A DNA stretch of 64,000 nt, from positions 3,175,022 through 3,239,021 of the forward strand of contig OY282376.1 in NCBI GenBank assembly GCA_958295845.1. Direction: 5' to 3'. Source of the DNA: Caldilineaceae bacterium (GTDB lineage Bacteria; Chloroflexota; Anaerolineae; Caldilineales; Caldilineaceae). This document shows positions 1-64,000 of the stretch, piece by piece (the stretch's first letter is position 1; each line of letters begins with the position of its first letter). The notes beneath the pieces were generated by a model that had not been told where the DNA came from, ran no database searches, and worked only from the letters and a program-made list of their open reading frames with translations. The position numbers and the translations under genes are program-made.

Positions 1-17
1 GACATTAGCGTTTCCTT

Positions 18-1439
18 CTAAAACAGATTGTCAGGCGTCGTCGTCGGGCACCAGCGATGCGCGCTCAGATAGTCCAGTGCGATGTTGAGCGCCTCGTTCG
101 TGCCGATCCGGCGAAGGGCATCTACGGCGCTGGCGCGAACATAGCGGTTCTCGTCTCGCAATGCCGCTTGTAAGGCCGGCAGGGCAGCGGCCGCCTCGGC
201 GCCAAGGCGTTGCAGTGACAGCGCGGTTGTGAAACGCACCTGATCATCATCGTCCGTCAGACCTTGTTCCAAAGCCGGCAGTGTCAAATCAACAGGGTCT
301 TTGATCTGTCCCAGCGCCTCGACCGCGCTGCGGCGTACCACAACCGACGTGTCCGAGACCGCCTTGGCCACTGCACTGGTACATTCGGCGTCCGCCTGCC
401 CAAACTCACCAATGGCAAAGGCAGCGTGCATGCGCGCCTCTTCGCTCTCGTGCCCTAACGCGTCCAACAGGGCCTCCCGGGCTGCACCACCTACTGCGCT
501 CATCCCGTAGCCTGCATTGCGGGATGCGGTCTTGTCGCCGCTGGTCAGCGCCCCCGCAAGCGATGGAATAGCATCTTCAGAAAAGGCGGCCAGGCGATAG
601 GCGGCGTCGACGCCCTCAGGTTCATACTTTGAGGCGAGGCTGCCTGCCAGAACAGACAAGTCGTTTGACGCAGCATCGTACCCATTGGCCTGCATTTGCT
701 CGCCAGCGGCTCCGTTACGCTGCGCTCCCAGCTCCCCGCGATGCCAGCGCCACTGGTGCGCCCACACTTCGTTGTGATCGACCGGAGCGTCCTCGACCGG
801 CGTCCAACTGGCCTGCCTGTTGTTCCAAGCCGGTGCAGCGGGGGCATTCATGCGCACAAACTGAAACTTCATCATCGCCCGCGTCTTCTGCGAAAGGTTG
901 GCGCCCCCCCTGTGCCACAGGTCGTAGTGTATCAGAGCGAATGTGCCTTCCGGCCCTTTGAGGTAGACCGGCGTTTCGGTATCGTCACCGGGACGTTTCG
1001 TGTAGTATTGGGACCCGGAAAGCAGGCCCGACGGCCCCATCTCTTCGTCCACCGCCTGCGGATAGTAGAAGATCATCGCCCACCAGTTGTGGTGGTTGCG
1101 TACCTTCTGATGGCCCCAGTAGCTGTCCTTATGCCATGTTTGCACTTTGCGCCCGGGATAGGTGAAGTGACAGTGGCGGTGTGGGTGAATCGTATAGTCA
1201 TGCCCGACTACACTTGTCAGCGCGCCGCGTACAACCGGATTCTGTACGATGTCGCCGACCTCGCTGAAACGCGGCAAAAGATTGTTGCCGGGATTGCCTT
1301 CCTTATCCATTACTTCCTTCAGCTTGGCGTTCAGTCTCTCATGAAACTCTTTCGGGAAGTCGGTCTGCAGGACCAAATAGCCGTGCGAGATGAACTGCCG
1401 CATCTGGTCGTCAGTCAGGAGATGGTTTGCTACACTCAT
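18..1439 (-). CDS. PhyH-type Fe(II)/2-oxoglutarate oxygenase fused to HEAT repeats
   Basis: 473 residues. The N-terminal ~230 residues match the phytanoyl-CoA dioxygenase (PhyH) superfamily, which hydroxylates small molecules using Fe(II), 2-oxoglutarate and O2. The iron triad is visible: TWHKDS gives the HxD pair and HYDLWHRGGAN the distal His. After a linker, residues ~275-460 form about five HEAT/PBS-lyase-like helical repeats (VRRSAVEALGQI, VRFTTALSLQRLG, VRASAVDALRRIG), usually a protein-protein scaffold. Most PhyH proteins are 250-300 residues, so the fusion is unusual. No signal peptide is seen, so it is probably cytoplasmic. The next minus-strand gene is a second PhyH protein, 100 bp upstream. 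The substrate cannot be inferred. Confidence 0.85.
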   Translation of the reverse strand: MSVANHLLTDDQMRQFISHGYLVLQTDFPKEFHERLNAKLKEVMDKEGNPGNNLLPRFSEVGDIVQNPVVRGALTSVVGHDYTIHPHRHCHFTYPGRKVQTWHKDSYWGHQKVRNHHNWWAMIFYYPQAVDEEMGPSGLLSGSQYYTKRPGDDTETPVYLKGPEGTFALIHYDLWHRGGANLSQKTRAMMKFQFVRMNAPAAPAWNNRQASWTPVEDAPVDHNEVWAHQWRWHRGELGAQRNGAAGEQMQANGYDAASNDLSVLAGSLASKYEPEGVDAAYRLAAFSEDAIPSLAGALTSGDKTASRNAGYGMSAVGGAAREALLDALGHESEEARMHAAFAIGEFGQADAECTSAVAKAVSDTSVVVRRSAVEALGQIKDPVDLTLPALEQGLTDDDDQVRFTTALSLQRLGAEAAAALPALQAALRDENRYVRASAVDALRRIGTNEALNIALDYLSAHRWCPTTTPDNLF

Positions 1440-1541
1440 TTTGCTTCCCTTCCTAGTGGGCTACAGGAACGCCGGTACGTCTATGCTTGACGGTGAGGGA
1501 ATTGAGTTCGGCACTTCAACGCAGTAGTCGGACCTTCCCTG

Positions 1542-2309
1542 TTACATGGTTGGGCGGCAGAGTTGGCCGTCTCTCAAAACAGGTATGGCCTGTCCCCAGA
1601 GATCGGTACCCTCGCGATTCATGATGGGTTCGGCGGAATATTGAGCAAGGTAACAGCGCCGAACACCTGAAGTGGTATTCGGGCCGCTGCGGTGGAAAGT
1701 TCGGCTGCTGAACACCACGATACTGCCTGCGGGAACGAGCGCCGGGATCCCCGGGTGGTCGCCCTGGTATCCGATCTTGTCGTTGCTTCCGGCCTCGATT
1801 TCATGGTCGTACAGGTTGTCCGGTTTCATGCCGATCGCCGAATAGGGGAGCACGGATACAGTGCCGTTCTCAATAGACATATCGTCCAGAGCGCACCAAC
1901 AGGAAAGGTAGGGCCTGTGGTAGTGGCCGACGTAGCCGGAGTCCTGGTGCCACCCGAACTTCGTACCCACTTCTGCAAACTTGACGACGTATTGCTCGTG
2001 AAACAGAAAGGCGTTATCTCCCAACGTGGCCCGGCAGATTTCGCCCATCAACTCGCCGAACAGAAAATCGGTGATCGTGGCGCTTTCCAATCCGCGCCGG
2101 CTGATGAAATAGCGCTTTTTGTAGTGGTTGATTCCCTGAACCGTTACCCCTTTGGCCTCCATTTCTGCGTCGTAACGAGCAATGTATCGCTGGCACTCGT
2201 CTCTCAGGCCTTCAACCTGTTCTGAAGGGATGGCGTCTTCGAGAAAGAAATACCCTTCGTTCTGATAACTCATTCTCTGTTCATCGGTTATGTACATGAC
2301 AACCCTCAA
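1542..2309 (-). CDS. PhyH-family Fe(II)/2-oxoglutarate-dependent dioxygenase
   Basis: 255 residues, the usual length for stand-alone PhyH enzymes. FGWHQDSGY supplies the HxD iron ligands, and FSSRTFHRSGPNTT supplies the distal His followed by the Ser/Arg region that binds 2-oxoglutarate. The N-terminus (YQNEGYFFLEDAIPSEQVEGL) is the typical PhyH opening helix. An internal Met at residue 5 is an alternative start. It lies just upstream of the HEAT-fused PhyH gene on the same strand, so the two may be co-transcribed. The substrate is unknown. PhyH expansions are common in aerobic, marine or sponge-associated bacteria (family knowledge, not shown here). Confidence 0.88.
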   Translation of the reverse strand: MRVVMYITDEQRMSYQNEGYFFLEDAIPSEQVEGLRDECQRYIARYDAEMEAKGVTVQGINHYKKRYFISRRGLESATITDFLFGELMGEICRATLGDNAFLFHEQYVVKFAEVGTKFGWHQDSGYVGHYHRPYLSCWCALDDMSIENGTVSVLPYSAIGMKPDNLYDHEIEAGSNDKIGYQGDHPGIPALVPAGSIVVFSSRTFHRSGPNTTSGVRRCYLAQYSAEPIMNREGTDLWGQAIPVLRDGQLCRPTM

Positions 2310-2670
2310 ATGCGGAACCTGCCGTTACGGGCCGGAGTTGCGGCGCTATCAACTCGGCAGGGCAGGAAGTTGGAATTCGGTTATATGTAAGAAGTGCCCT
2401 TGGCGTTAGTCAGAGGTAGACAGAACCGGTTGAGCCCCCTATATTGTGAGGCCGGAAAACACCAGGCCACAGCTTCGATACAACCCGATTTTTATACATC
2501 AGGGCTGTTTGAAAGTCAAGCGATGCTGGTATAAGCCGGGCAATGGGTACGACTGAGGACGGTCGGTATGCATGACATTCGCAGGGCGTACATCGGCGCT
2601 CACGAAGAGGACTGTCATCCATTAGATATCAGGTTGCCAATTCGGCTGCCCACGGACCCACCTTTCCGTC

Positions 2671-2699
2671 TTGCAAAATGTCGATTTCAGAGGTATACT
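2671..2699 (+). promoter_or_regulatory. Candidate sigma-70 promoter for the ABC exporter operon
   Basis: TTGCAA (2671-2676) and TATACT (2694-2699) are separated by 17 bp, close to the sigma-70 consensus. Transcription would start near 2706, about 70 bp before the ATG at 2775. This argues against the longer reading of the downstream gene that begins at 2568. The remaining bases of 2310-2670 show no convincing gene. Confidence 0.5.
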
Positions 2700-2774
2700 T
2701 TCGAAACCGCTTTAGTATGCTGGCGAGAATTCTGTTGCCGCCAGCCGATTGGAATATCCCCAAAACTACTGCCT

Positions 2775-4634
2775 ATGAGTGGATTAGCCAGGGTAATTCG
2801 TTATCTGCGCCCCTATGCATGGATGACCGTCCTGGGCATCGTCACAACGATTCTGCCGGTGCTGATGGAACTGGTGACGCCGCGTATGGTCCAGTTCATC
2901 ATCGACCAGGGCATTCGTGCCGGCAACATGGCGGCCGTCTGGCAAGGCAGCGGGATCATGATGCTGGCCGCGATTCTGGGCGCCGGAACCACAATCGGCC
3001 AGGGCATTGCACGCGCCCAGCTTTCGCAAGGCATCGCCTTCGACCTGCGAAACGACCTCTTCCGCCACATCCAGCGCTTCTCTTTCGCCAACCTGGACCG
3101 CATGCAGACGGGCAACCTCATGACCCGTGTCTCCAGCGATGTCGACGTTGCGCGCATGTTTCTCAGCGCCGGCATGGCGCTACTGTTGCGAACGCTGCTG
3201 ATGGTCATCGGCAGCCTGGCCATGATGCTAGTCATCGACTGGCGACTCGGCCTGATCATGGTCACGATGCTCGTACTCTCGGGGACAGTAATCTTCTGGT
3301 TCCTGCGTGTCGTGGGCCCTCTGTTTACGATCGTACAACAGAAGCTGGGCAAGATGAATACTCTTGTCCAGGAAAACCTTGCCGGCGTGCATGTAGTCAA
3401 GGCTTTTGTCCGGGAACAGCACGAGATCGAGAGTTTCGGCCGCGACAATGTCGACTACATGGAGCAGAACATCGAGGTGGGCAGATATCTGGCCCTGGTG
3501 ATGCCGGTGCTGCTGGTACTGACAAATCTGGGCGCAACGATCGCGATCTGGCGGGGTGGCATCGACGTCATTGGTGGACGCCTCACTATCGGCGAACTGG
3601 TCGCCTTCAGCAACTACATGTTGATCGGAATGTCGCCACTGCTTCTACTGAGCAATATCCTGTCGATGATCTCGCGCGCCGAGGCGTCGTCAAAGCGCGT
3701 TGTTGAGGTACTGGATACGGAGCCCGCAATCCAGTCATCCCCAACACCGGCTGTCATTGCCGAACCTGGCGGGGAAATCACCTTTGAAAATGTTTCATTT
3801 CACTACTCCGGTTCGCGGATCAGAAGAGGTCTGGAGTCCGCTGACGCCGGCAATGGACAAGCCCCAGCGCAGAAGAGCATACCTGACGCGGCGTCTGCGA
3901 ACGGGCAGGCGCTGACTCGCACGGCAAATGGCAATGTCCGTCCGGTCGGCGAAGAAGTGCTGGATGGAATCTCCCTGCATGCGGCCGCCGGACAGAAAGT
4001 CGCCCTGATGGGTGCAACCGGGGCCGGCAAGAGTACGCTTGTCAATCTCATTCCTCGTTTCTACGATGCCGAAGGCGGTGTTGTAAAGGTTGATGGCGTG
4101 GACGTGCGCAACTGGGAACCGACCCAGCTTCGAAAGACCATTGGCGTGGTCCTGCAACAGACGACACTCTTTGCGGGAACCGTGCGCGAGAACATTGCCT
4201 ACGGCCGGCCCGATGCGTCGATGGAAGAGGTCGTCAACGCGGCAGAGGCCGCCCAAGCCCACGAATTTATCGTGCAGATGCCAGACCAGTACGAGAGCCT
4301 GGTCGAGGCACGCGGCGCCAATCTCTCAGGCGGGCAAAAGCAGCGAATCGCCATCGCCCGCGCCTTGCTTACCAAACCATCCGTCCTCATACTCGACGAT
4401 TCTACCAGCGCGGTTGACCTGGACACCGAGTTGAAGCTGCAAGAGGCGCTCGAAGAGAAGATGGAGGGCACGACAACCTTCATCGTTGCCCAGCGCATCA
4501 GCAGTGTCGTAGACGCCGATCTCATTCTCGTCCTGGACGACGGCAAGATCGCGGCCCAGGGCACGCATGAGGAACTTCTGGCCGGCAGCAAAATCTACCA
4601 GGAGATATATTACTCCCAGTTTGAAGAGGCTTGA
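2775..4634 (+). CDS. ABC exporter half-transporter, degenerate-site subunit
   Basis: Membrane domain (~6 TM helices, residues 1-310) followed by an ATPase domain, the layout of multidrug/lipid exporters. Walker A is GATGAGKST and the signature is LSGGQKQR. However, Walker B reads VLILDDSTSAVD with Asp replacing the catalytic Glu, and the switch His is Gln (IVAQRISSV). This is the pattern of the non-hydrolysing half of heterodimeric exporters such as TM287/288. A ~55-residue low-complexity insert follows FENVSFHYSGS, before Walker A. I chose ATG 2775 because the frame upstream to 2568 is not membrane-protein-like and a promoter lies inside it. The partner subunit starts 53 bp downstream. The substrate is unknown. 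Confidence 0.9.
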   Translation: MSGLARVIRYLRPYAWMTVLGIVTTILPVLMELVTPRMVQFIIDQGIRAGNMAAVWQGSGIMMLAAILGAGTTIGQGIARAQLSQGIAFDLRNDLFRHIQRFSFANLDRMQTGNLMTRVSSDVDVARMFLSAGMALLLRTLLMVIGSLAMMLVIDWRLGLIMVTMLVLSGTVIFWFLRVVGPLFTIVQQKLGKMNTLVQENLAGVHVVKAFVREQHEIESFGRDNVDYMEQNIEVGRYLALVMPVLLVLTNLGATIAIWRGGIDVIGGRLTIGELVAFSNYMLIGMSPLLLLSNILSMISRAEASSKRVVEVLDTEPAIQSSPTPAVIAEPGGEITFENVSFHYSGSRIRRGLESADAGNGQAPAQKSIPDAASANGQALTRTANGNVRPVGEEVLDGISLHAAAGQKVALMGATGAGKSTLVNLIPRFYDAEGGVVKVDGVDVRNWEPTQLRKTIGVVLQQTTLFAGTVRENIAYGRPDASMEEVVNAAEAAQAHEFIVQMPDQYESLVEARGANLSGGQKQRIAIARALLTKPSVLILDDSTSAVDLDTELKLQEALEEKMEGTTTFIVAQRISSVVDADLILVLDDGKIAAQGTHEELLAGSKIYQEIYYSQFEEA

Positions 4635-4686
4635 GCCGGGCTGAGACCGCTGGCAAGGCCAACAGAACCGCGCGAATCTGACTACT

Positions 4687-6633
4687 ATGACTGTTTCCCG
4701 ACCACCACAACGACAGCCAATGCGCCTTGGGTTTGGCGGCGGCGGCGGCATGCTCACTGGAGAAGCCGCCGGCAATACGCGTCACACTCTTATGCGCATG
4801 GCCACCTATCTGCGGCCCTATCGACTGCAGCTTATGGTCGTCGCCCTCTTTGTCACCATCAGTACCGTGCTGAGGCTCTTTGGGCCCGTTCTGCTCGGCC
4901 GTGCTATCGATCTATATATCGAAACCGGTGACGTTGTCGGACTTCGCATCCTTGTGTTTCAGATCATCGCAGTCTATGTTGGCGCCGGCTGCACTTCAGC
5001 TGTGCAAGGTCTTATCATGGTTGTCCTGGGCCAGCGATTCGTGTCCGACATTCGCGCGGGCCTCTTCAACCATCTGCAGGAAATGTCGATGGCATTCCAC
5101 GATCGCAATCAGGTCGGCGATCTGATGAGTCGTATCACCAATGACTCCGAGGCGATAAACCGCACCCTTTCAAACGGCCTGATCGAGTTTACATCGAATA
5201 TCCTACTTCTGGGCGGCACCTTCATCGCCATGTTTTTACTCAACTGGCAACTTGCCCTGGCCATGCTCGTCCTGATGCCGCTGATGTTGATCATCACTGG
5301 TGAGGTGACCCGCCGAAGCCGTGCGGCCTTTCGCACCGTCCAGCACAATCTCGGCGCACTGAACGCCGTGATGGAGGAGAACATAACCGGTGCACGCGTG
5401 GTGCAGGCATTTGCCCGCGAGAAAGACGTATATGCCACCTTCCACGAGGTGAATTCCAAGTACCGCAAAGCCGGAATGACCGCCGATATCATCACCGCGG
5501 CTCTCGGTCCGATGTTCACCACCATGATGACCATCACGATCGCGGTGGCCGCCCTCCTGGGTGGCTGGCTGGCGATTGGGGAGATCCTGGAAGTCGGCGT
5601 CCTGGCGACTTTCATCATTTACATCATGAATTTTTTCCGGCCCATGCGCGGCATTGCCATGCTGTATAACCAGTTGCAGTCGGCCCTGGCTGGCGCGGAG
5701 CGCATATTCCAGACATTGGACGTGGAACCCACCGTCACCGACCGGCCGGATGCCCCCCCTCTGGACGAGATAAGCGGGGAGGTGGAATTCGAGAATGTGA
5801 GCTTCAGCTATGATGAGCCTACGGACCCGATGCCGACCCCGGACAGCCGCGGAAACGGTCGCAGACCGGCGGCGCCAGCTGGTGGGGTGGTCGAGGGTGA
5901 GCCAGGACCGGAACTGGTTCTGGAAAATATCAGCCTCCATGCCAGACCCGGCGCTACCATCGCCTTGGTGGGCCCTACAGGCGCCGGCAAGACGACGATA
6001 ATCAGTCTTTTGAGCCGCTTCTACGACGTGGACGAAGGCAGCATTCGCATCGACGGCCACGACATCCGTGACATTCAGCAGGCTTCGCTACGGAAACAGC
6101 TCGGCATCGTGCTGCAGGATACCTTCCTCTTCTCCGGCACTGTGCGCGAGAACATCCGTTATGGCCGGCTCGACGCAACCGACGAAGAGGTTGTGGCCGC
6201 GGCAGAACTGGCAAACGCCGACAGTTTCATTCGATTGCTTCCAGGGGGTTACGGTTCACAGGTCTCGGAGCAGGGCAACAACTTCAGTGAGGGTCAACGC
6301 CAGCTTATCGCCATCGCCCGCGCCGTCCTCGCCGATCCTCGCATTCTCATCCTCGACGAAGCAACCAGCAGCGTGGACACCCGTACCGAGGTTCATCTTC
6401 AGCAGGCGTTGCTGCGACTGCTGGAAGGCCGAACGGCTTTTGTAATCGCCCACCGGCTCAGTACCATCCGCAATGCCGATGAAGTCCTGGTTGTCAACGA
6501 TCATCGGATTATCGAACGGGGCTCACACGAGGAGCTCCTGGCGATGAAGGGCTTCTACCACGACCTGTATACGAGCCAGTACATGCGGGTCAAGGCCGCA
6601 GAACCGGTCCCAGGAGGACAGGTAGCTGATTGA
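4687..6633 (+). CDS. ABC exporter half-transporter, catalytic-site subunit
   Basis: 648 residues: ~6 TM helices (residues ~40-330) then an ATPase domain. Walker A is GPTGAGKTT, Walker B is ILILDEATSSVD with the catalytic Glu, and VIAHRLSTI supplies the switch His. The signature motif is altered to FSEGQRQL. Paired with the upstream gene this gives one consensus site (this Walker A/B with the partner LSGGQ) and one degenerate site (partner Asp/Gln with this FSEGQ), as expected for a heterodimer. A ~45-residue Pro/Gly-rich insert between FENVSFSYDEP and LVLENISLHA parallels the insert in the partner. Same operon; the gene ends 8 bp from a convergent ATPase gene. Confidence 0.92.
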   Translation: MTVSRPPQRQPMRLGFGGGGGMLTGEAAGNTRHTLMRMATYLRPYRLQLMVVALFVTISTVLRLFGPVLLGRAIDLYIETGDVVGLRILVFQIIAVYVGAGCTSAVQGLIMVVLGQRFVSDIRAGLFNHLQEMSMAFHDRNQVGDLMSRITNDSEAINRTLSNGLIEFTSNILLLGGTFIAMFLLNWQLALAMLVLMPLMLIITGEVTRRSRAAFRTVQHNLGALNAVMEENITGARVVQAFAREKDVYATFHEVNSKYRKAGMTADIITAALGPMFTTMMTITIAVAALLGGWLAIGEILEVGVLATFIIYIMNFFRPMRGIAMLYNQLQSALAGAERIFQTLDVEPTVTDRPDAPPLDEISGEVEFENVSFSYDEPTDPMPTPDSRGNGRRPAAPAGGVVEGEPGPELVLENISLHARPGATIALVGPTGAGKTTIISLLSRFYDVDEGSIRIDGHDIRDIQQASLRKQLGIVLQDTFLFSGTVRENIRYGRLDATDEEVVAAAELANADSFIRLLPGGYGSQVSEQGNNFSEGQRQLIAIARAVLADPRILILDEATSSVDTRTEVHLQQALLRLLEGRTAFVIAHRLSTIRNADEVLVVNDHRIIERGSHEELLAMKGFYHDLYTSQYMRVKAAEPVPGGQVAD

Positions 6634-6641
6634 AGTGCGTC

Positions 6642-7874
6642 TCAGGCTACGCGGGCCCCGCTTTCATCGTCAAAGAAGTGAAGTCCAGCATTGTCAAACT
6701 GGACCTCAACCCGCTCTCCTATCGCAATCCGCTCCCGGATATCAGCCTGACCCAGAAAACGGTGTTCCCCTGACCGGAAGCCAATGAATAGGATATGCCT
6801 GCCGTAGTCCGCTTCAACAGACTCCGCCGTCCCCAGCAATCGGTTTTCCCGCGGCGCCGGCCCGACATCCTCTGCCTCTATAGTCCCTTTGCTAACTGTT
6901 ATTCTCGCTGATTCAGCCGGAATCCCAACAGTCACCTTCTGCCCGGCCCTGAGCGCCTGCAGTTGCGAGGCCTGCGGGACGATCCGCAGACCTTGGCCTG
7001 CTTCGATCCCGCCTTCAACAACGACCGCATCATGTAGAAGACTCATCGGCGGAATCCCCAGAAAGCCGGCCACAAACGTGTTGGCGGGCTGCCGCCGGAC
7101 TTCCTCAAACGGGCCAACCTGTTCGATTCGCCCTGCCCGCATCACCGCCACCAGGTCGCCCAGGGCCATGGCCTCGGTCTGGTCGTGCGTCACGTATAGC
7201 GCTGTGATGGAGAACCGGCGCAGGAGCCGTTTGATTTCGACCCGTGTCTGCGATCGCAGCTTCGCGTCCAGGTTGGAAAGCGGCTCGTCGAAGAGAAAGA
7301 CCCGCGGCCTGCGCACGATAGCCCTTGCAATTGCGACCCGCTGCTGCTGTCCTCCCGACAAGGTGCCCGGTTTGCGCTGCAACAGGGCGTTAAAGCCTAT
7401 CCCCATGATTTCCGACGTCACGCGGATCCTTTCATCGGCCTCGGCGTCCGGCGCTTTGCGCAGGCGGAAGAAGAAAGACAGGTTGCCGTGACCTTCGAAG
7501 TGTGGGTAGAGGGCGTAATTCTGAAAGACCATCCCAATGTAGCGGTCTCCGGGCGGCACGTCCATCATGTCCTGGTCGTCGTATAGGAGCTCGCCATCGT
7601 AGTCGGCTTCCAACCCGGCAACGACGCGCAGCAAAGTACTCTTTCCACAGCCCGATGGCCCGAGCACCGCCATCGTACGCCCATCGGGGACTGTTAAGTC
7701 GACCTGGTCCAATGCCGCGACGCGACCTGGTTCCTCGTCTTCGCCTTCGCGCGGCGCCGGCCCGGAGGAGCGAAGCCAAGGAATTGCCCCGCCTCTGCCA
7801 ACCCCGCTCTGTACACTGAACTCTTTACTGACCTTGCTAAGGCGGATAGTTGCCAACCTGAATTCTACCTCCAT
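6642..7874 (-). CDS. Sugar-type ABC transporter ATP-binding protein (UgpC/MalK-like)
   Basis: About 410 residues from ATG 7874. Walker A is GPSGCGKST, signature LSGGQQQR, Walker B VFLFDEPLSNLD and switch VTHDQTEAMAL. A C-terminal TOBE-type beta domain (residues ~280-410) is characteristic of MalK/UgpC/MsmX ATPases that energise carbohydrate or phosphoester import. The reading frame opens at 7943, but homology begins at EFRLATIRLSKVSKEF, so the downstream Met is more likely. A short Pro/Glu-rich insert (residues ~25-55) sits between the first strand and Walker A. No permease or binding-protein gene is adjacent, so it probably serves importers encoded elsewhere. Confidence 0.88.
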   Translation of the reverse strand: MEVEFRLATIRLSKVSKEFSVQSGVGRGGAIPWLRSSGPAPREGEDEEPGRVAALDQVDLTVPDGRTMAVLGPSGCGKSTLLRVVAGLEADYDGELLYDDQDMMDVPPGDRYIGMVFQNYALYPHFEGHGNLSFFFRLRKAPDAEADERIRVTSEIMGIGFNALLQRKPGTLSGGQQQRVAIARAIVRRPRVFLFDEPLSNLDAKLRSQTRVEIKRLLRRFSITALYVTHDQTEAMALGDLVAVMRAGRIEQVGPFEEVRRQPANTFVAGFLGIPPMSLLHDAVVVEGGIEAGQGLRIVPQASQLQALRAGQKVTVGIPAESARITVSKGTIEAEDVGPAPRENRLLGTAESVEADYGRHILFIGFRSGEHRFLGQADIRERIAIGERVEVQFDNAGLHFFDDESGARVA

Positions 7875-8277
7875 TGTCAGGGAATCGCGGCCGAGACGTG
7901 CCACTTGGTGTCCAGGCACGGCCTGCGCCAGGAACACGCCCAACGCCCTTCACACGGCCATTCTACTAGCGAAAGCCGTTAAGAGCGAACCCCGTTTGAG
8001 GACGGAATCTTTGTCTCTTAGACTGGAGATTGGGTGAGTCCGAGACCACCCCCACGACCTGTAGCCGGCGGAACGAAATCGGGCCGACAGAGCCCGCCCT
8101 GCTCCCTCTACGTTGCGATGGCTTGAAATTGGAGTCTACGGTCTTACGGCCGTCTATGGAGTGAGGATTAAACGGCAGTATTATATACTTCATTTGCGTT
8201 GATCAAGATGATCAGTGTAACCTAAAAGTTGTGACAAAATCACAGGTAGCGTTGACGCCATAAGGGGAAGATTTTCA
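7875..8277. other. Intergenic region with small symmetric elements
   Basis: No convincing gene. Near its right end, TGATCA occurs twice (8200-8205 and 8209-8214), followed by an inverted repeat TGTGA-N5-TCACA at 8230-8244, 34 bp before the PolX-like start. These could be operator sites for the downstream operon. TATATACTT at 8182-8190 is AT-rich and could be a -10 region. No -35 box stands out. Confidence 0.3.
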
Positions 8278-10109
8278 GTGGCCGAAGGGACGATGCGACT
8301 CCGACTTAGCAACAAACAGGTGGCCGGTGTTTTTAAGGCGACCGGCGACCTTCTTCAGATATTGGGTGAGAGCCGTTTTGTCGTGATGGCCTATCAGAAC
8401 ACTGCTCGAACCATTGATGGCCTTGAACAGGATATCAACGAGATTGCCGCCGAAGGCGCTCTCCGCGATCTTCCAAGAGTTGGAGAGGCGATTGCCGAGA
8501 AGATCCAGACGCTTCTGGATACAGGTTCACTGCCATTCTATGATGACCTCGTATCACAAGTGCCCGAGGGCGTTGTGGCAATGTTGCAGGTGCCGGACGT
8601 CGGCCCCAAGACCGTGCAGCGCCTGTGGCGGGAGCTGGATATAACCAGCGTAGACACTTTGAAAAAGTCTGCCGAGGAAGGCAGGTTACGCGCCCTCAAG
8701 GGGTTCGGGGCCAAGACGGAAGAGCGGATACTGAAGAGCATCGAGCTGCTGCGCAGCCGTTCTGACGATCGCACCCCAATTGGTACGTCTCTGCCGTTTG
8801 CCGAGAGTATTGCGGAAGGGCTGACAGCAGAGGGGGCGAATGGCGTCTTCGAACGTGTTTCTGTAGTCGGAAGCCTTCGCCGCTGGAGAGAAACGACCGG
8901 CGAAATCAAACTGCTGGCCGTCAGCCGCTCCGCGGATCAAGCATTGGATTCTTTTCAGAACTTACCTCAAGTCGCCGAGGTAGTTGAAAGGCGTGCAGAC
9001 GCGGCGACCGTGGCACTGATTGATGGTCCTACTGCCTCCCTGCGGCTCGCAAAAGAAGAGAACTGGGGTACCTCTCTATGCCTTGCCACGGGCAGCCAGG
9101 GCCATCTGGATTCGATCGACAGCCGCGCGCAAGAACTCGGATGGCGTTTGGGCGAATACGGGCTCGTCGAACTTTCAGCTGATTCCGCGTCTGACGGTAG
9201 TATACAAAACGGGCCCTCGCCGGGCGCCAGGCAACGACAATTTGACTGTGAAGAGTCGCTCTACGAGTTTGTCGGGCTGCAGTGGGTGCCCCCGGAGTTG
9301 CGGGAAGGCGACGGCGAGACGGACTCAGCCTCTAGCCGCAATCTTCCGGACCTGATAGAAGCGACTGATATAGTCGGCGAAGTTCACGGCCACACCACTT
9401 GGAGCGACGGTAAGTCATCCGTCGCCGAAATGGCCGACGCCGCCCGTAGCAGAGGATATCGGTACTGGGGCGTAACCGACCACAGTATTGGGTTGGGCGT
9501 TACACGCGGCGTTGATGCAGAGGCTCTCACTGAACAACGCCGCGAGATTGATGCGGTCAACGAAACCTACGCAGCAAAAGGGATCGACTTCAGGCTCATT
9601 CAAGGCACTGAGGTTGAAGTTCTGGGCGAGGGAGAGTTGGGTCTTTCCGACAAGGTCCTGGCCACGCTGGATCTGGTTGTAGCCAGCATTCACAGCGGTC
9701 TGCGTCAGGATCGCCAGCGAATCACCGAACGCTGCTTGAGGGCGGTACACAATCCGAATGTTGATATTTTGGGGCACCCGACCGGCAGGCTTTTGGGTCG
9801 GCGATCGCCTTCAGAAATAGACTTGGAGCAGGTTCTGAGAGCCTGTGCTGAAACGGGCACTGCGGTCGAGATTAACGCTAATCCTGAGCGGCTGGATCTC
9901 TCCGCCGAACATGCGCGCCTTGCCGTGAGCCTGGGATGTTCAATTGTAATTAACAGCGACGCCCACAGAATAGCCCAGCTGGATCTCATGCGATACGGCA
10001 TACATACGGCTAGGCGGGCCTGGGTAAGTGCTGAGGATGTACTCAATACCAGGCCCCTTGATGAGTTTCTCGCATTGCTGAAGCGCAATAGAACCGGGAG
10101 GAGCAAAAG

Positions 10110-10113
<4 letters not shown>
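8278..10113 (+). CDS. PolX-like protein with PHP phosphoesterase domain, polymerase site degenerate
   Basis: 611 residues in bacterial PolX order: helix-hairpin-helix/8-kDa region (LPRVGEAIAEKI, VPDVGPKTVQRLW, LKGFGAKTEERI), polymerase palm (~165-300) and a C-terminal PHP domain (~360-600). The PHP metal motifs are present: HGH at 369-371, TDHS, ASIHS, GHPTGR and INSDAH. In the palm, GSLRR (198-202) is kept, but the usual GDxD metal pair reads GEIK (208-211) and the third Asp of the DLRV motif appears to be Ser254. The polymerase is therefore probably dead, while the PHP nuclease/phosphoesterase looks intact. Start is GTG with AAGGGGAAG upstream. It overlaps the next gene, and ligA follows, suggesting a DNA-repair operon. 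Confidence 0.88.
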
Positions 10114-13225
<3,112 letters not shown>

Positions 13226-13313
13226 TGGAGAGCCACTGCGGAGCCAGGAAGTCTCGACGCGCGCGATGAACCAAAATAGGCCAAACGGGCCTGATTCGTT
13301 AGAATTCTAAGGG

Positions 13314-14111
13314 TTGACTATCAATTCTCAGCCTGTCATACAACCTACGTCGCCGAATACCGGCGAACGTCTATCCCTACGACCCTCAGACGCCGTGTCT
13401 CTCATGCTGGAGAGGGGCGCTGCATGCCTTGAGGAGGGTGAGTTGGACCAGGCCGCCTCTTGCTTTGAAAGCGCGGCCGAGTGTGCCAGGAAGGGAGAAG
13501 ACGCCGCGGGTTACGGGCGGGCGCTGGCCCAGTTGGCGGCCCTGGAAGAGTCCCGCGGCGAGGTGGAGGAGGCTTTCGGCCACAATCGACTGGCCCAAGA
13601 GAGCTTTCTGTCGATTGGTGACGGCCCCGGGCTGGTACAATCCTTTCGTGTGGAAGGGTTCCTTCACATCCGTCGAAGAGAACACACGGCTGCCGCGCAT
13701 AGTTTCGCCAAGGCGTTGGGCTTGTCAATACAGCTCGATGGCAGGTTGGTATTGACGACACTTGACCAGGTCATGCCCGCGGTAAAACACCTGGTCGAAG
13801 CCGACCAACTTGCCGCTCTGCTGCCTCTTGGCGCGGCATTGTCCCAGGCAGTGGAGAGCACCGTTCATGACCAGATTCCTGAATCGGGCGAATTCGCCGA
13901 ACTGGCGGCGACAGTGGCAGGCGTTCTGGCCCCCCTTGGCGTGATGGCCGCCGAACCGGACCTGTCCGAGACGAAGCGGCGCAGGCTGGCGGCGCGGTCA
14001 ACACACCAGGCATGGGTCGTTGACGCGCTGACAAAGCGGCGCTGGGGATTGGCTGCTCTAGTAAAAGATACGCTACAGACAAAGCTGAGTTTTCATGAGG
14101 AATTGGACTGA
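13314..14111 (+). CDS. Alpha-helical TPR-like hypothetical protein
   Basis: 265 residues, mostly helical. Residues ~30-140 have a TPR-like spacing of small and aromatic positions (LERGAACLEEGELDQAASCFESAAE, YGRALAQLAALEESRGEVEEA). No catalytic motif is seen. The frame opens at a TTG (13314); Met31 (13404) is a possible later start. It lies 88 bp after ligA and 5 bp before the CpXC gene, so it is probably co-transcribed with the latter. I do not recognise a named family. Confidence 0.65.
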   Translation: MTINSQPVIQPTSPNTGERLSLRPSDAVSLMLERGAACLEEGELDQAASCFESAAECARKGEDAAGYGRALAQLAALEESRGEVEEAFGHNRLAQESFLSIGDGPGLVQSFRVEGFLHIRRREHTAAAHSFAKALGLSIQLDGRLVLTTLDQVMPAVKHLVEADQLAALLPLGAALSQAVESTVHDQIPESGEFAELAATVAGVLAPLGVMAAEPDLSETKRRRLAARSTHQAWVVDALTKRRWGLAALVKDTLQTKLSFHEELD

Positions 14112-14116
14112 AAATC

Positions 14117-15700
14117 ATGACTGAAATCTGGACTCCGGGCAGCCCGCCTCCCTCCGAATCATCAGGTGGAATCGAACTTCCAAAGGGATTTTCTACCCCC
14201 AGACGGGAAGAGCAAAGTCAGCCTGAAGCGGACGCCGAAACATCAGCGACTGACGATCAAACGACAAGCCAGGAAGGCGAAGAAACGTCGGCCCAGCCAG
14301 AAGGAACGGCCCCGGACGAACAGGGTCAGGAGCCAGAAATCGATCTGCTCTTTCCACCGACAGGCGCACAGGTTACCTGTCCAAGCTGCGGGGCGTCCTA
14401 CACGGCTGCCGTCTTTACGATTGTTGACCTGGGGGCAAATCCCGAACTAAAAGGTCTGCTCCTGGGCGGGCAGATCAATACAGCTGTTTGCAACGCCTGT
14501 GGTGCAGGCGGCCCTCTCAGCGTGCCCCTAATGGTCCATGAGCCGGAACACGAGTTCCTTGGCGTTGTCGTCCCCGGCCAGGCCAGACTCGACGACATGC
14601 AGACGCAGAAGATGATCGGCGAAATGAGCCAGACGCTCATGGCGCGGCTCCCGTCCGACCAGCGCAAAGGGTATATGTTCCAGGCGCAGCAGTACTTCGA
14701 GTGGGACTCTTTGATTGAGAAGCTGTGGGGGTTTGAAGGTGTCACCCCGGAGATGCTCCGCCGCCGCCGCGAACAGTCGGAGCTGATCAGCAGTCTCGTT
14801 CGCCTGGGCAGCGACGAAAACGCCATGAAAATGGTTGTAGACAGAAACAAAGGACTGATAGATTCGAGTTTCTTTGTACTTCTAGGTCAGGTCATCAATG
14901 CCGTTGCTGCAGAAGGCCAGCCTGATCAACACGAGGCGCTCATAGGCCTGCGAACCTCTTTATTGGATTCCACAGAGGCTGGACAGGAGCTCAAGGCACT
15001 GGAAGAACGGGTCCAGGAGGGCCTGTCAAAGATAGGTCCGAGTACGACACGTGAAGAGCTTCTTTCCCAGCTGCTGGACTATTGGAACGAGGGTGAGAAT
15101 GGCGAAGCAATCGCAACCGCAGTTCTAAACGCGGCGGCTGGCCTCACCGATTACCAGTTCCTTCTCGGACTTGCCGACCGTTTGGAAAACAGTTCCGATC
15201 CTGAGGAACGTTCAGCACTCATCGCCATCCGAGAACGGGTGGTCGAGATCGGGGAACAGCGGAGCCAGAGCCAGCAGATGGCGGCGCAGCAGGTGCAGGC
15301 CGTGCTGCAGGAGGTGTTACAGGCGCCGGACACCGACGCTGCCCTCAAGGATAACATCGAACAGATAAACGAGATGTTTCTCGCGGTACTGGCTTCGAAT
15401 ATCAGGCAGGCTGAACAGAACAACGCTGCCTTCGCCGCGCAGAGGCTGCGAACCATCTACGAGAAGGCGGTCACTATTCTGGAAGAGCAGATGCCGCCGG
15501 AGATGAGGCTCCTCAATCGACTGCTCTCGGCCCCGGATGAGGGCGCGATGCGGCGCCTGCTTCAGGACAATCGGTCCGATCTTTCGCAGGAATTCGTAGA
15601 CGCCATGAAAACGCTGGAAGAACGCTTCAGCCGCGAAGGGAACAGCGCGCTGGCAGGCCGTGTCAGGAGTATCCGTGGACAGGCCGCTCTCTTGCTCTAG
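14117..15700 (+). CDS. CpXC-domain protein with long helical C-terminus
   Basis: 527 residues. After an acidic, Gln/Glu-rich N-terminus (1-75), a CpXC-type domain holds two Cys pairs (VTCPSCGASY and VCNACGAGG), likely binding zinc, with the downstream WDSLIEKLWGFEGVTPEML segment. Residues ~200-520 are predicted almost entirely helical, with long Gln/Glu-rich stretches that could form coiled coils. No signal peptide or TM segment is seen. It starts 5 bp after the preceding TPR-like gene, suggesting a joint function, possibly a scaffold. The function of CpXC proteins is not established. Confidence 0.7.
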   Translation: MTEIWTPGSPPPSESSGGIELPKGFSTPRREEQSQPEADAETSATDDQTTSQEGEETSAQPEGTAPDEQGQEPEIDLLFPPTGAQVTCPSCGASYTAAVFTIVDLGANPELKGLLLGGQINTAVCNACGAGGPLSVPLMVHEPEHEFLGVVVPGQARLDDMQTQKMIGEMSQTLMARLPSDQRKGYMFQAQQYFEWDSLIEKLWGFEGVTPEMLRRRREQSELISSLVRLGSDENAMKMVVDRNKGLIDSSFFVLLGQVINAVAAEGQPDQHEALIGLRTSLLDSTEAGQELKALEERVQEGLSKIGPSTTREELLSQLLDYWNEGENGEAIATAVLNAAAGLTDYQFLLGLADRLENSSDPEERSALIAIRERVVEIGEQRSQSQQMAAQQVQAVLQEVLQAPDTDAALKDNIEQINEMFLAVLASNIRQAEQNNAAFAAQRLRTIYEKAVTILEEQMPPEMRLLNRLLSAPDEGAMRRLLQDNRSDLSQEFVDAMKTLEERFSREGNSALAGRVRSIRGQAALLL

Positions 15701-15797
15701 CTGAACTGAATGCTCTCGCTGCACAAAAGCACAATTTGACTGAGTTTGAACCAGAGGATAGGTTCGGCTCGGACAGAATCAAGTACGGAAAACAACC

Positions 15798-17051
15798 ATG
15801 ACAGACGCAAAAACCGTTTCGTGTGAGCTGGTAACTTCCGGTACGGAGATTCTTCTGGGCGACATCGTTGACACAAACGCCGCCTGGATCGCTCAGCAAC
15901 TCAGAGAGATCGGTGTAAATCTCTACTACAAGACTACAGTAGGCGACAACGAGCCGCGTCTGCGCGGCGTTCTGGAGTTGGCTCTGTCTCGCAGCGATGT
16001 CGTTCTTGTAACAGGGGGCCTGGGACCAACGGCAGATGACATCACGCGCGACGCGATTGCCAATGCCACGGGCTGTCCTCTGGAACGCCATCCCGACATT
16101 GAAGAAAATCTGAAGGAGCGATTCGCGCGCTGGGGTTACCAGCGAATGAGCGACAACAACCTGCGTCAGGCTCAGATACCAGAAACGGCGACAGTGCTGG
16201 AGAACCCGGTTGGCACCGCGCCAGGGTTCATCAGTTTTGACCGGCGGCACGGGCGGGGCGGGAAGGTCATCGCCATGCCAGGCGTTCCTCGGGAAATGAA
16301 ACGAATGATGGCCGATCTTGTACTGCCATTTCTGCAGGAACTGACGGGAGGCGTAGGCGTCATTCGCCGGCGTATATTGCGAACTGTCGGTATCGGCGAA
16401 AGCAGCCTGGATGCCGAGTTGGGACACCTGATGGACAGTAACAACCCGACAATGGGACTGGCCGCGCATCTTGGGCAAGCCGATGTTCGCATCGCAGCGA
16501 GGGCCGCCAGCGCCGATGAGGCTGAAGGACTTCTCGACCAGATGGAAGAGAAAGTGCGCACTGTTATCGGCAGTTACATTTACAGTACTACACCGGACGA
16601 GACCGTTGAATCTGTCCTGGCGGGACTGCTGCTCGAGGCTGACGCGAGCGTCGCGATGTTGGAGACGGTTTCAGGTGGGGCGATCGCTGAAAGAATGAAG
16701 GGCGGTTTCAGCTCGGACGATTCGGTCCGGATCCTGGAAGCCGACCAGAAAACAGCCCCGTTTCGGCAGCTACTCGACAGACCGCCTGCAAGCGAAGTTG
16801 CCCGCGATCTTGCCCTGCAGCTGCGGCAGGAATGCAATGTGTCGCACGGTCTGGCAGTGATTACCTCCGGCCGGCCGGAGGAGACCTTTCATTCCAGCCA
16901 GGGCGGCGAAACGTGGATTGGCTGCGCCGGACCAGAACGCACGGAAGTGGCCCGCTTTCCATTTGGTGGGGCGGACCGCCTGACAAATGCCTGGGTAGGA
17001 AATCGGGCCATGGACATACTTCGTCGTATTCTACTCGACTTGGAAGTATAG
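15798..17051 (+). CDS. cinA: CinA-family protein with altered amidase site
   Basis: 417 residues, the standard length of two-domain CinA. The N-terminal molybdopterin-binding-like/pyrophosphatase domain is well conserved (GTEILLGDIVDTNAAWIA, VTGGLGPTADDITRDAIA, MPGVPREMKRMM). The C-terminal domain normally deamidates nicotinamide mononucleotide in pyridine nucleotide recycling, using the Ser of ESCTGG. Here that motif reads ETVSGG (289-294), so the nucleophile is Thr or absent, and deamidase activity is doubtful. It follows the CpXC gene by 97 bp on the same strand. Confidence 0.9.
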   Translation: MTDAKTVSCELVTSGTEILLGDIVDTNAAWIAQQLREIGVNLYYKTTVGDNEPRLRGVLELALSRSDVVLVTGGLGPTADDITRDAIANATGCPLERHPDIEENLKERFARWGYQRMSDNNLRQAQIPETATVLENPVGTAPGFISFDRRHGRGGKVIAMPGVPREMKRMMADLVLPFLQELTGGVGVIRRRILRTVGIGESSLDAELGHLMDSNNPTMGLAAHLGQADVRIAARAASADEAEGLLDQMEEKVRTVIGSYIYSTTPDETVESVLAGLLLEADASVAMLETVSGGAIAERMKGGFSSDDSVRILEADQKTAPFRQLLDRPPASEVARDLALQLRQECNVSHGLAVITSGRPEETFHSSQGGETWIGCAGPERTEVARFPFGGADRLTNAWVGNRAMDILRRILLDLEV

Positions 17052-17192
17052 TTTAGTGGCTGTGCCAAGATAGTGGCGTGAGAAAGGGGGAGTTAGGCCT
17101 GGTCTAACTCCTGCATCCTCACTTCTCTTCGATTCTTTGCCCCTTACGTATTTATCAGGAATAGGGTGGCTCTTTGATGCCATCACGTTCCT

Positions 17193-18470
17193 GTGACGAA
17201 TTTTCCACCTATGAGACTGCGGCGTAACCTGCCAGCTCCCCTGAAAAAGACGCGAGCAAGTGTCAGACGGACCCTGCCCGCCTTTGTACGGCCTTACTTG
17301 CTGCTCATTCTTGGCAGCGCCATTTTGCTCAGCTTCTTCATCGTCAACTTCGAGAGCAGTTCGGTAGACGCCGAACAGGTTGAGAACTCCCAATCTGGTG
17401 AAGCCCGTTCGGACGGTCCCCCCGCTGGCAGCAATTCTCAGGAGCCTGAAAGTACTGTACCCACTCCCCAGCATCAGGGGATACAGTCATCCCAGCAAGA
17501 ACCCCCAACTGCAACGCCTACGGCAACTGTCGTGCCAACGGCTACACCCACCGCCACGCCTACTCTGCAACCGACCCCGGCGGTATCCGACCTGGACAGA
17601 ACAACCAACGTGTTGATCCTGGGCAGCGATCAGCGGCCGGATCAGCCCAACTGGCGAACAGATGTAATCATTCTGCTCATGATGAATCCTGACTTGGGCG
17701 AAGCGGCTATCGTCTCATTTCCACGGGATATGTACATCGACCCTATTCCCGGGCATCTTTCCAACCGTATAAACGTGATTGACTACTTAGGGGAGATGGA
17801 CGCACCTGGTGGCGGCGGCCCCAAGCTTCTCATCGATATTTTGGAAGACCGCCTTGGCATTACCATCGACAACTACATTCGATTCCGCTTTGAAGGCTTC
17901 GAAAACCTGATTGACGCCTTGGGCGGCCTCAGAATTCATGTGGACTGCTACCTCTATGAGGTATATCCTGAAGAGGGTATCTACTTGAACCTGCCGCCAG
18001 GGGAGCATCTGTTGACCGGAGAACAGGCACTCAGCTATGTGCGCAGCCGCCGTTCTGGCGGTGGTGACCTGGAGCGTGCCCGGCGTCAACAGCGTGTGGT
18101 TTGGGCGTTAAGAAAACAGCTGGTAGAGCAGAATCTGCTGCCGCGATCCTTGGCTCTGTATGACGCGCTTCGATATTCTGTCGACACAGACATTAGCAAG
18201 TGGGACACGCTCAAGTACGGCCGCTTTGGACTGTCACTTGGCGAGGCCGACATAAAGGGATTGGTGTTGGGTCCCCCTGATGCAATGAGACCTGGCTGGC
18301 GGCAGGAAATGTCCGTATTTATCGTGGATTGGGACTATATCTACGAAGAACTTAGCCGCATTTTCGACCGGCCCCCTCTTATCGAGACAAACACGTCCAT
18401 CAGTCCGGAAAACCCACAGCCGGACGACGGGGGCGGGTCTGCCCCGGTTGAGAGGGCCGAATGTCCCTGA
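17193..18470 (+). CDS. LCP (LytR-CpsA-Psr) family cell-wall glycopolymer ligase
   Basis: 425 residues. A short cytoplasmic N-terminus and one TM helix (LLLILGSAILLSFFIVNF) are followed by a Thr/Pro linker (PTATPTATPTLQPTP) and an LCP domain (~130-390). LCP signatures: TNVLILGSDQRP, TDVIILLMMNP, IVSFPRDMYI and the Arg-rich YVRSRRSGGGDLERARRQQ. LCP enzymes transfer lipid-linked glycopolymers to peptidoglycan or other wall acceptors outside the membrane. The frame opens with GTG 17193; ATG 17211 is an equal alternative, and neither has a clear ribosome-binding site. A terminator follows. Confidence 0.9.
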   Translation: MTNFPPMRLRRNLPAPLKKTRASVRRTLPAFVRPYLLLILGSAILLSFFIVNFESSSVDAEQVENSQSGEARSDGPPAGSNSQEPESTVPTPQHQGIQSSQQEPPTATPTATVVPTATPTATPTLQPTPAVSDLDRTTNVLILGSDQRPDQPNWRTDVIILLMMNPDLGEAAIVSFPRDMYIDPIPGHLSNRINVIDYLGEMDAPGGGGPKLLIDILEDRLGITIDNYIRFRFEGFENLIDALGGLRIHVDCYLYEVYPEEGIYLNLPPGEHLLTGEQALSYVRSRRSGGGDLERARRQQRVVWALRKQLVEQNLLPRSLALYDALRYSVDTDISKWDTLKYGRFGLSLGEADIKGLVLGPPDAMRPGWRQEMSVFIVDWDYIYEELSRIFDRPPLIETNTSISPENPQPDDGGGSAPVERAECP

Positions 18471-18502
18471 GTGAGGATTTTGGGGAATTGTGACGGCGAA
18501 GC

Positions 18503-18532
18503 AAAAGCCTGCTCTGGCTTTCTCTTGTGTTT
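18503..18532. terminator. Bidirectional terminator between LCP and methyltransferase genes
   Basis: Stem AAAGCC (18504-18509) pairs with GGCTTT (18516-18521) across a 6-nt loop. On the plus strand it is followed by CTCTTGTGTTT. On the minus strand the T-rich tail TTTTGC follows. It sits between two convergent genes, 30-50 bp from each end. Confidence 0.5.
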
Positions 18533-19175
18533 AGGAAGCCCTGAAGGCCTTCCGGAGAAGAAACCAGCGCGAAGGGCGAGAGGCCGCGTTGGATGAGACA
18601 CCTATCTCCTCCGACATGATCTCCAGCTTATCGTCGAAAAGCCTTGCTACCTCGCCTTCACGCATTCCCCTGGCTCCGGGACCGTCCGAATCGCTCCTGT
18701 CAAAAACGTACAGATGGAAGTGACCACCGCCCTTCAATGCGCGGTGGACGCCCTCGGCGTACGCGGGGCGAAGCTCGTCAGGTAGGCTGTGAAGGCAACC
18801 GATGTCCAGGGCGTATACCGCACCCAGCCCGTCGACAGGCAACCTGCTGACATCCGCCTGCACGAAAACGGAATTTCCCTTCGAACCGATGCGTTCCTGC
18901 CGGCTGATGGATTGTCTCCTCTGCAGTGCCAAACGCAGCGCCTGACCCGAGAGATCGAACCCGATGGCGCACAGTCCTTGCCTCGCCAGGAACAGCGTAT
19001 TCAATCCTGTCCCGCAGCCGATATCGAGAGCGTACGTTCTTGCAGCGGGTTCAGGCTGCTCCTCCCAGAACGCCTGAACTTCCGGTGGCGTGATACCTGT
19101 ATCCCACGGCGTCTGTCCACTGCGATAACGCCCATCCCAGTGGGCTCGCCGTTCCTGCAGACTTTCAGAGCTCAT
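18531..19175 (-). CDS. Class I SAM-dependent methyltransferase
   Basis: 214 residues. The SAM-binding motif is YALDIGCGTGLNTLFLA, with the acidic loop GFDLSGQAL and motif VYALDIGCLHSLP. The opening HWDGRYRSGQTPWDTG resembles the TehB/thiopurine-methyltransferase-like group that modifies small, often toxic, substrates. ATG 19175 is preceded by GGAGAG on the minus strand. It is 54 bp downstream of an alpha/beta hydrolase gene. The substrate is unknown. Confidence 0.85.
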   Translation of the reverse strand: MSSESLQERRAHWDGRYRSGQTPWDTGITPPEVQAFWEEQPEPAARTYALDIGCGTGLNTLFLARQGLCAIGFDLSGQALRLALQRRQSISRQERIGSKGNSVFVQADVSRLPVDGLGAVYALDIGCLHSLPDELRPAYAEGVHRALKGGGHFHLYVFDRSDSDGPGARGMREGEVARLFDDKLEIMSEEIGVSSNAASRPSRWFLLRKAFRAS

Positions 19176-19229
19176 GATTCTCTCCGGTCACTGGACGCAT
19201 CGCATTCGATCGCCCTTGTGAGGACCGTT

Positions 19230-20132
19230 TCATTCGGGCTTCCTCGTTTCACCAGCGGATGACGGGTGATCTTGCGCATAGTCCCTGGCTTCTTCAAAGC
19301 TCTCGAAGTCCTCGGTAATAAAGTCGATAATCCTTTCAGCAAGGACTACCGGTGACTCGATCATCGGACTGTGGCCGACCCCTCTCAATATCTCGAGGTT
19401 TGCCGCCCCTGGTATGGCGAGGAGAGAACGGGTTGCGGCGTCTCGTTCAACGATAATATCTTCCGTTCCCAGCAGTAAGAGCGTCGGCAAAGTCAGCCTG
19501 TGCGCATCCTCAGCGCGATTCCAGCGTCCCAACGCCTCGGCCACCGCGGTGAACGCTGCGGGCGCCATGGCAGCAGCGTCGTCTACCAGTTGCTCAAAGA
19601 AGGATTCGAACTCCTTGCCGGTCATGGTGGGCGGAGGCGCTGTAGGAATCAACGCCGAAAGGCCTTGTTTCAGCAGTGAGCGGTCCTCTTGCATTTGAGC
19701 GAGTAACTGCAGCCCTTGTAAAGGTGTGAATGCGCCTTCAATGGGCACGCTGTCAATAAGAATCAGGCTGCGCAACTGTTGGGGGTGGCCCAACGCAAAT
19801 TCGATGGCAATTGCTCCACCGCTGCCGTGCCCTGCAATGTCAAAGTCCGAAAGAGAGAGTTCCTGCACCAATTCGGCAATATCTTCGGCCTGTTCTTCGA
19901 TTTCATAGCCGTCCTGCGAGTGCGTGCTCTGGCCGCAGCCCCGAAGATCAGGAGCCACAGCTCGGATGGAGTCTGGCAGGATTGAGAAAAAGGGCTCCCA
20001 CCAGCGACTGGTCGCGTGCGAGCCATGGAGTAACAGGAGGGGAACACCGTCGCTGCTACCTGAGATACGGATATTGAATTTTAGGCGGGTTGTCTGAACT
20101 GTTTTCATCATATCTTTCGCATAGTCATACAA
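19230..20132 (-). CDS. Alpha/beta-fold hydrolase
   Basis: 300 residues. The nucleophile elbow is IAGHGSGGAI, the oxyanion region LLLLHGSHATSRWWEPFF, and the acid and base are probably LGTEDIIVERD and GVGHSPMIE. This completes the Ser-Asp-His triad of the hydrolase/haloperoxidase-like fold. A lid-like helical region spans ~130-200. Met8 or Met9 could be the true start. No signal peptide, so cytoplasmic. It lies upstream of the methyltransferase on the same strand; the substrate cannot be told from sequence. Confidence 0.87.
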   Translation of the reverse strand: MYDYAKDMMKTVQTTRLKFNIRISGSSDGVPLLLLHGSHATSRWWEPFFSILPDSIRAVAPDLRGCGQSTHSQDGYEIEEQAEDIAELVQELSLSDFDIAGHGSGGAIAIEFALGHPQQLRSLILIDSVPIEGAFTPLQGLQLLAQMQEDRSLLKQGLSALIPTAPPPTMTGKEFESFFEQLVDDAAAMAPAAFTAVAEALGRWNRAEDAHRLTLPTLLLLGTEDIIVERDAATRSLLAIPGAANLEILRGVGHSPMIESPVVLAERIIDFITEDFESFEEARDYAQDHPSSAGETRKPE

Positions 20133-20167
20133 AGCTCTTCTTCACAACGACCAATAATTCATAACAC

Positions 20168-20596
20168 TCAACCACGCCTTTCCACTTCCCGATTCCCTTC
20201 ATCCTCCTCAGGCACAAAGATCAGCAACAAAGCTGCCGCTGCGACCTGCAACTGAGGACCTTCAACGCGACCGACTTCCTCTTCGGCAAATATCAGCCCG
20301 CCCAGCATCACCGTCCCGTCCGGTTCCAGCCAGCCCAGCCTGCCTCCCTGGAAGAGGCCATGGCTGTGTATGATGCCTTCATCCGTAATTCGGCCCAGTT
20401 CCTTCTCGTCAAATCGCGTCGCACGGAAAATCCTCCAGCCAGAATCATCGCGTTCACATCGCCCTACGCTGACTCCCTCTCCCCAGTGCAGACGGAAAAT
20501 CTCTTCGCCACTGACATATCCGACGGCGTCGTCGCCGCTGCTGCGGTTGCGATAGATGGTCGTTCGTTTCAAGTCGGCTGCTTGTTTAGAGTCCAT
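20168..20596 (-). CDS. Small beta-rich hypothetical protein
   Basis: 142 residues. The sequence is built of short repeated beta motifs ending in G-R or G-Y ([62 protein letters not shown]), suggesting a small beta-barrel or sheet repeat. No TM segment, signal or catalytic motif. It sits 36 bp upstream of the alpha/beta hydrolase on the same strand. I recognise no named family. Coding status is supported by the regular pattern and by the lack of a better frame. Confidence 0.6.
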
Positions 20597-20688
20597 GCGC
20601 AGATTCTATCACCTTGGTCAAACGATTACAATGAATTGGGCTTACGCAGAAGGAGAAGCGTGAGATCTGGATGGAGAATTCGCGGCCT

Positions 20689-22269
20689 TCACCATCCTGG
20701 AAAGAGGCGCTTACGGCTCAGATCATGTAGGAGAACTGCGGCCGCGTTTCTGCCGGCTGCGCCCATTATGCCCCCGCCCGGGTGGGTACTTGCTCCTGTC
20801 AAATAGAGGCCCTTAGCGGGACCTCGATAGTTGCTCATGCGCAGCGAGGGTCTTAGCGTGAACATCTGGTTGACCGACATTTCGAGATGCATCACGTTCC
20901 CACGCAGCAGTCCCAACTCTCTTTCCAGCCACAGCGGCGTCTGCACAAGCCTGCCAACGACTGAAGAAGCCACATTCGGGGCGTACTGTTCTAGCTTGGC
21001 CAGCATCCGGTCCGCAACCCTATCGCCGATGTCGTCCCAGCTCTCGCCCGATGCCAGTTCATAGGGGTAGTACTGGCCCCACAGGAAAAGGATGTGTTTG
21101 CCAGGCGGTGCAAGCGTGTCGTCGACAGCAGAAAAGGTCATGGCGATCAGGCCCGGATCCGAGGATGGACGGCCTTCAAGATAGTCGCCGTAGGCGCGTT
21201 CCAGATAGTCCAAATCAGGACAGACAAACTGCAGGGCCCGGTGTTCGGGACCGGGCAAGTCGTTTTCCGTGCTTTCGGGGCCGCCATAGTTGGGTAGACC
21301 ATTCATGGCAAACCGCACCATCATGCCGAAACCATTTCCAATCTTTGATCTCCGGGCCGAATCCACTCGTGAAGACGGAATCTGACCCGCCAGTAGCTTG
21401 AGGGTCGTGTGGATATGCGCACCCGATACGACGGCTCGACTGGCAGTATAGGTCTCACCCTCAACCGTGCGAACGCCGACCGCCCTTCCGCCTTCGACGA
21501 CTATCTGGTCTACTGAGGCAGAGGTAGCAATCGTACCGCCATGCGAGGTGATCATTTGCGCCAGCGACTGCGTCAGCATGCCCGATCCGCCGCGCGGCCT
21601 CTTGACGCCGGAGTGGTGATACATTGGGTGCCAAAGTGCGAAGGGGGCGCTTATTCGTTCGGAAGGAGGCGGCCCGGACTGTGCCGCCATCCAGCCGATG
21701 ATAGCCTGAACGCGGGGAGACACGAAAGTCTGGCGGAGAAGTTGACCGTAACTGCCTAGAATCGAGGGCAGGCGCCGACGGATGTCCTTGTGCGCTTGGC
21801 TTCGGAAAATAAGGTTCTTGGCGACATTGAGAGGGGTTGGGGCCTCCAGGAAGGACGCCACCATGGCCTCCGCCATCGGTCTCCAGTCATTAACGAAACT
21901 GAAGTACCTGTCGGCGTCCTCGGAGGATACTGTGGCAATGCTGTCGCAGGTACGCACAATGTCCTTCCAGACGAAAATTTGCTCGCCGTCAGGAAAGGGC
22001 GCGAAAAAGAGGGGATCCAGGTCGATGTAGCTGAGGCCGTGCTGTTCCAGATCAAGGTCGCGAACTATCGGCGTGTGGTGGATAAGAATGTGGGCGCTGC
22101 CGCCAAGATCAAACTGAAAACCGGGAATGATCTCTTGCGTGACCACTGCGCCTCCGACTACAGAACGCCGCTCCAACATCCCGATACGGTAGCCGGCCTT
22201 GGCCAGATACCCTGCGCAAACAAGTGAGTTGTGGCCCGTACCTACAAAGACTACGTCGAAGTCGGGCAT
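20689..22269 (-). CDS. Phytoene-dehydrogenase-type FAD oxidoreductase
   Basis: 526 residues from ATG 22269. The dinucleotide motif is [24 protein letters not shown], followed by the [14 protein letters not shown] flavin loop. The C-terminus [22 protein letters not shown] is characteristic of the CrtI/phytoene desaturase superfamily. These membrane-associated enzymes desaturate, isomerise or saturate isoprenoids. The frame extends upstream to 22452 but would then overlap the menA reading frame, so I take the Met two bases after the menA stop. Tight coupling with a prenyltransferase gene suggests a lipid-quinone or isoprenoid substrate (inference). Confidence 0.87.
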
Positions 22270-22271
22270 CT

Positions 22272-23228
22272 TCAGAGGAGTATTCCGAGCGAAAGCAGCA
22301 AACTGAACTGCAGTGAAAGCTGTGCGGTTGCCGCCAATACAGAATTGAGCTCCTTCCCCTTGGCCGAGAAGACGGAGGAGGCCCTGCGAGCGGCCAGCGG
22401 AAGGCTTAGGAAAGGCAACAGGACGGAACCGCCCAGACCGAAAACCAGCCATAGGGGGAGGGTGACCAAATAGGCCAGGATGAGTAGGGCAAGATACTGG
22501 CGCCTCGTATTTTTTGCGCCGATAAGAACTGCCAGCGTGCGCTTGCCCGCGCGGGCGTCCGTCTCGATATCTCGCAAATTGTTGACGACCAGGATAGCGG
22601 TGATCAGAAAGCCGACCGGCACAGCAGAAACGAGGACGGCCAACGAGAGCGTCCCGGCCTGCACGTAGTACGTGCCACAGACGGCGGCGAGTCCGAAAAA
22701 GATGAAAACAAACAGGTCCCCAAGTCCACGATAGCCAAAGGGAAGAGGACCGCCCGTGTAAAGCAGGGCGGCCAGTATCGACGCCGCGCCTACAACCAGG
22801 ATAGGCCAGCCGCCCACTAGGATCAGATAGATGCCGTCCACTATCGCCAGGCCGAGCACTAAGGCCATGCCTAGCCGCAGCTCGCGAGCGGAAAGGAGAC
22901 CGGCCGCCATGACGCGAGTGGGCCCTACCCGCTCTCGCGTATCTACGCCTTTGGCAAAATCAAAGTAGTCATTAGCGAAATTAGAGAGAATCTGCAGTAG
23001 GAGGGCGCCGGCGGCCGCCGCCAGCGCTGGCATAAGGGAAAACTGTCCGTCTGCCCAGGCGAGCGAACTCCCAACAAGAACAGGTCCGATGGCCGCGAGA
23101 AGGGTCCTGGGACGGGAAGCCATCAGCCAGATCTGCGGCTTGCTTGGCTCTGCCTCCAGTCTTGGGGAAGGCTTCGGTTCGTCGAGGGAGTCTTCCCCGG
23201 CTGACGGGTCGGCCTGACGTTCGCTCAT
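22272..23228 (-). CDS. menA: UbiA-family prenyltransferase, likely MenA
   Basis: 318 residues with eight or nine TM helices. The two Asp-rich prenyl-diphosphate motifs are NFANDYFDFAKGVD and NNLRDIETDARAGKRT, the pattern of 1,4-dihydroxy-2-naphthoate prenyltransferase, which makes demethylmenaquinone. A polar N-terminal tail of ~30 residues precedes SRPRTLLAAIGPVLVGSSLAW, where family similarity begins. Its stop codon is 2 nt from the start of the oxidoreductase gene, indicating translational coupling. Another UbiA specificity cannot be excluded. Confidence 0.85.
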   Translation of the reverse strand: MSERQADPSAGEDSLDEPKPSPRLEAEPSKPQIWLMASRPRTLLAAIGPVLVGSSLAWADGQFSLMPALAAAAGALLLQILSNFANDYFDFAKGVDTRERVGPTRVMAAGLLSARELRLGMALVLGLAIVDGIYLILVGGWPILVVGAASILAALLYTGGPLPFGYRGLGDLFVFIFFGLAAVCGTYYVQAGTLSLAVLVSAVPVGFLITAILVVNNLRDIETDARAGKRTLAVLIGAKNTRRQYLALLILAYLVTLPLWLVFGLGGSVLLPFLSLPLAARRASSVFSAKGKELNSVLAATAQLSLQFSLLLSLGILL

Positions 23229-23262
23229 GTTCAGGACTGCAACGGGGCGATGCCCGGTTCCA

Positions 23263-24333
23263 TCACGCGTGCCTCAAACGCCTGACCGACTTCGCAATCC
23301 GCAGTCCGAGCCAGAACAGACCTGCCAGGACGAACACGGAGCCATATTCGATGAAAGGAATGCGAATGATTTCGTTGAGTCTGTACCAGCCCATATTGCC
23401 GTATACAAAGAGGGCCGAGCCGGCAAATGCGCCCAGGATCAGAAGACGCACCGGCAGTGACAGGCCTAAGCCATGCATCTGGGTTACGACCAGGATGCCC
23501 GCAAATCCGAAGAAAAACATCGGCCAGAGGCCGTTGCCCTGCATTACAGCAACGAGCGTACCGTGGATCAGTACGGTCAATTCCAGTGTGAAAGTCCACC
23601 ATCGATTGACGTGAATGCGCGTGAAGAAAAGACTGCCTTGCAGCAGAAGCAGAAACATGTAGAAGAATCCGATCAGATGACCGGATGTAGATACCATGGG
23701 GTGAAACCAGAAGGTGTAAATGATCGCCCAGGCGAAAAAGTAACCGTGATAGGTGCGGGCAAAGCGGACGACCTCTTTGGAGAAGGGAACCGGTTTGCCG
23801 AAGAACTGGCCCCGGCGGTTGTTTTCCATCAACAAGACCCAAACAAGCAAGACGATTACGGCGCCCTGGCTGCTGAAGATTGGCGTATCCTGGGCGAGCC
23901 CGTCATACCATATGTGAGTCTGAACCAAATGCAGGAAGATGAAAAAGGCGTTGGCTGCCAGCGCCCAGATGTTGGCCTTATGCAGTCCTTTCGTATAGCG
24001 ATGTTTGCGGTAGGTCTGAGCATAGTAGATGATAGCCCAAATTGCGAGTTGATGGGCGAGGTAAAAACCCCACGAGGTGGCCCGAGTCCAGAATGTCGGG
24101 AAAGGGAGTTTCCAATAGTACCAGGTGGCTCCGCTGTCCGGTAGAAGCTCAATACCTGCCAGACGATGATCCAGCGCCCAGATGAGGAGGGTGAAGAGTG
24201 CGCTGAATGCAATACCAGCCCAGAGAGTAAGTGAGGAGGAGGGCCCGGAGGCGTCCTTGACCCTCGATTTCCTCGCGGTGTTTCTCGGTGCGCCCTGCAT
24301 TTGTCCTGTGTCTTCAGCCAAAGGTTTCAGCAT
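23263..24333 (-). CDS. Polytopic membrane protein of unknown function
   Basis: 356 residues with about nine or ten TM helices after a basic N-terminus of ~35 residues. Several helices or their edges carry His with Trp/Tyr/Arg: FLHLVQTHIWYDG, ARTYHGYFFAW, FWFHPMVSTSGHLIGF, RIHVNRWWTF, IHGTLVAVMQG. The His pattern hints at metal or heme binding but fits no family I can name. It lies 34 bp upstream of menA on the same strand, so a link to membrane quinones or redox is possible but unproven. Confidence 0.7.
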   Translation of the reverse strand: MLKPLAEDTGQMQGAPRNTARKSRVKDASGPSSSLTLWAGIAFSALFTLLIWALDHRLAGIELLPDSGATWYYWKLPFPTFWTRATSWGFYLAHQLAIWAIIYYAQTYRKHRYTKGLHKANIWALAANAFFIFLHLVQTHIWYDGLAQDTPIFSSQGAVIVLLVWVLLMENNRRGQFFGKPVPFSKEVVRFARTYHGYFFAWAIIYTFWFHPMVSTSGHLIGFFYMFLLLLQGSLFFTRIHVNRWWTFTLELTVLIHGTLVAVMQGNGLWPMFFFGFAGILVVTQMHGLGLSLPVRLLILGAFAGSALFVYGNMGWYRLNEIIRIPFIEYGSVFVLAGLFWLGLRIAKSVRRLRHA

Positions 24334-24423
24334 GCCGGTTCAACTCGCAAAGCGCCTGCAATCAAATTGACGAAGCATTTAGAGGTTTGCATAGCAAGCC
24401 CTATGTAACATATTGACCTAAGC

Positions 24424-25332
24424 TTACAGCAGATCGTGCAGTGCGGCAACGGGTTCAGGGAAAGTGAACTCGTAGCCGGCTTCCTGCAACCTGGACGGAC
24501 CCGCCCGCTGCCCATCCAGCAGCACGGTCGACATCTCGCCAAATAGGGCTTTCAGGGCAATTGACGGTGTCGGCATCAAGGAGGGCCTTCCCATTACCCG
24601 TCCGAGGTGGCGCACAAATTCTTTGTTTCTGGGCGGGTTGGGTGCTGCCAGATTGTATGCATCGGACGCCTCCCCGTTTTCCAAAAGAAAACGAATAGCG
24701 CCCACTTCGTCGTCAATGTGAATCCAGGGAAAGTACTGTTTGCCGCTGCCCAGAGGTCCGCCGGCAAAGAGACGGAAGGGCAAGGCCATTTTGGGCAAGG
24801 CGCCGCCCTGCGGGCTGAGTACGACGCCTGTTCGTATGACAACACGCCGAACACCCATTGACTCGACAGCCGCGGTGGAAGCCTCCCAATCTACGCACAC
24901 TTGCGCCAGAAAGTCGGTCCCGGGCGCGGATTGCTCGGTCATGACTTGGTCTGCGCCCGGCCCATAGTAGCCTACAGCCGATGACTGAATCAGTACCTTG
25001 GGGGCCGATTCAGCGCTGCGAATGGCGGACACAATCGCCTGGCCGGCTCCTATTCGACTTTCTCTTATCTGCTCTTTTCGTGAGGAACTCCAGCGACCGT
25101 CGGCGATACCTGCGCCTGCAAGATTGACGATTGCATCCACTTCGGAGACCAGGCGGCCCCAGCCGGTCTCTGTCTTCCCGTCCCACTTCTCAAGGTGCAC
25201 GCCCTCAGGTATAAAGGGCTGGTGGCGGTCAGGTGACCTCGTCAGAACGGTAACATCACATTGGCTATCGACCAGGCTCTTTGCCAGGGCCGATCCGATC
25301 AGACCTGTACCTCCGGTAATCAGAATTCGCAT
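24424..25332 (-). CDS. TIGR01777-family NAD(P)-binding epimerase-like protein (YfcH/SulA type)
   Basis: 302 residues. An extended SDR fold opens with MRILITGGTGLIGSALA. Typical TIGR01777 features are INLAGAGIADGRWSSSRKEQIRESRI, IQSSAVGYYG, the Tyr of that motif, and a C-terminal segment (VLLDGQRAGPSRLQEAGYEFTFPE) matching DUF1731. The ATG at 25332 has a strong AAGGAGG ribosome-binding site on the minus strand. The physiological role of the family is unclear. It is 73 bp downstream of the glucan phosphorylase gene. Confidence 0.92.
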   Translation of the reverse strand: MRILITGGTGLIGSALAKSLVDSQCDVTVLTRSPDRHQPFIPEGVHLEKWDGKTETGWGRLVSEVDAIVNLAGAGIADGRWSSSRKEQIRESRIGAGQAIVSAIRSAESAPKVLIQSSAVGYYGPGADQVMTEQSAPGTDFLAQVCVDWEASTAAVESMGVRRVVIRTGVVLSPQGGALPKMALPFRLFAGGPLGSGKQYFPWIHIDDEVGAIRFLLENGEASDAYNLAAPNPPRNKEFVRHLGRVMGRPSLMPTPSIALKALFGEMSTVLLDGQRAGPSRLQEAGYEFTFPEPVAALHDLL

Positions 25333-25405
25333 CTGAGCCTCCTTGCTCTACATGACTTCACTGATCACTCAATTGCGCCTTCAACCGCGATTCCCCGGCT
25401 GCCGC

Positions 25406-27997
25406 CTAAGCCCAGGCACTCAGTCCCAACTCAAGCGGATGAATGAGGGCGGGGTGATGGGGTCGCGCTCGCACGCCGAAGCTGTATTTTCCTGTTTCTT
25501 CCGGTACAAAGATTCCCTTGTAGCGGAGACTGTTATCATGCGGATCGTGACCGGGCTCATGGGGCGCGTGGTTCACCATCTGCAAGGTGATCGATTGCAG
25601 AGCGACCGGCAGCTGTTGCTCGGCATTCGGCTTCATGGCCTCCTCTCCGTCGACAGCAGCGAATGTCACCAATTCGACGGCAATGTCATGCGCAGACAGC
25701 CTCCCCGGCCAGACCTGGGCCTCAATCTCTATTGGATCTCCGGTCTTTGCCTGCTGGGGAGGAAGTTCCGGCACCGCCACAAAAACGGTCTGCCACTCAT
25801 TGCGTACATGGTGCTTCCAGTGAGATAGCTGGCGCGCCGGTTCCCCGTAGTTTTCGCGGTAGGCATGGCTGCTGTCCATCGCGGGAACATAGAGTGAGCG
25901 CGTGTACTCAACAACCATGCGCCGCATGCTGAACTGCGGTCCGCAGGACTTTACTGCCTTTCGCATCCGCCCGGCCCAGACTGACGGATGATCGTAGAAC
26001 TCAGGCACTATCTCTTCTTCCAAAATCGTGTAGAGGCTCAGGGCGTCGGCCTCGTCCTGTGTCTCCTCGTCTTTGTATGCCCGCTCTTCGCCGATAGCCC
26101 AGCCATTCTCGGCATTGTGGCCTTCATCCCACCAGCCGTCCAGAATGCTGAAGTTGGGGGCCCCGTTTATCGCCGCCTTCTGACCGCTTGTACCACTGGC
26201 TTCGAGGGGACGGCGGGGCGTATTCAGCCAGACATCGACACCGCTGACGAGATGACGGGCGACATTGATGTCATAGTTCTCAATGAAGGCAATCTTGCCG
26301 AAAAACTCCCGCTCCTGGCTTAACCGATAGATGCGTTCGATCAGCGCTTTGCCGTAGTCATCGGCAGGGTGAGCCTTGCCTGCGAATACGATCTGGACCG
26401 GTCGATGAGGATCATTCAGAATGCGGAGAAGCCGTTTCTTGTCATGGAATATGAGCGTTGCGCGCTTATAAGTGGCGAAGCGGCGGGCGAAACCAAGCGT
26501 CAGTGCCTTTGGGTCAAAGACGCTGTCTATGCTTGCGAGTTTCCAGTGTCCCTCCCCATGGCGCAACTGCTGCCTCTTCAGTCGCGTGCGCAGGAAGCTG
26601 ACCAGCCTTTCTTTGCAGGCTTGATGGGCGGAACGGAGCTCCTCGTCGGGAACCTGTTCAATTCCCTGCCAGGCTTCCGGGCAGTCCACTTCGTCGAGCC
26701 AGCTGGCCCCGAAGTAACGCCCGTACAACCCCCGCTTCTCCGGTGCCAGCCATGTTTCCGTATGCACACCATTGGTAATGTGGCTGATCGGTACCTGCTC
26801 TTCGGGCGTTCCCGGCCACAGATGCCCCCACATCCGCCTGGAAACCTTGCCGTGAAGCGCGCTCACACCGTTGTGATAGGCGCTCAAGCGAAAGGCCAGG
26901 ACAGTCATGCTGAATTCCGCTCCCCACCCGTGCTCATTGCGGGCCAGAGCCATGAAGCGTTCACGGTCGATGCCCATCTGGCCCCAATATTGCCAGAAAA
27001 ACTTATCGACCAGCTCTAGGGGAAACGCGTCATGGCCGGCGGCCACTGGGGTATGTGTTGAGAAGACGTTGCCCGCGCGCACTATCTCTGCCGCTGCGTC
27101 GAATTCCATGCCCTCCTGCACCAATTCACGGATTCGTTCAAGGCTGAGAAAGGCGCTGTGGCCTTCGTTCATGTGCCAGACAGTCGGCTGGTAGCCGAGG
27201 GCTCTCAGCGTACGAACGCCGGCAATGCCCAACACATATTCCTGGCTGATACGCATTTCACTGTCGCCGCCGTACAGCCTGGCGCTGAGCTCTCTGTCCT
27301 GTATGGCATTCTGCTCAACGTCCGTATCCATCAGATAGAGAATCACCCGCCCTACCTGTATCTTCCATACTTTGGCGTAGACGGTTCGGCCAGGGAGATC
27401 GACGTGGACGACAACCGCATTGCCCTCCTCATCCATCGCCTGTGTAGCCGGCACTTCAGAGAAGTCGATTTTCTCGTAGATCGCTTCCTGGCCCCCCTTG
27501 GCGTTGATCTGTTGGGTGAAGTAACCCTGAGGATAAAGGAAACCGACACCGACAAAAGGCAAACCCATGTCGCTCGCCTCTTTGCAGTGATCGCCACTGA
27601 GAATTCCCAGACCACCGCTGTAGATGGGCAGGGCTTCATGAAGTCCGAACTCGGCACTGAAGTAGGCGATCAGCTCGTCCTGCCGGCCAGGAAAGTTGCG
27701 CTTGAACCAGGTGTCGGCGTCATTGTATATGTAGGCGTCGAACCGTTGAAGCACAGAATTATATTTCTGCTGGTAGTCGTGATCCAGCGAAGCGTCCTGC
27801 AGGCGCTGCAGCGAAACGGTACGTAAAAACTTTACCGGATTCTCGCTGACCTGCTCCCACAAGCTATTGTCGATAGATTCGTAGAGGTCCTGTGCATCCG
27901 GATTCCAAGTCCACCAGAGATTATATGCCAACTCCTGCAACCGACAGATGGCCTGCGGAAGAGGAGGGTGTACAGAAATGTTACCAACGATTTTCAC
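25406..27997 (-). CDS. glgP: Alpha-glucan phosphorylase (GlgP type with DUF3417 N-terminus)
   Basis: 863 residues. The N-terminal ~110 residues (LQELAYNLWWTWNPDAQDLYESID) are the DUF3417 region of the short bacterial phosphorylase group. The catalytic core shows AYFSAEFGLHEALPIYSGGLGILSGDH, FSTHTPVAAGHDAF and the pyridoxal-phosphate lysine segment EASGTSGQKAAINGA. It releases glucose 1-phosphate from glycogen or maltodextrin using phosphate. GTG start at 27997. The two upstream genes encode 6-phosphogluconolactonase and glucose-6-phosphate dehydrogenase, so glucan breakdown appears tied to NADPH production. A phosphoglucomutase is not in the window. Confidence 0.95.
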   Translation of the reverse strand: MKIVGNISVHPPLPQAICRLQELAYNLWWTWNPDAQDLYESIDNSLWEQVSENPVKFLRTVSLQRLQDASLDHDYQQKYNSVLQRFDAYIYNDADTWFKRNFPGRQDELIAYFSAEFGLHEALPIYSGGLGILSGDHCKEASDMGLPFVGVGFLYPQGYFTQQINAKGGQEAIYEKIDFSEVPATQAMDEEGNAVVVHVDLPGRTVYAKVWKIQVGRVILYLMDTDVEQNAIQDRELSARLYGGDSEMRISQEYVLGIAGVRTLRALGYQPTVWHMNEGHSAFLSLERIRELVQEGMEFDAAAEIVRAGNVFSTHTPVAAGHDAFPLELVDKFFWQYWGQMGIDRERFMALARNEHGWGAEFSMTVLAFRLSAYHNGVSALHGKVSRRMWGHLWPGTPEEQVPISHITNGVHTETWLAPEKRGLYGRYFGASWLDEVDCPEAWQGIEQVPDEELRSAHQACKERLVSFLRTRLKRQQLRHGEGHWKLASIDSVFDPKALTLGFARRFATYKRATLIFHDKKRLLRILNDPHRPVQIVFAGKAHPADDYGKALIERIYRLSQEREFFGKIAFIENYDINVARHLVSGVDVWLNTPRRPLEASGTSGQKAAINGAPNFSILDGWWDEGHNAENGWAIGEERAYKDEETQDEADALSLYTILEEEIVPEFYDHPSVWAGRMRKAVKSCGPQFSMRRMVVEYTRSLYVPAMDSSHAYRENYGEPARQLSHWKHHVRNEWQTVFVAVPELPPQQAKTGDPIEIEAQVWPGRLSAHDIAVELVTFAAVDGEEAMKPNAEQQLPVALQSITLQMVNHAPHEPGHDPHDNSLRYKGIFVPEETGKYSFGVRARPHHPALIHPLELGLSAWA

Positions 27998-28030
27998 AAC
28001 GAGGTGCTCCTGAGGGGAAGGGGCTGGGAT

Positions 28031-28870
28031 CTATGGATGAATACTCTGGGCAGCGTCAGCATCGACGAGCCATCTGAACTGCCCGGTGGTTGGCTGCACG
28101 CCCTGTACGGGGAGTGCGCTCGGTTGACGGGGGCCCGTCAGTACTGCGCTTAATGTGGCCGCCTTAGAGGCCCCACTGACTAGAACAAGGACGTGTCGAC
28201 CAGCATTGATAAGTGGATATGTGAAGGTCAGGCGGTACGCATCGAACTTGCCGACGTAGTCTGCCGCCACCAGCCGGTCGTTCATTTTCATTGCCTGAGA
28301 ACCTGGAAACAGGCTGGCAGTATGGCCATCGTCTCCCATACCCAGCAGGATTAAGTCGAAACGAGGTATGCCCCTCCCGTCTGAAGATACATTTTTTCGG
28401 ATGGTCTCTTCGTAACTGCTTGCTGCCTGTTCGGGCGGAAGTTCGCCTGGCATACGCGCCACGAGGCCCGGCGCCAGCGGCAGGCGATCCAGCAAAGTCT
28501 CGCGGACCATTCGGTAGTTGCTGTCGGCATGTACCGGCGAAACACAGCGCTCGTCACTCCAGAAGATGCGCCAGCGCTTCCAATCGATTTCAGATACTGT
28601 AGCCAAGCGTTCATAGACTGGCCCAGGTGTGGAACCGCCTGCGAGAGCGACATTGAAAGCCCCTCGCTGCTCGATACTGATCAGAGAAGCGGCCGCTACC
28701 ATCCCTGCAGCGGTTTCGGCCAGTTCAGCGCTGCTGGGCTGCACGATGACCTTGTCTCCCCGAGGAAAGGCTTCGCCGACATCCAGGGTCTGCTGCCCGG
28801 CGAATTCGTCTCTTCCGGCTTTCGAGTCTCCTCGGCTTTCTGATCGTGTACCAGGTACTGTTTCGGTCAT
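28031..28870 (-). CDS. pgl: 6-phosphogluconolactonase
   Basis: About 279 residues from ATG 28870, which has an AAAGGA ribosome-binding site on the minus strand; the frame itself opens at 28909. Family motifs are NVALAGGSTPGPVYERLA, IFWSDERCVSPVHADSNYRMV and LILLGMGDDGHTASLFPGS. It hydrolyses 6-phosphogluconolactone, the second step of the oxidative pentose phosphate pathway. A ~35-residue polar N-terminal tail is longer than usual. It lies 33 bp upstream of glgP and ~480 bp downstream of zwf. Confidence 0.93.
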   Translation of the reverse strand: MTETVPGTRSESRGDSKAGRDEFAGQQTLDVGEAFPRGDKVIVQPSSAELAETAAGMVAAASLISIEQRGAFNVALAGGSTPGPVYERLATVSEIDWKRWRIFWSDERCVSPVHADSNYRMVRETLLDRLPLAPGLVARMPGELPPEQAASSYEETIRKNVSSDGRGIPRFDLILLGMGDDGHTASLFPGSQAMKMNDRLVAADYVGKFDAYRLTFTYPLINAGRHVLVLVSGASKAATLSAVLTGPRQPSALPVQGVQPTTGQFRWLVDADAAQSIHP

Positions 28871-29349
28871 TCCATTCCTTTCGTGAAGAGGAGGCCCCTT
28901 GGGAACCATCTTACTCTGTCTGAAAGTCGTCTACTGGTATCTGACTTCCAAATGCACATCAAGATCGTCCTGGCGACGTTTTATCGTGTCTTTCAACACA
29001 GGGTTGCGGCCCGTGTCAGATTCCACCACAGGACCTACCAAGCCGCGCCCTCTCGGTGAAATTCTCATAGGGAAAGCTTCCAGTGGCCGGTCCCGGCCAC
29101 TCGATTGAATGGCATCCTCCTGGTCTGGCTACTGCTGCCAGCCTATAGAATTGGCGCTGGGTGTGGCAAATACGAAGGTGGAGAGCAGCTACCACGCCAA
29201 GCCGATAGTGGCTGGCTACTGCCTTCGAAGAAGTTTAGCCCGCATTCCCTATCACTGTTCTTGCCGCGGACAAGCACTGCCATTTCGCTTGGGAACTGTG
29301 GCAAAGATTGCGAAAGTGCCGAGGCTTCTGCGGTCATCAGCTGTCTCAT
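28871..29349. other. Gap between pgl and zwf
   Basis: No convincing gene on either strand. A GC-rich hairpin, AGTGGCCG (29082-29089) against CGGCCACT (29094-29101) with a GTCC loop, lacks a T-tract in either direction, so it is not a clear terminator. It may attenuate or process the zwf transcript before pgl, but that is speculation. Confidence 0.3.
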
Positions 29350-30981
29350 CTATTCGGTAAACCAGTGTTGACCTTCCTTTTCCAGCAGCGTATCGGCTTC
29401 TTTGGGGCCCCAAGTGCCTGCCGGGTAGTGGGGAAGACGAAATGGCTTACTCCCATTTGCACTGAGTTCTTCCTGCATCCGCCAACCATCCAGCACCTGT
29501 GTAATACGCTGCCACGCCAGTTCCACTTCATCGCGCCTGGTAAAGAGAGTGGAGTCACCCAGAACTACATCCAGAAGCAGGCGCTGGTACGCGTCCGGCG
29601 GTTCGCCGAAGCTGTGGCCGTAAGTGAACTCCAGATTGACAGGCGTAAGATTTACCGACGGGCCCGGACGCTTCGCCAGCGTCTTGAGTGTGATTCCTTC
29701 ATCCGGCTGGATGCGCATGGTCAGGACATTGCGACTCAGACTGTCGCCGTTCAGCTGCAGCCCCTGAGGCGCTGCGAGAATACCCTCGTCAGTCTGACTT
29801 GAGGTGTTCTCGAATCCTTCGGCGGAATCAAATAGAAGATGCGGGGCCCGGCGGAAAGTAACCGAAATTTCCGAAGCCTTTCGCGGCAGTGCCTTGCCGG
29901 TGCGCAGATAGAACGGGACGCCCTGCCAGCGCCAATTGTCGATTTCCAGGCGCCAGGCCACATAGGTCTCTGTTGTGGAATCGGTAGCGACTCCATTCTC
30001 GTCGAGATAGGATGGAACCGGACGGGTGGCGGCCGTGCCCGCCCCGTACTGGGCACGGACTACGAATTCGGGCACCTCTTCCGGCTGCAATGGACGGATC
30101 GCCCTAAGCAGGTTGACCTTTTGATCGCGTACTGCCTTGGCGTCGAAGGCGATCGGCGGCTCCATCGCCGTCAGGGAGACAAGCTGCAGGAGATGGTTCT
30201 GCATCATATCGCGCAACGCACCGGATTTCTCGTAGTACCCGCCGCGACCTTCTACGCCGATGCTCTCCGCCACAGTAATCTGCACGTTGTCAACGTAGTT
30301 GCGGTTCCAGATCGGTTCAAAAATCCCGTTGGCAAACCGAAACACGAGAACATTCTGAACCGTCTCTTTGCCCAGGTAATGATCGATGCGATAGACCTGC
30401 TCTTCACTGAATACGGAGAGAACATGGTCGTTGAGCTTGTGGGCGCTCTGCAAATCGCTTCCGAATGGTTTTTCGATTACGACGCGGGTCCAACTTTGCG
30501 GGCCGGCAGTTTCAACGAGCCCGGCAGCGCCAAGACATGTGATGATTGGTTCGTAGACAGACGGAGGGGTAGACAGGTAGAAGAGACGATTACTGCCGAT
30601 GTTCCACTGCTCTTCCAACATCGAAATACGATCGCGAAGTTTCTGGAAACCTTCGGCGTCGTCATATTCGCCTGAAATGTAGAAGAGTCGCGCGGCAAAG
30701 GCATCCCAATCCGCACTTTGGAACTCGACTTCGGGATTGGCCAACATGCTGGTGCGAGCGCGCTGGCGCATTTCGTCATCGTTCAATGGTGAACGCGCGT
30801 ACCCAAGAATCACGAAATTGGGAGGCAGGAGCCTCTGCTGAGAAAGCCTGTAGACAGCTGGCAGAAGCTTGCGGTTTGCCAGGTCACCGGAAGCCCCAAA
30901 AATGACCATAATTGCCGGTGTCGTAACCTGAAACTGCTCATGGATGTCCGGGGCTTCTTCCAGAATGATTCCTTCGCTCAT
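29350..30981 (-). CDS. zwf: Glucose-6-phosphate 1-dehydrogenase
   Basis: 543 residues, longer than the usual ~490-510 because of a ~25-residue N-terminal extension. The NADP-binding start is [21 protein letters not shown]; the substrate motif [14 protein letters not shown] and [14 protein letters not shown] are intact. It oxidises glucose 6-phosphate to 6-phosphogluconolactone, producing NADPH. It shares strand and order (zwf, pgl, glgP) with the genes that supply and consume its substrates, although a 480-bp gap separates it from pgl. Confidence 0.97.
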
Positions 30982-31048
30982 TGTCAGTCGCCTCTCGACT
31001 TGGTGCCCGCTGCGTGATCCTGAGTGCCGGCCTGAGTGCAGTGATCAA

Positions 31049-32116
31049 TTAGTACCAACGTGGATATGCGATAACGGGTGAGCGTACAGCCACCCGCAGA
31101 GGCAGATCCGGTTCGTAAGCATCGGATGGACCCAACCGCGCGGTAAGATATGTACCTGTTGGGAGTTGTACGGTAATCAACTGGTCGTGGCCGAAAAAGA
31201 GTGAGTGCCTTACCCGGGCCGCGGGCCGTCCGGGCTGTGCAGCAAGGAGCTCGATATTCTCAGGTCGAAGTAATATGTCCACCTGCCCATGAATCTGCTT
31301 GCGCGTAGCTAAGATCCCTAATTCACATTCAATGGTATCACCGTGACCAACGCCCGGAAGGAAGTTCGCGTCGCCGATGAATTCAGCGACTGACCGCGTT
31401 GCAGGGTTGGTGTACAGCTCATGGGGTGAGGCCACCTGCTCTACGCTGCCATTCAGCATGACCGCGACTCGATCCACCAGACTAAGCGCTTCCTCCTGAT
31501 CATGCGTGACGAAGATCGCAGTCGTTTCAGCTGCGTGTAGGATGTTACCCAACTCTGCGCGCACGCGAGCGCGCAGACCGGCGTCCAAATTGCTGAAAGG
31601 TTCGTCCAACAGGATTAAGGCTGGGTTGGGAGCCAATGCCCTCGCGAGAGCGACTCTTTGCTGTTGGCCCCCGCTCAGTTCATGCGGCATCCGCCCTTCC
31701 AGGCCTGCTAAACCAGTCAGTTCCAGGATCTCGCCTGTGCGCGCCCTCTTCTCCGTTGCCGCCATGCGGCGCAGACCGAACTCAATATTGGCCAAAACAC
31801 TGACATGGGGGAAAAGGGCGTATTCCTGGAAAACCATGCCGACGCGGCGCCTCTCGGGCGGTAAGTGAACCGAGCTGTTGGCCACTAGCGTTCCGTTAAT
31901 ATCGATGGCGCCGGCATCCACGCGTTCAAACCCGGCAATGAGCCGCAAGGTCGTCGTTTTCCCGCATCCTGAAGGGCCCAGGAGAGCGATAAACTCTCCG
32001 TGGTCTACCGTCAATGCAACGTCGTTGACGGCCCGTACGGGGGCCTCACCGCTGTCGAACTGTTTGGAAACGCCTTCCAGTTGAAGTCCTGGTGGCGCCA
32101 GTTCTTGTTGAGTCAC
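31049..32116 (-). CDS. Iron/polyamine-type ABC transporter ATP-binding protein (FbpC/PotA-like)
   Basis: 355 residues. Walker A is GPSGCGKTTTLRL, signature LSGGQQQRVALARAL, Walker B LILLDEPFSNLD and switch VTHDQEEALSL. The C-terminal ~110 residues form a TOBE-type domain. GTG start at 32116. The upstream gene, 38 bp away on the same strand, is a fused two-module permease of the ferric-iron (FbpB) type, which makes Fe(III) or a related anion complex the best guess for the imported solute. No periplasmic binding protein is encoded next to it. Confidence 0.9.
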   Translation of the reverse strand: MTQQELAPPGLQLEGVSKQFDSGEAPVRAVNDVALTVDHGEFIALLGPSGCGKTTTLRLIAGFERVDAGAIDINGTLVANSSVHLPPERRRVGMVFQEYALFPHVSVLANIEFGLRRMAATEKRARTGEILELTGLAGLEGRMPHELSGGQQQRVALARALAPNPALILLDEPFSNLDAGLRARVRAELGNILHAAETTAIFVTHDQEEALSLVDRVAVMLNGSVEQVASPHELYTNPATRSVAEFIGDANFLPGVGHGDTIECELGILATRKQIHGQVDILLRPENIELLAAQPGRPAARVRHSLFFGHDQLITVQLPTGTYLTARLGPSDAYEPDLPLRVAVRSPVIAYPRWY

Positions 32117-32154
32117 AGCTCGCGTCGAAGGGGTTCAGAGGCCGGAAACCTACC

Positions 32155-33858
32155 CTAGCCGCTAACCACTTCCCTTTCCTCCTGCATGAGCACAAGAAAA
32201 ATACTGATCGCTGACATCGCCAAGAGAACGAGTGCGGGCGCCGCGGCACGAGTAAAGAAAGCTTCGTCCGTAGCTGACCAGATCTGGGTCGCCAGAGTCG
32301 AGAAACCTGTCGGACTCAAGAGCAAAGTCGCAGGCAACTCCTTCACGGTCGTCAGGAAAACGAGAGCCATGCCCGCCAGTACCCCTGGCCGCACTATGGG
32401 GGCGGTAATCCTTCTGAAAACGGCGCGGTTGCCCAAACCCAAGCTTCGTCCTGCTTCTTCAAGGCGGGGATTCATCTGCAGCAGGCTGATCTGCATCGCT
32501 CCCATGGCCTGGGGCAAAAATCGGACGACATAGGCGAACACCAGGATCCACAGCGTCTGATATAGCCACGGCGCAAAATTCGCCCCGAAAAACACCAGAC
32601 TGAGCGCGATGACGATGCCCGGCAGTCCGTATCCCAGATACACAGCCCTCGCCGCAAGGGACATGAGCCTTCCACCCATCCTGACCGCGGCATAGGCGAC
32701 CGGCAGCCCCAATATAGCTGCGGCAACTGCCGCCAACGCGCCGGCACGGAAACTGTTGAGCGTCGCCGCCCAGACCGGCGCCAGCGACTCGCCCGACGCC
32801 AGGCCACGCACCAGCCAGTAGAGAATTACGCCCGTCGGCAGGACCAGAGCCGCCATGACAACGGCGGTACAGAATGCGAGCGCGGGCCACTTACGGCGGG
32901 CGAGCTCGATGCGCTTGCGGGGGCCGGATACGCCCACACTACTGCGATAGTAGCGAGGACGCCCGCGTCCTCTACTGTTTCTCTCCAGCAGCAGTAGTAT
33001 AATCGTAAAGACTATCAGCGCCAATGAAAGTAGCGAAGCGACATTTCGATCGAAGCTGCTCAGATACTGAACGTATATCGCCCGCGTAAAGCTATTGAAG
33101 CGCAATAGCGAGACCGCCCCGAAATCGCTGAGCGTATACAGCGCCACCAGTAGACCACCGGTGGTGATCGCCGGCCGCAGATTCGGTAAAGTCACTTTCA
33201 GAAACGTCTGCAGCCCGTTGTACCCGAGCGATCGAGCTGCTTCCTCAAGCGAGGGATCAAACCGGTGCAGGCCAGCGCGAATACTCATGAATATGTAGGG
33301 ATAGGTAAAGAGCGTCAAGACCCAAAGCGCGCCAGTGAAACCGTAAATTGAAGGCAGCCGTTCCACACCAAAGGGCGACAGGAGTTCCTGAAGGACACCG
33401 CGGGGACCGAACATGGCTATCAACGTGAATCCACCCACGTAGCTTGGTATCACCAGCGGCATCATCGCCAGCACTGTCCAGATCTTCCTGCCGGGAAGAT
33501 CGGTCCTTTCTGTCAGCCATGCGAAGGGCAGTGCAAGCGCGAGCGAAAGTGTGGTAACGCCGCAGATCAATAGGAGACTGTTCCACATGATGGGCAGCAT
33601 GCGGGTGCGGCCCATCAAGCCCAGAAGCTCCGTCCATCCTACTCCGCCAGCCCTGAATAGCAGATAGGCCAACGGCAAAAGCATAGCAAGGGAGATCAGC
33701 AGAACCAGCCCTCTGAACAGGATTCCGAAGTAGCTGTGAACCTTCAGGCGCGTCACCTCACGCTCACTGCCGGGTGATCCTGACAAATAGGCCTTTCGCA
33801 GGACCTGAAATGCAATGCTCCTCCTGGAAGGCGCCGGCGACCCGTTCTCACCCCGCAT
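32155..33858 (-). CDS. Iron-type ABC transporter permease, fused two-module (FbpB-like)
   Basis: 567 residues, about 12 TM helices in two homologous halves. Each half has an EAA loop that docks the ATPase: EEAARSLGYNGLQTFLKVTLP and EEAGRSLGLGNRAVFRRITAP. This duplicated architecture is typical of ferric-iron and some thiamine importers. The first ~40 residues are polar and precede the first helix. Its ATG directly abuts the TAG of the upstream 4-TM gene. With the downstream ATPase it makes most of an importer; the solute-binding protein must lie elsewhere. Confidence 0.92.
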   Translation of the reverse strand: MRGENGSPAPSRRSIAFQVLRKAYLSGSPGSEREVTRLKVHSYFGILFRGLVLLISLAMLLPLAYLLFRAGGVGWTELLGLMGRTRMLPIMWNSLLLICGVTTLSLALALPFAWLTERTDLPGRKIWTVLAMMPLVIPSYVGGFTLIAMFGPRGVLQELLSPFGVERLPSIYGFTGALWVLTLFTYPYIFMSIRAGLHRFDPSLEEAARSLGYNGLQTFLKVTLPNLRPAITTGGLLVALYTLSDFGAVSLLRFNSFTRAIYVQYLSSFDRNVASLLSLALIVFTIILLLLERNSRGRGRPRYYRSSVGVSGPRKRIELARRKWPALAFCTAVVMAALVLPTGVILYWLVRGLASGESLAPVWAATLNSFRAGALAAVAAAILGLPVAYAAVRMGGRLMSLAARAVYLGYGLPGIVIALSLVFFGANFAPWLYQTLWILVFAYVVRFLPQAMGAMQISLLQMNPRLEEAGRSLGLGNRAVFRRITAPIVRPGVLAGMALVFLTTVKELPATLLLSPTGFSTLATQIWSATDEAFFTRAAAPALVLLAMSAISIFLVLMQEEREVVSG

Positions 33859-34371
33859 CTAACCAGTGACCTCGAAATTGGCGGTGTCAGCGTTGCGTTC
33901 CACCGTGTACACGCCTTGCTTCAGGCCATACTGCCGCATGATCGATGGCCAGAACAGCCAGGCAAGGCCAATGGCCGGTTGAAAGAGGGGAAAGTAGCCA
34001 TAGTCTGCGCCGAAATGGCGCCAGACCGTCCGACCTATCGTTTCGGGAATGATCAGGCTGAGGGTACCCACGACCAAAGTGAGGATTGTTTCAAACAGGA
34101 GAACGCCGACCGAGAGTCGCCACGCCCACCGCCTGCGGTAGGCAAACCCTATCGTCGCGGTCAAGTAGCAGACCGCTGCGACTAGAGTCAGAGACGGCGC
34201 CAGATAGTTGACAACACCATCTTTCAAGAGGAGTTGAAATAGTGCCCGTACGCCGGTGGAAAGCGCCAGCAGGGGATAGGAAACCGTTAGAATGTAGCCA
34301 AGAACGGTGACCAACTCCGTCGAGCTGGACTTCGGCGCCGCTTGGCTTGACCCCTCCCGAGTTCTGGCCAT
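33859..34371 (-). CDS. Small four-TM membrane protein
   Basis: 170 residues with four TM helices: [58 protein letters not shown] and [18 protein letters not shown] polar N-terminal ~20 residues precede them. No family is recognised. The stop codon is immediately followed by the ATG of the iron-type permease (TAGATG), so expression is coupled. It is not a substrate-binding protein, and its role in the transporter is unknown. Confidence 0.7.
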
Positions 34372-34421
34372 ATAACCAGTCTTTGTAGCGCTGCGATTTG
34401 CACACGTCTTGACTACTATGC

Positions 34422-35042
34422 TCAGTCCAGCAGCCAGTCCTCGATCTTCGCCTGAGCCTCTTCGTAATTGCGGACGACGGGCAGATCGGGATGGTCGTCT
34501 ATTACGTTGGACGGCGGGTCGTAAAGGATCCCTATGTCAGCCCGCTTCAGCATCGCAATGTCGTTATAGGAATCGCCCATCGCCATGGTCTGAAACTTAA
34601 GATCATGGAAAGCCGTAATCGCCTTGCGCTTGGACTGGTCGAGGCGGAGACGGTAGCCGGTGATCGATCCCTCCGCATCGACTTCAAGAGAGTGACAGAA
34701 GATCGTCGGATAGCCGAGTTGAGCCATCAGAGGCTTGGCAAATTCGTAGAACGTATCAGACAGGATAACGAACTGTGAGCGCTCGCGGACCCAGTCTACG
34801 AACTGCTCGGCGCCGGGCAGAGGGGAGATGGTCGCGATGACTTCCTGAATATCCTGCAGGCGGAGATTCCGTTCCTTCAGGACTTTCAGCCTCATCTGCA
34901 TCAACTGATCATAGTCGGAAACGTCCCGAGTAGTAAGGCGTAACTGCTCGATCCCGGTCTTCTCGGCAAATGCAATCCAGATTTCGGGAACGAGTACACC
35001 TTCCAAATCGCTCGCAAGTAAGCGAGGGCGTGTATCAGCCAA
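34422..35042 (-). CDS. thrH: HAD phosphatase, ThrH-type phosphoserine/homoserine phosphatase
   Basis: 206 residues, the length of ThrH. HAD motif I is [21 protein letters not shown] (DLEG in place of DxDxT, as in ThrH), motif II is [10 protein letters not shown] and motif [15 protein letters not shown]. Pseudomonas ThrH dephosphorylates phosphoserine and can transfer the phosphate to homoserine. The similarity in [17 protein letters not shown] and [20 protein letters not shown] is strong. The start is TTG, supported by GAGGAG upstream on the minus strand. It lies 12 bp downstream of a histidine phosphatase gene. Confidence 0.88.
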
Positions 35043-35054
35043 TTATGACTCCTC

Positions 35055-35780
35055 TCAGTAGGTCAACTGGTCGTCTATCAGATGGTCGGTCCGGTTCGTA
35101 TAGCGAACATTTACTGTTAGATTCCCTTCGATTCGGGAAGGAAAAAAGTCGACCCGTGTGACCCCGGTGTTATTGTGATTGAAATAGAGCCCCTTGCCCG
35201 GCAAGCGGCCAATGAGCGCCTTCAGTAGACTGTCCATAAAAGTGCCGTGACTGACGGCGGCGATTGCCTCGTTCTCCCCTGCCTCTCCGGCCATCCGATG
35301 TAGCTCATCGGTCACCCGCACAGCCCGAGCGTGGCAAGATGCCAGATCTTCTTCGCCACCCTGCCACCAGCCGTTCTCACCAATACCGTCCAGACGATAG
35401 CCAGGAAACCGCTGGCTCATTTCAGGACGGCTTAGGCCGGGATAGCCGACAGCTTTCACGTCGGCCCCTGGACGAAGGAAAACGCCGCCGTGTTCGTGCA
35501 AGTCGATCCAAACAGTCGGATCGCAGCCCAGGGATTCGGAAAGGGGCTTAATCGTCTGCATCGTGCGCAACATCGGGCTGCAGTAGAGACGCGAAATCGC
35601 CATTTGTGGGCCATACGCTCCCAGCTGTTTCGCCTGCCTCTCCCCCAACTCGGTTAACGGCGGTTCTGCTACCCGTTGACTCATGTATGTTTCAAACGTG
35701 TACGTGCCTGACCGTTCCTTGAGCTGTTCGGCAAGTAGGTTGTTAGCGGACTGTCCGTGACGAATCAGATACAGAATCAT
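35055..35780 (-). CDS. Histidine phosphatase (phosphoglycerate mutase-like) family protein
   Basis: 241 residues. The catalytic motif is YLIRHGQSANN and the second His is in AVSHGTFMDSLLKAL. The second Arg/Glu pair is likely in LYCSPMLRTMQT and the acid loop. The superfamily includes phosphoglycerate mutases, sugar phosphatases and cobalamin-pathway phosphatases; the sequence alone does not decide. ATG 35780 has AAAGGT upstream. Adjacent to thrH on the same strand, so a common operon is likely. Confidence 0.87.
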   Translation of the reverse strand: MILYLIRHGQSANNLLAEQLKERSGTYTFETYMSQRVAEPPLTELGERQAKQLGAYGPQMAISRLYCSPMLRTMQTIKPLSESLGCDPTVWIDLHEHGGVFLRPGADVKAVGYPGLSRPEMSQRFPGYRLDGIGENGWWQGGEEDLASCHARAVRVTDELHRMAGEAGENEAIAAVSHGTFMDSLLKALIGRLPGKGLYFNHNNTGVTRVDFFPSRIEGNLTVNVRYTNRTDHLIDDQLTY

Positions 35781-36451
35781 TTAGGGGACCTTTTCCTACT
35801 GAGCTACTCGGGACAAGAACAAAGGAAGAACCTTGACCGCGCGTTCGGAGTGAGGTTACATGAACAGAGGCAAAATGGCAAGAAATGAGGCAAATGGAGA
35901 GGGGACCCTTCTTCATATTTTTATTCCGGATAATGTAGAGTAAAACGGAAAGGGCGCTTGCGCCCGGTGCAGCTCTGCTGCATTCCGTATTACGGAAATT
36001 ATACGGCCAGTGTGCCGGCGGCGCCCCGCGCCCACGGAGTGCGTCCTGGGAAAATGAAGAGCGCCCGGGCCGGCAATGCCATTGATGTTCGCCGGCGACG
36101 TTGTGCGGAGTGCGTGGACGCTCTGCCACGGCGATGGGATGTTGACGTTGGCGCGGGGAGCCGTCTGCGGCCTTCTGTGCGCCCTGATCGGTCCTGGCGT
36201 GCTCTCCGTTCCTGGAAGTTGCGTTCGACTACCGCGGATGTCGGCCAGCGCAGGCCTGGAGGCCGGTCCGAACACATGCACAAAACCGGGACCGAACCTG
36301 GGTACATGGCCGGTACCAGTGCCGGCGCCGTCCGGGGTGTGCAAAGCCGGCTATATCCTGTGCTCCAGGGCGTCAAGGACAGACTGATCCCGGCTGCATG
36401 CAGCCGGCACCCATCGTCATTTGGACGGTCTTTTCCAAACGCCAACGGAAC
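35781..36451. other. Intergenic region with dispersed-repeat copy
   Basis: No supported gene. A hairpin GGGCGC-TT-GCGCCC (35952-35965) is followed on the minus strand by TTTCCGTTTT, so it could terminate transcripts from the TPR gene. Bases ~36160-36345 are an imperfect direct copy of ~37970-38165 on the other side of the TPR gene (shared blocks include GTCCTGGCGTG, CGTTCCTGGAAG, TGCACAAAAC and ATGGCCGGYACCA). Confidence 0.5.
36160..36345. repeat. Dispersed intergenic repeat, copy 1
   Basis: About 185 bp aligning to 37970-38165 in the same orientation at roughly 75-80% identity by eye. It ends near GCCGGCGCCRTCCGGGG in both copies. It flanks the TPR gene on its 3' side, while copy 2 lies on its 5' side. 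Open frames across it are shared-composition artefacts rather than a conserved protein. Confidence 0.6.
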
Positions 36452-37675
36452 CTAACCGTCGTCAGAGAAGTCGGGCTGGAGTTGGAGGGCCTGGTTATAG
36501 CCGGAGAAGATGTTCCGGGGTTTGTCTATATTGAGTTTGGCAAGGACCCGGCCGTGGTAGGCGCGAGCATTGCCGGGTTGGAGTTGGGTGGCCTGGTCAT
36601 AGTCGACGATGGCCTCCTGGTATTGACCTAGCTCAGCCTTGGCATTGCCCCGCCTGACGTAGGCGTGGGCTTTGTCGGGTTGGAGTTGGGTGGCCTGGTC
36701 ATAGTCGACGATGGCCTCCTGGTATTGACCTAGCTCAGCCTTGGCATTGCCCCGCAAGAAGTAGGCACTGGCTTTGTCCGGTTGGCGTTGAATGGCCTTG
36801 TCATAGTCGGCGATGGCCTCCTGGTATTGACCAAAGTGGGCCTTGGCATGGCCCCGAAAGAAGTAGACACCGGCATAGTCAGGCTGCAGTTGGAACGCCT
36901 GGCTATAGCCGGCGATGGCCTCCTGGTATTGACCTCGGCGAAACTTGGCATGGCCCCGAACGATGTAGGCCTCGGCATAGTCAGGCTGCAATTGGAGAGC
37001 ATAGTCCAAGTCGGCGAAGGCGTCCTGATATTGGTTAAGCCCGGACTTGGCATTGGCCCGCCCGGCGTAGGCGTAGACATTGTCGGGTTGGAGTCGGAGT
37101 GCCTGGTTGTAGTCGGCGATGGCCTCCTGGTTTTGACCTAGACAGACCTTTGCATGGCCCCGAACGACGTAGGCGTGGGCATTGTCGGGTTGGAGTTGGA
37201 GTGCCTGGTCCAAGTCGGCAACGGCGTCCTGATATTGATCAAGATAAAGCTTGGCATTTCCCCGAACGGCGTAGGCGTCAGCGAAGTCAGGCCGCAACTG
37301 GAGTACTTGGTCCTGGTCGGCAATGGCTTCCTGGTATTGACCAAGCTTAAACTTGGCAACGCCCCGGTAGAAGGTGGCGTCGGCGAAGTCAGGCCGCAAC
37401 TGGAGTGCTTGGTCATAGTCGGCAAGGGCTTCCTGGTATTGACCAAGCATAAACTTGGCAAAACCTCGATGGTCGTAGGCGTGGGCATTGTCGGGTTGGA
37501 GTTGGAGTGCCTGGTCATAGTCGGCGACGGCCTCCTGGTATTGACCACGATCGCCCTTGGCATTGCCTCGGCTGATGTAGGTGTCGGCATTGTTCGCCCA
37601 GGCATAAGGGGCGAGCGTGATAAACGCCGCGGCAACCGCTAGGAGCCCACCCCATTTCTTGAGAGCGCGCATCAT
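36452..37675 (-). CDS. Exported tetratricopeptide-repeat protein, 11 TPRs
   Basis: 407 residues. A signal peptide (MRALKKWGGLLAVAAAFITL, cleavage after AYAWA) is followed by eleven contiguous 34-residue TPRs with consensus AYxxRGNAKxxLGQYQEAIADYDQALQLQPD. TPR arrays bind peptides or other proteins, and this one should act outside the membrane. Repeats 9 and 10 are almost identical; at DNA level an 80-bp stretch recurs exactly 102 bp apart (36574-36653 and 36676-36755), marking a recent unit duplication. The last repeat is degenerate. Dispersed repeat copies flank the gene on both sides. Confidence 0.9.
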   Translation of the reverse strand: MMRALKKWGGLLAVAAAFITLAPYAWANNADTYISRGNAKGDRGQYQEAVADYDQALQLQPDNAHAYDHRGFAKFMLGQYQEALADYDQALQLRPDFADATFYRGVAKFKLGQYQEAIADQDQVLQLRPDFADAYAVRGNAKLYLDQYQDAVADLDQALQLQPDNAHAYVVRGHAKVCLGQNQEAIADYNQALRLQPDNVYAYAGRANAKSGLNQYQDAFADLDYALQLQPDYAEAYIVRGHAKFRRGQYQEAIAGYSQAFQLQPDYAGVYFFRGHAKAHFGQYQEAIADYDKAIQRQPDKASAYFLRGNAKAELGQYQEAIVDYDQATQLQPDKAHAYVRRGNAKAELGQYQEAIVDYDQATQLQPGNARAYHGRVLAKLNIDKPRNIFSGYNQALQLQPDFSDDG

Positions 37676-38410
37676 ATTCGGCGTCCCGTGTCATTGCTGT
37701 GTGGACAGCGTTTTTCCGCCATGTGTCCACGCAACTGTTCCCACCCGGTCGTGGGGAGATTGCGCGAAGTATCATACATATACCTGTTGGCGGTGTCAAT
37801 CTCGCTGGCGAGCAGGGCAGTTGCGCCCAGCCGGCCGTCATAGCGCTATCAATTGGGGTAGCCCGCGGCGCTGTCGGCAGCAAGCAAAGCGCAGCCTCGC
37901 CGGCCACATCTCGCGTTCTCTACTGTTCTGACTCGAGAGATTGTGCCTGGCTGCCGGCTGAACTCGCAGCCGTCGGGATGCCGTCTGCGGCAGTCTGTGC
38001 GCCCTGGTCGGTCCTGGCGTGCGCTTCGTTCCTGGAAGCTGCGGCCGACGGGCGTATAGCAGGCGCCGGCCCAGGCACCGATCCGGGCACCTGCACAAAA
38101 CTGAGACTGAACCTGGGCAGATGGCCGGCACCAATGCCGGCGCCATCCGGGGGGCGCACTGCTGGCCGCAAGCGTGTTAGTGTTTCGCAGCTGTGCGGTG
38201 GTCGAGCTCGTGCCGGCTCTGTGCGATTGGCGGCTGCTCTCGCTGATGGCGGCGCGTGTGGTGTTGCGGCGGTCTGACGCCGCCTGGACTCGTCCGGAAT
38301 GGCACTCTTGTATGTGAACCCTCAATCTTTCGTTCCTTCATCGTTCACAAGCAGATCAGGTCTGCCTGCCGTAATGCACAGAAGACAGACCGGGCCAGAA
38401 CGGGAAGGCC
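37676..38410. other. Intergenic region upstream of the TPR gene
   Basis: No supported gene. It contains an inverted repeat GTGGACA (37701-37707) / TGTCCAC (37724-37730) in the presumed 5' region of the TPR gene, a possible operator or leader hairpin. Dispersed repeat copy 2 occupies ~37970-38165, and a further segment to ~38235 matches 44126-44200. Confidence 0.45.
37970..38235. repeat. Dispersed intergenic repeat, copy 2 with 3' extension
   Basis: The first ~195 bp match 36160-36345. The following ~70 bp (GCTGGCCGCAAGCGTG ... GTGCCGGCTCTGTGCGATTG) match 44126-44200 (GCCGGCCGCAAGCTTG ... GTACCGGCTCGGTATGATTG) in the same orientation. The copy thus joins two modules that occur separately elsewhere in the window, which indicates a mosaic repeat family. 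Confidence 0.55.
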
Positions 38411-39085
38411 TCAACCAGGTTGGCATGCGATGCCGTCCTGTCCAGCCAATGTGTCATAGGCCCAGAACAGAAGGGTTGATTCGCTTGTAATACCAGGAAT
38501 CTGGCCGGAGAGGGTGAGAGTGTTGTCTTCGTAGGAAACGAGAAGACGGGAGTTCCCGTTCAGATGCTTGTGTGAAAGGTTGTCGTTTTCCGTGTCAAGC
38601 ACGAATTCCAGCAGCAGCGGATTCATTGCGTCTTCGAAGGGGCCGGTTTTGGGCAGGGGATCCGAGGGGGACTTTGGTGTGCTGTTTTCGGCGCGGAGGG
38701 TGTAATCGAAGAGTGAGTAGTCAGCAGATATGTCTCTGACTGCGCCATGTATGTCGATGTCAACATTCCAGCCATAGTCTTGGTGCATGTGATGAACACC
38801 TTCTCGATTGACTGTCAATTCTTGTGGAATGTTTCTCAGGTGGAAAACAGCCGTCAGCGTTTCATCTTCCAGTCTGGATGCTACGCTGAGAATGTCGACG
38901 TGCCCTGGCAACTCGTCTGACGTTGGATCGCCGCTGCTCTGTCCGACCTGCAACGTCATGTGGTCAGGGGCACAGCTGTAAGATCGTTCGGTCATTTGTG
39001 GGGACGCGGCCGGCGGTTCTGCCGGGATAGGCACACAGGCGGCGGTGAGAAGTGCGAGTGCGACAATCAGCGATCTCTTGAGCAT
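38411..39085 (-). CDS. Lipoprotein of unknown function
   Basis: About 224 residues from ATG 39085, which has an AGGAG site on the minus strand; the frame opens further up at 39136. The signal and lipobox are clear: LIVALALLTAAC with Cys at ~18. The mature part is mostly beta, with acidic and polar segments (HVDILSVASRLEDETLTAVFHLRNIP, LLVSYEDNTLTLSGQIPG), and ends at ACQPG. No named domain is recognised. It should be anchored on the outer face of the cytoplasmic membrane. Confidence 0.72.
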   Translation of the reverse strand: MLKRSLIVALALLTAACVPIPAEPPAASPQMTERSYSCAPDHMTLQVGQSSGDPTSDELPGHVDILSVASRLEDETLTAVFHLRNIPQELTVNREGVHHMHQDYGWNVDIDIHGAVRDISADYSLFDYTLRAENSTPKSPSDPLPKTGPFEDAMNPLLLEFVLDTENDNLSHKHLNGNSRLLVSYEDNTLTLSGQIPGITSESTLLFWAYDTLAGQDGIACQPG

Positions 39086-39242
39086 GGCTTTTTCTCCTGG
39101 AACGACTTGAGTGGGAGGCGGGTGCCAACAGATCAAGCCTCCCTCAGTTCCAAATATGTTTCATGAATGGGCTTCTTGCAGAAACCTCCTACTGTCCTAT
39201 ACGCTGCTGCGGCATCGAGTCGATGAACCGCATGCGGCAGGC

Positions 39243-39925
39243 GTCAACGCGGCTGCACAGCGGTTGCCGACGCGTACTGCAGCTGCCAGCCGCTTGATTC
39301 GCCCGCCGCGTTCACCGCGCGGATGGTGTAGTAGTACTTCGTCCCGGCCGTAACGCCGGTATGCCTGTAGGAGGTGCCGGTCCGGTTGGCTCCCCCGATC
39401 GACTGCCAGCCCGTCCCTGCGTCCCACCAGGCCATGAGATCGTAGCGCACCGCGCCCTGCACAGTTCCCCAACGCAGCGCCACGCCGCCCTCTGTCGCCG
39501 TCGCCGTCAGCGCCGGTGTCGAAAGTCTGGCTGCCGTTGCGGTCGGCGTCGGTGTAGCCGTTGACGTCCCGCCAGTCGGTACCTCTTGAGATGCGGTCAC
39601 AGACGGATACGCGTTCGTCCCCGCACCCAGCCAGCCGCTTGTCTCGCCGTCCCCGTTCACCGCACGGATGGTGTAGTAGTACTTCGTCCCGGCCGTAACG
39701 CCGGTGTGCGTGTAGGAGGTGCTGGTCAGGTTGGCTCCACCGAGCGACTGCCAGCCTGTGCCGGCGTCCCACCACACCATCAGCTCATAGCGCACCGCGC
39801 CCGATACGGCGTTCCAACGCAACTCGACCGCGTTCGCGCCCGCCTGCGCGGTCAGCCTTGCCGCAGATGTCGCCGATCGCGATTCGTCCGCGCCCGCCTG
39901 CCCGGATTCCGCAGTAGCTGTCGGC
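39243..39925. repeat. Long direct repeat, copy A (FnIII module pair)
   Basis: About 683 bp at constant offset 2774 from 42017-42699, with only scattered substitutions by eye. It encodes the two C-terminal FnIII domains and the linker. A third, more diverged copy covers the 3' end of the 44635-47307 gene (from about 44634 to ~45240). Such identity between neighbours indicates recent duplication or gene conversion. Confidence 0.85.
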
Positions 39926-41910
39926 GTAGACGTAGACGAAGAGGAGCATTCTCCCAGCGTGCCTGAGGGATAGCTGACGCTGCTTACGTCGTTATGAGAA
40001 GAAGGATTGGACGGGACGAATGCATGCAGCTGCGGCGGTATCGGTCCGCATAAGGCGTTGTCGGTAGCGAGCCACACCGCCGACAAGCTACCGCCCGGGG
40101 GAACCAGACTATCCAGCGAGGAGGGAATACTACCGGACAGCTGATTGTCATGGAGGAGCAGTTTCTGCAGCGCCGTCAGACTGCCCAACGAGGAGGGAAT
40201 ACTACCCGTTAGTTGATTTTTTTCGAGGATCAGAATCTGCAGCGCCGTCAGATTGCCTAGCGAGGAGGGAATACTCCCCGTCAACCCGTTGGAGGACAGG
40301 TCCAACACCGCCAGCGCCGCCAGGCTGCCCAGCGAAGACGGTACGCCTCCCGTCAGCCCACTGTTGGCGAGGGACAATGCGGCTACACGCCCACTCTCGA
40401 CTGAGATGCCGTCCCAGTTCTCTATGAGACGATCCACACGCCAGTTCAGCGCAGCAGAGCCGGCCAACTCCTCCTTGAGACCCAAAAGCGTCTCACAATC
40501 CGCCACCAGCCCGGCTGCTTCCGGGTCCGAAATCGCGGCACTGTTGGCGCATGAGAACGTCGGCGTCGAAGTTGCTGTTGGTGTCGCTGTTGGAAAGCCT
40601 GGCAGGGTATTCGTGGGCGTCGGTGTTGGTGTCGTTGTTGGCGCAGGCAGCGAGGAGCAGTCTCCCAGCGTGCCTGAGGGATAGACGGCACGTTTAACGT
40701 CGCTATGTTCAAAGGCATGCAGTTTCGGCGGTATCGGACCACACAAGTCGTTGCCGGCGGCGAGGTGCACAACGACCAACGGGCCACCCGGGCGAACCAA
40801 ATTGTCCAACGAGGACGGAATCGTACCCGTCAGTCGGTTGTGGTTGAGCAACAACTTTTCCAAGTTGGTCAGCCTGCCCAACGAGGAGGGAATACTACCG
40901 GTCAGCTGATTGTCATGGAGGGACAACACTTCCAGTTTGGTCAGCCTGCCCAACGAGGACGGAATCGTACCCGTCAATTGGTTGCGGCCGAGGGACAACA
41001 CCTTCAACCCCGCCAAGTTGCCCAACGAGGACGGAAGTGTACCCGTCATACCGGAACTCAGGGTCAAGTGCGTCACACGACCATTGCTGACGCCAACACC
41101 TGACCAGAAAAAGATACCAGTATTCACACTCCAATTCCGTGTGGTGTCGCCGAGCAATTGGTCCTTAAGAGCGAGGAGCGTCTCGCAATCGGCGACCAGA
41201 CCGTCCGAAGCCGGTGCCGGGACCGCCGTGCTGTTGGCGCAGGAGGGCGCGGACGCCGGTGTCGCTGTTGGAAGGCCGGGCGGGGTACTCGTAGGCCTTG
41301 CTGTAGGTGTCGGTGTTGCTGTAGGTGTCGGTGTTGGAAAGCCGGGCGGGTAATTCGTGGGCGTAGCTGTCAGCGTTGCCGTAGGTGTCGGTGTACCGGT
41401 CGGTGTAGCCGTCGACGGAACAGGCGTGTCGGTTGCGGTGGGGATTGCGCTCGCCGGCACGACGACAGTCAAGGTGCTCCAGCCCCCAGTCAGCTCGCCG
41501 CGGAATGCCCGTATTCTGTACTTGTAATTGCCAGCGACGACGACGTCGCTATCGGTATAACTCGTAGAGCTGCCGGAAACGAGATAGAGGCGGTTGGGGC
41601 CATACGTGCTGTGGTACGGCCACGTGCGATGAATATCATAGCCGGTCGCCCCGCCCGCGGGCGCAGACCAACTCAAGGCGATGCCGCCGGCCGTCACCCT
41701 GCCGGAGAAATTACCCGGGACTGCCGGCGGCGCCGGCGTCGCTGTGGGCGTCGCTGTTGGAAAGGCGAGCGGAGTACTCGTTGCCGTGGGCGTCGCTGTC
41801 AGCGCTTGCTGTGCCTGGACATGTCCGCCCGGCAGGAGCGGCGCGAAGAGGGTGGCGAAGAGCGCCAAGAGCAGGAAAGGCACTATACGGCTAATGGACT
41901 GCGGCTTCAT
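39244..41910 (-). CDS. Large exported protein: FnIII, two plant-like LRR blocks, two C-terminal FnIII
   Basis: 888 residues from ATG 41910 (GAGGA site upstream). Signal peptide ending near HVQAQQ, then a Thr/Pro linker and an FnIII-like domain (~65-150). A long Thr/Pro linker leads to an LRR block (~230-420), and a second LRR block occupies ~465-640. Both LRR blocks open with a cap resembling plant LRRNT_2 (ADCETLLALKDQL, ADCETLLGLKEEL) and carry LxxLxxLxLxxNxLTGSIPSSLG repeats. Two FnIII domains finish the chain (RYELMVWWDAGTGWQSLGG; KYYYTIRAVNAAGESSGW). There is no anchor, so it is probably secreted or wall-bound. The last ~680 bp are nearly identical to the next gene. Adhesion or ligand binding is likely (inference). 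Confidence 0.88.
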   Translation of the reverse strand: MKPQSISRIVPFLLLALFATLFAPLLPGGHVQAQQALTATPTATSTPLAFPTATPTATPAPPAVPGNFSGRVTAGGIALSWSAPAGGATGYDIHRTWPYHSTYGPNRLYLVSGSSTSYTDSDVVVAGNYKYRIRAFRGELTGGWSTLTVVVPASAIPTATDTPVPSTATPTGTPTPTATLTATPTNYPPGFPTPTPTATPTPTARPTSTPPGLPTATPASAPSCANSTAVPAPASDGLVADCETLLALKDQLLGDTTRNWSVNTGIFFWSGVGVSNGRVTHLTLSSGMTGTLPSSLGNLAGLKVLSLGRNQLTGTIPSSLGRLTKLEVLSLHDNQLTGSIPSSLGRLTNLEKLLLNHNRLTGTIPSSLDNLVRPGGPLVVVHLAAGNDLCGPIPPKLHAFEHSDVKRAVYPSGTLGDCSSLPAPTTTPTPTPTNTLPGFPTATPTATSTPTFSCANSAAISDPEAAGLVADCETLLGLKEELAGSAALNWRVDRLIENWDGISVESGRVAALSLANSGLTGGVPSSLGSLAALAVLDLSSNGLTGSIPSSLGNLTALQILILEKNQLTGSIPSSLGSLTALQKLLLHDNQLSGSIPSSLDSLVPPGGSLSAVWLATDNALCGPIPPQLHAFVPSNPSSHNDVSSVSYPSGTLGECSSSSTSTPTATAESGQAGADESRSATSAARLTAQAGANAVELRWNAVSGAVRYELMVWWDAGTGWQSLGGANLTSTSYTHTGVTAGTKYYYTIRAVNGDGETSGWLGAGTNAYPSVTASQEVPTGGTSTATPTPTATAARLSTPALTATATEGGVALRWGTVQGAVRYDLMAWWDAGTGWQSIGGANRTGTSYRHTGVTAGTKYYYTIRAVNAAGESSGWQLQYASATAVQPR

Positions 41911-42016
41911 GATCGGTCCTCGCAAGTGATGGGGTCAAGGAAAACATCTCACGGATCTGCACACCGCGCAGACCGCCCGGATTCACCGCGACGCCAAACC
42001 ATCCGCCCTGGAAGAC

Positions 42017-42699
42017 GTCAACGCGGCTGCACAGCGGTTGCCGACGCGTACTGCAGCTGCCAGCCGCTTGATTCGCCCGCCGCGTTCACCGCGCGGATGG
42101 TGTAGTAGTACTTCGTCCCGGCCGTAACGCCGGTATGCCTGTAGGAGGTGCCGGTCCGGTTGGCTCCCCCGATCGACTGCCAGCCCGTCCCTGCGTCCCA
42201 CCAGGCCATGAGATCGTAGCGCACCGCGCCCTGCACAGTTCCCCAACGCAGCGCCACGCCGCCCTCTGTCGCCGTCGCCGTCAGCGCCGGTGTCGAAAGC
42301 CTGGCTGCCGTTGCGGTCGGCGTCGGTGTAGCCGTTGACGTCCCGCCAGCCGGTACCTCTTGAGATGCGGTCACAGACGGATACGCGTTCGTCTCCGCAC
42401 CCAGCCAGCCGCTAGTCTCGCCGTCCGCGTTCACCGCGCGGATGGTGTAGTAGTACGTCGTCCCGGCCGTAACGCCGGTGTGCCTGTAGGAGGTGCCGGT
42501 CAGGTTGGCTCCCCCGAGCGACTGCCAGCCTGTGCCGGCGTCCCACCACACCATCAGTTCGTAGCGCACCGCGCCCGACACGGCGTTCCAACGCAACTCG
42601 ACCGCGTTCGCGCCCGCCTGCGCGGTCAGCCTTGCCGCAGATGTCGCCGATCGCGATTCGTCCGCGCCCGCCTGCCCGGATTCCGCAGTAGCTGTCGGC
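42017..42699. repeat. Long direct repeat, copy B (FnIII module pair)
   Basis: Partner of 39243-39925 at offset 2774. Identity breaks at the Thr/Pro linker, where copy A runs into an LRR block and copy B into a further FnIII domain. The breakpoint lies in repetitive linker DNA (GTCGGCGT units), a plausible recombination site. Confidence 0.85.
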
Positions 42700-43640
42700 G
42701 TCGGCGTAGCGGTTGCGGTGGGGAGTCCGCTCTCCGGCACGACGACAGTCAAGAGGTCCGACCAGGCGCTAATCAGCCCGCCGCGGAATGCCCGTATGCT
42801 GTATCTGTAATGGCCACCAGGGACGGCGACGTCGCTATCGGTATAACTTGTAGAGCTGCCGGAAACGCTATAGCTGACGATGGTGCCATCCTTGCTGCTG
42901 CGTGGCCACGAGCGATAAATAGTATAGTTGTCCGCCCCGCCCTCGGGCGCAGTCCAACTCAAATCGATGCCGTTGGCCGTCACCTTGCCGGCGAATTTAC
43001 CCGGGATTTCCGGCGGCGCCGGCGTTGCCGTAAGCGTCGCTGTTGGACGGCCGATCGGGGTACTCGTGGGCGTCGCTGTCAGCGTTGCCGTTGCCGTAGG
43101 TGTCGGTGTTGGAAAGCCGGGTGGGACACTCGTGGGCGTAGCTGTCAGCGTTGCCGTAGGTGTCGGTGTACTGGTCGGTGTAGCCGTCGACGGAACAGGC
43201 GTGCCGGTCGCGGTGGGGACTACGCTCTCCGGCACGACTACAGTCAAGGCGCCCCAGCCGCTAGTCAGCGAGCCGCGGGCTGCCTGTATTTTGTATCTGT
43301 AACTGCCAGCGACGGCGACGTCGCTATCGGTATAACTTGTAGAGCTGCCGAGAACATAGACGACGGAGGTGCCATACTTGCTGTGGCGCGGCCACGTGCG
43401 ATGAATAGTATAGCCGGTCGCCCCGCCCGCGGGCGCAGACCAACTCAAGGCGACGCCGTTGGCCTTCACCCTGCCGGAGAAGTTACCCGGGACTGCCGGC
43501 GGCGCCGGCGTTGCCGTAGGCGTCGCCGTCAGCGCTTGCTGTGCCTGGGCATGTCCGCCCGGCAGGAGCGATGCGATGAGGGCGGCGAAGAGCGCCAAGA
43601 GCGGGAAATGCGTCACACGGCTAATGGACTGTGGCTGCAT
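42018..43640 (-). CDS. Exported protein with four FnIII-like domains, paralogue of the LRR protein
   Basis: 540 residues. Signal peptide MQPQSISRVTHFPLLALFAA..., cleaved near HAQAQ. Two FnIII-like domains (~48-138 and ~212-305) are separated by Thr/Pro linkers (TATLTATPTS); two more at ~345-430 and ~455-540 share RYELMVWWDAGTGWQ and TSYRHTGVTAGTKYYYTIRAVN. The 3' ~680 bp match the neighbouring LRR gene almost base for base (42017-42699 against 39243-39925). The 5' flank with its GAGGACCGATC site is also shared, so this is a whole-gene duplication in which the LRR blocks were gained or lost. Confidence 0.87.
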   Translation of the reverse strand: MQPQSISRVTHFPLLALFAALIASLLPGGHAQAQQALTATPTATPAPPAVPGNFSGRVKANGVALSWSAPAGGATGYTIHRTWPRHSKYGTSVVYVLGSSTSYTDSDVAVAGSYRYKIQAARGSLTSGWGALTVVVPESVVPTATGTPVPSTATPTSTPTPTATLTATPTSVPPGFPTPTPTATATLTATPTSTPIGRPTATLTATPAPPEIPGKFAGKVTANGIDLSWTAPEGGADNYTIYRSWPRSSKDGTIVSYSVSGSSTSYTDSDVAVPGGHYRYSIRAFRGGLISAWSDLLTVVVPESGLPTATATPTPTATAESGQAGADESRSATSAARLTAQAGANAVELRWNAVSGAVRYELMVWWDAGTGWQSLGGANLTGTSYRHTGVTAGTTYYYTIRAVNADGETSGWLGAETNAYPSVTASQEVPAGGTSTATPTPTATAARLSTPALTATATEGGVALRWGTVQGAVRYDLMAWWDAGTGWQSIGGANRTGTSYRHTGVTAGTKYYYTIRAVNAAGESSGWQLQYASATAVQPR

Positions 43641-44040
43641 GATCGGTCCTCTCGATTGATGGGGTCAGGGAAAGCATTTTCCGGCTCTGCACGCCGCGCA
43701 GGCCGCCCGGATTCACCGAGACGCCAAATCATCCGCTCTGACAGGCTGAAATGCACTGACAGGGTACATTGACCATGCGTCTACGAAATGTCTTTCCAAT
43801 ATACGCTATTGTCATATCACTCATATGTCATTTCCACTTTTTTTGTACCAGTATCGTGTCAATTTAGGTTCGGTCGGCGTCAAGGATGCCCGGCAGAGCC
43901 GTTCCCCTTGCATCAGCTCCCCTATCCAGCCGGTCACAAAGAGAGTCGATTTCGCCGGAAGGGGAAGTCGAGGCGGTATCCGTCAGGGGATGTCTTGCTG
44001 GAGGCTATCCAAAGAGGAGAGCGCCGCGCCGGCACCGGTC

Positions 44041-44200
44041 AGCGGCGAAACGCCGCCGTTGTGGGGGGGCAGCCCCCTGCGATGGGGAGAGTTTGATTGG
44101 GGGACCCTTCTCGGGTCGCCGACGCCGGCCGCAAGCTTGTCAGTCTTTCACAGCAGTGTGATAGTCGAGCACGTACCGGCTCGGTATGATTGCCGGCTTC
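44041..44200. repeat. Dispersed intergenic repeat, copy 3
   Basis: Two adjacent modules: 44041-44122 is shared with 57046-57134, and 44126-44200 with ~38165-38235. The junction at GCCGGCCGCAAGC links sequences found separately elsewhere, so the family is modular. No protein frame is conserved between copies. Confidence 0.55.
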
Positions 44201-44310
44201 CACTGGATGCCTGGACCGGTACCAGACGCCGCCGCGTGCAAACGCTGCGCTTCTTCAGTGTCTGTTCGTGTGGATGGACCTGTGTGTGAACGATGAAACC
44301 TACTCTGACT

Positions 44311-44410
44311 TTACTCATACCGCACTGCTTCTGCCGGATAAATGCGCGACGCCTGCCACGCCGGCAGAATGATCGTCAGCAGCGAGAACAGCAGACCGCC
44401 AGCAACACTC
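44311..44410 (-). pseudogene. Relic of an FtsX/MacB-type ABC permease C-terminus
   Basis: On the minus strand this segment reads SVAGGLLFSLLTIILPAWQA then SRIYPAEAVRYE and a TAA stop. That is the characteristic end of FtsX-family permeases (last TM helix, then PAWRASRxxPxEALRYE). Nothing upstream in any frame continues the permease, so only the last ~30 codons remain. It shows that a gene was deleted from this spot. Confidence 0.7.
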
Positions 44411-44634
44411 CGGCGCAGGATTCGGAGTCTTCGTTCAACTCGGAGCCGCAGGTGTCCGGGTTCGGTTTACTTCGCAAGAGAGCTCTGACAGCCAGGCGTT
44501 TGCTGAATTTCTGGGCGTATCCGGGGCGAATATCCGCACGGCGGAGCCGCGTACGAAAGCAGGGGAACCCTCAAGGGGTGCCCCCGCTGCTGCGCTGCTG
44601 CGGCATCGAGTCGATGAACCGCATGCGGCAGGCG

Positions 44635-47307
44635 TCAACGCGGCTGCGCAGCGGTTGCCGACGCGTACTGCAGCAGCCAGCCGCTTGTCTCGCCGGCCGC
44701 GTTCACCGCACGGATGGTGTAGTAGTACTTCGTCCCGGCCGTAACGCCGGTGTGCGTGTAGGAGGTGCCGGTCAGGTTGGCTCCCCCGATCGACTGCCAG
44801 CCCGTCCCTGCGTCCCACCAGGCCATGAGACCGTAGCGCACCGCACCCTGCACAGTTCCCCAACGCAGCGCCACGCCGCCCTCTGTCGCCGTCGCCGTCA
44901 GCGCCGGTGTCGAAAGCCTGGCTGCAGCTGCGGTCGGCGTCGGTGTAGCCGTTGACGTCCCGCCAGCCGGTACCTCTTGAGATGCGGTCACAGACGGATA
45001 CGCGTTCGTCTCCGCACCCAGCCAGCCGCTTGTCTCGCCGGCCGCGTTCACTGCACGGATGGTGTAGTAGTACGTCGTCCCGGCCGTAACGCCGGTATGC
45101 GTGTAGGAGGTACCGGTCAGGTTGGCTCCCCCGAGCGGCTGCCAGCCTGTGCCGACGTCCCACCACACCATCAGCTCGTAGCGCACCGCACCCACCACAG
45201 TTCCCCAACTCAACGCCACGCCGCCCTCTGTCGCCTGCGCGGTCAGCGCCGGTGTCGAAAACCCGGCTGCGGTTGCGGTCACAGACGGAAACGCGTTCGT
45301 CCCCGCACCCAGCCAGCCGCTTGTCTCGCCGGCCGCGTTGACCGCACGGATGGTGTAGTAGTATTTTCTTCCGGGGGTCAGGCCGGTGTGCCTGTACGAC
45401 GTGCCTGTCAGGTTGGCTCCCCCGAGCGGCTGCCAGCCTGTGCCGGCGTCCCACCACACCATCAGTTCGTAGCGCACCGCACCCGCCACAGTTCCCCAAC
45501 TCAACGCCGCGCCGCCTTCGGTCGCCTGCGCGGTCAACGTTGGAACAGACAGCCCGGAGGCCGCAGTGGCAGCCGGCGTCTCAGTAGCAGTCGGCGTGGC
45601 AGTTGGAATAAACTGCTGGCGTGCTGCCTCACACGCAGCCAGCGTGTTGAACGGACCACGGGCATTGCCTTCACCACTTACGGTGAAAAGCCACATCCCA
45701 CTGTTGTCCTGGTAACAGGACCCGACAGGCCCGTCAGGCGGTCTCGGCGTGGAATCCAGACCAGGTGTCGCAGTGGCAGGCGGCGTCGCAGTCGGCGTGA
45801 TAGTCGGCGTAGCAGTCGCAGTGGCAGTCGGCGTCGGCGTCTCAGTAGCAGTCGGCGTGGCAGTTGGAATAAGCTGCTGGCGTGCTGCCTCACACGGAGC
45901 CAGCGTGTTGAACGGACCACGGGCATTGCCTTCACCACTTACGTTGAAAAGCCACATCCCACTGTTGTCCTGGTAACAGGACCCGACAGGCCCGTCAGGC
46001 GGTCTCGGCGTGGAATCCAGACCAGGTGTCGCAGTGGCAGTCGGCGTGATAGTCGGCGTCGCAGTCAGAGTCGGAGTGGCAGTCGGCGTCGGAGTCGGCG
46101 TGGCAGTTGGAAGACCAAGAAGCTGGTTGCGTGCTGCCTCACACGCACCCTTCGTGTTGAACGGACCACGGGCATTCAATTCACTACTTACGTTGAAATA
46201 CCACGTCCCATTTGGGTCTAGGTAACAGGACCCGGCATTCGGAGTCGGCGTAGCAGTCGGCGTGATAGTCGGAGTCGGAGTCGGCGTGAAAGTTGAAATA
46301 AGCGGCTGGCGTGCTGCCTCACACGCAGCCAGCGTGTTGAACGGACCACGTTCATTTAATTCACCACTTACGTAGAAATACCAATTCGCTCCTGAGAGGT
46401 GACAGGCCCCGACAGGCCCGACAGCCGGTCTCGGAGGGGCAGTCGCTGTGGCAGTCGGCGTGCTAGTCGGAGTCGGAGTCGGCGTGCTAGTCGGCGTGGC
46501 AGTCGGCGTGGCAGTTGGAAGAAGCGGCTGGCGTGCTGCCTCACACGCAACCAGCGTTTTGAACGGACCACGTTCATTTAATTCACCACTTACGTAGAAA
46601 TACCAATTCGCTCCTGAGAGGTGACAGGCCCCGACAGGCCCGACAGCCGGTCTCGGAGGGGCAGTCGCTGTGGCAGTCGGCGTCGGCGTCGCAGTCAGAG
46701 TCGGAGTGGCGTTTGGAATAAGCTGCAGGCGTGCTGCCTCACACGCAGCCTGCGTGTTGAACGGACCACGGTCACCGCCACCACTTACGGGGAAATACCA
46801 ACTCCCTCCTGAGAGGTAACAGGACCCGATAGTCACCGTCGGCGTGGGAGTCACCGTGGCAGTCGGCGTGGCAGTTGGAATAAGCTTCTGGCGTGCTGCA
46901 TCACACGCAGCCAGCGTGTTGAACGGACCACGGGCATTCAATTCACTACTTACGTTGAAATACCACTTCTTTACTACTGGGTCCTGGTAACAGGACCCGA
47001 CAGTCGGTCTCGGAGTGGCAGTTGCTGTGGCAGTCGCTGTGGCAGTCGGCGTGATTGTCGGCGTGGCAGTTGTAATAACCAGCTGGCGTGCTGCCTCACA
47101 CTCAGCCTTCGTGTCGAACGGACCATGGATAATGATACTTACATTGAACCACCACTTCCCGTTTACGTAGTCACAGGCCCCGGGAGTTGTTTGTCGAGCC
47201 GCAGCGGGTTGTTGTTGAGCCGCAGCGGGCGCGCTGGTGAGTGTGGCGGTAATCACGCAGAAAGCCAGAATGACCATGAAAATTGCAACTGTCTTTATCC
47301 GTTTCAT
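44635..47307 (-). CDS. Large exported protein: eight copies of a two-Cys module plus three FnIII
   Basis: 890 residues. ATG 47307 has a perfect AAGGAGGT site. Signal peptide (VAIFMVILAFCVITATLTSA) cleaved after PAAAQ. Residues ~40-610 hold eight modules of ~36 residues, consensus G-S-C-Y-x(5)-W-Y-F-x-V-S-x-E-x-N-x-R-G-P-F-x-T-x-x-A-C-E-A-A-R-x-x-L-I, joined by Thr/Pro linkers. The two Cys per module probably form a disulfide. Three FnIII domains follow (~615-890), the last two almost identical to those of the two downstream paralogues. I recognise no family for the Cys module. A secreted or wall-associated binding protein is likely. Confidence 0.88.
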   Translation of the reverse strand: MKRIKTVAIFMVILAFCVITATLTSAPAAAQQQPAAARQTTPGACDYVNGKWWFNVSIIIHGPFDTKAECEAARQLVITTATPTITPTATATATATATPRPTVGSCYQDPVVKKWYFNVSSELNARGPFNTLAACDAARQKLIPTATPTATVTPTPTVTIGSCYLSGGSWYFPVSGGGDRGPFNTQAACEAARLQLIPNATPTLTATPTPTATATAPPRPAVGPVGACHLSGANWYFYVSGELNERGPFKTLVACEAARQPLLPTATPTATPTSTPTPTPTSTPTATATAPPRPAVGPVGACHLSGANWYFYVSGELNERGPFNTLAACEAARQPLISTFTPTPTPTITPTATPTPNAGSCYLDPNGTWYFNVSSELNARGPFNTKGACEAARNQLLGLPTATPTPTPTATPTLTATPTITPTATATPGLDSTPRPPDGPVGSCYQDNSGMWLFNVSGEGNARGPFNTLAPCEAARQQLIPTATPTATETPTPTATATATPTITPTATPPATATPGLDSTPRPPDGPVGSCYQDNSGMWLFTVSGEGNARGPFNTLAACEAARQQFIPTATPTATETPAATAASGLSVPTLTAQATEGGAALSWGTVAGAVRYELMVWWDAGTGWQPLGGANLTGTSYRHTGLTPGRKYYYTIRAVNAAGETSGWLGAGTNAFPSVTATAAGFSTPALTAQATEGGVALSWGTVVGAVRYELMVWWDVGTGWQPLGGANLTGTSYTHTGVTAGTTYYYTIRAVNAAGETSGWLGAETNAYPSVTASQEVPAGGTSTATPTPTAAAARLSTPALTATATEGGVALRWGTVQGAVRYGLMAWWDAGTGWQSIGGANLTGTSYTHTGVTAGTKYYYTIRAVNAAGETSGWLLQYASATAAQPR

Positions 47308-47594
47308 ACGCGGTTACCTCCTTGGTGCAAGCGTACACGGACTTCATCCTGCTTCTGCCTCTCTTCGGGTGCGGCCGGGGACGAAGAAACGGCATGGGGC
47401 AGAGTCCTCCACAGTTATCAATTATAAAACATTGATGTAAAGCTGAGGTGAGAAAATTGGCCAATTCGGACCAATTGTTGTGAATATTATGTAAAGATGG
47501 TAAGATCGTCCCCAAAACGGTCCAATTCAGACCTGTTGGCCGAGGACGCTGAAGCGACAACGCCGCGGCTCCTGCGGCCAGATGAGGAGGAAAG
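47308..47594. promoter_or_regulatory. Divergent control region with repeated motifs
   Basis: Lies between the Cys-module gene (minus) and the hybrid regulator (plus). CCAATTCGGACC (47461-47472) recurs as CCAATTCAGACC (47522-47533), and ATGTAAAG occurs at 47435-47442 and 47489-47496. TTGTGA (47478-47483) and TAAGAT (47501-47506), 17 bp apart, could be the plus-strand promoter. TATAAT on the minus strand (47421-47426) could be the -10 of the leftward gene. Direct repeats are the usual targets of OmpR-type regulators, such as the one encoded here. Confidence 0.45.
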
Positions 47595-49991
47595 ATGGAG
47601 CGAGATAACGAGAAGGGAGAGAACGAGAGGCTGCGAGAGCGCCTGTCCATCCTGTCGGAGGCCTGTCTCCGCATCAACGAGACCCTGGACCTGGAGACGG
47701 TGCTACAGGATGTCGTCGATAGCGCCCGCATCATCACCGGGTCTCGCTACGCAGGCATCAGCACCTTCGACAGCTGGGGGCAGGGCCTGGAGTTCCTGAC
47801 CTCCGGCATGAGTCTGGAGGCGAAGACATGGCTGGCGGACATGCCGGAGGGCCCGGCCTTCTTCGAGTATCTCCTGTCGCTGACCGAGCCGTTACGGATA
47901 GGAGACTTCCAGAGTCATATCAGAGAGCTGGGTATGCCCTATTTCAACCCGCCTGTGCCGGTGACCTCCGTCCTGGCGACGTCGCTGCGCGCGCGGGGCG
48001 AGACGGTCGGCGTCATCTACCTTTCCAAGGGTGAAGGCGGCCAGGAGTTCACCCCCGAGGACGAAGAAACACTGGTCATGTTCGCCTCCCAGGCCGCGCT
48101 GGTCATCGCCAACGCCCGCAGGCACCGGGAGGAACAGCGGGTCAGGGCCGACCTGGAGACGCTGGTAAACACCGTTCCTGTGGGCGTGGCGGTGTTCGAC
48201 GCGACGACCGGGGGCGTGGTGTCCACCAACCGGGAAATGAGAAGAATCGCCAGCGGCCTGCACGGGCCGGAGGGCTCCATGGAGGAGCTCCTCCATGGAG
48301 TGACCTTCCGGCGGGGCGACGGCAGGGAGATTTCACTGAAAGAGTCCTCGCTCCCGGAGTTGCTGCGCATCGGGGAGACGGTGCGGGCCGAGGAGATCAT
48401 CCTGCGGGCCCCCGACGGACGGTCCATCACCACGCTTATGAACTCCACCCCCATAAGGTCGGAAGAGGGAGAAGTGGAGTCGGTGGTGGTCACCCTGCAG
48501 GACATGACGCCGCTGGAAGATCTGGAGCGGCTGCGAGCCGAGTTCCTGGCCATGGTGAGCCACGAGCTCCGTACCCCGCTGACCGCTATCAGGGGCTCCG
48601 CCACCGCCCTGATGGACGACTCTTCCGGGCTGCATCCCGTCGAGATGCGCCAGTTCTTCCAGATCATCCTGGACCAGACCGACCGGATGCGAGGACTGAT
48701 CGCCGACCTTCTGGATGTGGCGCGCATCGAGACGGGCACGCTGTCGGTATCCCCCGAACCTACCGACTTGACGGCCCTGATGGATGACGTCAGGACCACG
48801 TTCCTGAGCGGCGGACACAAGCACAGTCTGCAGGTCGACCTCGTGTCGGGTCTGCCCTGGGTCATGGCGGACCGTTTTCGCATTGTCCAGGTTCTGGGAA
48901 ATCTGCTCACCAATGCGGCCAAGCGCTCGCCGGAATCCTCGTCCATCAGGGTGACCGCGGCGTTGGGGGAATTTCAGGTCGCGGTTTCCGTATCCGATGA
49001 CGGCCAGGGAATCCCGGCGGAAAGTCTGCCGAACCTGTTCCGGAAATTCTTCCGCATCGCCACCGAGGAACAGGGTGGCGACACCGGCCTGGGCCTTGCC
49101 GTCTGCAAGGGCATCGTCGAGGCGCACGGGGGGCGCATCTGGGCCGAGAGCGACGGTCCAGGGCTTGGCGCACGCTTCACCTTCACGCTTCCGCTTGTCG
49201 AGGACTCCGGTTTCGTGTCTCCCTTCGTGTCTCCACGGCCACGGGCCGCCACCGGCATCACCCACCAGAATACGGGGGAACAGGTGCGGATCCTGGCGGT
49301 GGACGATGAACCCCAGGCGCTCAGATACATCAAAGACGTCCTTGTCAAGGCGGGCTACGTCGCCATTGCCACAAGCGACCCCAAGGAGGTCCCTTGGCTC
49401 CTGCAGGAACACAAGCCACATCTCGTCCTGTTGGACTTGATGCTGCCGGGGGTCAACGGCATCGATCTGATGGGTGACATCGTGGAGAAGAGAGACGTGC
49501 CGGTGATCTTCGTTTCGGCCTACGGCCAGGACCAGTTGATCGCACGGGCCTTCGACATGGGGGCGGCGGACTACGTCGTCAAACCCTTCTCAATAACCGA
49601 ACTCGTGGCCAGGATCAAGGCAGCCCTCCGCAGGAGGGAGACCGCTGAGCCGACAGTGCCCTATGCCGTCGGCGACCTCGTCATCGATTATGCAGAACGC
49701 CTCGTGACCCTGGCAGGTAAGCCGGTGGCGGTGACCGCCATCCAGTACAATTTGCTGCTGGCGCTTTCGACGAACGCGGGGCGTGTGCAAACCTACGCGC
49801 AACTGCTGCAGCAGGTCTGGGACGATGACGCAGACGGGGACGTGAGGCCGATGCGTACCGCAATAAGCGCCCTCCGGCGCATGCTGGGGGACGACGCCAC
49901 TAACCCTAACTACATCTTCACCGAGCCCCGTGTCGGCTACAAGATGCCCGGACCTGAAGGGTTGGACCCGGGATTGACCGGGAGCCGCTGA
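47595..49991 (+). CDS. One-protein two-component system: GAF-PAS-histidine kinase-receiver-OmpR DNA-binding
   Basis: 798 residues. GAF domain (~25-175), PAS-like domain (~185-305), HisKA with phospho-acceptor His323 in MVSHELRTPL, and HATPase_c (N box NLLTNAAKRSP, G boxes DDGQGIP and GDTGLGLAVCKGI). A receiver (~565-680) follows, with DDE acidic pocket, LVLLDLMLPG phospho-Asp and VVKPFS lysine. The C-terminal winged helix (~695-790; MRTAISALRRMLG, YIFTEPRVGYKM) is of the OmpR/PhoB type. No TM helix, so it is a cytoplasmic sensor. Sensor, kinase, receiver and DNA-binding output in one chain is rare. ATG 47595 follows GAGGAGGAAAG. It may regulate the divergent exported-protein gene (inference). 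Confidence 0.93.
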   Translation: MERDNEKGENERLRERLSILSEACLRINETLDLETVLQDVVDSARIITGSRYAGISTFDSWGQGLEFLTSGMSLEAKTWLADMPEGPAFFEYLLSLTEPLRIGDFQSHIRELGMPYFNPPVPVTSVLATSLRARGETVGVIYLSKGEGGQEFTPEDEETLVMFASQAALVIANARRHREEQRVRADLETLVNTVPVGVAVFDATTGGVVSTNREMRRIASGLHGPEGSMEELLHGVTFRRGDGREISLKESSLPELLRIGETVRAEEIILRAPDGRSITTLMNSTPIRSEEGEVESVVVTLQDMTPLEDLERLRAEFLAMVSHELRTPLTAIRGSATALMDDSSGLHPVEMRQFFQIILDQTDRMRGLIADLLDVARIETGTLSVSPEPTDLTALMDDVRTTFLSGGHKHSLQVDLVSGLPWVMADRFRIVQVLGNLLTNAAKRSPESSSIRVTAALGEFQVAVSVSDDGQGIPAESLPNLFRKFFRIATEEQGGDTGLGLAVCKGIVEAHGGRIWAESDGPGLGARFTFTLPLVEDSGFVSPFVSPRPRAATGITHQNTGEQVRILAVDDEPQALRYIKDVLVKAGYVAIATSDPKEVPWLLQEHKPHLVLLDLMLPGVNGIDLMGDIVEKRDVPVIFVSAYGQDQLIARAFDMGAADYVVKPFSITELVARIKAALRRRETAEPTVPYAVGDLVIDYAERLVTLAGKPVAVTAIQYNLLLALSTNAGRVQTYAQLLQQVWDDDADGDVRPMRTAISALRRMLGDDATNPNYIFTEPRVGYKMPGPEGLDPGLTGSR

Positions 49992-50002
49992 GCCTTCACA
50001 GG

Positions 50003-50314
50003 GTGTGGCGGTTCTTGTTGTTTTGCGGTTGTTCGGAGGTGCCGGGTTGCACCGGTCTGTTTATGAGCGCGTTGTGGGCCCTGTACGCTGCGGTGCTGAT
50101 TGTCCTGGGTATAGTGCGCCGCAGTCGCTGGCCGCGACTGGCCGGAATTGGGGTTGCTGGCAGTGCCAGTCGCCAAGCATTTCTCTACGACGCCTTCAGC
50201 CTGGGACAGGTATACCGGGTGACCGCGTTTATCGCCCTGGGCGTGCTGCTTGTCATCGGCGGGTTTCTGTACCAGCGCCACGGCAGAGTAATTCGAGGAT
50301 TTTTGTTGGAGTGA
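50003..50314 (+). pseudogene. Relic of a DUF2339 membrane protein C-terminus
   Basis: A 103-codon frame whose residues ~22-100 (LWALYAAVLIVLGIVRRSRW, FSLGQVYRVTAFIALGVLLVIGGFLYQRH) match the end of the large polytopic DUF2339 proteins, normally several hundred residues with many TM helices. Only the last two or three helices are left, and the first ~20 residues are unrelated. It follows the hybrid regulator by 11 bp, consistent with an old deletion junction. Function as a stand-alone peptide is unlikely but not excluded. Confidence 0.6.
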
Positions 50315-50340
50315 GACCCAATCGAGTCATGCCGCCCGGC

Positions 50341-50883
50341 CTACGCTCGACAGAATTCGCCAGTCACAAAACCACCCAGACCATTCAGCACCAGCGTGCC
50401 GGGACAGGTCGACAGAGGAAAGTCGTCACGGACTCGCTCCAGGTCCATGTCCAGCTGACCTCCATAGGGCCGGGAGCAAGCCAGTGGCGCAGCCATGCCG
50501 GCCGCGTCCTGTACCCCAAGGCGTCCCTGAAAGTTCACAGGGTACGCTGCGACCGGCTTCGCGGGCTTGTGGCAGCATCGTCTCTTATCGCTCATTTTGA
50601 TAGACCTCTTTTTGTCCTTCTTGTCCCCAGTTCCGGAGGATGCCGTGCAAGCAGCTCTCGATGATGCTGCGGGCGGCGTGCTGGTGGCGTTGCAACACGC
50701 GCCGGCCGGTGTGCTCGTTCCCGGCGATGCGGAGTACGCGGAGGGGCGAGGAGACCACAAAGGCGTATCGAATTTTCCTTGGGCATCTGGGCGACCCTGC
50801 GCTGATAGGCAGTTTGCTTCCGCAAAATCGCTGTTCAGACCCACGTCAACAAGCCTGGTAAATTGATCAAGGGACTTTGTCAT
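50341..50883 (-). CDS. Uncertain small protein(s)
   Basis: 180-codon frame. ATG 50883 has GAGGA just upstream on the minus strand. A second ATG at 50595 (84 codons) has AGAGGT at good spacing and begins MSDKRRCCHKPAKPVAAYP, ending TCPGTLVLNGLGGFVTGEFC. Another open frame ends (TAA at 50585) overlapping that second start. Composition is ambiguous because all three minus-strand frames stay open here. I recognise nothing. The 50341-50595 part is the likeliest to be expressed. A short stretch near 50500-50530 resembles 52950-52980. Confidence 0.3.
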   Translation of the reverse strand: MTKSLDQFTRLVDVGLNSDFAEANCLSAQGRPDAQGKFDTPLWSPRPSAYSASPGTSTPAGACCNATSTPPAASSRAACTASSGTGDKKDKKRSIKMSDKRRCCHKPAKPVAAYPVNFQGRLGVQDAAGMAAPLACSRPYGGQLDMDLERVRDDFPLSTCPGTLVLNGLGGFVTGEFCRA

Positions 50884-51008
50884 CCATCCTCACAATGGAA
50901 CAATGCAAACGTGGCGCCCCAGATGGGGCGCCACGCCTGATCTTAGCTGCCTGACAGTGCAACGACCGCTCGTTTCCAACTAGAGGGCGTCACAAGGGCT
51001 TGCGGTGT

Positions 51009-52511
51009 TTACCCGCCACCGCCTTCACTGCCACCTTCGCCGCTGCTGCCATGCTCGCCGCCGCCTTCACTGGCGCCGACCTCGGCATGGGGCGTCCAGC
51101 CGTCGAAAGGCTGCGCCGATGCGGGCAGAATCACATTCATCGCCGCGCCGGCCGCCAGATCGACCGGCGTTGTCGGGCCGAGTTCGATACCGTTGGACAG
51201 GTGGACCTCGATGCGTACTCTCGTCAAGTCCGCGCTGGTGGTGTTCACAACGGTGCCGAAAAAGGCGTTGCTGTGCGCATCGTAGCTCATGATGAGACGA
51301 GCGCCGGCACGGACCATGTCGAAGGTCTGGTCGAGGGCCAGGCCGCTGCCGCCTTCTTCACTGCCGGATTCGCCACTGCCAGCTGTGCCGCCTTCACCAC
51401 CACCTTCACTGCCTTCACCACCGCTCTCCCCACCGCTCTCACTGCCGCCTTCAGCGCCATGCTGCTCGCCACCGGCTTCACTGCCACCCTCGCCGCTGCC
51501 TTCGCCACTGCCTTCAGTGTTGACAGGACCGGGGCCGCCGCAGGCGAACATCTCCGGGTGAATCTCCCAAGCATCGTAGGCTACGCCGACAGCGCTTGGC
51601 TCATCGTCGACACGCAGCTCGACCGTGGTCTGGGCGCCGGGGGCCAGGTCGCCTACCGGCTGCGGTCCAAGCTCGACTACGGTCGTCGTTCCCTGCTTGA
51701 GGTTCAGCTCGATCTGCACGAAGCAGAGCGTCTGGTTGGTCGTGTTCTCCACGATCCCCGAGAATGCCTTCGCTGTGGGATCGTAGGACATAGCGGTTCT
51801 CACACCGTTGACAACGCCGTCCCAGCTTTCGTCGAGGGCCAGGATCGGGCTGGAGGGGTCTCCGCTCTCGCCACTGCCCTCACCACTTCCGGATTCACCA
51901 CTGCCCTCACCGCCACTGCCGTGTTCGCCGCTGCCTTCACCGCCGCCGCCTTCACTTGCGCCGACCTCGGCATGGGGCGTCCAGCTGTCGAAGGACTGCG
52001 TTGACGCCGGCAGAACGACATCCAGGATCTCACCGGGCGCCAGATCGACCGGCGTTGTCGGGCCGAGCTCGATACCGTTTGAGAGATGGACTTCGATGCG
52101 TACCCTTGTCAGGGTCGCGTCGGTCGTGTTTGCAACGGTTCCCACAAAGGAGTTGCTGGCGGCATCGTAGCTCATGATGAGACGAGCGCCGGCCCGGACC
52201 ATGTCGAAGGTCTCGTCGAGGGCGAGGCCGCTGCCGCCTTCTTCGCTGCCGGCTGCGCCGCCTTCACTGCCTTCGCTACCTCCCTCACTACCTTCGCCGC
52301 CGCTTCCGTGTTCGCCGCTGCCTTCGCCACCTCCCTCACTGCCTTCGCCGCCGCTTCCGTGTTCACCGCGGCTCTCCGTAACGTTGCCTGCACTCTGGTC
52401 GGCGCCGCTCTGTCCCCTCCGTGAACAGCCAGCGGCCACCATCATCGTGAGAATCAGAACCAGTATCGCCAACGTCTGCGCCATTCTCAACTTCGTTCCC
52501 TTGCCTCTCAT
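51009..52511 (-). CDS. Lipoprotein with three homologous domains on Gly/Ser/Glu linkers
   Basis: About 500 residues from ATG 52511, which has an AGGTG site; the frame opens 18 nt earlier at a GTG. The lipobox is MMVAAGC. Three ~100-residue beta domains share LDExFDMVRAGARLIMSYD, VEVHLSNGIELGPTTPVDLAPG and the closing WTPHAEVG. They look like FxLYD/DUF-type immunoglobulin-like folds. Domains 1 and 3 are closely related and domain 2 is diverged. They are joined by long runs of GSGGEGSEGG-type repeats rich in Gly, Ser, Glu and His. A surface-exposed, flexible, acidic protein is expected, and the role is unknown. Confidence 0.82.
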   Translation of the reverse strand: MRGKGTKLRMAQTLAILVLILTMMVAAGCSRRGQSGADQSAGNVTESRGEHGSGGEGSEGGGEGSGEHGSGGEGSEGGSEGSEGGAAGSEEGGSGLALDETFDMVRAGARLIMSYDAASNSFVGTVANTTDATLTRVRIEVHLSNGIELGPTTPVDLAPGEILDVVLPASTQSFDSWTPHAEVGASEGGGGEGSGEHGSGGEGSGESGSGEGSGESGDPSSPILALDESWDGVVNGVRTAMSYDPTAKAFSGIVENTTNQTLCFVQIELNLKQGTTTVVELGPQPVGDLAPGAQTTVELRVDDEPSAVGVAYDAWEIHPEMFACGGPGPVNTEGSGEGSGEGGSEAGGEQHGAEGGSESGGESGGEGSEGGGEGGTAGSGESGSEEGGSGLALDQTFDMVRAGARLIMSYDAHSNAFFGTVVNTTSADLTRVRIEVHLSNGIELGPTTPVDLAAGAAMNVILPASAQPFDGWTPHAEVGASEGGGEHGSSGEGGSEGGGG

Positions 52512-53383
52512 TTTTTCACCTCGTTTCACTATGGTCAGTTGAGGGTCTGCCCCTCATACACTGCCCATGATAGAGGTGAAATGTGTCACAAATATGTCAG
52601 AGCGGGACAAGATTTCAAATTGTCAGAGAGGTTGCGCGATCTGGTCATGGACTTGCTTGCCTTCCTTGTAGATATGCGATGTCGCTGCCGGTGATGCCAT
52701 CTCCGGGGTGAAGACGATGCCGACGCACAGGAACCCAGCAGGAGTGCTGGTGGAAGAATGCCCGGAGTACAGAGAATCGAGTCGTCCTCCTGTGTGTGCA
52801 ACTGTGAATCCCCTTCTAAGAATCGGTTTTTCCCGCTGAAGGAATTGGTCGGATCATGGCCATTCTCCCGATACCGGTTCATGTGTCGGCGAAAACATAT
52901 ATTTCTTGAAGTGCTTTTTTTCAGGCTGCGGTGCTCTCGGCGATGTGCTGGCGGCCGCGTCCTGCGCCCCAAGGCGCCCTCGCTTCGGACACTGTTACAT
53001 CCTCTGCCGTTTTGATGCGATACACACTCTGCGACCGGCTGCGCCAAGTGGAATTCGGAGCGCTCTGGTGCGCCGTTTTGTAATGCCGCCCCGGTGCTCG
53101 TGGCACTCGTTTACCAGGTCGGACACATCTTCGGCGGCGCCCAGATTCATGTAACTCTGCCCCAATCCGCTCCGGCAAACGCCGCGGCCCTCCAGGGTTC
53201 CGTTTCCCGGTTTGTCGGGCAACGCATGGAGCGCAACAGACGCGCCTTGCCCCTGCCGGCGCAGCGACCGTATGCGGTCCCTGGTTGGCGACGCGTAGGG
53301 ACCAAACACTCTTCATTCTATCGTTTACTGGGCAATAGTCATGATATTGCCACAATATTGCCATAAGAAAAGTGTTGAATCAC
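52512..53383. other. Intergenic region with candidate operator at right end
   Basis: No supported gene; a ~75-codon minus-strand open frame without a start codon (ending ~52634) looks protein-like and may be a relic. At 53331-53363, GGCAATA is followed by two direct copies of TATTGCCA (53345-53352 and 53356-53363) spaced 11 bp, one helical turn, just before the small gene at 53384. This is a plausible repressor or activator site. Confidence 0.4.
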
Positions 53384-53797
53384 ATGAAAACTATATTTCC
53401 AGGTTGTATAATTCAAGCAGATGAATCAGGAAACCGACGTGGAGCGCAATGCAGTCTGCCCGGCATCGTCATCAACAATAGCAGTAAAACCATCGTTGTA
53501 GTGGGAGACCTTCCCGGCGCACCGCGCGACTGGCACTATTACTGGTTAGGGCCCGGAACGGTTTCCAACAGAGACACCGACCCCAAAATATGCGACGCTG
53601 ATTGGATGACCTTTCAGCACGCAAAATTTCTGATGGTGGGCCCATCAAGAACAAGAACCATGAAGGCGAATCATTGGGCCCCTTACATGTTCAATAGAAC
53701 ATACGAATGCAAAGACTATCAGGCAACCTGGGGGCCTACGGTAAAATGCACCTTATTGCGTCAGAACTGGGGCCCGCAGGATCAGTTGGGAGGTTGA
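53384..53797 (+). CDS. Hypothetical protein rich in aromatic residues
   Basis: 137 residues from ATG 53384; the frame opens at a TTG 12 nt earlier. Four or five Cys and many Trp/Tyr are present (DWHYYWLGPG, CDADWMTFQHAKF, NHWAPYMFNRTYECKDYQATWGPTVKC). There is no signal peptide or TM helix. No family is recognised. Base composition is lower in GC than its neighbours, suggesting acquisition. A strong terminator follows directly. An upstream repeat cluster (53331-53363) may regulate it. Confidence 0.55.
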   Translation: MKTIFPGCIIQADESGNRRGAQCSLPGIVINNSSKTIVVVGDLPGAPRDWHYYWLGPGTVSNRDTDPKICDADWMTFQHAKFLMVGPSRTRTMKANHWAPYMFNRTYECKDYQATWGPTVKCTLLRQNWGPQDQLGG

Positions 53798-53836
53798 AGC
53801 AGCCAAGGAAATCCTTGACTGCTTCTTCGTTGTTTC
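53796..53836 (+). terminator. Rho-independent terminator after the aromatic-rich gene
   Basis: GAAGCAG (53796-53802) pairs with CTGCTTC (53819-53825), extended by CAAGG/CCTTG with a single mismatch and a small A/T loop. TTCGTTGTTT follows. The stem overlaps the stop codon end of the upstream gene. It separates that gene from the 2-TM gene. Confidence 0.7.
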
Positions 53837-53853
53837 CATTCGGAGGATGATTG

Positions 53854-54090
53854 TTGAAACAAAATCGACGGAAACGTTTACTCAAAAATATTGCTTTGAC
53901 GCTAATGAGCGCCGCGGTTTTATTTATCCTTTATTTTGGGATATTTGCTCCTCCTGGGGCGTTTGTCGCTTTCATTGTTGAACCGTTAGAACCAGTCTGT
54001 TTCTTTGGACTGATCCCCTTGGCAGTTATGCTTCTGGTAGGGGGCTTCGGTTATTCAATCTATTGTGCAATCACAAACAGAAAGGGTTGA
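53854..54090 (+). CDS. Small two-TM membrane protein
   Basis: 78-79 residues. The start is a TTG (53851 or 53854) with GGAGG at 53842-53846; no ATG fits the frame. A basic N-terminus (KQNRRKRLLKN) is followed by two TM helices (IALTLMSAAVLFILYFGIF and CFFGLIPLAVMLLVGGFGY). It lies 56 bp after the aromatic-rich gene but beyond a terminator. No family is recognised. A small membrane partner of the upstream protein is conceivable but not supported. Confidence 0.5.
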   Translation: MKQNRRKRLLKNIALTLMSAAVLFILYFGIFAPPGAFVAFIVEPLEPVCFFGLIPLAVMLLVGGFGYSIYCAITNRKG

Positions 54091-54114
54091 TTGGAAGATA
54101 GCCACCGCCGACGC

Positions 54115-54140
54115 ACGGCTTACAGCGCGCTGTAAGCCGT
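54115..54140. repeat. 26-bp perfect palindrome
   Basis: Left arm ACGGCTTACAGCG is followed with no spacer by its exact reverse complement. It lies 25 bp downstream of the 2-TM gene. It could form a cruciform or a bidirectional RNA hairpin, or be a site for a dimeric protein. No T-tract follows, so it is not a standard terminator. Confidence 0.8.
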
Positions 54141-55172
54141 TGCGCGGTATACCCGCCCTATAGTGTCCTGCGAACAGGATACGTTGGTTCCCAAACACTT
54201 TACAATAACGGGCCAGGGATAGGGCAGGCATACCGGGGCTTCGACCAAAACAACGCGCTGCTTTATGTGTCGCATTGCTTTGGCCGTAGCCCCGCTTGCA
54301 TACAACAGCACGTAGCTGGCTGATGACGGCCAATGGACAGACGTTACGTGCCTGCCATTCGCAGCAAGGGGACAAACCATCGTACCCGAAACTAAGGGTC
54401 CGATATGACCGTTGACCTGCCCCCGAGTTCGGTAGGCAAAGGGGCGAGTTATCTTGCGACACTTTGACCTGCCCCCGCAACCCCCGGACGAAGGGACTGG
54501 AGCACGAACACCCCGATGCGACCTCCCCGGCGAAGTAATGGATAAGAGGCTACGAAATCACGAATCGGGCGGAGGAGGTTCGTCCGCCGGAACCATTCGC
54601 AGCCCGTATGTCGGTTGTCCTGCAATTTCTGTTCTAGTTCTCAGTACTTACACCTGCTTACCCATCCAAAGGTCGCCGTAAACCTCCCTAAGAGACCTTC
54701 TGCTAATGGGATTGCAAACTACGCGTTCTGGGATTTCCGTGAAACTTATTTCTCGCCAACCACCCGTTATGAGTGCGCCCGGATAGTGAACTCCCGCAAT
54801 GGTCAGTTTGACCACTTGGTGCTCGCGAAAGTCAGACGCGCACAAGTAGCCAGGAACTCTCATGGCGTGAACTCGGTTCGCGGGGACTTGTTGTTCGGCT
54901 GCTGCAGTATCTCGTTTCCTAAGCAATTTCGCGAGCCGCCTTTTTCCATCTTCCCTTATTTTGTTAGGGAGGGCGGATCGCATTCGTGGATCAGCTGGTG
55001 TGTTCGCGCGAAGGGTTGTGTCGATTGTTTTTTCTTGGTTTTCCAGGATTTTTTTGAGATTCATCGATTTTTTTGGGCAACGTTGTTGCTCATGGTGGTC
55101 GCCTGGAGGGTTGTGGTTGGTTGGGGTATACCATGGTCCGGGACGTGCTGTCCCTCCGCAGGCGTGGTGTAT

Positions 55173-55271
55173 TACTTCATTATACACCTTAGCTCGTGCC
55201 CCAGTTTTTGGGGCCCGCTTCACCTCAGGCGCGGGCGGGCAGTAGCCCAGGGAGCTGTGCGGGCGCGCGGC
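55173..55271 (-). pseudogene. IS3-type transposase C-terminal fragment
   Basis: The minus strand reads AARPHSSLGYCPPAPEVKRA, closely matching the conserved RPHSSLGYxPPAPE end of IS3-family integrase-core transposases. The catalytic DDE region is not found upstream in a continuous frame, so this is a remnant. Confidence 0.65.
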
Positions 55272-55582
55272 GATCGGGCAGACGCCGGCGCCGAGCTCGA
55301 CCGCAAAAGGGGGGCAGGTTCCGTCCCGCACCACGCCGGGGCAGGACCTGACAGGACAAGGTCGATTCATTACGTTTCGACAGAGGAAAGCGCTCGATCT
55401 GCGCACGCAGCGGCCAGGACAGCCAGCGCCATCGCATCGGCGACGAGAATGGAGGTGGCATTGTTTATGATTTGTCTACCCCTCCCCCCTTTTTTGGGAA
55501 CTCACATACCTCAATACCACGAACAACAGGCGCGCCGGCAAAGAGTTTGGGCGCCCGGCTCATACAATGAAGGAACCTCACA

Positions 55583-55873
55583 ATGTTTCCCGCTGTGCGT
55601 CAAAGAATGAGTCACGATGCTCGGGTTCAGTACATACGGGCAAGAAGTGCAATCGTCTTCGTCATGCTGGTGTTCTTCTTCCTGCTGGTGTTCTTCTTCC
55701 TGAGCTCTTCTGCGATGACTGTCCTAGTCAGCTATCCAACGCCTTTCGTCTGGATCCTCAATCACATCGTCATTGTTTTCTACCCTGAAGCACCGAAGTA
55801 CGCTGCACTCGGCATGGCCTTTCTCTCAATTTGTAGAAAAGCTGCCCTGATTATTGTAGAAGCGCGACAGTAA
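55583..55873 (+). CDS. Small membrane protein inside the decayed IS
   Basis: 96 residues. ATG 55583 is preceded by AAGGA. One strong TM segment (FVMLVFFFLLVFFFLSSSAM) arises from a short tandem duplication of GTGTTCTTCTTCCTG, and two weaker hydrophobic segments follow. It sits between the OrfB and OrfA fragments of the IS3 relic, on the opposite strand. No family is recognised. It may be passenger DNA or a chance frame. Confidence 0.35.
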   Translation: MFPAVRQRMSHDARVQYIRARSAIVFVMLVFFFLLVFFFLSSSAMTVLVSYPTPFVWILNHIVIVFYPEAPKYAALGMAFLSICRKAALIIVEARQ

Positions 55874-55979
55874 CGCTGCGGCTGGCGGCCTCAGCCACTG
55901 TGCCGCCCTCGGCTATCGCCACCTCAGCCTCTCTCAGCTTGTTGATCACCTGCTCCGGCGTATGTCTCTTCCTCGCCAT
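55851..55979 (-). pseudogene. IS3-type transposase OrfA N-terminal fragment
   Basis: The minus strand reads MARKRHTPEQVINKLREAEV then AIAEGGTVAEAASRSV, the typical helix-turn-helix start of IS3 OrfA. The match ends after ~37 codons and the frame stops at 55851, overlapping the end of the small plus-strand gene. The normal protein is ~90 residues, so it is truncated. Confidence 0.75.
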
Positions 55980-56870
55980 TTTACCCCCTTTCTACGGCCC
56001 AATACTAGCATTATACCTGGACCAGTTTTTAGGGGCAGGGCAGTTTGAGCGGGAACAAATCTTCTCCCTCACTGAGAACCCGCCGATTTACGAACACGAC
56101 ACCATGATCGTGCCACACGAGAAGAAGAAACTCATTCTTGAGGAGTTTGGTCTGTTGAACTTCACACGTGAAACTCTCTATCCTAGTCTTGATAAAGTCG
56201 CTGACCGAATCACTCAACACAATTTGTGACCTGGAAGAGCACTTCCCAAATCTAAATCACCCTATAACAACGCAAGAACAAGACAGGAGTGCTGAACTCA
56301 TTAGGCAGCCAATGATTTCGGCATGCTGCACTGCTCTAGCGCCTCTTCGACGCGCTGCTCGCAGCGCACATGCCCGGCCATCACGCTGTCCAGCCACATC
56401 CTCACCCACTTCACAGAAAGACACGCAGACGGCGCCCTCGGCAAGAAAAACTGGCTAATGCATAGGGACAAAGCCGCCCGGGGGTGGGCGGGGCGCCGAG
56501 CGTGCGAGGAACGAGCCGGGAGGCTCTCCGCCGGCGTACGCGTCGGTGTTTGGTCTGTCGTCGGGCGGCATCGCGGCCCGGGCTGGTCGGTACAAGTTAA
56601 GTTTGGAGGACGGCTTGCCTGCGAGCTGGGCGCCGCGTTCTGGCAGTCTCCTGGCGGTGCTGGGGGTGGATTGGGTACCTGAGCGGGTCTGTGCGTGGCT
56701 CTGAGAGGCTCTGTGTGCGATTTTGCGTTCGGCGGCGTCGGTCTGTGCACGGCACCGGTGGCGTCTGGTCGTCCTTGAATACAGGTAGGCCCGGCCCTCT
56801 GAGGCTCGATTCCTCGCACGCGCCGGGCCGGGCCGGATTTCCTGGGAGCCAAGGTTGTCTGGCTGTAGTA

Positions 56871-56919
56871 GGCTGGGGCGCCGAGCGTGTGAGGAACGAG
56901 CCGTAAAGGCGCCCCAGCC
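56871..56919. repeat. 12-bp perfect inverted repeat
   Basis: GGCTGGGGCGCC (56871-56882) and GGCGCCCCAGCC (56908-56919) enclose 25 bp that include most of a 29-bp sequence also found at 56490-56518. The hairpin would be very stable. No T-tract follows. Confidence 0.8.
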
Positions 56920-57045
56920 GGTGTCCCTCGAAAGCTCGCCGGCGTCGCGGAGTGTGTTGGTCTGGTTGGCGATGTCTGCGAGCTGGTCTTGTGGATGCCG
57001 GCGTGGTGTATCAACGGGTCCAACGGCGGGCGCTGGTCGTGGTGC

Positions 57046-57134
57046 AGCGGCGAAACGCTGATGGGGTGTGTGGGAGGCTGGCCCCCTGCGAAGGGGAGAG
57101 TTTGAGAGGGGAATACCCCTCTCATGCTGCCGAC
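57046..57134. repeat. Dispersed intergenic repeat, copy 4
   Basis: Matches 44041-44122 in the same orientation: AGCGGCGAAACGC, then CCCCTGCGA, GGGGAGAGTTTGA, a GGGGA run and final GCCGAC. Coding potential is not conserved between the two copies, which supports a non-coding repeat. Confidence 0.6.
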
Positions 57135-57398
57135 AAGGAGATGCGCTTTTTATTCCGTATAATAGTTTTTATACCAAGTTAATTTTCAGGAGAAGAGGGC
57201 AGCGTCCCGGCCATCGCCGCCCGGGTGAATGGCGGCTGCCCGCACGGGCGTGGATTGTCCCTCCAAGGAATCTCGCGTCCTACGCGCGCCCAGGGCAGTT
57301 GCCGCCAGGCCCCGCGGGGCGCCTATGACAAGCAGAAGCGCGTGCTGCCTCCCCCATTTTGGACGGGAACTTGCTCGCGTGTAAATTACCATTTGCGT

Positions 57399-58994
57399 AT
57401 GTCGATGCGCGACTTCCGTCTGGGCTCCAACCAGATCTGCGATGCCAACAGCCGGCCGGCACTAGTAATGAACCATCGTTCCGAACAATCGAGTAGCCAA
57501 GAGCCTCCAACTTCTGCCGACGAGGATTCCGAAGGGATCCTGCTGAAGCTCGGAGCAGATCAGAAGGAAAGTTCTGACCAGCCTGGGCTGGCCCGCGGTG
57601 CCGACCGTTCAGGGGAGGCCGCAGACCATCGACTGTCCCGGGCGCAGGCGCCCCGCCTGCTGATACTTGGCTTCGCCGGCATTATCCTCTTGGGAACGCT
57701 CCTCCTCAAGATTCCTGCTGCAACGACGCCGGGCGTGTCGATTTCCTGGATGGAGGCCGTATTCACCTCCACCAGCGCCGTGACGGTGACGGGCCTGGGC
57801 GTGCTCACGACGGCTACTGATTTCAGCCGGTTCGGCCAGTTGATTATACTGGTCCTTCTACAGGTGGGCGGCGTCGGCTTCATCGCCTTCAGCGTGTTGC
57901 TCTTTCGCCTTGTGGGCCGGCGCGTAACCTTGAATGAGCGATTCCTGATCCAGCAATCTCTGGGAGCCGAAAGGCAGTTCAATCTGACCCGCAATTGGGG
58001 GCGGCTGGGTAGCGTCGCCAATCTTGCGCTCTATATCTTAGTCGTAACAGTTTCGATCGAGGCGGTGGGCACACTTCTGCTCTGGCTGCGCTGGCGGACC
58101 GAGCTTCCCGACGGTGAGGCGCTCTGGCTGGCGCTCTTCCACGCCGTCAGCAGCTACTGCAACGCCGGTTTCGACCTATTCGCAGGCAGCGGCCGCGCTC
58201 CGGTGTTCGGATTTGGAGCCGACTACTACACGCTCGCGGTGATGTCCGCCCTGATTATTCTGGGTGGCGTCGGAGTGGCCGTGTTGTACGATGTGGTCAG
58301 TTTTTTCAGAAATCGCATGCTGGCCCTCAACACGCGAATAACACTGGGCTTGACTGCCGTCCTCCTCGTCTTGGGCTTGGCCGTCATGTTGCTGGACCGA
58401 CATCTATACGAAGTTACACTGGCTGCCCACTCTCTGGGTGAACAGATTGCGATCAGCGTCTTCACCGTCATCTCCGCCCGTACCGCGGGACTTACTATTC
58501 TGTCCCTTGAGGAGCTCAGCCAGAGTACCCAGCTTATGCTTCTGTTTTGGATGTTCGTCGGAGGCGCACCAGCCAGCATGGCCGGCGGTGTGACGACCAG
58601 CACCTTTGGCGTGTTGCTAATCTCGGCCCTGGCCACCGCCAAGGGCGGAAACAACCAGGCGGTGGCGTTCGGCCGCTCCGTACCCAGAGAAACACTGAAT
58701 AAGGCGGTCGCGATCATGACGGTCAGCACGCTTCTGGTCGCGGCCGTCACGATCGTCCTGTCTCTGTTTGCTCAGGGCGATATATTCGCGCTTGGCTTCG
58801 AGGTAGTTAGCGCCTTTGCAAACGCAGGCTACTCTCTGGGCTTCACCCACAAGCTCGACGCTTGGGGGCAGGCCGTTATCGCGTTTACCATGTTTTGGGG
58901 CCGCCTGGGCCCGCTGACCATAGTCATTGCTCTGGCCCAGCGTGAGCGCCCCTCGCTGCTTCAATACCCTGAAGAGCCGGTTATTCTGGGGTAG
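57399..58994 (+). CDS. Trk/Ktr-type potassium uptake channel subunit (KtrB/TrkH-like)
   Basis: About 531 residues from ATG 57399; ATG 57468 (508 residues) is an equally good start, and the frame further up to 57225 crosses repeat DNA. Four M-P-M units are seen, with filter loops TSTSAVTVTGLG, HAVSSYCNAGFDL, ISARTAGLTIL and VSAFANAGYSLGF, each with the conserved filter Gly. It conducts K+ across the membrane with a cytoplasmic KtrA/TrkA ring, whose gene is not adjacent. The N-terminal ~60 residues are polar and acidic. Confidence 0.93.
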   Translation: MSMRDFRLGSNQICDANSRPALVMNHRSEQSSSQEPPTSADEDSEGILLKLGADQKESSDQPGLARGADRSGEAADHRLSRAQAPRLLILGFAGIILLGTLLLKIPAATTPGVSISWMEAVFTSTSAVTVTGLGVLTTATDFSRFGQLIILVLLQVGGVGFIAFSVLLFRLVGRRVTLNERFLIQQSLGAERQFNLTRNWGRLGSVANLALYILVVTVSIEAVGTLLLWLRWRTELPDGEALWLALFHAVSSYCNAGFDLFAGSGRAPVFGFGADYYTLAVMSALIILGGVGVAVLYDVVSFFRNRMLALNTRITLGLTAVLLVLGLAVMLLDRHLYEVTLAAHSLGEQIAISVFTVISARTAGLTILSLEELSQSTQLMLLFWMFVGGAPASMAGGVTTSTFGVLLISALATAKGGNNQAVAFGRSVPRETLNKAVAIMTVSTLLVAAVTIVLSLFAQGDIFALGFEVVSAFANAGYSLGFTHKLDAWGQAVIAFTMFWGRLGPLTIVIALAQRERPSLLQYPEEPVILG

Positions 58995-59079
58995 CCATGG
59001 AGCTGCCCATCGCGGCGACTCCGGTGCACACACAGGTGCCGTTTCTGCTTAAATCACAGTCCGGGAGGACCGTTAATCC

Positions 59080-60135
59080 ATGACCGACAGAGCAGTTTAC
59101 ACACTCGAAGACATGCGAGCTGGCGCTGAAGTCGCAGTGCGCATCTGCATGGCTGTACAGCCAGGCGAACGCGTCCTAATTCTGGGCGACGAAGGCTCTT
59201 CGCTGATCAGCCAGGCACTATCCGACGCCGCGAGTCCAATCGCCGAGGCCGTAAAGACGCACACATTGGAAGAGCTGGGCACCCGCCCCATAACCGAAAT
59301 GCCGGAAGGGCTCCAGAACACTTTGGAACAGTTTCAACCTCACGTCAGTTTCTATACCGCCAGCAGCCGGCCTGGCGAGCTCAAGTTTCGCATGGCCTAC
59401 ATGCCGGCTGTGATGCAAGCGAATCCTGCCGGGGCCCGCCACGGCCATATGATCAATATCACGCCCCCCCTGATGATGCAGGGGATGCGAGTTGATTACC
59501 AGCAGATCTACGACGTTACGATGCGAGTACACGAGATTGCAAGTAAGGCTAAGGAGATCCACGTCACTAATCCGAAGGGAACCGACTTTACCGCCACCTT
59601 GAATCCCGACTTCAACTGGATACCCTGCCATGGGCTCTACCACGAGCCCGGCAAATGGGGCAACCTGCCGGAAGGGGAGACCTTTACTTCACCTGGAAAC
59701 GCAAATGGCGTGCTGGTGGTAGACGAGCTCGGCGACTACTTTAGCGAACGATACGGAATCCTTGAAACGCCTGTCAGATTTGAGGTGGAAGACGGACGCG
59801 TAAGATCGGTGCAGAGTGAGGACAGATCTCTGGAAAAGGATGTTCAGTCCTATATCTACGGCGCTGAAAACGCCGATCGGGTTGGCGAATTCGCGATTGG
59901 TACCAACATCGCTTTGACGGGGCTTGTTGGAAATCTGTTACAGGATGAGAAGTTTCCAGGCGTGCACGTTGCTTTCGGCGACCCCTACGGTAACCAGACA
60001 GGCGCAGACTGGAAGTCCGAACACCATGTCGATGTCATTCCAACGCAATGCACAATCGACGTGGACGGCAGACGTATCATGTCGGACGGAGAGTTTGCGG
60101 CTGAAATACTTGGGGATCAACGACCGAATGATTGA
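59080..60135 (+). CDS. M29-type (thermophilic) aminopeptidase family protein
   Basis: 351 residues. Putative metal ligands of the AmpS/PepS fold are the Glu of NLPEGETFTSP, the Glu of VGEFAIGTN, the His of VHVAFGDPYG, and His/Asp in EHHVDVI. The N-terminal domain (VQPGERVLILGDEGSS) is the usual M29 start. The family releases N-terminal residues from peptides using two Zn or Co ions. It is a little shorter than typical M29 (~370-410). It follows the K+ channel gene by 85 bp on the same strand. The substrate range is unknown. Confidence 0.85.
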   Translation: MTDRAVYTLEDMRAGAEVAVRICMAVQPGERVLILGDEGSSLISQALSDAASPIAEAVKTHTLEELGTRPITEMPEGLQNTLEQFQPHVSFYTASSRPGELKFRMAYMPAVMQANPAGARHGHMINITPPLMMQGMRVDYQQIYDVTMRVHEIASKAKEIHVTNPKGTDFTATLNPDFNWIPCHGLYHEPGKWGNLPEGETFTSPGNANGVLVVDELGDYFSERYGILETPVRFEVEDGRVRSVQSEDRSLEKDVQSYIYGAENADRVGEFAIGTNIALTGLVGNLLQDEKFPGVHVAFGDPYGNQTGADWKSEHHVDVIPTQCTIDVDGRRIMSDGEFAAEILGDQRPND

Positions 60136-60159
60136 CACACTTCAGCTTCTCTTGGCACA

Positions 60160-60204
60160 AAAAATCGCCCATCCGGTTCAGCACTGGCTGAAACGGAATG
60201 GGCG
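60160..60204 (-). terminator. Rho-independent terminator of the DUF4268 gene
   Basis: Stem CGCCCAT (60166-60172) with ATGGGCG (60198-60204), continued by CCG/CGG and TTCAGC/GCTGAA around an ACTG loop. On the minus strand it is followed by a TTTTTT run. It lies about 60 bp beyond the DUF4268 stop. In the plus direction the hairpin lacks a T-tract. Confidence 0.85.
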
Positions 60205-60262
60205 GAGAAATCAAGATATTCTTGTTGGATACAGCGAGATTCGTGCGCTGTCTCCTGCGGCG

Positions 60263-61357
60263 CTAGTTGGCGGCGCCGAAAGTTGAGATTCGCGGGCGAA
60301 ATGCTCGGTCAAAAGCCTCCAGCTTTTCCCTGAACCAATTATGCTGCTCCTGCCACTGTGAACGGTTGGTCGGGTCGGCATTGTACTTGCGCAACATCAC
60401 CTGACCTTGCTTGTGTTCTGGCAGTTCGCGCCACTCCAGTGCGTCGCCAATCTCTGCCCCAATCTCGCCGCGCTGCTGGTAAAGTGTGTTGTAGGAAACC
60501 TCGGCATCACCCTCACGAATAACCAACTGAACGCCGATGCCGCCTTCGCGCATATTGTTGAAGGCGGTCATACGCAGTCGCCAGTGTCCTACGTCAAAGT
60601 TCATCCAGTTCTGTGAACGAGGCGTGCCCGGACGGATGAAACTTCCGCCGTCTTCCAAATGCTTCCGCAAAGCTTGCCAATACTCCATCTGTAGTTCGTT
60701 TTCTACGAGCTGATATTCCAGTTGCAGTTCATTCTCGACCTGTTGCAGCTGATCCTCTAATGATGTTTCGTCTGTATCGGTCGCAGGGGTTGGGGCAGGC
60801 GTCGGGATCGGGCTAGGAGTCGGAATCGGGCTCGGAGCGCTACCAGGGCTGCTCCCTTCCGACGCGACCGCACTTGCCTCCCAACCGGATGGCTTGCTAA
60901 CCAGATAAAACTTAGGAGCAAGCGGCGATTCGCCGATACGCCACAGCTCTACTTCCAGGCCAAAAAACTGTATGTTATTGTTTGTAATTTCGTTCAACCA
61001 GTCGAGTGTATTTCGATCCTCCTGCGTAAACTCAGCCGCCACCCACACCATCGTAACTGCCTTCAACTCGGCGGCGTAGGTAAGGAGTTGTCCCAAGTGG
61101 CTCTGGTCGGTATGTTCCAGTTGATTTTCGATTACAACGTAGCCGCCGCCGCTGCCGCGTGAACGGCAGACCACGCCTCGAGGGTAAGGTGAGACCCAGC
61201 CCTCGGTGTCTTCCAACTCAAGGTCCATGTTTATCGCTTCACCAAGTAGGGCCAAACTGTCGCCCCGCGCCAGCCAAGTAGCAAAGTCGCTGTCTTCACT
61301 AACCCATACTGTTCGCAGTTCCACTTGTTCCAGGCGGCCAAAGTCAAACTGAATCAT
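60263..61357 (-). CDS. DUF4268 protein with PD-(D/E)XK-like N-terminus
   Basis: 364 residues. The N-terminal ~150 residues contain VVIENQLEHTDQSHLGQLLTY and VTMVWVAAEFTQEDRNTLDW, as in restriction-endonuclease-like folds found with DUF4268. The C-terminal ~130 residues (FWREKL-type region SQWQEQHNWFREKLEAFDRAF) match DUF4268. Between them are a Pro/Thr linker (SPIPTPAPTPA) and a short coiled coil with an internal repeat (VENELQLEYQ, VENELQMEYW). AGGAGGAG precedes the ATG. The function of the family is unknown; nucleic-acid cleavage or sensing is inferred from the fold only. Confidence 0.82.
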   Translation of the reverse strand: MIQFDFGRLEQVELRTVWVSEDSDFATWLARGDSLALLGEAINMDLELEDTEGWVSPYPRGVVCRSRGSGGGYVVIENQLEHTDQSHLGQLLTYAAELKAVTMVWVAAEFTQEDRNTLDWLNEITNNNIQFFGLEVELWRIGESPLAPKFYLVSKPSGWEASAVASEGSSPGSAPSPIPTPSPIPTPAPTPATDTDETSLEDQLQQVENELQLEYQLVENELQMEYWQALRKHLEDGGSFIRPGTPRSQNWMNFDVGHWRLRMTAFNNMREGGIGVQLVIREGDAEVSYNTLYQQRGEIGAEIGDALEWRELPEHKQGQVMLRKYNADPTNRSQWQEQHNWFREKLEAFDRAFRPRISTFGAAN

Positions 61358-61552
61358 TCTTACGTCTCCTCCTATTACGAAACGCTCGTCATCTTGTGTC
61401 TAGTGTAAGCCATACCCGGAACGATATTTCCGAAGGGGGCGCTGCCCGACTATTGATGTTTCAAAGGGGGCTTTCCTAATCCGAAAGCGTAGGACTCCAC
61501 ATCATAGTATTACACGAATTAAATGTATAGCGCAAGCGACGAATTTGCTAAT

Positions 61553-61581
61553 TTGACAGTGCGCGAACGCTCCCGTAATAT
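61553..61581 (+). promoter_or_regulatory. Sigma-70 promoter for tRNA-Gly
   Basis: A consensus TTGACA (61553-61558) and TAATAT (61576-61581) are separated by exactly 17 bp. Initiation would be near 61588, giving a ~55-nt leader before the tRNA at 61643. This is the best promoter match I saw in the window, and it fits a stable-RNA gene. Confidence 0.85.
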
Positions 61582-61642
61582 AGTGGGAACGTTTCGCCTG
61601 CTTCATTTCCATGCGTGACGTAACGCACATTACGATCATTTT

Positions 61643-61714
61643 GCGGGCGTAGTTCAGTGGTAGAACGTCAGCTTCCCAAGCTGAATGTCGACGGTTCGAG
61701 TCCGTTCGCCCGCT
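61643..61714 (+). tRNA. tRNA-Gly (anticodon CCC)
   Basis: A 72-nt cloverleaf: acceptor GCGGGCG (61643-61649) pairs with CGCCCGC (61707-61713), with discriminator T. The D arm contains GTTCAGTGGTAGAAC. The anticodon stem TCAGC/GCTGA encloses loop TTCCCAA, giving anticodon CCC, which reads GGG. The T arm is GACGG-TTCGAGT-CCGTT. CCA is not encoded. A strong promoter lies upstream, and the gene is transcribed alone. Confidence 0.95.
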
Positions 61715-61819
61715 CTCTTCTCATTGCTCTCCTGGTCTCTTCGACTGTGGGATTGACCTCGGACGCCCTTCACCCTTCCTGGTTACTAAGACCCTGCCGA
61801 AGACCTCTATGTGCCGGTC

Positions 61820-62893
61820 TCAACTGTCAAATAGGTCTAGTTCGGCTACGCGCAACCGGAGGTCGCCCTGGCCTGTCAGCATCCAGAGTCGGCCGGGGGC
61901 ATGTTCAAACACGTATGGGTAGGAAATCCAGGCATCCTTCTCGCGAGCTATCACGCGTGGTGCCGACCAGCTGACACCCTCGTCTTCAGACGACGAAATG
62001 GAAAGTTCCTCTCGATGCCAACTTGCCTCGTCTTCCGACTGTTGGCCGCTGCGGCGGGGAAAGCTGTCAGTTCCCTCAGGATGGAGGCGGTTCCAGGCAA
62101 GTAGGATACGCCCGCTACGCAGTCGAGTCAGATAACCTGGCGATGAACTTGCTTTGATGGCACTGGGGCGAATCGTGCGCCACGACAGGCCTTCATCGTA
62201 AGAAATTGCTTCCCAGAAACGGTCCCAATTCGTGCGAATAAGCATCCAGAGAGTGCCGTCCCGCCTCTCGATAAACGTCGGCTCGAACGCGCCGTCATGG
62301 TGACCATGTCCGCCCAGGTCGATGATGTTGCTGCCTCGCCAGCTCTTCCCGCCATCCCCTGAAGAGTAGACGCGAAGGGCATTCCGTCCCGGGCGGCGCA
62401 AATAGAACTGGTTCGTAACGACGATTCTGCCGTTGGCAGTTTCAATCATATTGATGGGCGGGTGACCGCACACCCCGCGAAATAAACGCTGACGGTCAAG
62501 CCAGGTGGCCCCACCATCCAGACTGCGAATAGCCCAAAGGTCACCGCGGGCTTCAGCGCCTGGTTCGCGGCTGTCATCGTCCCAATTCAGGACCCGTTCA
62601 TCCATCCAGACGAGGACCAGTTTGCCGTCCCTTGTGGACATCAATTGACCCGAATTCCTTGGAATCCCCGGACCTGGAGGAGGCAGGCTGTCCCCTTCGC
62701 CGCGGTAAATGGGGCGCGGCGCCTGCCAGGTCGTTCCATCATCGGCGCTGACAACGGTGGCGTTTCCAGCCACCGCCATCAGTCCCCCATCCGGCAACCT
62801 GACAAAAGGCCGTCTCGCTTCCACCGACAGAGGCTGGCAGACTGGGTCGATCCAGCGTTCAGTTGAGCCGCCCTCTCCAGTTGGGTCACTCAT
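61820..62893 (-). CDS. Sialidase/BNR Asp-box superfamily protein
   Basis: About 357 residues from ATG 62893, chosen because GGAGGT precedes it; the frame opens 21 nt earlier. A six-bladed propeller is indicated by Asp-box motifs: SADDGTTW, SLDGGATW, SGDGGKSW, SYDEGLSW and SEDEGVSW. Catalytic Arg candidates include EARRPFVRLPDG. No signal peptide is seen, unlike many secreted sialidases. Related proteins include exo-alpha-sialidases and plant-glycan hydrolases, and the true substrate is open. It converges with the tRNA gene. Confidence 0.85.
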   Translation of the reverse strand: MSDPTGEGGSTERWIDPVCQPLSVEARRPFVRLPDGGLMAVAGNATVVSADDGTTWQAPRPIYRGEGDSLPPPGPGIPRNSGQLMSTRDGKLVLVWMDERVLNWDDDSREPGAEARGDLWAIRSLDGGATWLDRQRLFRGVCGHPPINMIETANGRIVVTNQFYLRRPGRNALRVYSSGDGGKSWRGSNIIDLGGHGHHDGAFEPTFIERRDGTLWMLIRTNWDRFWEAISYDEGLSWRTIRPSAIKASSSPGYLTRLRSGRILLAWNRLHPEGTDSFPRRSGQQSEDEASWHREELSISSSEDEGVSWSAPRVIAREKDAWISYPYVFEHAPGRLWMLTGQGDLRLRVAELDLFDS

Positions 62894-63304
62894 CCTTCGG
62901 ACCTCCAGAAGCATTACCGCTAACAGTCAGGTTTGGGCCTGCAGAGAGCTGGTCGTACCCTCAAATGATTACACGAACCATAGCACGATGGACTTTCAGC
63001 GTCAACCCGAATTCCTGCATCCAGGCCAATTGAAATCGATAGCTAGACACACCCTCACAGCGCACTTCCGGGCTTGACTCAGTATGGGCAAGACAGTATC
63101 CTGATATTCGTCCCCGTATAAGAATCTCAGTCCCTCTTTATCGATTCTATTCTTCACTATGCGAAGATTGGTGAACGTAGTGAGCAGACTAGTGAAGTCT
63201 TTACGCCAATGCCTTGTAGCCATGAATTCCCCGAATCTGCAGGCATCTTGGCCTAGACCAGTATGGAAAAGTTACGATTCTGTGGCCTCATGAAATAATC
63301 TGAT
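62894..63304. other. Gap before the SLC13-type permease
   Basis: Nothing firmly supported. A 73-codon minus-strand frame (63002-63223) has a plausible composition but no ribosome-binding site or recognisable motif, so it is not called. No clear promoter is visible for the rightward gene. Confidence 0.3.
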
Positions 63305-64000
63305 ATGACCGCTGACATGATCATTCTTGTCGCCATTCTCGTGGTGGCATCCTATCTCTATCTGACGGACTGGCTGGCAACAGAGACGACTTCGGCTCTT
63401 GCCATCGCGTCCCTTGCTCTGTCCGGAATTCTGGACTCTCGCGAGGCCTTGTCCGGATTCGCCAGCACCGCCACGCTAACTGTGGGCGCAATGTTCGTGA
63501 TCAGTGGCGGGCTTCTTCGTACAGGCGCGCTGGAGCTCGTGACAATAGGCCTGGCGCGATTCTCAGGCGGCAGTCCACGCCGGCTGCTGATCCTGTTAGG
63601 CGGAGTCATTCCGTTGGCCAGTGCCATCATGAACAACACGCCCGTCGTCGTCATGATGGCGCCAGTCGTCCTTTCACTAAGCCAGCGCTTCCGGATTCAG
63701 CCGTCCAAGCTGCTCATTCCCCTGAGCTATTTCGCCGTGTTGGGCGGCACGATCACCCTGCTTGGCACAAGTACGAACATCCTTGTCGATGACCTCTACC
63801 GGGCCACGGGTGGCCCGGGTTTCAATCTGCTGACCTTCACTCCGCTCGGCCTGATCTTTACAGTGGCAGGCGGCATCTTTATCGTCTTAACCAGCCAGAA
63901 GCTACTGCCTGACAGGTCCCCGGCCGGTAGCCTCGGGGAAGGCCGCCACCAGAGCACGCCCTTCGTCGCCGAACTGATCGTTGAGGAATCTAGCCCGTTA
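63305..64000 (+). CDS. SLC13-type anion permease, N-terminal part (runs off the window)
   Basis: 232 codons from ATG 63305 (or 63317) to the edge, without a stop. About six TM helices so far. The SLC13/DASS hairpin signature ASAIMNNTPVVVMMAPVV and the GTSTNILVDDL loop are clear; these bind Na+ and a dicarboxylate or sulfate. The long polar loop starting near residue 212 (PDRSPAGSLGEGRHQ) suggests that cytoplasmic RCK/TrkA_C domains follow, as in many bacterial SLC13-like permeases, but they lie outside the window. The substrate is unknown. Confidence 0.85.
   Translation, partial: MTADMIILVAILVVASYLYLTDWLATETTSALAIASLALSGILDSREALSGFASTATLTVGAMFVISGGLLRTGALELVTIGLARFSGGSPRRLLILLGGVIPLASAIMNNTPVVVMMAPVVLSLSQRFRIQPSKLLIPLSYFAVLGGTITLLGTSTNILVDDLYRATGGPGFNLLTFTPLGLIFTVAGGIFIVLTSQKLLPDRSPAGSLGEGRHQSTPFVAELIVEESSPL

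Follow-up and report, generated by a model that had tools for sequence, protein, structure and literature searches.

A two-cysteine module repeated in an exported Caldilineaceae protein, with distant kinship to DUF6316 and an excess of nonsynonymous change between its copies

The gene at 44635..47307 on the reverse strand of the window (the 64,000-nucleotide stretch of Caldilineaceae bacterium contig OY282376.1 that was analysed) encodes an 890-amino-acid protein in which a small module with two cysteines occurs eight times, ahead of three Fn3 domains. The module was found in one genus, is modelled as a beta-beta-beta-alpha fold, and its copies have accumulated more nonsynonymous relative to synonymous change than the Fn3 repeats of the same protein. 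We tentatively favour the explanation that it is a disulfide-stapled scaffold, the exposed face of which is diversifying, within a multivalent secreted or surface binding protein whose ligand and anchoring, like the disulfide itself, are presumed.

The repeated module, its protein and its predicted fold

The open reading frame is exact from its ATG, and the span which the initial annotation gave to the repeat is that of the whole gene, Fn3 domains included. Amino acids 1-30 (47218..47307, reverse strand) read as a predicted Sec signal peptide with a probable cleavage site between MKRIKTVAIFMVILAFCVITATLTSAPAAA and Q, and the leader pattern ...APAAAQ is also present in relatives. The LAFC within the signal peptide differs from a standard lipobox, and reading the protein sequence revealed neither a sortase motif nor a transmembrane anchor or lipobox. 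The modules follow, all on the reverse strand: module 1 (aa 43-76, 47080..47181, 78.3 bits against the module profile, the most divergent copy), module 2 (aa 104-142, 46882..46998, 95.1 bits), module 3 (aa 161-196, 46720..46827, 85.5 bits), module 4 (aa 226-262, 46522..46632, 89.3 bits), module 5 (aa 300-336, 46300..46410, 93.4 bits, a near-duplicate of module 4), module 6 (aa 359-396, 46120..46233, 92.2 bits), module 7 (aa 442-479, 45871..45984, 93.2 bits) and module 8 (aa 529-566, 45610..45723, 91.9 bits, a near-duplicate of module 7). The linkers between them consist of Thr, Pro and Ala, and the three Fn3 domains (approximately aa 588-664, 685-761 and 800-876, within 44680..45546 on the reverse strand) were recognised by PF00041 in three stretches (E = 4e-15, boundaries approximate). 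All 16 cysteines of the mature protein lie inside the modules, two in each, with the remaining cysteine (residue 17) belonging to the signal peptide; this agrees with the paired cysteines in an exported protein that had been proposed from the first reading, export being read from the sequence.

A profile made from the eight copies, and then scored on those same copies in a six-frame search of the whole genome, gave each of them 78-95 bits (E = 2e-21 to 1e-26), values which exclude chance as the origin of the repeat, and beyond these copies there was nothing below E = 0.69 in the 5.4-Mb genome. The eight copies of about 36 residues with two cysteines and Thr/Pro linkers, as first described, are thus borne out, and the module occurs independently in eight other genomes of the genus too. 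The motif described as invariant was right in outline, with columns G, C, W, F, V, S, G, P, F, T, C, A, A and R shared by all eight copies, but copies 1, 2 and 7 depart from its details (GACD, WWF, HGPF and ECEAAR in copy 1, an end in CDAAR in copy 2 and PCEAAR in copy 7). When 19 diverse modules are compared, the invariant residues are reduced to C, G, C and R, while W, F and P are kept in at least 90%. An inverted repeat, TGAACG...CGTTCA, followed by T-rich sequence on the forward strand, lies within modules 4 and 5 (46560-46576 and 46338-46354, in the RGPF region); it resembles a terminator and is probably a by-product of the module repetition.

Structure prediction for one module, which the initial annotation had put forward as a check, gave a confident beta-beta-beta-alpha model: AlphaFold2, run on module 3 with the 19 diverse modules, placed strands at residues 6-8, 11-16 and 20-25 and a helix at 28-38 (mean pLDDT 95.5). 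The fold, as given by this one predictor, would have W-x-F-x-V as strand 2, the GP[FY] turn on strand 3 and CExAR in the helix, with Cys 5 at the opening of strand 1 and Cys 31 within the helix. Both cysteines are kept in 19/19 diverse modules, and hence a single disulfide per module, from the first cysteine to the helix cysteine and stapling the sheet to the helix, is most likely. A Foldseek search of the PDB found no similar solved structure (best E = 1.2), and matches to small viral proteins in BFVD, with TM scores up to 0.85 but E of at least 0.08, were not significant and are suggestive only.

Distribution of the module and its neighbouring genes

The module is present in 9 of the 17 genomes of one Caldilineaceae genus, the window's own genome counted, and absent from 29 other genomes of the family. 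Outside the genus, only two weak matches (L036 and L100) came from the 400 genomes surveyed for the phylum and the 396 surveyed for the class, and both proved, when read, to be chance matches in short or antisense frames. Scanning viral contigs with module-like patterns found nothing, and phages and plasmids yielded no convincing module of the cysteine type. In relatives the module stands once or twice on the N-terminal side of an exported protein, followed by Thr/Pro linkers and then by either Fn3 domains or a different two-cysteine domain (CLPNHAGRPLAICPNG...). Genome G010 (L032, MPML01000026, Caldilineaceae bin5) holds the closest ortholog, which combines six modules with three Fn3 domains and has as neighbours the kinase gene and the LRR/Fn3 gene also present at the window locus. 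The bin MPML00000000 comes from a symbiont of the sponge Aplysina aerophoba (PMC5649159), and at least one member of the genus, the MPML01 bin5, is therefore an inhabitant of a sponge.

A second two-cysteine domain (CLPNHAGRPLAICPNGxVYLFGAPSYEM...SSYADGKPYVFILRGDEVE), also undescribed, ends most of the single-module relatives in one or two copies, and was seen at the C-terminal ends of L018, L020, L021, L023, L025, L028 and L053. It had no Pfam match, and its AlphaFold2 model, seven-stranded and all-beta (pLDDT 75.6), had no significant match in the PDB. A 73-amino-acid "stand-alone" module in G006 (L022) was discounted as free-standing, being a frameshifted copy of a longer protein: in that genome a frameshift directly behind the module breaks the single-module protein in two (L082 at about 7554-8132, and L022), whilst the copy in G003 (L023, 218 aa) is intact. 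The frameshift may be real or an assembly error.

Two further exported proteins are encoded beside the module gene on the reverse strand, a 540-amino-acid Fn3 protein (42018..43640, PF00041) in which the Fn3 region is 88% identical to the C-terminal repeats of the module protein, and an 893-amino-acid protein of LRR and Fn3 domains (39244..41925, PF00560/PF13855/PF00041) which is syntenic in G010. The C-terminal Fn3 repeats of these three adjoining proteins (39244-41925, 42018-43640 and, for the module gene, 44635-45546) are 85-88% identical and end in a common tail, ...ATAxQPR. The Fn3 region has 66 matches in the genome at E = 1e-5, many of them in open reading frames of 1000-2300 amino acids. 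On the forward strand, and divergent from the module gene, lies a gene for a GAF-PAS-HisKA-HATPase-receiver-OmpR winged-helix protein (47595..49991), kept in G010 at 96.7% identity; this one-protein two-component system is a candidate regulator.

Codon changes between copies and the possible role of the module

The eight copies are near-identical at synonymous sites, yet their amino acids differ. Changes were counted as the minimum per codon column, a count which is robust to recombination between repeats, and the main count used the 27 module codons that align without gaps. At these codons the nonsynonymous changes among modules 2-8 number at least 21, with 0 synonymous ones where neutrality predicts about 5 (P = 0.004); the G010 copies gave 16 nonsynonymous to 0 synonymous (P = 0.014 versus neutrality), and both genomes together, minus the divergent module 1 of the window's own genome (G000), gave 27 to 0 (P = 8e-4). 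The Fn3 repeats of the same protein, which provide an internal control, gave 16 nonsynonymous to 21 synonymous changes (dN/dS approximately 0.3), and the difference from modules 2-8 (21:0) was significant (Fisher P = 7e-6). As a further yardstick, the kinase gene compared between the two genomes showed ordinary constraint (dS 0.05, dN/dS 0.31). With the loops included, where the alignment is uncertain, the counts were 43 to 8 for modules 2-8 (P = 8e-5 versus Fn3 at 16 to 21) and 75 to 11 for all 14 copies (P = 8e-8 versus Fn3); on the same uncertain alignment the departure from strict neutrality is weaker than at the 27 codons, with P = 0.12 for modules 2-8, P = 0.06 for all eight copies of G000 and P = 0.008 for all 14. 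Leaving out one module at a time kept P at or below 0.018, except for the omission of G010 module 1 (P = 0.10). The test covers one gene in two genomes, the sole source of enough near-identical copies. A signature of diversifying selection acting from repeat to repeat, with its control inside one protein, is uncommon in bacteria.

Two possible causes of the frozen third positions were rejected. Codon bias is contradicted by the same residue keeping different codons according to its position (GGG/GGT, TAC/TAT, GCT/GCG/GCA), and antisense coding by the extent of the forward-strand open reading frame at 44977-46221, which spans no modules but those at its end of the array; with both position 1 and position 2 of the sense codons varying, it would appear that no antisense frame is protected. 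A mutator such as a diversity-generating retroelement, producing the variation without selection, could look plausible in that variation is greater at the first and second codon positions than at the third, as if targeted. However, at 9 of the 22 variable sites none of the variants is A, which speaks against adenine-specific mutagenesis, no template copy of the module was found in the 5.4-Mb genome below E = 0.69, and eight separate copies are affected, so that a retroelement was rejected and a mutator of any kind is highly improbable.

The main rival to diversifying selection is that the modules are rigid beads of a passive stalk, which only extend and space the Fn3 domains, and that the differences between them come from relaxed constraint on a repeat amplified not long ago. 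The tandem arrangement with low-complexity linkers, a copy number that varies between the genomes (eight versus six), near-identical pairs (4/5 and 7/8) pointing to recent duplication and conserved columns that look structural are all consistent with this, as is the lack of a significant departure from neutrality in G000 alone when loops are included (P = 0.06-0.12). Relaxation, however, predicts a dN/dS near 1, against the 21:0 and 27:0 of the alignable codons, and a role as a stalk makes little sense for the single-module proteins with a different C-terminal domain. We regard the passive stalk as rather unlikely, though the most serious competitor.

The residues that are fixed or nearly fixed are C5, W12, F14, V16, G23, P24, F25, C31 and R35, and along strand 2 they alternate with variable ones, positions 12, 14 and 16 being fixed and 13 and 15 variable; further variable positions lie at the start and end of the helix and in the loops. 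Such a distribution is what a conserved core and a variable, presumably exposed, outer face would give. Position 13 holds Y, L, W, R, F, V or H across the modules, and this bears on the suggestion that the module binds carbohydrate in a secreted polysaccharide-binding or degrading system. A small cysteine-containing domain with a Thr/Pro linker and Fn3 does resemble the architecture of cellulases, and the NCBIfam exoglucanase CbhB gave a partial match over aa 557-785. Carbohydrate-binding faces usually keep an aromatic platform, however, and here the outward aromatic position varies; the CbhB match is confined essentially to Fn3 and linker, on which ground the reading of the protein as a CBM or glucanase from that match was rejected, no CBM family matched, and a Pfam search of the whole protein showed that a catalytic domain is absent. 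Carbohydrate binding is thus an unlikely function.

Diversifying selection on a binding face remains our preferred, if tentative, reading. On this view the module is an exported beta-beta-beta-alpha domain, small at about 36-40 residues and distantly akin to DUF6316; strung on flexible Thr/Pro linkers, eight of them ahead of the Fn3 domains would make a long multivalent protein, secreted or at the surface. The scaffold would be held constant while outward residues (13 and 15 of strand 2), the helix start and the loops diversify under positive selection, and the variable face would then bind one or more variable partners. Such a partner might plausibly be on the sponge host or be another member of the sponge community, a proposal which arises because the genus has a sponge symbiont and LRR/Fn3 genes adjoin the module gene; LRR proteins are among those proposed as mediators of contact between host and symbiont (PMC6306507). 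The fuller proposal, that a genus-specific disulfide-stapled mini-scaffold, its face diversified copy by copy, acts in sponge-symbiotic Chloroflexota as a multivalent protein for recognising the host or rival microbes, is more doubtful. If the exposed face does bind something in the sponge, it would put a concrete, testable molecule to host-symbiont recognition in a group of bacteria that is both abundant and uncultured. The module is also a scaffold of about 38 residues, probably held by a disulfide, that tolerates surface change. To the repeat as the initial annotation described it, the analysis adds a model of its fold, a named if distant relative, the range of taxa in which it is known, evidence for diversifying selection and, as a proposal, a function.

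Comparison with known families

A minimised Kunitz-like protease inhibitor was considered on account of the likeness between the module pattern, GPC....WYF...GPFxTxxxC, and that of Kunitz domains, GPC......WYF...NNFxTxxxC. The F-x5-C spacing at the module helix agrees with Kunitz, and among PDB sequences the best match was to amyloid precursor protein, in its Kunitz-type fragment (6gfi_E, E = 0.1, 18 residues). That match from the PDB profile search is not significant, however, and homology was rejected on it; the module has only two of the six Kunitz cysteines, which would need a different pairing, its model has three strands in place of a hairpin, it lacks the second half of the fold, and no Kunitz structure appeared in the Foldseek list. 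An inhibitor of this kind is very unlikely.

GYF_2 (PF14237, DUF4339) has in common with the module a W...GP[FY] hairpin followed by a helix, and one module from a relative matched it at E = 0.0013; membership was rejected, as the match reached 18.9 of the 25.8 bits of the cut-off and covered the first half of the model only (positions 1-27 of 50), the hhalign alignment spanned 17 columns and the aligned GYF_2 members have no conserved cysteines. DUF1508 (PF07411, YegP), of which one phage protein was among the insignificant Foldseek matches, has the order strand-strand-strand-helix, as does the module model, but it has neither the GPF nor conserved cysteines, and membership was rejected by profile comparison (8 columns, probability 2%). 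Nor is the module one of the catalogued eukaryotic-like repeats (ANK, TPR, LRR) of sponge symbionts. It is like the exported Fn3/LRR eukaryotic-like proteins of those bacteria (PMC6306507) in that an exported modular protein is encoded beside LRR and Fn3 genes, and the comparison also draws on the genus including a sponge symbiont.

The closest named family is DUF6316 (PF19837), which comprises short proteobacterial proteins of unknown function and which no paper in the literature available to the search names. The Pfam model matched the whole protein at 37.9 bits (E = 1.5e-9, cut-off 28.5), passing only by the summed copies, as single modules scored 12-14 bits (best 14.0) and a genome scan with the model gave 11.6 bits at the module gene. 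No Pfam or NCBIfam model reached its cut-off on single modules. The proposal that the domain is undescribed, which a profile match to a known domain would have overturned, therefore holds for the single module and is tempered by this distant kinship at the level of the whole protein. Comparison by hhalign of the 19 modules with three sequences of DUF6316 type (from a Marinobacter plasmid, a Pseudomonas phage record and a viral contig) aligned 30 columns (P = 4.7e-6) with a score of 28.3, against a mean of 7.7 and a maximum of 13.8 for column shuffles, 0 of 100 of which were as good. One of the queries used to find members was a hand-written consensus, which scores 74.8 bits against Pfam DUF6316 and was not used as evidence.

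What the 30 columns have in common is a core of W-[YF]-F ... GP[FY]-x-[ST] ... helix. The three DUF6316 members that were read are single-copy, with neither a cysteine pair nor a signal peptide, whereas the modules have the cysteine pair and are exported and repeated; conversely, the N-terminal R-[ST]-x-R and the TRE of DUF6316, of which both R residues and TRE are invariant in the three members, are absent from all modules. As these members are without the cysteines, the module would be a distinct relative of disulfide type. Judged by these sequence comparisons it is best described as a distant, cysteine-containing, exported relative of DUF6316, and not a member by the per-domain test, so that "undescribed cysteine-containing relative of DUF6316" appears more accurate than "unrelated to anything". 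As a candidate new domain family, the module could lend structural meaning to DUF6316 itself.
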